Assembly (NCBI RefSeq): GCF_000485595.1
Contig: NW_014577107.1
Span: 372,193-393,209, forward strand
DNA from: Priapulus caudatus
Taxonomy: Eukaryota > Priapulida > Priapulimorpha > Priapulimorphida > Priapulidae
DNA length: 21,017 nucleotides
Direction of reading: 5' to 3'
Part shown: positions 1 through 21,017 of the stretch, in pieces
How positions within the stretch are numbered: position 1 is the first letter of the stretch
How the letters are laid out: each line of letters opens with the position of its first letter
Notes under the pieces: generated by a model
Seen by the model: the letters and a program-made list of their open reading frames with translations, nothing else
Database searches by the model: none
Told to the model about the DNA's origin: nothing
Position numbers and translations under genes: made by a program

Positions 1-56
<56 letters not shown>

Positions 57-58
57 GC
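1..58. repeat. (GA)n / (GAGC)n microsatellite
   Basis: A pure GA dinucleotide run passes at its right edge into about four GAGC units. The tract is cut by the window edge, so its full length is unknown. It is a homopurine/homopyrimidine mirror repeat, a composition able to form triplex (H-DNA). A similar tract ends the window at the other side. Confidence 0.97.
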
Positions 59-601
59 GAGCCATGCATCCCATGTGAGAGGATAATTTGTTTTTAAAAC
101 ATAAACATGATTTCCTCATAAAAGCTTGTTTGATTTCAGTCTTCGGTTTCATTTAATAAAATCGCAGCTGCACGGTGGAGTTAACTGAACATTCAGTAAT
201 GTCAGCATTAGTAGTTTCCTTTATTTATACTTAAGGAATTCAAATGTAAATGACCTTTAGCAGGCTTTAGGATCTGAGCACCTCGCTAGGAATGTAAATA
301 ACATTATATATGCAGATGTACATTCATCTACGTGCAATGGGACTATAATGAACGCACAGTGTCAAGAACATGTTTATAGTCATATTAACCGTGCTGTGCA
401 GTTGCAGTGTCGCATACCCAATATGAGATAGGTTTGACATCATTTCGCAGAACTATTCCGATTGAAGTATCACCGCTTAATAAAGATCTTCCGTTATTTC
501 TCTTCTCTGAAATTAATTGTCATCTAAGTCAGTCAGGTCAAGCAGGTTGCCTTTCTATTGAGGTGGCCCCTAACGTAGGTTAGTCTGTATTTAATTCGCG
601 T
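59..601 (+). other. Upstream intron sequence, no recognisable element
   Basis: About 540 bases of AT-rich unique-looking DNA lie between the GA tract and the exon acceptor. I searched for an upstream exon encoding the first half of the RRM (a beta1 RNP2-type segment) and saw none. If the exon at 635 is correctly assigned, this is the 3' part of the preceding intron. Confidence 0.5.
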
Positions 602-634
602 ATCTAAGTGGGCCGTGTTCTTGTTTGCTTCCAG
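602..634 (+). promoter_or_regulatory. 3' splice site (acceptor) with pyrimidine-rich tract
   Basis: The segment GTGTTCTTGTTTGCTTCCAG is a T-rich polypyrimidine tract ending in CAG directly before the first conserved codon of the exon. A plausible branch-point is the A of TCTAAG near 606, about 29 bases upstream of the junction; CCTAAC near 569-574 is an alternative about 60 bases upstream. The acceptor position is fixed mainly by where homology to TIA-1 proteins begins, at Ala-Gly-Asn-Asp. Confidence 0.8.
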
Positions 635-730
635 GCTGGCAACGACCCGTACTGTTTTGTTGAGTTTGCTGAACACCAGGCGGCAGCTGCAGCGCTTCTA
701 GCCATGAATAAAAGGCAATGCCTAGGAAAG
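635..730 (+). CDS. Internal exon of a TIA-1/TIAR (Rox8) family RNA-binding protein, RRM1 C-terminal half
   Basis: This 32-codon exon begins AGNDPYCFVEF and ends AMNKRQCLGK. It corresponds to the second half of RRM1 of TIA-1/TIAR proteins: the RNP1 strand (PYCFVEF, with the two aromatic residues that stack on RNA), then alpha-helix 2 (EHQAAAAALLAMN) and the start of the last strand. As recalled, vertebrate TIA1 shares the AGNDPYCFVEF core and Drosophila Rox8 shares the AMNKR segment. Family members bind U-rich RNA; they promote use of weak 5' splice sites, repress translation and nucleate stress granules, acting in nucleus and cytoplasm. The exon is 96 bases, phase 0 at both ends, flanked by CAG at the acceptor and AAAG/GTGAGT at the donor. 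The preceding and following RRM exons are not in the window, so this is a fragment of a gene. An open frame continues past the donor, but conservation stops exactly at the splice site. A retrocopy is unlikely because both splice sites are intact. Confidence 0.9.
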
Positions 731-739
731 GTGAGTACT
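731..739 (+). promoter_or_regulatory. 5' splice site (donor)
   Basis: AAAG/GTGAGTACT closely matches the metazoan donor consensus (MAG/GTRAGT). It falls right after the Gly-Lys codons where family homology ends; in TIA-1 proteins the next residues are a conserved EVKVNWA-like strand, which would be on the next exon. The intron just downstream is not U-rich, so it does not show the U-rich element that TIA-1 proteins bind near weak donors. Confidence 0.85.
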
Positions 740-1044
740 AGTCCCAAACTGCATGCAGCGCCCCCTTCCCACACTCAGGATACCACTGCCACAATGCTAG
801 CACTATTTTTAAAGTGGGCGGAGCTCCGGGGAAATCCAGCAAATCGCAAGCCAACGGCCGCGAAGTCGCCGTCGAACAAAACATTAGAAATTTCTATGAT
901 TTGCATGTTTGTTGGTGGACAAATTTAGATGTTATAAGCTGAATACGCAAAAATGCATCAAAGACAATGTTCGAGAATTAGGTATATTGGCAAGCATCCG
1001 AAAAATTCATGATAAATAATAAATAAACACGTAAACTTAGTTTA
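740..1044. other. Intronic sequence without recognised features
   Basis: About 300 bases of moderately AT-rich DNA follow the donor. I see no exon, tandem repeat or inverted repeat here. Confidence 0.5.
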
Positions 1045-1302
1045 GTAAACAGCGTAATGATTTGAAAGTAGTAAATGGGCGCACTATTTCGTATCACTAT
1101 TTTATTAAATTTCTCATAAAATAATTGTCAGATTTTTAATATCTTTGCAACTTTTATTAGTACAAATCTTATTACATAGGATACGAGTAACGTGGCTGCT
1201 GTAAAACTTGTAGTAAAAAAGCGTTACAAATTGTAACCGAAATCTACTTGTGGCAGTGGTAGATTGAGCCTATGAGCGAGAGCGCCATATGTCGTGGAGT
1301 TT
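1045..1302 (-). repeat. Dispersed repeat, copy A (inverted relative to copy B)
   Basis: Read on the minus strand, this segment aligns nearly end to end with 7107-7374. Both carry, in the same order, CGCTCAT(A/G)GGCTCAATC, CACTGCCACAAGTAGATTTC, TACTCGTATCCTATGTAATA, AAAAGTTGCAAAGATATT and GCGCCCATTTAC. By eye the identity is roughly 90 percent. A third partial copy is at 9700-9855. The family is AT-rich, non-coding and unnamed by me; a non-autonomous transposon or part of a larger element is likely. Confidence 0.88.
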
Positions 1303-1780
1303 GTACTAGTCCTGGATGTAGTCCAGCAGTGCAGAACAAGAGAGGTGGAACCAGAGAGAATGCTTTGAAGTATGTGATGAAATAGAAACGGCAAAAAGCC
1401 TTTTGATATGACAGTGAATTTTAAGCTCACCAGGGGATTCGTTCCATATTGTGGTGAATGCAATGGCAGCATATTTCTGAGGTTATGCAATTCTTTGAAT
1501 AAGAGATGGCTGTCAGGCGTTTTAAGGTATGATAACGTTCAGAATACAAAAAAAAACTATATGTGACAGTTGAATTAATATAATCACGTGGATTTATTCC
1601 GTCTAGCAATGACTGCAGAGGTAACCCAATCAGCTGTCATGCAAATTTTGAATTGGTATTCTGTGGCAAAGTTTGCTGACTGGATGTTCGATAATGTGAC
1701 ACAGCCTTTCATAATTCTTCCTATTTCGCACGTTTCTTTTTGTGATATAGTTATATGGAACTATCCGCTGTATTGCGTAT
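1303..1780. other. Intronic sequence without recognised features
   Basis: No repeat, exon or structured element was recognised. Short open frames on both strands match no family I know. Confidence 0.5.
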
Positions 1781-2150
1781 GTCTCTCATTCTTGCCTGCC
1801 TGTGTATTTATCTATGCCGGCCTACCTCCCCCTTGCTTTCCCATCCTCACGTACTCCTCTGCTCTTTTCCTCACCCCCCCCCCCCCATCGTCTTCATTTC
1901 CATCTGCTTCTTTTCTTGCTTTTTTATCCGTGTTTACCGCTCTCCAACTTCTCTCCTTCTTTCTTCATCCCTCTATACCCCTCTCCCTTTTCTTATCCCT
2001 CTATACCCCTTTCCCCTTTCTTATCTCTCTGTACCTCTCTTCCCTTTCTTATCCCTCTATACCTCTCTTCCCTTTCTCATCCCTCCATACCTTTCTCCCC
2101 TTCCGCATTCCTGCATAGTCCTCTCCCCCTACCTCCCGCGGCGCCTGTCC
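1781..2150. repeat. Pyrimidine-rich tract containing a period-28 minisatellite
   Basis: The + strand is strongly C/T-biased, including a run of about nine or ten C near 1867. Between about 1960 and 2106 a degenerate unit with the core ATCCCTCTATACCTCTCTTC repeats with exact 28-base spacing: cores start near 1967, 1995, 2023, 2051 and 2079. Several overlapping frames stay open through it and give Ser/Pro/Leu-rich translations, which is what a pyrimidine tract produces. It is not a gene. Confidence 0.9.
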
Positions 2151-3363
2151 TGTTCGCGGGTGTGTGCATGCCTGTGCAGCATCCCTGCCGCTGATGACGA
2201 ATATGAGGAGCGCAGTACTAGTAGCATGCGACCGTGCTGGCGGGCATCGAACGGTGGAGTCTGCCTCACACATTAATCCCATGTCAACATGCACGTAGCC
2301 AAGCAGAAGGCAATGCTTCTTGGATTGACCATTCCCTCAGCAATTTGATGGAATCATTTGAAAATTGAACGTCGATCTACAGAAAGGAGGGGAGCATAAA
2401 CTGTCTTCGCGGGCGCCGACTGATTCTTTCGGGGGGGGGATGTTTCCAGCATGCTCGGCTATTACACGAACGATTTTTCTTGGTTTAAAAGATATCCGTT
2501 AAGGGCCGGCATGCGAGGAAATCTTCAAAGAACATGTTATGGATGGCTGACGTCGGTTATTTGCTGGATACGAAGCTTTCTGGATGAAGCCATGATCGAG
2601 GCAAGACCAGCGCGAATTGATTATATATATAGGGAGGTGGGTGCATGTGGTTCTCGCAGTGAAAGTGCGTCACAGCTAAACACGGTCTAGAACATGGAGA
2701 GAGAAACTCAGGAGGAAAAACATAACATTAAATTTCTAATAGCGATACGCCTGATGTGTATACTTTAATTTACACATGAAAAAAATGTTTATAACAACAT
2801 ATACAGTGACTAATATGGGCGTGTAGACCGGATATATAGTTGGTAGTGTACACTGAAATGCGTGCAGGTCGTTGTATTAATAGACGCTGACGTGCCAGAT
2901 ACATGGCGTGCAATAGATATACTAGTTGATTTTCGCAGTCGATACACAATTTACAATTCATTACTGGTCGCGTTCCCCGGCGACAAGTTCTGCCGACTGC
3001 TGAAACAGTGGCGATCACACCGCGTCCGTAGAGTTATCACCGAGTGTCTGCTGGGAGCGCGCTGCTGTAGTAGTGTGGTGCGGCCGCCATGTTACCAGGC
3101 ATGGGGCCAATTCGATTAGGCAGTCCGGACTCTCCAGTCACGAGGCACCAGCCGGAGCGCATGCAGGCAGGCAAGCAGACCCGTGACTCTCTGCCCCTGC
3201 CAGCTGATTGCCTGGCTTCCCGAGCCCCTTCTCTCTCGCTCTCTGTGAGAAGCGCGTGGCCGGCGTGTCTTCGGCGACGAGATTGCCCTTCGCGCTATCG
3301 ATTGTATTGTCTTGCCAAGTGTTTGCCCACGTGGTTCCAAAAGCAATTCCCCCACCCGCCCGC
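2151..3363. other. Intronic sequence without recognised features
   Basis: About 1.2 kb was scanned on both strands. Open frames are short and unrelated to families I know. A CT-rich patch lies near 3225-3245. No tRNA, exon with splice sites, or inverted repeat was recognised. Confidence 0.45.
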
Positions 3364-3628
3364 CAACCTGCGCGCGCGTGTGTACGTGCGTGCGCGCGCG
3401 TGTGTGTTTGCGTACGTGGGTGAGTGCGTGCGTGGGTGATTGCGTGCGTGCGCGGGTGTGCGTGCGTTCATGTGTAAGTGCGTGTGTGGGTGTGTGCGTG
3501 CGCCCGAGTGTGCGCGCACGTGCGTGCGTGCGTGGGTGTGCGTGCATGCATGTGTAAGTGCGTGCGTGTGCGTGCATGCATGTGTAAGTGCGTGCGTCTG
3601 CGTGCATGGATGTGTAAGTGCGTGTGTG

Positions 3629-3660
<32 letters not shown>

Positions 3661-3694
3661 TGCGTGTGCGTGCGTGCGTGCGTGCGTGTGTTTG
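3364..3694. repeat. GTGC/GT minisatellite with a 30-base higher-order unit
   Basis: The tract alternates purine and pyrimidine (GTGCGTGC, GTGTGT, GCGCGC). Within it, ATGTGTAAGTGCGTG recurs with 30-base spacing (starting near 3550, 3580 and 3610), with an older copy near 3470. Open frames on both strands read through it as Cys/Val/Arg-rich or His/Thr/Ala-rich peptides, an artefact of the repeat. Alternating purine-pyrimidine DNA of this kind can adopt the Z form. Confidence 0.95.
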
Positions 3695-4921
3695 AGTGCC
3701 AAGAAGAAGAAGAACGGGAGGGTTGCCGCGCTCCCTGTGGACGCCTCAGAGCGGCGCGTGTCGCCTCGTGCGAGCGGCAGCCTTGGCGGCGCCGTCTTTG
3801 GCGGCATCTTTGCACCTCGAGGTCAACAAGCGGTGCTTCTGCCGGCGGCGTAATTACACGAGAAATGAATGAACATTGACTCCCGCTCCTCGGTTCCCAC
3901 CGTGCGTGAAACCGGCAATGCAGCCGGTAAAATATAAATTACGAAGCAGGGTTTGTATGCGGTCTCGAAAACCTGGTATGAGTATAGCGAGAGCGCAGAG
4001 ACTGCCTTTGCTGCAATATTTGTCGCATCGGCGCGAAAAGCAGAGCGTAAAGGAGATGGTGTAGCAGATTCCATTTTGTAATGATGTATATTTTGCGTTC
4101 CATTGATGGTGGCGTCGCGAAGGTGATAGTTTTTGATGTTACTGCCTAGCTAGGCAGGTTTCTGCGCGTGTTCGAGCGTATGTTTCGGGTGTTGATGAAC
4201 AGTGTGATGTGTATATAGAGCAATCGGACATGAAATAACTCACGCTGAGCATTATACGTTTTCTCAGCGGAGCAAGCTAAAAAGCAATCTGCTTAATATT
4301 GAATCGTCATGCCTGGCTGCGTATGCAGACGTTACTGCAGCTCCACAAATGCAGCTGAGGAAGATGATGATTCTTATACGTGCAAGACTGACAGCGTTTT
4401 CAGATTGATTGCGGGATATTGCAGTAGTAAATCATTGTAGTGGAAGTCTAGCTGTCCGTGCAAATACCAGCGTATATATATGTGTGGCAGTATCTTCCGT
4501 TTTCCAGCATGTGGGTGTCACAGACGCATGGTCGAGTGTGTTGTCATCCCAGTGCACATACATCAACGATAAAAGTATTTGGCAGTGATTATCGTTCGTT
4601 GGTTTTCAGCATACGATTTCCCGTTATTAGAAATTCGTATTATTCAAAAGGTGATAGGTTCCTTGATGTACACCATTACGTTTTATCATACACAGATTTG
4701 TACTGCGCTCAGTAAACGGTGTAGAAATATTTACGCTGTTACCGTGATTTTTTTCTCTGAGCGACTTCCCCCCCCCCCTCCTGCCTCTTAGCAAACCATG
4801 TCCAGATCCGAGCGCATTCGACGGAAAGTGATATCTGTCTGCATGCTGCGCGTAAGTGATTGCATTTTTTTGGGAGTCGTAAAACTGATGCTTTCGTATC
4901 GTACACTTAGTCGGAACATCT
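3695..4921. other. Intronic sequence without recognised genes
   Basis: The region contains a GC-rich patch near 3720-3850 and a C-run near 4769-4778. Open frames are at most about 85 codons outside the repeats and none is recognisable. No splice-flanked conserved exon was seen. Confidence 0.45.
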
Positions 4922-4977
4922 CAGCTCTATGGTGGCCCAGTGACGCCATAGCGATTTTCCGGTGTTTAACAGCAGTT
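4922..4977 (+). repeat. Dispersed repeat E, copy 1
   Basis: This 56-base segment, with core GTGGCCCAGTGACGCCATAG then CGATTTTCCGGTG and AACAGCAGTT, recurs as a near-identical reverse complement at 10309-10362. Differences are one substitution near the left edge and one extra T. AT-rich sequence follows the same side in both copies, which could be a degenerated tail of a short retroelement. That is only a guess, since no RNA polymerase III promoter box is evident. Confidence 0.85.
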
Positions 4978-5822
4978 ATTATTTAAATATAGTGGTGAGT
5001 TAGAGAACTTGCGAGGTTTCTCTTGAGTTTGCTTCGTGTTTCTAAATTGTGTAAATTATATTCTACTCTTGTATTGAACTGGATATTATTTCTACCCTTT
5101 TCCAGTCTATAATTACGTTTAACTATGTATGGGACTCAAGCCTGAGATATACGGTTATCGTATATTTATCTCTCTAAATTGCTTCGCAGAAAGTTGTAAA
5201 TGGGAATGCTGTTTCGTTATGAAATTACAAGAGAAGTATTGTTTGAATTGCGGACAGATAGAAATATCGTATCTGGAGTGATATTTCCGTGTAGGCAGGC
5301 AAAATTGTGAAAAACCGAAAAGGGCTGAATTTGCCGATTTCGTGCGCAATCAAGCTGCCGTCTATCTATCGTAGTTAGTCGACCGCCCCAAGTCGTATGT
5401 TGTTAATGCCGAGCAAACACCGATGGAGAGTAATCAAATTGGAATGATGACCGATGATTTGCGGTTGGTCTAGGGAGTCGGTGCTTCGTGTTTGGCGCAT
5501 ATTAATCTTGATTTAATGGGAAAAAAGCTGCCCATTTATATGCGTATTGCTCCAGACGTTATTAGAGCGCTGAGAAGCAGGTCAGCATGGCGTGTGGTAG
5601 TGTGATGTACGTTGTTGGGAGCGCGCATGGCGATTGATGAATAGCATATTGCTGAATTACACAGAAAATTATCAGCCAACGTCCAATTTCCTGGCGAAAA
5701 CGCATTCCTCGATTCTAAAGAAAGCACGCTTGTGTTAGGAAAGTGCGTTATATGCAAATGCGACCGGCCGTGAAAAGGACCCGAGAAGCCATTGTGGCTT
5801 GCTGTCATGCCGCAAGACAGAC
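4978..5822. other. Intronic sequence without recognised features
   Basis: AT-rich, unique-looking sequence. No conserved exon, tandem repeat or inverted repeat was noticed on either strand. Confidence 0.45.
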
Positions 5823-5862
5823 CGTGCGTGCGTGCGTGCGTGCGCGTGTGTGTGCATGCAGG
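5823..5862. repeat. Short GTGC/GT microsatellite
   Basis: About five GTGC units are followed by GCGTGTGTGTGC and GCATGCAG. It is a short relative of the tract at 3364-3694. Confidence 0.9.
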
Positions 5863-6806
5863 CGGGCGAGCACATTGCGGCATGCATAGGCTTAGCTGAT
5901 AATTCCACTTATCCCGCCTTTGAACCTGCTGTTAGTGGATCCTATTAAAAGTGTGTTTTGATGACTGCATGCCAAATATTTGACGTGGTGATGCGTTATT
6001 TCTGCCGTGTTGACTCGATGAATAATGCATCGCCACATAATCATCGAAATCGTGCCGAGCCATTTGTTAAAAAAACCAAATGTACTTGGCCAATATTTGC
6101 AGGCCGGTTCGTCGTGGTTAACAGTTGTTACAGACCGTTCGTAGGCAGCAGCGAGGGTGATCGGCAGTGTAGCGCTGGAGTTGACATTTCCGGCCAACCG
6201 TGTTTCTATTCGATTTACATCTGCGGGCTAACTGAAGCACATAATTAAGCTCGCGGCCCTCGCTCTGAATAGAAACAAGTTAAAATTTGCGATTCCGTCT
6301 CGGACGTGACTCGAGAGACCTGAATAGCTAAGGAGAATGGCGAGAAGTTTTACCCTCCCCGAAGTGGCAGCCAAACGTTGACGGTGGGCCGCGGGAACGC
6401 GTATGCTAATACTACGGCGTGCGGCATGGGGATTGCGGGGGTGGGCAGAATTGAACATTTCTGTGGGCTCGCCAACGATGGCTGTGTGGAGGTTGCACGT
6501 CGAGCATTTAAATAATTTATATCGCTATAAACGTTGCGGCGAGAATGCGCCTCGTTAAGTGTGATTCATGTTTCCTCTAAGTACGCTCTCTTTTCGCGCA
6601 AGCTTTTACTCTGGGCTTAGTTTTACGATTGTTGGAGTCAGTGGGCGTACTGTCGTTTGCGTACTTGACTGAAATGGCCGAAGATTTGCATGAGACAGTG
6701 AATGCATTGGGCATGCATGCATATGGGGGCATCGCAACTGGCGGGCACTGTACTGTGCACTGGATGTGTGCAGAGGTTACAGCAACGCCATAGCACCATA
6801 ACCATA
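5863..6806. other. Intronic sequence without recognised features
   Basis: The longest open frame is 96 codons (5958-6248, + strand) and resembles nothing I know. GCATGCATGCATATG near 6711-6725 is a small palindromic run. No other structure was recognised. Confidence 0.45.
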
Positions 6807-7094
6807 CTATCCCCCGGGCGTGAAGGGAGGTTACCACAACGTGGCAGCACTAGTGTTAGGATTAGGGTTAGGGTCAGGGTTAGGGTTAGGGTTAGGGTTT
6901 TTGCATCATGATATCTGTCCCCACACCATAGATTAATTTTTGTGGATCACAGAACCTATATATAGTGCTCCGAGATATATATGTTTAGTGTTAGGGTTAG
7001 CGTTGGAGGTGGTGGGGAGCGTTACCGGATGAGTAATGATTTTGAAGTATACGTCAACTGTATCACGTGACCCTCCCTCCACGCCCGGGGGATA
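6807..7094. mobile_element. Foldback-like element enclosing TTAGGG repeats
   Basis: The left arm 6807-6830 reads CTATCCCCCGGGCGTGAAGG then GAGG. The right arm 7071-7094 reads as its reverse complement with one mismatch, A versus G. The arms enclose about 240 bases containing telomere-type repeats (6855-6900 and a degenerate pair near 6983-7001). The right arm sits 12 bases from the start of dispersed-repeat copy B, so the two may belong to one composite insertion. No clear target duplication was found. Confidence 0.6.
6855..6900 (+). repeat. Interstitial telomeric repeat (TTAGGG)n
   Basis: Seven hexamers in register (GTTAGG, ATTAGG, GTTAGG, GTCAGG, then three GTTAGG) plus a partial unit make up this tract, with two diverged units. 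TTAGGG is the telomere repeat of vertebrates and of many other animals, while most arthropods use TTAGG, so this argues mildly against an insect host. Confidence 0.93.
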
Positions 7095-7106
7095 GCAACA
7101 CCCCTC

Positions 7107-7434
7107 AAACTCCACGACAGATGGTGCTCTCGCTCATGGGCTCAATCTACCACTGCCACAAGTAGATTTCGGTTACAATTTGTAATGCTTTTTTACTACA
7201 CGTTTTACAGCAGGCACGTTACTCGTATCCTATGTAATAAGATTTGGACTAATAAAAGTTGCAAAGATATTAAAAATCCGACCGTTATTTCATAACAAAT
7301 TTGATAAAATAGTGATACGAAATAGTACGCGATTGTGCGCCCATTTACCTCTTTCAAATCATACGCTGTTTACGAATCTCCATTCGCTGGACGATCGGCA
7401 GCCCGGATATCCACGCGAAGCGCGAAAAACGCAG
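7107..7434 (+). repeat. Dispersed repeat, copy B (longest copy)
   Basis: The core 7107-7374 matches copy A in inverted orientation; about 7236-7386 matches copy C (9700-9855) in inverted orientation. The 3' extension 7389-7432, with CGGCAGCCCGGAT and CGCGAAGCGC followed by AAAAACGC, is repeated at 10203-10247. It therefore carries both segments that appear separately elsewhere and is the best template for a consensus. No open frame of note is present. Confidence 0.87.
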
Positions 7435-7497
7435 CGTAGCGGCACACTAACACAACTATGCTGCACTCATTCAATCACCTTCAACGGGATTACATAA

Positions 7498-8019
7498 GGC
7501 GCGTTCACACGGACGTTTTTGGCCCGAGCCTAATTATGCCTGTGCCAGATTTGACTTGAGCCGAGCGTTCACACGGACGGTTTTTCGGCCCGTGCCAATT
7601 TGGCACGAGCCAATTTGGTCCCATCGAAAACGTCGGACCAGGCCCGAGCCAAATTTTAACACCAGCTTTCGGCGAGCGGTAGAGCGGTAGAATCGGTTGA
7701 GCGGTAGATGCCGCGAGTGCCGAACGTGTACTTTGACGAAATAAAGTCCAAAACAGTATAAAAATTCGTTTTCAAAATTCAAGATTGATAATTGTACTTG
7801 GAACAGAAGTAAACACTCTAAATCGTACACAATGCCATCTCGCAACATACTGCCAAAGTATCTGTGAGATATTTGTGCAATAAAATTTATTTGAATTTGA
7901 CAGACAGTATTCACTTGCGTACGTGTGAACGCTCCGACTCAAACCCGCCCGAGCCAAATTTGGCCTGAACCAAATTTAGCCCATTTGGCTCGAGCCAAAC
8001 CATGATCGTGTGAACGCGG
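7498..8019. mobile_element. MITE with doubled GCGTTCACACG terminal motifs
   Basis: The left end carries CGCGTTCACACG at 7500-7511 and the right end its reverse complement at 8008-8019. Each end holds a second internal copy in the same orientation as its terminus: GCGTTCACAC at 7565-7574 and its complement at 7923-7932. Between them are several GCCCGAGCCAAATTTGG-like segments, also inverted between the ends. The trinucleotide TAA lies just outside both ends (7495-7497 and 8020-8022), a candidate 3-base target duplication. TAA/TTA duplications are typical of PIF/Harbinger elements, but the ends do not align perfectly outside the 12-base core, so the superfamily is uncertain. No transposase frame is present; a minus-strand open frame of 126 codons inside it matches no family I know. 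Confidence 0.75.
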
Positions 8020-8260
8020 TAATAGAAGCGGAATTGTCCGCGCAAACTGAATTGAGCAGTTCTGGCGATTGCACGACGGGTTTGATTACCCAGGTAGCTA
8101 GACATTTTCTAGAAATGCTCGTAATGTTTTGTTCGCTACGTACTCGGCGCACTTGGTTTGCTGTAAAAAACGCAGTTCAACTTTGTTGTTTGTTTGTTTT
8201 TGTTGATCAGTGTAGTACATATGGTGTGCGATAGATGGCGCAACGAAGCTATATGTATAG
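8020..8260. other. Spacer between mobile elements
   Basis: About 240 bases of unassigned sequence. No repeat or exon was recognised. Confidence 0.45.
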
Positions 8261-8526
8261 TAGACTGGTACCCGTTTGCCACCTTGACTCCGGCATATAT
8301 CCTTCGCTACACTGACGTAGTGTAGCGTGTCGAACTCTCCACCGGGTACCAGTCTATATGCATATAGCCTGCCTCGTATCCTGCAGCTCGGCCGGCTATA
8401 ACCGGCTATAACCGGCCTAACGGCTAGACTCGTACCCTGTCGACAGTTGCACACGCTACACTAACTAACTTCAGTGTAGCGAAGGATACTTGCCCGAGTG
8501 AAGGTGGCGAACAGGTACCAGTCTAG
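8261..8526. mobile_element. Nested palindromic (foldback) element
   Basis: Two units of about 100 bases, 8261-8356 and 8424-8526, are inverted copies of each other around a centre holding CCGGCTATAACCGGCTATAA. Each unit is itself palindromic: TAGACTGGTACC at one edge and GGTACCAGTCTA at the other, with CGCTACACTGA and its inverse TAGTGTAGCG inside. Shared blocks include GCCACCTT, TATCCTTCGCTACACTGA and TAGTGTAGCGTGT. The first unit can thus fold alone and the two units can also pair with each other. It has no coding capacity. No certain target duplication was found, though GCTATA occurs close to both sides. Confidence 0.82.
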
Positions 8527-8753
8527 CTATAACCCCCCAAACTGCGTCCAGCGCCCGTTCGCGATTATTTTTTGCGTTAACGCGTCAGCGCTCGCTATGC
8601 GTATTGGGAATGCTTGCGTCACAGGTCAACAGAGATGGTGGTGTCCCCATAAACACTCTTTATACCCCCTTCACATACATGGATTTTTCTTACGAGTCCT
8701 TACGGATCGCACAATTCGTAAAAGTACACGGATCCTTACGATTTGGCTACTTT

Positions 8754-9029
8754 TACGAGCGATTTACGTGTTATTACGAGCTATTTACGATTTATTACGG
8801 ATTATTACGAGTTATTACGATGTATTTACGGCGAAATTCCACAATTTGTTAAGAGTTGTCACGGATAACTACGAGCAACTTACGAGCATTTTACGAGCTT
8901 TTTACGGATTGTTACGGATATATTACGGAATGTTACGATTTATCGAAGCTTTTACGTGTTAGTTACGACCTGTTTACGTGTTGTTACGAGTAGGTACGAG
9001 TTAGTTATGAGTATTTACTAGTCCTTACG
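8754..9029 (+). repeat. Left-arm phased TTACG(A/G/T) array of the MITE
   Basis: TACG cores start at 8754, 8765, 8775, 8786, 8796, 8806, 8816 and 8827. Degenerate cores follow near 8850 and 8860. The array then runs 8870, 8881, 8892, 8903, 8913, 8924, 8934, 8953, 8964, 8975, 8985, 8995, degenerate sites at 9006 and 9016, and 9026. Steps are 10 or 11 bases except for skipped or decayed positions. From 8870 to 9026 there are 15 steps in 156 bases, 10.4 per step. All motifs are on the + strand. Confidence 0.93.
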
Positions 9030-9211
9030 ATTTTTTGGCAAAAAGTATATAAAAATCCTGCAAATCTCAATCTGTCATCAACTTGTTGACTGCCTTCTTT
9101 TTTGGAACCATGCTTGTAGATATTGTAGAGTAGATAAACAGAGATGTGACTTCTCTGACTTCTTGATAACAACTAAAAATGACATGTTCGATTTTGCAGC
9201 CTTTCCCAAAT

Positions 9212-9297
9212 CGTAAACAATACGTAAGAATACGTAAAGTATACGTATCTATTCGTAAAGTGCTCGTAATAACTCGTAACAATCCGTTACAATCGTA
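9212..9297 (-). repeat. Phased array, reversed block (CGTAA orientation)
   Basis: CGTA (reverse complement of TACG) starts at 9212, 9223, 9233, 9244, 9254, 9265 and 9275. A CGTT variant is at 9285 and another CGTA at 9294. Spacing is again 10 or 11 bases, except for the last step of 9. The motifs are on the opposite strand to the flanking blocks. Confidence 0.9.
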
Positions 9298-9304
9298 CAA
9301 TTGT

Positions 9305-9552
9305 TACGAGTCATTTACGGATTATTGCAAGCAGTTTACGGATGGTTACGTGTTGTTGCGAGCGGTTTACGATACTTACGGATTGTTACGAGTTGTTTAC
9401 GGAAAAAATCAATCCGTGGACACTCGTGAGTAGATTTTTGACATGTCAGAAAATTTGCCTCTCCTTTCACGGATCCTTACGAGTGTCTGCGAGTTGTGAC
9501 GACTTAATACGGATACCAGCGAGTTATTTACGGATGCTTGCGATTGACTACG
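9305..9552 (+). repeat. Phased array, right-arm forward blocks
   Basis: TACG or a one-base variant starts at 9305, 9316, 9326 (variant), 9337, 9347, 9357 (TGCG), 9368, 9377, 9387 and 9398. After a gap of about 70 bases it resumes at 9469 (CACG), 9478, 9488 (TGCG), 9498 (GACG), 9508, 9518 (AGCG), 9529, 9539 (TGCG) and 9549. The variants keep the spacing although the motif has mutated. Confidence 0.88.
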
Positions 9553-9699
9553 AGTTGGCGATCCGTAAGGACTCGTAAGAAAAATTCGTGTATGTGAAGG
9601 GGGTATTACTCCACTACACAACAAATTGTGTTTACACAGGTCTTGTAACCCTAGCAAAGACCGTTTCTTGGAGCTAGTAGTAGTACTAGCTCTAGTACT

Positions 9700-9855
9700 A
9701 TGGCGAATGGCGATTCTTAAACAGCGTATGATTTGAAAGAGGCAACTGGGCGCACAATCCGCATACTATTTCTTATCACTATTTTTATCCAATTTTCCAT
9801 TAAATAATGGTTCGATTTTTATTATGTTTGCAACTTTTTATGTTTGGAACTTATA
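9700..9855 (-). repeat. Dispersed repeat, copy C (partial, diverged)
   Basis: Read on the minus strand, it matches about 7236-7386 of copy B: shared blocks include AAAGTTGCAAA, ATAGTGATA, ATTGTGCGCCCA and CTCTTTCAAATCATACGCTG. Identity by eye is below that of the A/B pair, roughly 75-80 percent. Confidence 0.82.
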
Positions 9856-10009
9856 GTGAAAACGCCTAAGACCACACGGAAATGGAACCATGGCAAAATC
9901 AAAAGCTTTGCTCTCGCCCCCCCCCCTCCATCTGTACGACCCCCCATCTAAGTCCTCCCACGTCCCAAATGTCTGCCCTCTGTATCCCCCGCTAAAATTC
10001 CGGACTGTT
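9856..10009. other. C-rich spacer
   Basis: A short C-rich stretch with a run of nine C near 9919. No gene or element was recognised. Confidence 0.5.
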
Positions 10010-10074
10010 CGCTGGCAGCTATGGATCCGTGCGCTGGCCTATGCATTTGGCGCACGGATCCATAGCTGCCAGCG
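10010..10074. repeat. Perfect 25-base inverted repeat with 15-base loop
   Basis: The arm 10010-10034 (CGCTGGCAGCTATGGATCCG then TGCGC) is matched without mismatch by the reverse complement at 10050-10074. A 15-base loop lies between. The GC content and perfect pairing give a very stable hairpin in either DNA or RNA. It could be a young foldback insertion, a palindrome arising from template switching, or a small hairpin transcript. I see nothing that decides between these. Confidence 0.95.
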
Positions 10075-10202
10075 CTGCATACTTTCGTAGGACGTTCCCG
10101 CGGTCGCCTGGGCCTTGCCGCGGAACTGCGCTCAAGATCCGCGCTCAGCGGTGAGGATCAACACCTCCTTTTGGCAACACTTCTCTGGTATCCCGTCTCA
10201 TC

Positions 10203-10247
10203 TGGACAATCGGCAGCCCGGATCTCGCGCGAAGCGCAAAAAACGCC
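10203..10247 (+). repeat. Dispersed repeat fragment D
   Basis: It shares GGAC(A/G)ATCGGCAGCCCGGAT and the following CGCGAAGCGC-AAAAACGC block with 7389-7432 of copy B, in the same orientation. An A-rich tract (10250-10308) follows directly. Confidence 0.82.
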
Positions 10248-10249
10248 TT

Positions 10250-10308
10250 TAAATTAAAAATAAATAAATAAAAATTTAAAAGAATAATAAAAAAAAATAA
10301 AAAAATAG
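10250..10308. repeat. A-rich low-complexity tract
   Basis: Almost wholly A and T with TAAA and poly-A runs, lying between repeat fragment D and repeat E copy 2. It could be a degenerated poly-A or poly-T tail of one of these. Confidence 0.85.
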
Positions 10309-10362
10309 AACTGCTGTTAACACCGGAAAATCGCTATGGCGTCACTGGGCCACCATACAGCT
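10309..10362 (-). repeat. Dispersed repeat E, copy 2 (inverted)
   Basis: Reverse complement of 4922-4977, with one substitution and one indel visible by eye. Because the similarity ends abruptly at both sides, a short insertion or fragment is more likely than segmental duplication. Confidence 0.85.
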
Positions 10363-10386
10363 CTCCGTTGACCGTACATACGTGTC

Positions 10387-10437
10387 GTACGGCCGCATAC
10401 GTAGTACGGCCGCATACGTAGTACGGCCGCTTACGTA
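10387..10437. repeat. 17-base tandem repeat, three copies
   Basis: GTACGGCCGCATACGTA starts at 10387, 10404 and 10421; the last copy has one substitution. Each unit contains the palindromes CGGCCG and TACGTA. Confidence 0.93.
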
Positions 10438-11653
10438 GTTGGCTCACGCATTAATCCGCACAGCAATCATCGAGAGTGTAAACTCTGTAGGCCGGCAGAC
10501 GGTGCAGTGTTGCTAAGCTCACCAACCATGTATAGACGTCTTAGTATTAGTAGTAGCATATAGCAGATGCCGTAAAGTCCACGTCTTTCAAGCCTTTTCA
10601 GCGATCGTCTGCTGCGGAGGCATGATAGATTAATGTTCATAGATGCTCCAGCCGTACCATGTAGCTCTTAGAAACGGTCGCACGTCTTCTGAAAAATGGG
10701 GCTGGTTATACGATAATTGAGTGATAGTTAGGTGATTAAGAGTTGTTGTCATTTATTCTACCCCGTTTCCTCTAGTTTCGTTAGGTCATGATTGCTAGGA
10801 AGAGGCGTAGTCACAATGATTGGATGTTTATTTACAACGTTTTGTGGCTTATGTGTAGTCGCAGTGATGTGTGTTGTCGTGAGGAACTTGACCCTCCGGA
10901 CGGCAATGCCTTTGCTACCGCGGTTACCACTTCATAGCTAGCTAGCTACATGCCTTCCTACCCAGACTGCCTCGTCGTCACCAGCTCTACATAGTTAATT
11001 GTTATGGACGTGCATATCCAGTTTTAAAATTTATAAAATATTTAAAACACAATCGACTCATTTTCGCAGCAGCGTCTTGTGCCGATAAAATGCTATTACG
11101 ACGTGCTCTTTGTCACGTGCTTACTGCGCGGGAACACTTGGGGCCCAGTAAAAGCTGAATGCGGCTATCGACCTGGTTTTATTGATAAGCCTTTGGGTAT
11201 TAAACTGGGAGAGCGGATAGACTGCATCCAGTAAAAGTACTGCATTAACACCAAAATCCCGACAGAAGAACACCCCGTGAATATATAATGATGACGTGGA
11301 CTTATGGTTGCAAATCGTTGCTAATGCAGTGCGCCTTGTTATCCCTGTCACTAGGGGGAGCCACTGTAACGTGCCCCAGTGTAGTAATCGCGGCAGAGCG
11401 ACCGACTGTAGTAACGCAGTAGTAAGCTGTGGCGTATTCCGCTATATACTAGCCAGTAGGCGGGTATCCATATTAATCATTTGTCACATCACGTAGTCTA
11501 CTCATCCAGTTAGACGCAGCTGTTTTTAGTCCAAAGTATACGTTCCATGGCGAACCGAAGTTACTAGTATAATGATCCTTATGATCCTTGGTGTCAGTTC
11601 CGATAGGGGGAGCCACTTCAGCATGCATGTTACCTCTCCCAGTAGGGGGCGGG
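10438..11653. other. Intronic sequence without recognised genes
   Basis: About 1.2 kb without a recognisable exon. Small features: a TAGCTAGCTAGCTA run near 10935, direct repeat CCAGTAAAAG at about 11139 and 11229, and a 14-base word TAGGGGGAGCCACT at 11352 and 11604. Open frames of up to about 76 codons match nothing known to me. Confidence 0.45.
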
Positions 11654-11811
11654 GTGACAACGAAATGTCCGTTTGTATTTGTCACGGTGGGGTGACAACG
11701 AAATGTCCGTTTGTATTTGTCACGGTGGGAGGGGTGACAACGAAATGTCCGTTTGTATTTGTCACGGTGGGGTGACAACGAAATGTCCGTTTGTATTTGT
11801 CACGGTGGGAG
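11654..11811. repeat. Tandem repeat, four copies with alternating 38/42-base spacing
   Basis: Units beginning GTGACAACGAAATGTCCGTT start at 11654, 11692, 11734 and 11772, so successive periods are 38, 42 and 38. The 4-base difference is an extra GAGG-type insert between the second and third unit. Within each unit GTGACAA and TTGTCAC form an inverted repeat around an 18-base loop. The open frames on both strands here only reflect the repeat. Confidence 0.95.
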
Positions 11812-12562
11812 AGTAAATTGCAACCGGGTGCGTTGTTTATATTCGTTTTAACACATTAAACGCGACGAATTATTCATTATTTTATTGCACATGATGTCAT
11901 CTATTAGCGAGCCATTAATCATCATGTCTTTATTGTAAATGTGAAATAATCCGAAATTGAAAACTCGATATAAAATGTGCGTTGTTCGTGCGTGATGTAG
12001 GGTGCTCATAGGTGACTGCTGCTTTGATCGATCCGCATGAAGTTTATTACGCGGGTTTAAAATCGTGGCCCACAGCTGAGTTAGTTTTCACGAAATAATT
12101 TTCCAGCAAAATTCGACGGCCACTCTCGGCACCAGCAATGATTCATCCCAATTAAAGCGCTATTGAAGATAATTATTTTGATTGATTAATTAATTATAAC
12201 TGATCAGTGGTTAATTAATTTCAATAATACATAAACAGAACACACAAGGCTGGCGTGCTGAGTCAGAAGGGCTTTGCAAGCCGGCAGTCGGCGCTACCTC
12301 GCTGTAACTCACGTGCGACATGCATGCTCCCTCTAAGGTTGGCTGAAATTCGAAAATGTGAAGCGAAAAAATGCGTTGACGGACGTACGAGGGTGCGCAT
12401 TCAGTTTTCCACCATCCGGAAAAATCTAAACAGCACGACGGAAAAATCTTAACAGCACGCCATAGGCTCGGTATTGATTTTACATCGATGTGCTAATTGC
12501 CCGGCGGGCCAGTCGAGCCGGGAGACTCGCAGGTGCTGGACCGGTTAGGCCATAATAAAATA
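11812..12562. other. Intronic sequence, partly AT-rich, no recognised gene
   Basis: Contains an AT-rich patch at about 12175-12230 with GATTAATTAATTA and GGTTAATTAATTTC on either side of CTGATCAG, an imperfect inverted repeat. Nothing else was recognised. Confidence 0.45.
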
Positions 12563-12848
12563 TTGTTTGCCTTCACCCGACCGACCCACCAAAAAGGGGC
12601 CGACTCAAAAAAATTTATTGATCTTTCTCTTCTTTTTTTTTTAAACAAATTGTATCAATGTACATTATATAAATCTGTAAGCAATACATTATATGTACCA
12701 AGCAAAACAAACATTCAACATAAAAGGTACAAGCACACCCGAGCATGTAAACACCATGCTGAATTTGTAAAAAGACCCCCCCCCCTTAAAAAAACCTACC
12801 TACCTACCTACCCAAACTGTTCAGCCTGGGTCGGGTGAGGGCAAACAA
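12563..12848. mobile_element. Probable short element with inverted terminal repeats
   Basis: TTGTTTGCCTTCACCCGAC at 12563-12581 is matched in reverse complement near 12830-12848, with one mismatch; GACCCA-like sequence follows inwards in both arms, shifted by a few bases. The interior (about 250 bases) has an A/T-rich left side, a C-run and four TACC units. It has no coding content. No convincing target duplication was seen, so exact ends are uncertain. Confidence 0.6.
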
Positions 12849-12994
12849 AGATTTTTTAATTGCGGCCTTGCTTGTGCTGATCCCGCGAATAGAGAAACGC
12901 GTGATTACCTATTACGGTATTAGTCCGAGCGACGGAGCCGATGTGTAGCGGTAGCGCGGGCCGACACGCCGCCCGGTGATCGTGTGCCGACGGA

Positions 12995-13070
12995 GATGAT
13001 GATGATGATGACGACGACGGTGATGATGATGACGATGATGATGATGATGATGATGATGATGATACTGATG
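12995..13070. repeat. (GAT)n / (GAC)n microsatellite
   Basis: GAT triplets are interrupted by a few GAC triplets, in one phase. Frames on both strands read Met/Asp or His/Ile runs; none is a gene. Confidence 0.95.
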
Positions 13071-13239
13071 CAAGCGCGCATCGTCCGTCGGTCGAACACG
13101 ACTGCTAAACTCCCGGCAACACGTCGCCAATCAATGGCGGGATGTGATTGCGAAGGAGTGAGTGTGAGATTTCCACATGCTGGTGCGTGCGCGGGACCCG
13201 CCCATGTCGTCAGCGCCATCTGTGTCGCGACCGTCCCCG

Positions 13240-13590
13240 GCCATTGTCGGTGTCGTCGTGGGCGCTGTCGTCGGCGACGTCAGAACTGACGTCATCGCTA
13301 TCGCGATTATCTTTGCTGTCTGATCGTTATTAACTAACGTTATCACTGTCGTCGTCCTTGTCATCGTCGTCGTCACTGTCGCCGTCTTCGTCATCATAAT
13401 CGTCGTCTTTTTATGTTGTTGTTATTTGAAGGAAAAGAATGTTGTTGCTGTTGTAATCATTGTTGTCTTAACCATTATCATGGCCACTGTTGTTGTCGTT
13501 GCCATAGCCATCGTCGTCGCCGTATACGTAGTCGTCAGCGTTGTCGTTGTCGTCATTATCAGCATCATCATCACCATCGCTGCTCACTGT
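13240..13590. repeat. Degenerate GTC/GTT/ATC triplet-rich region
   Basis: An imperfect trinucleotide-biased stretch of TCG, TTG and TCA triplets. It probably decayed from one or more triplet microsatellites related in composition to the GAT tract just upstream. Confidence 0.75.
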
Positions 13591-14331
13591 GTATGTTGAT
13601 GCAGCCCGTGTTGCTATATGGTGTATGTTGCTGTCCCTCGCTTTCACTGTCGTATTATTCTTCACGTGCACCTTTCATACATATTTTTACAAATATTCAT
13701 TATATTCCTGGTGCGTTACTAATTCAGCTCGCTTATTAAATAGATAGACACTTCAGTGAGAATGTTGATGCTCGGGGCTGTTAAAGTGACTGTGTAGGTT
13801 TTGCGTATATTCGCGAAATCAATACAGCTCGTTGGCGAATAAATTTGCTCGCAATCGAAGCATACGTTTTCTGTGAAAATGCTAGGCCATATATCAAGCC
13901 GTATTGACGCACCGGTGATATATTATTCACTCAAATGAATATATACATGCGCGAGTCTGACATTTATAAGAGGTAAAAATTGTTTCCAAAAGATTTATTC
14001 CGAGCTGCAATAGCACTGGGTAGACTAACTATCTGCGCTCGCTGGCTACAATTCCCTTGATGAAATAATAAATGCAGAACCTCATGTGGAAATGCATGGT
14101 GTCGTAAAGAACTTGTGCCTGTATGTTTGTCTATATCTGAAAGTATTTAGATAGCAATGCTTTAGGAAGAAGAACAAGCAGGTCAGCAACTGGAAGCTGT
14201 AACATTAAATTATGATCTTATGCTAACGAATAATTACTTATTGGAAGTATGCATTCCTGTGCAGAACTGATGTTTCTGCACGTGTGCGCGCATTAACACT
14301 ACTGAATTCATGTACAGCATGAGATGTAATT
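13591..14331. other. Intronic sequence without recognised features
   Basis: AT-rich, unique-looking sequence with no recognised exon or repeat. Confidence 0.45.
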
Positions 14332-14505
14332 ATGAACACGCACGCACGCACGTACGCACGCAGACAGGCATACGTACACGCGCACGCACGCACGCACGCA
14401 CGCACGTACACAGGCAGACAGGCACAGCGCCCACACGCACGCGACGCACGCACGCACTCGCTCACGCATACAGGCACACGCCACCACGCACGCACGCACG
14501 CACGA
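14332..14505. repeat. CGCA/ACGC minisatellite
   Basis: Runs of CGCA with ACAGGCA(T/G)AC-type interruptions. It has the complement composition of the tract at 3364-3694. The His/Thr/Arg-rich frames on both strands are artefacts of the repeat. Confidence 0.93.
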
Positions 14506-14824
14506 ACTGAATGGAGTCTCGAGAGGAGGAACGTTCGACTGTCTCGTAATATTTCCCAGAGATGACTTCCTGATGACTGTTTGCAATGAGAAATGGCCTT
14601 TGTCTCTGTTTTTATTTCCACATCGCGGCCTGCACTTTCATCTATCTTCACAGGCGCTCCGCGACAACAGTTAGTGAATATCTAAGCGCACCGTGGTGTA
14701 CACCCCTCAATCAGTGCACAGCAAGCGCGGGCGAGCAGAGGGACAAGCTCGCACCGGAAGGCTCATGACTTCGCTTTTCTATGCGTACGACACACGTAGT
14801 AAACACACAACGGCGCGCGCGACA

Positions 14825-14827
<3 letters not shown>
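14506..14827. other. Spacer without recognised features
   Basis: About 320 bases with no recognised exon, repeat or inverted repeat. Confidence 0.45.

Positions 14828-14900
<73 letters not shown>
14828..14900. repeat. (CA)n microsatellite
   Basis: About 36 uninterrupted CA dinucleotides, continued imperfectly to about 14916. Long pure tracts like this are usually polymorphic in length. Confidence 0.97.
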
Positions 14901-14902
<2 letters not shown>

Positions 14903-15039
14903 TACACACACACAAACGCTCGCGCGCTCACATACACAGATGCATATGCACAATTTCCTTCTCGATGTACCACACCACACAGTAGCATACATATACACCC
15001 TTATGATCGATACCCTTGTATTCAACATACCATACACTC

Positions 15040-15066
15040 ACACACACGCACACATGCATGCACACA

Positions 15067-15114
<48 letters not shown>

Positions 15115-15117
15115 CAC
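15040..15117. repeat. (CA)n then (CGCA)n microsatellite
   Basis: Short CA runs are followed from about 15067 by roughly twelve uninterrupted CGCA units. It is another member of the CGCA-type tracts of this window. Confidence 0.95.
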
Positions 15118-15444
15118 CGTCATACTCGCCGTCCTGGGGCCTCCATATTTCGCTGCTGTATTCGTTTGGGAGCTCAAGAACTGCACTTGACTGCGGCTCC
15201 ATCGACGTCTCTACTTACCCAGCATCTTACGCCGGAATCAGAGACAAACTTGACTGCAAATTCGCTCATTTTTATTCGAGCTTCGCTATACGAATTCGGA
15301 ACACTTTACATCGAAAGTGGCGCACGCCGCTCGGAATTGCAAAAGCCACAGTTTCATACGCGCTTCTCCCGACCGCAGTGAGAGCAGCACGCGTCGCTGC
15401 GAGGAACGACTGAGAAATTAGCCGATGAATCGGTCGTGCGTGCG
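15118..15444. other. Intronic sequence without recognised features
   Basis: About 330 bases without recognised structure. GCCGATGAATCGGTC near 15421-15435 is a small hairpin. An open frame of 210 codons (14781-15413) runs in from the upstream CA repeats, and its non-repetitive end matches nothing known to me. Confidence 0.4.
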
Positions 15445-15471
15445 GGGTTATACGCAAGCTGGGTATAACCC
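15445..15471. repeat. Short inverted repeat (GGGTTATAC / GTATAACCC)
   Basis: Nine-base arms flank a 9-base loop, with GCG and CGC continuing the pairing outward past a bulged G. It resembles in words, but not in alignment, the GGCTATAACC motif in the centre of the element at 8261-8526. No function is assigned. Confidence 0.7.
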
Positions 15472-16530
15472 GCCGGCCAGAATAAATCGTCACGATGTCC
15501 GTCGGCGAGGTACGGACGCATCTGTCGCACCAGTGCGCCGCAATATACGTCCATCCGTCATGAATAGAAAATTGCGTAACGCACGAAATGTGATAGTAGG
15601 CGGGAGAAATGATACGTCACACGCGTGACGCATGGCACAGGCGTGAACTTGGAGGTGTTTTTCTTTTAACGAGATAGTGTGTAGGAGAAGCGGTTTATAT
15701 ATGAACGCTAATGCTGTGTGTGCGTGCGTGCGTGCAGTGTGTGCGTGTGTGCGCGTGCGTGCGCTTATACGATGCCAAGTACACGTACGTGTATCTTTAT
15801 GGAGAAAAGTCGGTTAGGTGATGATTAAGTTCGAGTAGCAAGTTGAAGTGTAATTCTAACTCGAATAAGATACGATGCCCGTACCTAAGAATGGAGACGT
15901 AGGTGCACACACATAAATAATTTGCACCTGCACGATTGATGTGGTTACCACAAAAGATTTAAACAATGGTGAATGTTTTGAGAATCGTCTCCTCCTCTTC
16001 TTCATCCGTTTTAGCATCAGTGGTGAAATGCATTTGTAATTAGTAGGTCAATCCAATACAGGGTATCTAATAGCCACCAGCTGCGTGGTGAATGGAGGAC
16101 GCTTTCAAATCCGATTTTTCTGGAAGGTTCTAACATTATTCTACGTGGCATTTAGTAAAGAATCCCGTGGTTTGCCTCATGCGTGATGGCGTACATATAT
16201 AGATTCAAAATATCCATGCTCGCGATATCGAAAAATCCATTAGAGGGCCTCGCATATTTCATCCCTAGCCTTCGCCAGTGCACACACATGCGCCCTTGAC
16301 AAAGCAAAGCGCAGTCAATGTTACACCCATGATAACCATCTCCTCTCGCGTGGCCACACATCCTTCGGGCCATCGCCGAGATAGCCCTGAGGAAGTTTCG
16401 GTGAAAGCTTTTTGCAGCGTTTTTTTGAATATATGAAAAGCGAATTCAGTCCCATCAATTTTAATGCGCCGCAGTTTCCCAGCACCGTAGGAGCATGCGC
16501 GTCACGCGATGCGAGGCAGACATCCCTGCT
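15472..16530. other. Intronic sequence with a small GTGC tract
   Basis: Contains a GTGTGCGTGC microsatellite at about 15716-15765 and an ACACGTACGTGTA palindrome right after it. The rest shows no exon, repeat or element that I recognise. Confidence 0.5.
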
Positions 16531-16635
16531 GTGTGTCACATCTAGGAGACAGTGCTGTCCCTGTGGTGTGTCACATCTAGGAGACAGTGCTGTCCCTGTG
16601 GTGTGTCACATCTAGGAGACAGTGCTGTCCCTGTG
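16531..16635. repeat. Three perfect 35-base tandem copies
   Basis: The unit starts GTGTGTCACATCTAGGAGAC and ends AGTGCTGTCCCTGTG, at 16531, 16566 and 16601. All three copies are identical, implying recent expansion or homogenisation. Each unit contains the small palindrome GACAGTGCTGTC. Confidence 0.97.
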
Positions 16636-18447
16636 GTTACGAACACGAGGGAGCGATGACAATTAATAGCCTCTGAAGGCCAAGCAAGCAGCTGACACGA
16701 TGTTTGCAGATTCGTATAGATGCGTGGGTTCAGGCTGAGAATACCTCTGATGACTATTCCACGGCTTGTGTGACTTCTTTGCCGACCTGAGATGGCATTG
16801 CCCGTGTATAGGTGTGGCTGACTAGCAATCATACCGGCTACAACACGACCGTAAGCGTTGAGGTTGAAATGGCTTTCTGGCATAGATGCCATGAGAATTA
16901 ATGTTAACCCAGGTTGTTCGACCACTCAGTCGCTAAAGGCGCTATTTAATTTCGAGAATACGAGATCATTATTTCAGAAGCAAAATGCAGGCTCCTGTAC
17001 TTGTGTGTCCGCTAGTGTAGACTTGCTTTCAGGTTCATAGTAGGAATTGTCCTGGTTCGTGTCTAATGTTTAGACATTAACGTATCAGACACCTTGCGCA
17101 ATTTTTTACTTGCATAATAATCAAGTAACAGGTGCCTGCATTGTATAGTAGTGTGATTTGCGTAAACATAGTCAACTGTAACTCAATAAAAAGCATACAG
17201 CAATGAAAAGTAACATTAACGCTGAATATTGCGCCCCTGCATGGTCACTAAACAAAACCTTACGAAATTAGTCATGAAGATGGAAAAATTGACTAAAAAA
17301 AAACGCTGATTGTGGCAGATGCTAGCAGATTCAACGTGAATGCGATGTCTCATCTAAAATGATGCATGCGTCTGATGATGGCACTAAATTGTTGTAATCA
17401 GTTATTCAATTACTTGCTTGCTAGTGTGCTGTTACTATAGTTCGTTGTTAACAGGTTATTTGTGTACACCTACTTTGTGGAAACTTGAGTTGAACCGTCA
17501 CTAAAGTGTTTTTGCAAGATTATCCAGAGGCAAGTTGCAATTATTTCTATTGCACAATCGAGGTGTATGTAAGTCAAGTCATTTGCTACATGATCAGGAA
17601 TTTCACTGTTACACGAGAAACTAGGAAATAGGCGAACATTTCCAGCTTTGTCATCGGCCAGTGTTGCATGAAAATACAGATATTTATGACCTCAGGCAGG
17701 TAAAATGATATTCGCACATACGTCATGTTCATTAATACATTTTGTTTTGATATAAACCGGTTTTTTTTTAATCAACGTCAGCACCTTTTTCATGTTCTTT
17801 TAACATCAAAATTTGATTATGAAAGTGATTTTATGGAGAAAATTTCTTAAATACGGGTGTTTTCTTCCCACAATAGTAGCAACAGGAGCTCGGAATGTCA
17901 TCGGTGTCAAAATTCAAGTTGCACGACTACTATGAAAAGCTGTTCTGTTATTGCTTAACAAGAAATCATTATTTTGACCGAGTCACACAATGATTTAGGC
18001 GAAGATTATCCAAAAAACCTAAATCTAAATGTATTCAGCGGAACGATATCTTGGTCAAAAAACGGGTTTACCACGTCGTGTTGAGTTAGACGTTAGGTAG
18101 TCATAAAAGAACTATGGCTATGCCAGGGTAGCTGGATCTCATCATACCGCACTCAGTTTTACGATTATACCCACAAGTTTGCTGAAAATGATGACGGTGT
18201 CGCGTGTAAAATTGCAATCAGCCTATCTGAAAAAGTCTTGCGCTGGCTCCCAGTAGATTAAGTACTAGACACGAAATGTCAGCACGATGTGCGCAAAAAA
18301 AATCTAAATAGAATATACATTCAGTGAAAACAACTGTTGCGACGTGACCATGCCGCTGTGTAATCAGGTAGAAGTTAGCTGTTAACAGATTCTTTTTTTA
18401 TTCACCAAAAAATGATCGATGGCCAAAATCCACCACTTTTTTCTGTC
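16636..18447. other. Longest unannotated stretch; no gene recognised
   Basis: About 1.8 kb of AT-rich, unique-looking sequence. Open frames are at most about 60 codons. I looked for the following RRM exons of the TIA1-like gene (for example a KVNWA-like strand after an acceptor) and found none. TAATGTTTAGACATTA near 17065 is a small hairpin. Confidence 0.5.
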
Positions 18448-18748
18448 ATTACCTCTGCCAGGAGCTTGGCGGAGGTTATGTTTTCACCGGCGTGTGTTTG
18501 AGTGTGGGTTTGTGGGTTTGTGAACATGCACGTTTCAGTTCACTTCCGCTAGGTGCGCTGGCTGTAGACTTACAAACACGCAACCACAGGCTAAGGGGCA
18601 ACCACAGTCCTCCCCCACCTGCACGCTCGCACGCTCGCATTAATTAATTAATTAATTTTTCCACTCAATTAATTAATTAATTAAATTTTTCACATTGAGA
18701 GAATTCAGCTGTCTTGGCGGAGGTCTGTGCTCTCCGAGTGCTCTAGTT
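18448..18748 (+). mobile_element. Short dispersed element of a type common in marine invertebrates
   Basis: The left end has ACCTCTGCCA facing TGGCGGAGGT across a few bases, followed by TATGTTTTCACCGGCG. The right end has CTTGGCGGAGGTCTGTGCTC then TCCGAGTGCTCTAGTT. From memory, this pair of ends recurs in many marine animal sequences as a non-coding dispersed repeat; I could not check that here. The interior holds two TTAATTAATTAATTAAT-type runs (about 18639-18655 and 18666-18683) around TTTCCACTC. It has no coding capacity. The ends given are approximate. Confidence 0.65.
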
Positions 18749-18765
18749 GTCTATACAAACACCTG

Positions 18766-19196
18766 CAGCAGCAGCAGCAGCCGATGAAGCAGCAGCAGTG
18801 GCATCGTCAGCGTCAACAACACCATCAACAACATAATGATCAGCAGTACCAGCACCAAGAACAACAGCAGCATTAAGAGCAACAGCAACAATTACGGTAG
18901 CAGCAGCATTAACAGCATCATCATCATCAGCAGCAGCAGCAGCATTAAGAGCAACAGCATTAGGAGCAACAACAACAATTACGGTAGCAGCAGCATTAAC
19001 AGCATCATCATCATCAGCAGCAGCAGCATTAAGAGCAACAGCATTAGGAGCAACAACAACAACTACGGTAGCAGCAGCATTAACACCATCATCATCATCA
19101 GCAGCAGCAGCATTAACAGCAACAGCATTAGGAGCAACAACAACAACTACGGTAGCAGCAGCATTAACAGCATCATCATCATCAGCAGCAGTAACG

Positions 19197-19239
<43 letters not shown>

Positions 19240-19327
19240 TATCATCATCATCATCATCATTATTATCATTATCATCATCAGCAGCAGCAGCAGCGGAAAC
19301 AGCAATAGCAAGATCAGTAGCAACATT

Positions 19328-19391
<64 letters not shown>

Positions 19392-19485
19392 TCGTCAGAA
19401 AAAGCAGCAGCAAGAGCAGCAACGTCATCATCCTCAGCAGCAGCAGCAGCAGCAGCGGCAGCAGCAGCTCTAGCAACAACAACTG
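18766..19485 (+). repeat. Phase-locked CAN triplet tract (CAG/CAT/CAA), about 720 bases
   Basis: Nearly all triplets from 18766 to 19485, read in one register, are CAG, CAT or CAA. The register never slips: CAN triplets at 18766, 18790, 18841, 19201, 19381, 19441 and 19474 are all congruent. In that register TAA and TAG interrupt the Gln/His reading repeatedly, so it is not an intact polyglutamine gene. The other frames give an open Ser/Asn/Ile reading (18836-19522) and, on the minus strand, Leu/Met runs, both by-products of the triplet structure. Pure sub-blocks are (CAT)n at about 19198-19260, (CAA)n at about 19328-19391 and (CAG)n at about 19436-19456. Confidence 0.93.
18885..19195 (+). 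repeat. 84-87 base higher-order tandem repeat inside the triplet tract
   Basis: The word ACGGTAGCAGCAGCATTAAC recurs, beginning at about 18894, 18981, 19065 and 19149, giving periods of 87, 84 and 84 bases. Each unit carries the same ordered blocks of CAG, CAT, CAG, TAAGAG, CAACAG, TAGGAG and CAA, so the unit was amplified after the triplets had diversified. Confidence 0.92.
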
Positions 19486-20801
19486 CGTCACGCGTGGAGC
19501 AGTAAGGTTCGCTTCACCATAATAATTACTGCCACGACCATGAACATCGGCCCCCTGAGTGATTAGCAGCATAGGGCTTGGGAGATTTCCCAGGATGTGA
19601 GCAGCTTATAGGTCAGTGTGTATAGTAGGTTTGTTAGTGCTTACATAGTAATGTTCTTAATAGGCTATAGCGAGCAAGGAGAGCTGTAGGATTATGAGTT
19701 AAGCCCGTATGCTTAGTTATTAGCTAATCTGACATGGTCAGATGCAGCCAGTAGAATAGCACGAACGCCCGTCCGTATGTCGATTCGGAGGTCCGTCCAT
19801 GCGTCCGACCCTGTACAATTGGGACAAGCGGATTCACCTATGGTGTTCGTACTGGAAAAGAAGAGGAGAATCAGAAAAAAATGAATGCAGGTCAGGTAGG
19901 GTGAAGGAGCAATATGTGATAACTTAAGGTACTCGACTTTCATTGTGAGTATCGTGGGAAATCATAGTCACTTGTGACGTAAAAACAAGAGAACAATTGC
20001 CGCATTTGAAACCATTGGTTTTGATAAGCGACCAGGAATAGTGTTTATGGCGAATATTTTGATGAGCAGGACAAGGCTTTACTAATAAATATCTAATATT
20101 GTATCAATATTACTTCGTTGTGTAATTTCGTTCAACATCAATAAAATTTGTCGTAATAAATGCGATATAGCACATCATGACAGGTATCTTGTAGAAGCAC
20201 GAGCAGCTTTGTTTGTATTCACGTTGTCATAAAGTCTCGATATTTCTGTCAACGATCTACAGTTAATATCTACTATATGACGGACAAGGAATCCGGTTAT
20301 GCTGTCGGTTTATTATAAGAAGGTCATCAAAAGATTTCAAGGTTAGCGAATATGATTTCTGACCTCGTACGTCTTTGTGTATGTTTTCTGTGACGAGGGC
20401 GAGCAAGCGTGGGCGGAGGGGGTGGGGGGGTGAACACAAGTTTGATGCGGCCGACGGTCTAGAATTGCGTGCGCCGCACTTCGGCGTGCGTCAAGGGGTT
20501 GTCACAGAAGGCAGTAATTTCTCAAGTGGTTATTCAGTGGCCGGCGCGCTCGCAAATTGCGTCGTGCGTTTGAAAACATTTCGAGACAGGCGAATAACAT
20601 TTGGTTACGTCGCAGATGAAACGAAAACGACTCATTATGCATTCGGCGATTCTCGGCTGCTGTGGTCCCACGAGTTGCACATAATCGGCCGAACCTCGGT
20701 GGCCTGGCGTCGCCAATCTTCGTGATAAGTCCGCTGGCGATTTTTGGCTCGAGTTGAACCGTCGCTGTCGGCTCTGTCGATATCAGAGTGGAAGAGCTGG
20801 G

Positions 20802-20807
<6 letters not shown>
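19486..20807. other. Sequence without a recognised gene
   Basis: About 1.3 kb. The part from about 20380 to 20760 is more GC-rich and contains a 116-codon open frame (20375-20725, + strand) with ordinary composition but no family I recognise and no obvious splice sites or start context. A G-run lies near 20421-20430. No repeats or inverted repeats were noticed. Confidence 0.45.
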
Positions 20808-20869
<62 letters not shown>

Positions 20870-21017
20870 GAGAGAGAGAACGTGTGCGAGAATTAGAGAG
20901 GGAGGGGGAGAGAGAGGAGAGCGTGCACAGGCAAAAGAGAGAACGGGAAAGGATGTACGAAGTAGAGGCAGACATAGGGAGAGATCGAAAACCAGGGGCC
21001 GAGAGAGAGAGAGAGAG
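20808..21017. repeat. (GA)n microsatellite and GA-rich tail at window end
   Basis: A pure GA run occupies 20808-20865. Purine-rich GAGAG sequence with interruptions follows to about 20940, and the window ends in another pure GA run from about 21000. Homopurine mirror repeats like these can form triplex DNA. The Ser/Leu-rich minus-strand frames here are repeat artefacts. Confidence 0.95.

Follow-up and report, generated by a model that had tools for sequence, protein, structure and literature searches.

Why is a short element in the genome of the priapulid Priapulus caudatus filled with one five-base word that recurs about once per turn of the DNA helix? The stretch analysed here, referred to as the window, comprises 21,017 nucleotides of contig NW_014577107.1. 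Within it, an element at positions 8663-9605 carries TTACG 32 times and CGTAA nine times, compared with 2.2 and 1.1 occurrences expected in 943 bases at the rate of the window. An initial annotation had described this region as a MITE with a helically phased array and had proposed nucleosome positioning or co-operative protein binding as its role. Here, we examine its structure, its relatives in the genome and the distribution of constraint within it and weigh what the array may be for.

Structure of the element and its arrays

The extent of 943 bases given for the element is correct, as judged from inverted ends of 48 bp and a TTA on either side that corresponds to a target-site duplication (8660-8662 and 9606-9608). 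The arms at 8662-8710 and 9558-9606, 49 nt each with one flanking base included, are 96% complementary, and the ends of the family are TACCCCCTTCACATACA-like. The left terminal inverted repeat (8663-8710, plus strand) holds the first two TTACG sites at 8690 and 8700, 10 bp apart, and the right one (9558-9605, minus strand) also holds two, which appear as CGTAA at 9564 and 9574. In the majority sequence of 16 copies, five array blocks are present in addition to the two sites per terminal repeat. In the window, blocks L1 (8736-8835, with TACG at 8737 and 8754-8827), L2 (8869-9035, with TACG from 8870 to 9026), R1 (9300-9405) and the degenerate R2 (9470-9557) lie in TTACG orientation on the plus strand. 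Block Rinv (9208-9298) resides on the minus strand, and its CGTAA words read as TTACG inward from the right end. The sites in the terminal repeats and the inner arrays of both ends, L1 and L2 on the left and Rinv on the right, present TTACG when read inward, while R1 and R2 run against this rule. Rinv is shortened in the window copy, with 93 bp from its first CGTA to R1 compared with 195 bp in the 16-copy majority. The array had been said to fill most of the element. It does fill much of it, but in the form of five blocks of both orientations and around a non-array centre between L2 and Rinv (about 9030-9207) that contains gene remnants.

A match to Nucleolysin TIA-1 in the PDB (E 1.1e-10) was obtained for an exon at 635-730 of the window, so that the element probably lies within an intron or the flank of a TIA-1/TIAR-like gene. 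Some further features were noted in passing. The plus-strand RNA of the element folds far better than 20 shuffles (z -13), as is expected because of the inverted ends and blocks. Just upstream, at 8262-8525, lies a separate palindromic element, recognised by eye, with arms GCTACACT...AGTGTAGC and ends TAGACTGGTACC/GGTACCAGTCTA. Another repeat, also found by eye, is present in two inverted copies at 1020-1330 and 7080-7380. The sequence TTTACGAG may resemble posterior-Hox sites.

Periodicity and phasing

The TACG and CGTA sites of the element taken together (50 sites in 8663-9605) gave a Fourier peak at a period of 10.35 with a power of 17.8, whereas the strongest peak among 500 dinucleotide-preserving shuffles, all periods considered, had a power of 10.9. 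The period of about 10.4 bases originally reported for the array is thereby borne out, as are the individual TACG positions (8754, 8765, 8775, 8786, 8796, 8806, 8816 and 8827) and the range 8870-9026. Pairs of TTACG at lags of 10, 11 and 21 number 10, 10 and 11, with shuffle means of 0.0, and the spacing of single steps averages 10.45 (38 steps). Fourier and autocorrelation analysis against shuffled controls had been suggested for TA steps as well. These do not show a Fourier peak above the shuffles (power 4.9 versus a mean null maximum of 5.0), although TA pairs are raised at the same short lags (25, 21 and 24 versus about 9 expected). The array is therefore real and is carried by the word and not by the TA step.

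The statement that all sites face one side of the duplex is valid within each of the five blocks, where phasing is tight (R 0.87-0.99, best periods 10.14-10.58), but it fails between blocks. Coherence of the forward blocks is 0.654 compared with a mean of 0.774 for rigid blocks placed at random offsets, a value at least as high as that observed being obtained in 95% of 2000 trials. When the inverted block is included, this fraction is 0.73 for the TA step and 0.45 for the CG step. A single phase across the whole element is thus rejected. Since the blocks are phased internally and out of register with each other, the natural unit of any assembly on this DNA would be the block.

A multicopy family

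When the 385-Mb genome was searched, whole or partial relatives of the element were found at at least 33 places, a number that results from merging 114 matches by hand and that includes the window, many partial copies and a satellite on contig C19. Sequence was retrieved for all 32 places other than the window. Of the 33 places, 26 were extracted, and the same array blocks recur across these copies or parts. Sixteen of the 26 were aligned, while ten partial or poorly bounded ones were left out of the alignment. Both ends were detected at 13 loci, five of which are flanked by exact 3-bp duplications (TTA, TAA, TAA, TCA and TTA); mismatches or altered ends are found at the other eight. Target-site duplications of PIF/Harbinger transposons typically read TWA. 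The 3-bp duplications and the terminal inverted repeats of the window element agree with this superfamily, and the 8-bp duplication of hAT elements is not seen, as all five exact duplications measure 3 bp. The ends are conserved, similar copies are numerous and the window copy contains gene fragments instead of a complete gene, which supports the description of the element as a MITE, i.e., a multicopy, internally deleted transposon. The family copy on contig C304 (L039) has its left end inside a third copy of the 1020-1330/7080-7380 repeat, at TAA, and its right flank lies past the end of the contig.

In a pattern search that returned 452 matches, compared with 131 for the reversed pattern, 71 of the 100 matches listed fall into array-family copies, 25 into the C19 array and four elsewhere (C7 and C18). 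The C19 array (L040, 912-1400) is a satellite of mostly 20-bp units, TTACGAGTAG TTACGTGTTG, that adjoins an assembly gap. CGTAA occurs 42 times in this locus, and 35 of the 41 spacings are exactly 10 bp. It shares words with block L2 and may be derived from it.

Gene remnants and the search for an autonomous parent

The centres of the copies encode the starts of two convergent genes. The left-hand gene is seen only as a start of 34 residues. In copy C2065, it consists of a TATATAAAA word followed by ATG and MAYERNRLQLYQQFLQLLLQLAQREERA..., whereas the window copy lacks the ATG and retains TATATAAAAA at 9046-9055 on the plus strand as a possible promoter. The right-hand gene, read on the other strand from the right end, starts with MAPKKKAVNKK-like residues in the copies. 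Its remnant in the window (9070-9111, minus strand, MVPKKKAVNK...) is truncated by the internal deletion. Copy C445 preserves more than a kilobase of the right-hand gene, including a MADF_DNA_bdg domain (PF10545, 24.7 bits, cut-off 22), though the gene appears to be broken there. Directly beside a second broken copy of the MADF gene on the same contig, a Myb_DNA-bind_5 gene (E 1.6e-19) is located at L075 1787-2377.

A protein search with the C445 MADF protein returned 14 relatives from the database, 11 of which carry precomputed PF10545 annotations, and the domain was found in all three relatives that were scanned. A second gene with a Myb/SANT/MADF domain, as is typical of PIF/Harbinger transposons, is thus present both in the C445 copy, above the cut-off for PF10545, and in its relatives. 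The best of these is a protein from the hagfish Myxine glutinosa, 86% identical over 73% of the query, while a relative from Mytilus edulis is 65% identical over 78% of the query. The hagfish protein (P0002) has the N-terminus MAPKKKAVNKK, nearly the same as the start of the family's right-hand gene, and this ties the window fragment MVPKKKAVNK to the MADF gene. The high identities to hagfish and mussel proteins (P0002-P0008) hint at horizontal transfer of the parent transposon or at a widespread recent family.

A complete autonomous copy and a transposase of the family were not found among the long copies, isolated TIR-like matches and C445 loci that were searched. In this search, no match to Pfam was obtained for six frames of the C445 loci. 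The genome contains 150 scored matches to PF13359, one of them beside a related MADF gene, and none was shown to belong to an element with the ends of this family. A distant MADF relative (25 of 79 residues identical) on contig C1246 faces a DDE_Tnp_4 gene at a distance of about 2.2 kb. Judged from its domains, this pair follows the two-gene plan of PIF/Harbinger transposons. The locus lacks a TTACG array, and terminal repeats flanking the pair were not recognised.

The 3.78-kb copy C184 (L036) was considered as an autonomous partner and rejected, as its interior is another transposon nested in an array-family copy. This nested element (L036, about 1209-4153) has inverted ends of about 330 bp and is also found at C367, C156 and C354 (L065-L067). 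With a piece of its protein, 55 matches were obtained in the genome, and some of these fall in open frames of over 700 amino acids; the one related open frame scanned, of 778 amino acids, gave no Pfam match over the cut-off. The isolated TIR-like matches C74, C409 and C1125 were likewise discarded, since they feature neither an array nor an opposite end within the 3.0-4.4 kb around each. A search of a phage collection gave no match.

Conservation of core and spacer

The 16-copy majority sequence resolves into 60 grid units, 51 of which contain TACG exactly. At the other nine, a degenerate word often remains on the grid, as had been noted for sites that have lost the motif. The exact TA step is kept in 52 and the CG step in 58 of the 60 units. 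Pairwise identity among units is 0.871 for the five-base core and 0.395 for the spacer. Deviations amount to 21/300 core and 140/300 spacer positions when implied sites may shift by one base, and to 27/300 and 148/300 without such shifts. Since units were anchored on TACG, implied sites were shiftable and long gaps between blocks were left ungridded, conservation of the core is overstated to some degree; with a spacer identity of 0.395, this is unlikely to explain the contrast between core and spacer. The p-value for this contrast (Fisher, about 1e-16) is a guide only, because units and copies share descent. The claim that spacing is kept better than sequence is not confirmed, as the core is strongly conserved among units and the spacing drifts as well in C127, the most decayed complete copy.

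A comparison of the 16 copies gives a different picture. Substitutions affect 213/3626 core and 223/3644 spacer positions, with 114 private variants in the 255 columns of the core and 102 in the 254 columns of the spacer. In nine of the 16 copies the core has a lower rate of change than the spacer and in seven a higher one, and given this split a weak constraint on the core after insertion could have been missed. The element ends change like the arrays (94/1512), while columns outside arrays and ends differ at 623/4756 positions (0.131), about twice the value for core or spacer (0.06). We blame this on the heterogeneous and poorly aligned centres; the alternative is a slower change of the arrays as a whole. 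Constraint specific to the core among units together with equal decay among copies means that, as units diverged in the source lineage, the core remained constant, and there is no indication that it has been retained more than the spacer after insertion. Such a pattern is more in line with sites that the element requires for its movement than with a host function preserved in place.

What the arrays may be for

Could the array be a neutral minisatellite, a 10/11-bp word amplified by slippage and now decaying, with its helical spacing a mere coincidence of unit length? Copies do differ by whole units (10, 11 and 42 bp, for example), so that unit number varies and many units must be dispensable. 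Furthermore, deletion runs between copies are most often 1 bp and next most often 10 bp long (13 runs of the latter length, many of them inherited from a common ancestor), with indel runs being mostly 1-3 bp and not whole units, and the satellite on C19 repeats the same words at steps of exactly 10 bp. These observations suggest that slippage or recombination reshapes the arrays, which explains the multiplication of units but not the constancy of the core. Uniform decay cannot yield a spacer so much more divergent than the core, and mutation bias is not the cause of that contrast because both change at an equal overall rate between copies. As the same word also resides inside the terminal inverted repeats, we regard a purely neutral origin as unlikely.

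Nucleosome-positioning DNA, in which a TA step at each turn would fix nucleosomes over the element and shield or expose its ends, appears more doubtful still, and this part of the initial annotation is not favoured. Steps of A/T and G/C are indeed periodic at 9.8-10.5 bp in the five blocks and lie 4.4-4.9 bp apart, as they do in nucleosome DNA, and in summed power 15 of the element's 39 tiles rank above the 99th percentile of the 1004 tiles elsewhere in the window. In our judgement, however, such an antiphase is probably automatic for any 10-bp repeat of this composition. Moreover, the constraint falls on one exact, directional 5-mer and not on classes of steps, direction is fixed within each block although it is irrelevant to a nucleosome, and block periods vary. 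There is also no clear constraint in place after insertion, core and spacer being lost at an equal overall rate. The least likely of the readings weighed here is that of sites for a host transcription factor or repressor without any role in transposition, by which the arrays would drive or silence the two genes of the parent. On each side, the inner arrays are indeed placed between the terminus and a gene start, on the left about 20 bp ahead of the TATATAAAA word, but TTACG is also present inside both terminal repeats at the same spacing, and copies with only gene fragments still have arrays. If the binder were the MADF protein itself, this explanation would overlap with the one we prefer.

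Taken together, the element is probably a non-autonomous, internally deleted derivative of a PIF/Harbinger-type two-gene transposon, and its TTACG arrays would be subterminal docking sites for the MADF protein. The idea of co-operative binding by a transposase or host factor can thus be narrowed, and we favour the element's own MADF/Myb-SANT-like second protein as the candidate, with or without the transposase. Molecules of this protein would occupy neighbouring TTACG units, one at each helical turn, assemble within each block into a short filament along one face of the helix and bring the transposase to both terminal inverted repeats. The parent's own genes may be controlled by such binding as well, as the inner arrays are located just upstream of both gene starts. 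The identity of the binder, its co-operativity, the recruitment of transposase and self-regulation are steps that we infer, in part by analogy with Harbinger3_DR and IS1535. Points that speak against this reading are the lack of register between blocks, the orientation of R1 and R2 and the variable unit number among copies.

Relation to known systems

MADF proteins are of the gene-2 type of PIF/Harbinger transposons (PMC9710019). In zebrafish Harbinger3_DR, a Myb-like protein recognises a 9-bp subterminal motif and acts with the transposase (PMC9710019, PMC2836001), and, according to the same source, DNA binding has been shown only for this protein within PIF/Harbinger (PMC9710019). Harbinger3_DR and insect PIF share the 3-bp duplication, terminal inverted repeats, a second gene of the MADF/Myb-SANT type and non-autonomous derivatives with the window family (PMC9710019, PMC2836001). 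The descriptions of these elements do not mention an array, whereas in the window family about 60 units follow one another at 10-11 bp, grouped into five blocks. Medicago MtPH-A6-4, also a PIF/Harbinger element, features subterminal tandem repeats in variable number, but these are 60-bp units with a triplicated AAACNNCTTATT motif and not 10-11-bp steps, and no binding role is proposed in their description (PMC2213677).

Outside the superfamily, the left end of IS1535 (IS607 family) likewise carries short, helically phased direct repeats, four in number, on which transposase nucleates and binds co-operatively as a filament; it differs from the window element in its bacterial serine transposase, its four motifs and its unrelated chemistry (PMC6188088). 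Subterminal repeats of hAT elements are described there as variable in spacing and orientation (PMC6188088). Maize Ac/Ds contains many short, CpG-containing AAACGG repeats that are bound co-operatively by an element protein, the Ac transposase, but belongs to the hAT superfamily, generates 8-bp duplications and has its hexamers in the terminal 200 bp (PMC3260210). Galileo resembles the window family in having repeated sites for a THAP transposase in long terminal inverted repeats and differs as a member of the P superfamily with three sites far apart (PMC3688188).

The view that no element of such architecture has been described thus needs qualification. Related designs are in print (IS1535, MtPH-A6-4, Ac and Galileo). 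In the open-access literature, keyword searches at the level of titles and abstract beginnings did not reveal an element with so many phased sites, nor a PIF/Harbinger element with a long array of sites at 10-11 bp.

It is conceivable, though we put this forward as a tentative proposal, that in one PIF/Harbinger lineage dozens of helically phased sites per end serve the MADF protein to build one-faced filaments, which would bring the ends together for transposition and act as a switch for the two genes of the parent, as a eukaryotic counterpart of the IS1535 filament. How the two proteins of PIF/Harbinger transposons find the ends is known from few elements. With about 60 near-identical sites and a named candidate binder, this family would allow direct tests of how the motif is recognised, whether binding is co-operative and whether helical phasing is required. 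Constraint among units combined with equal decay among copies furthermore provides a cheap test by which sites serving the element can be told from those serving the host. If the proposal were true, the filament design would be widespread in marine animals, given that hagfish and mussel possess proteins of the same lineage.
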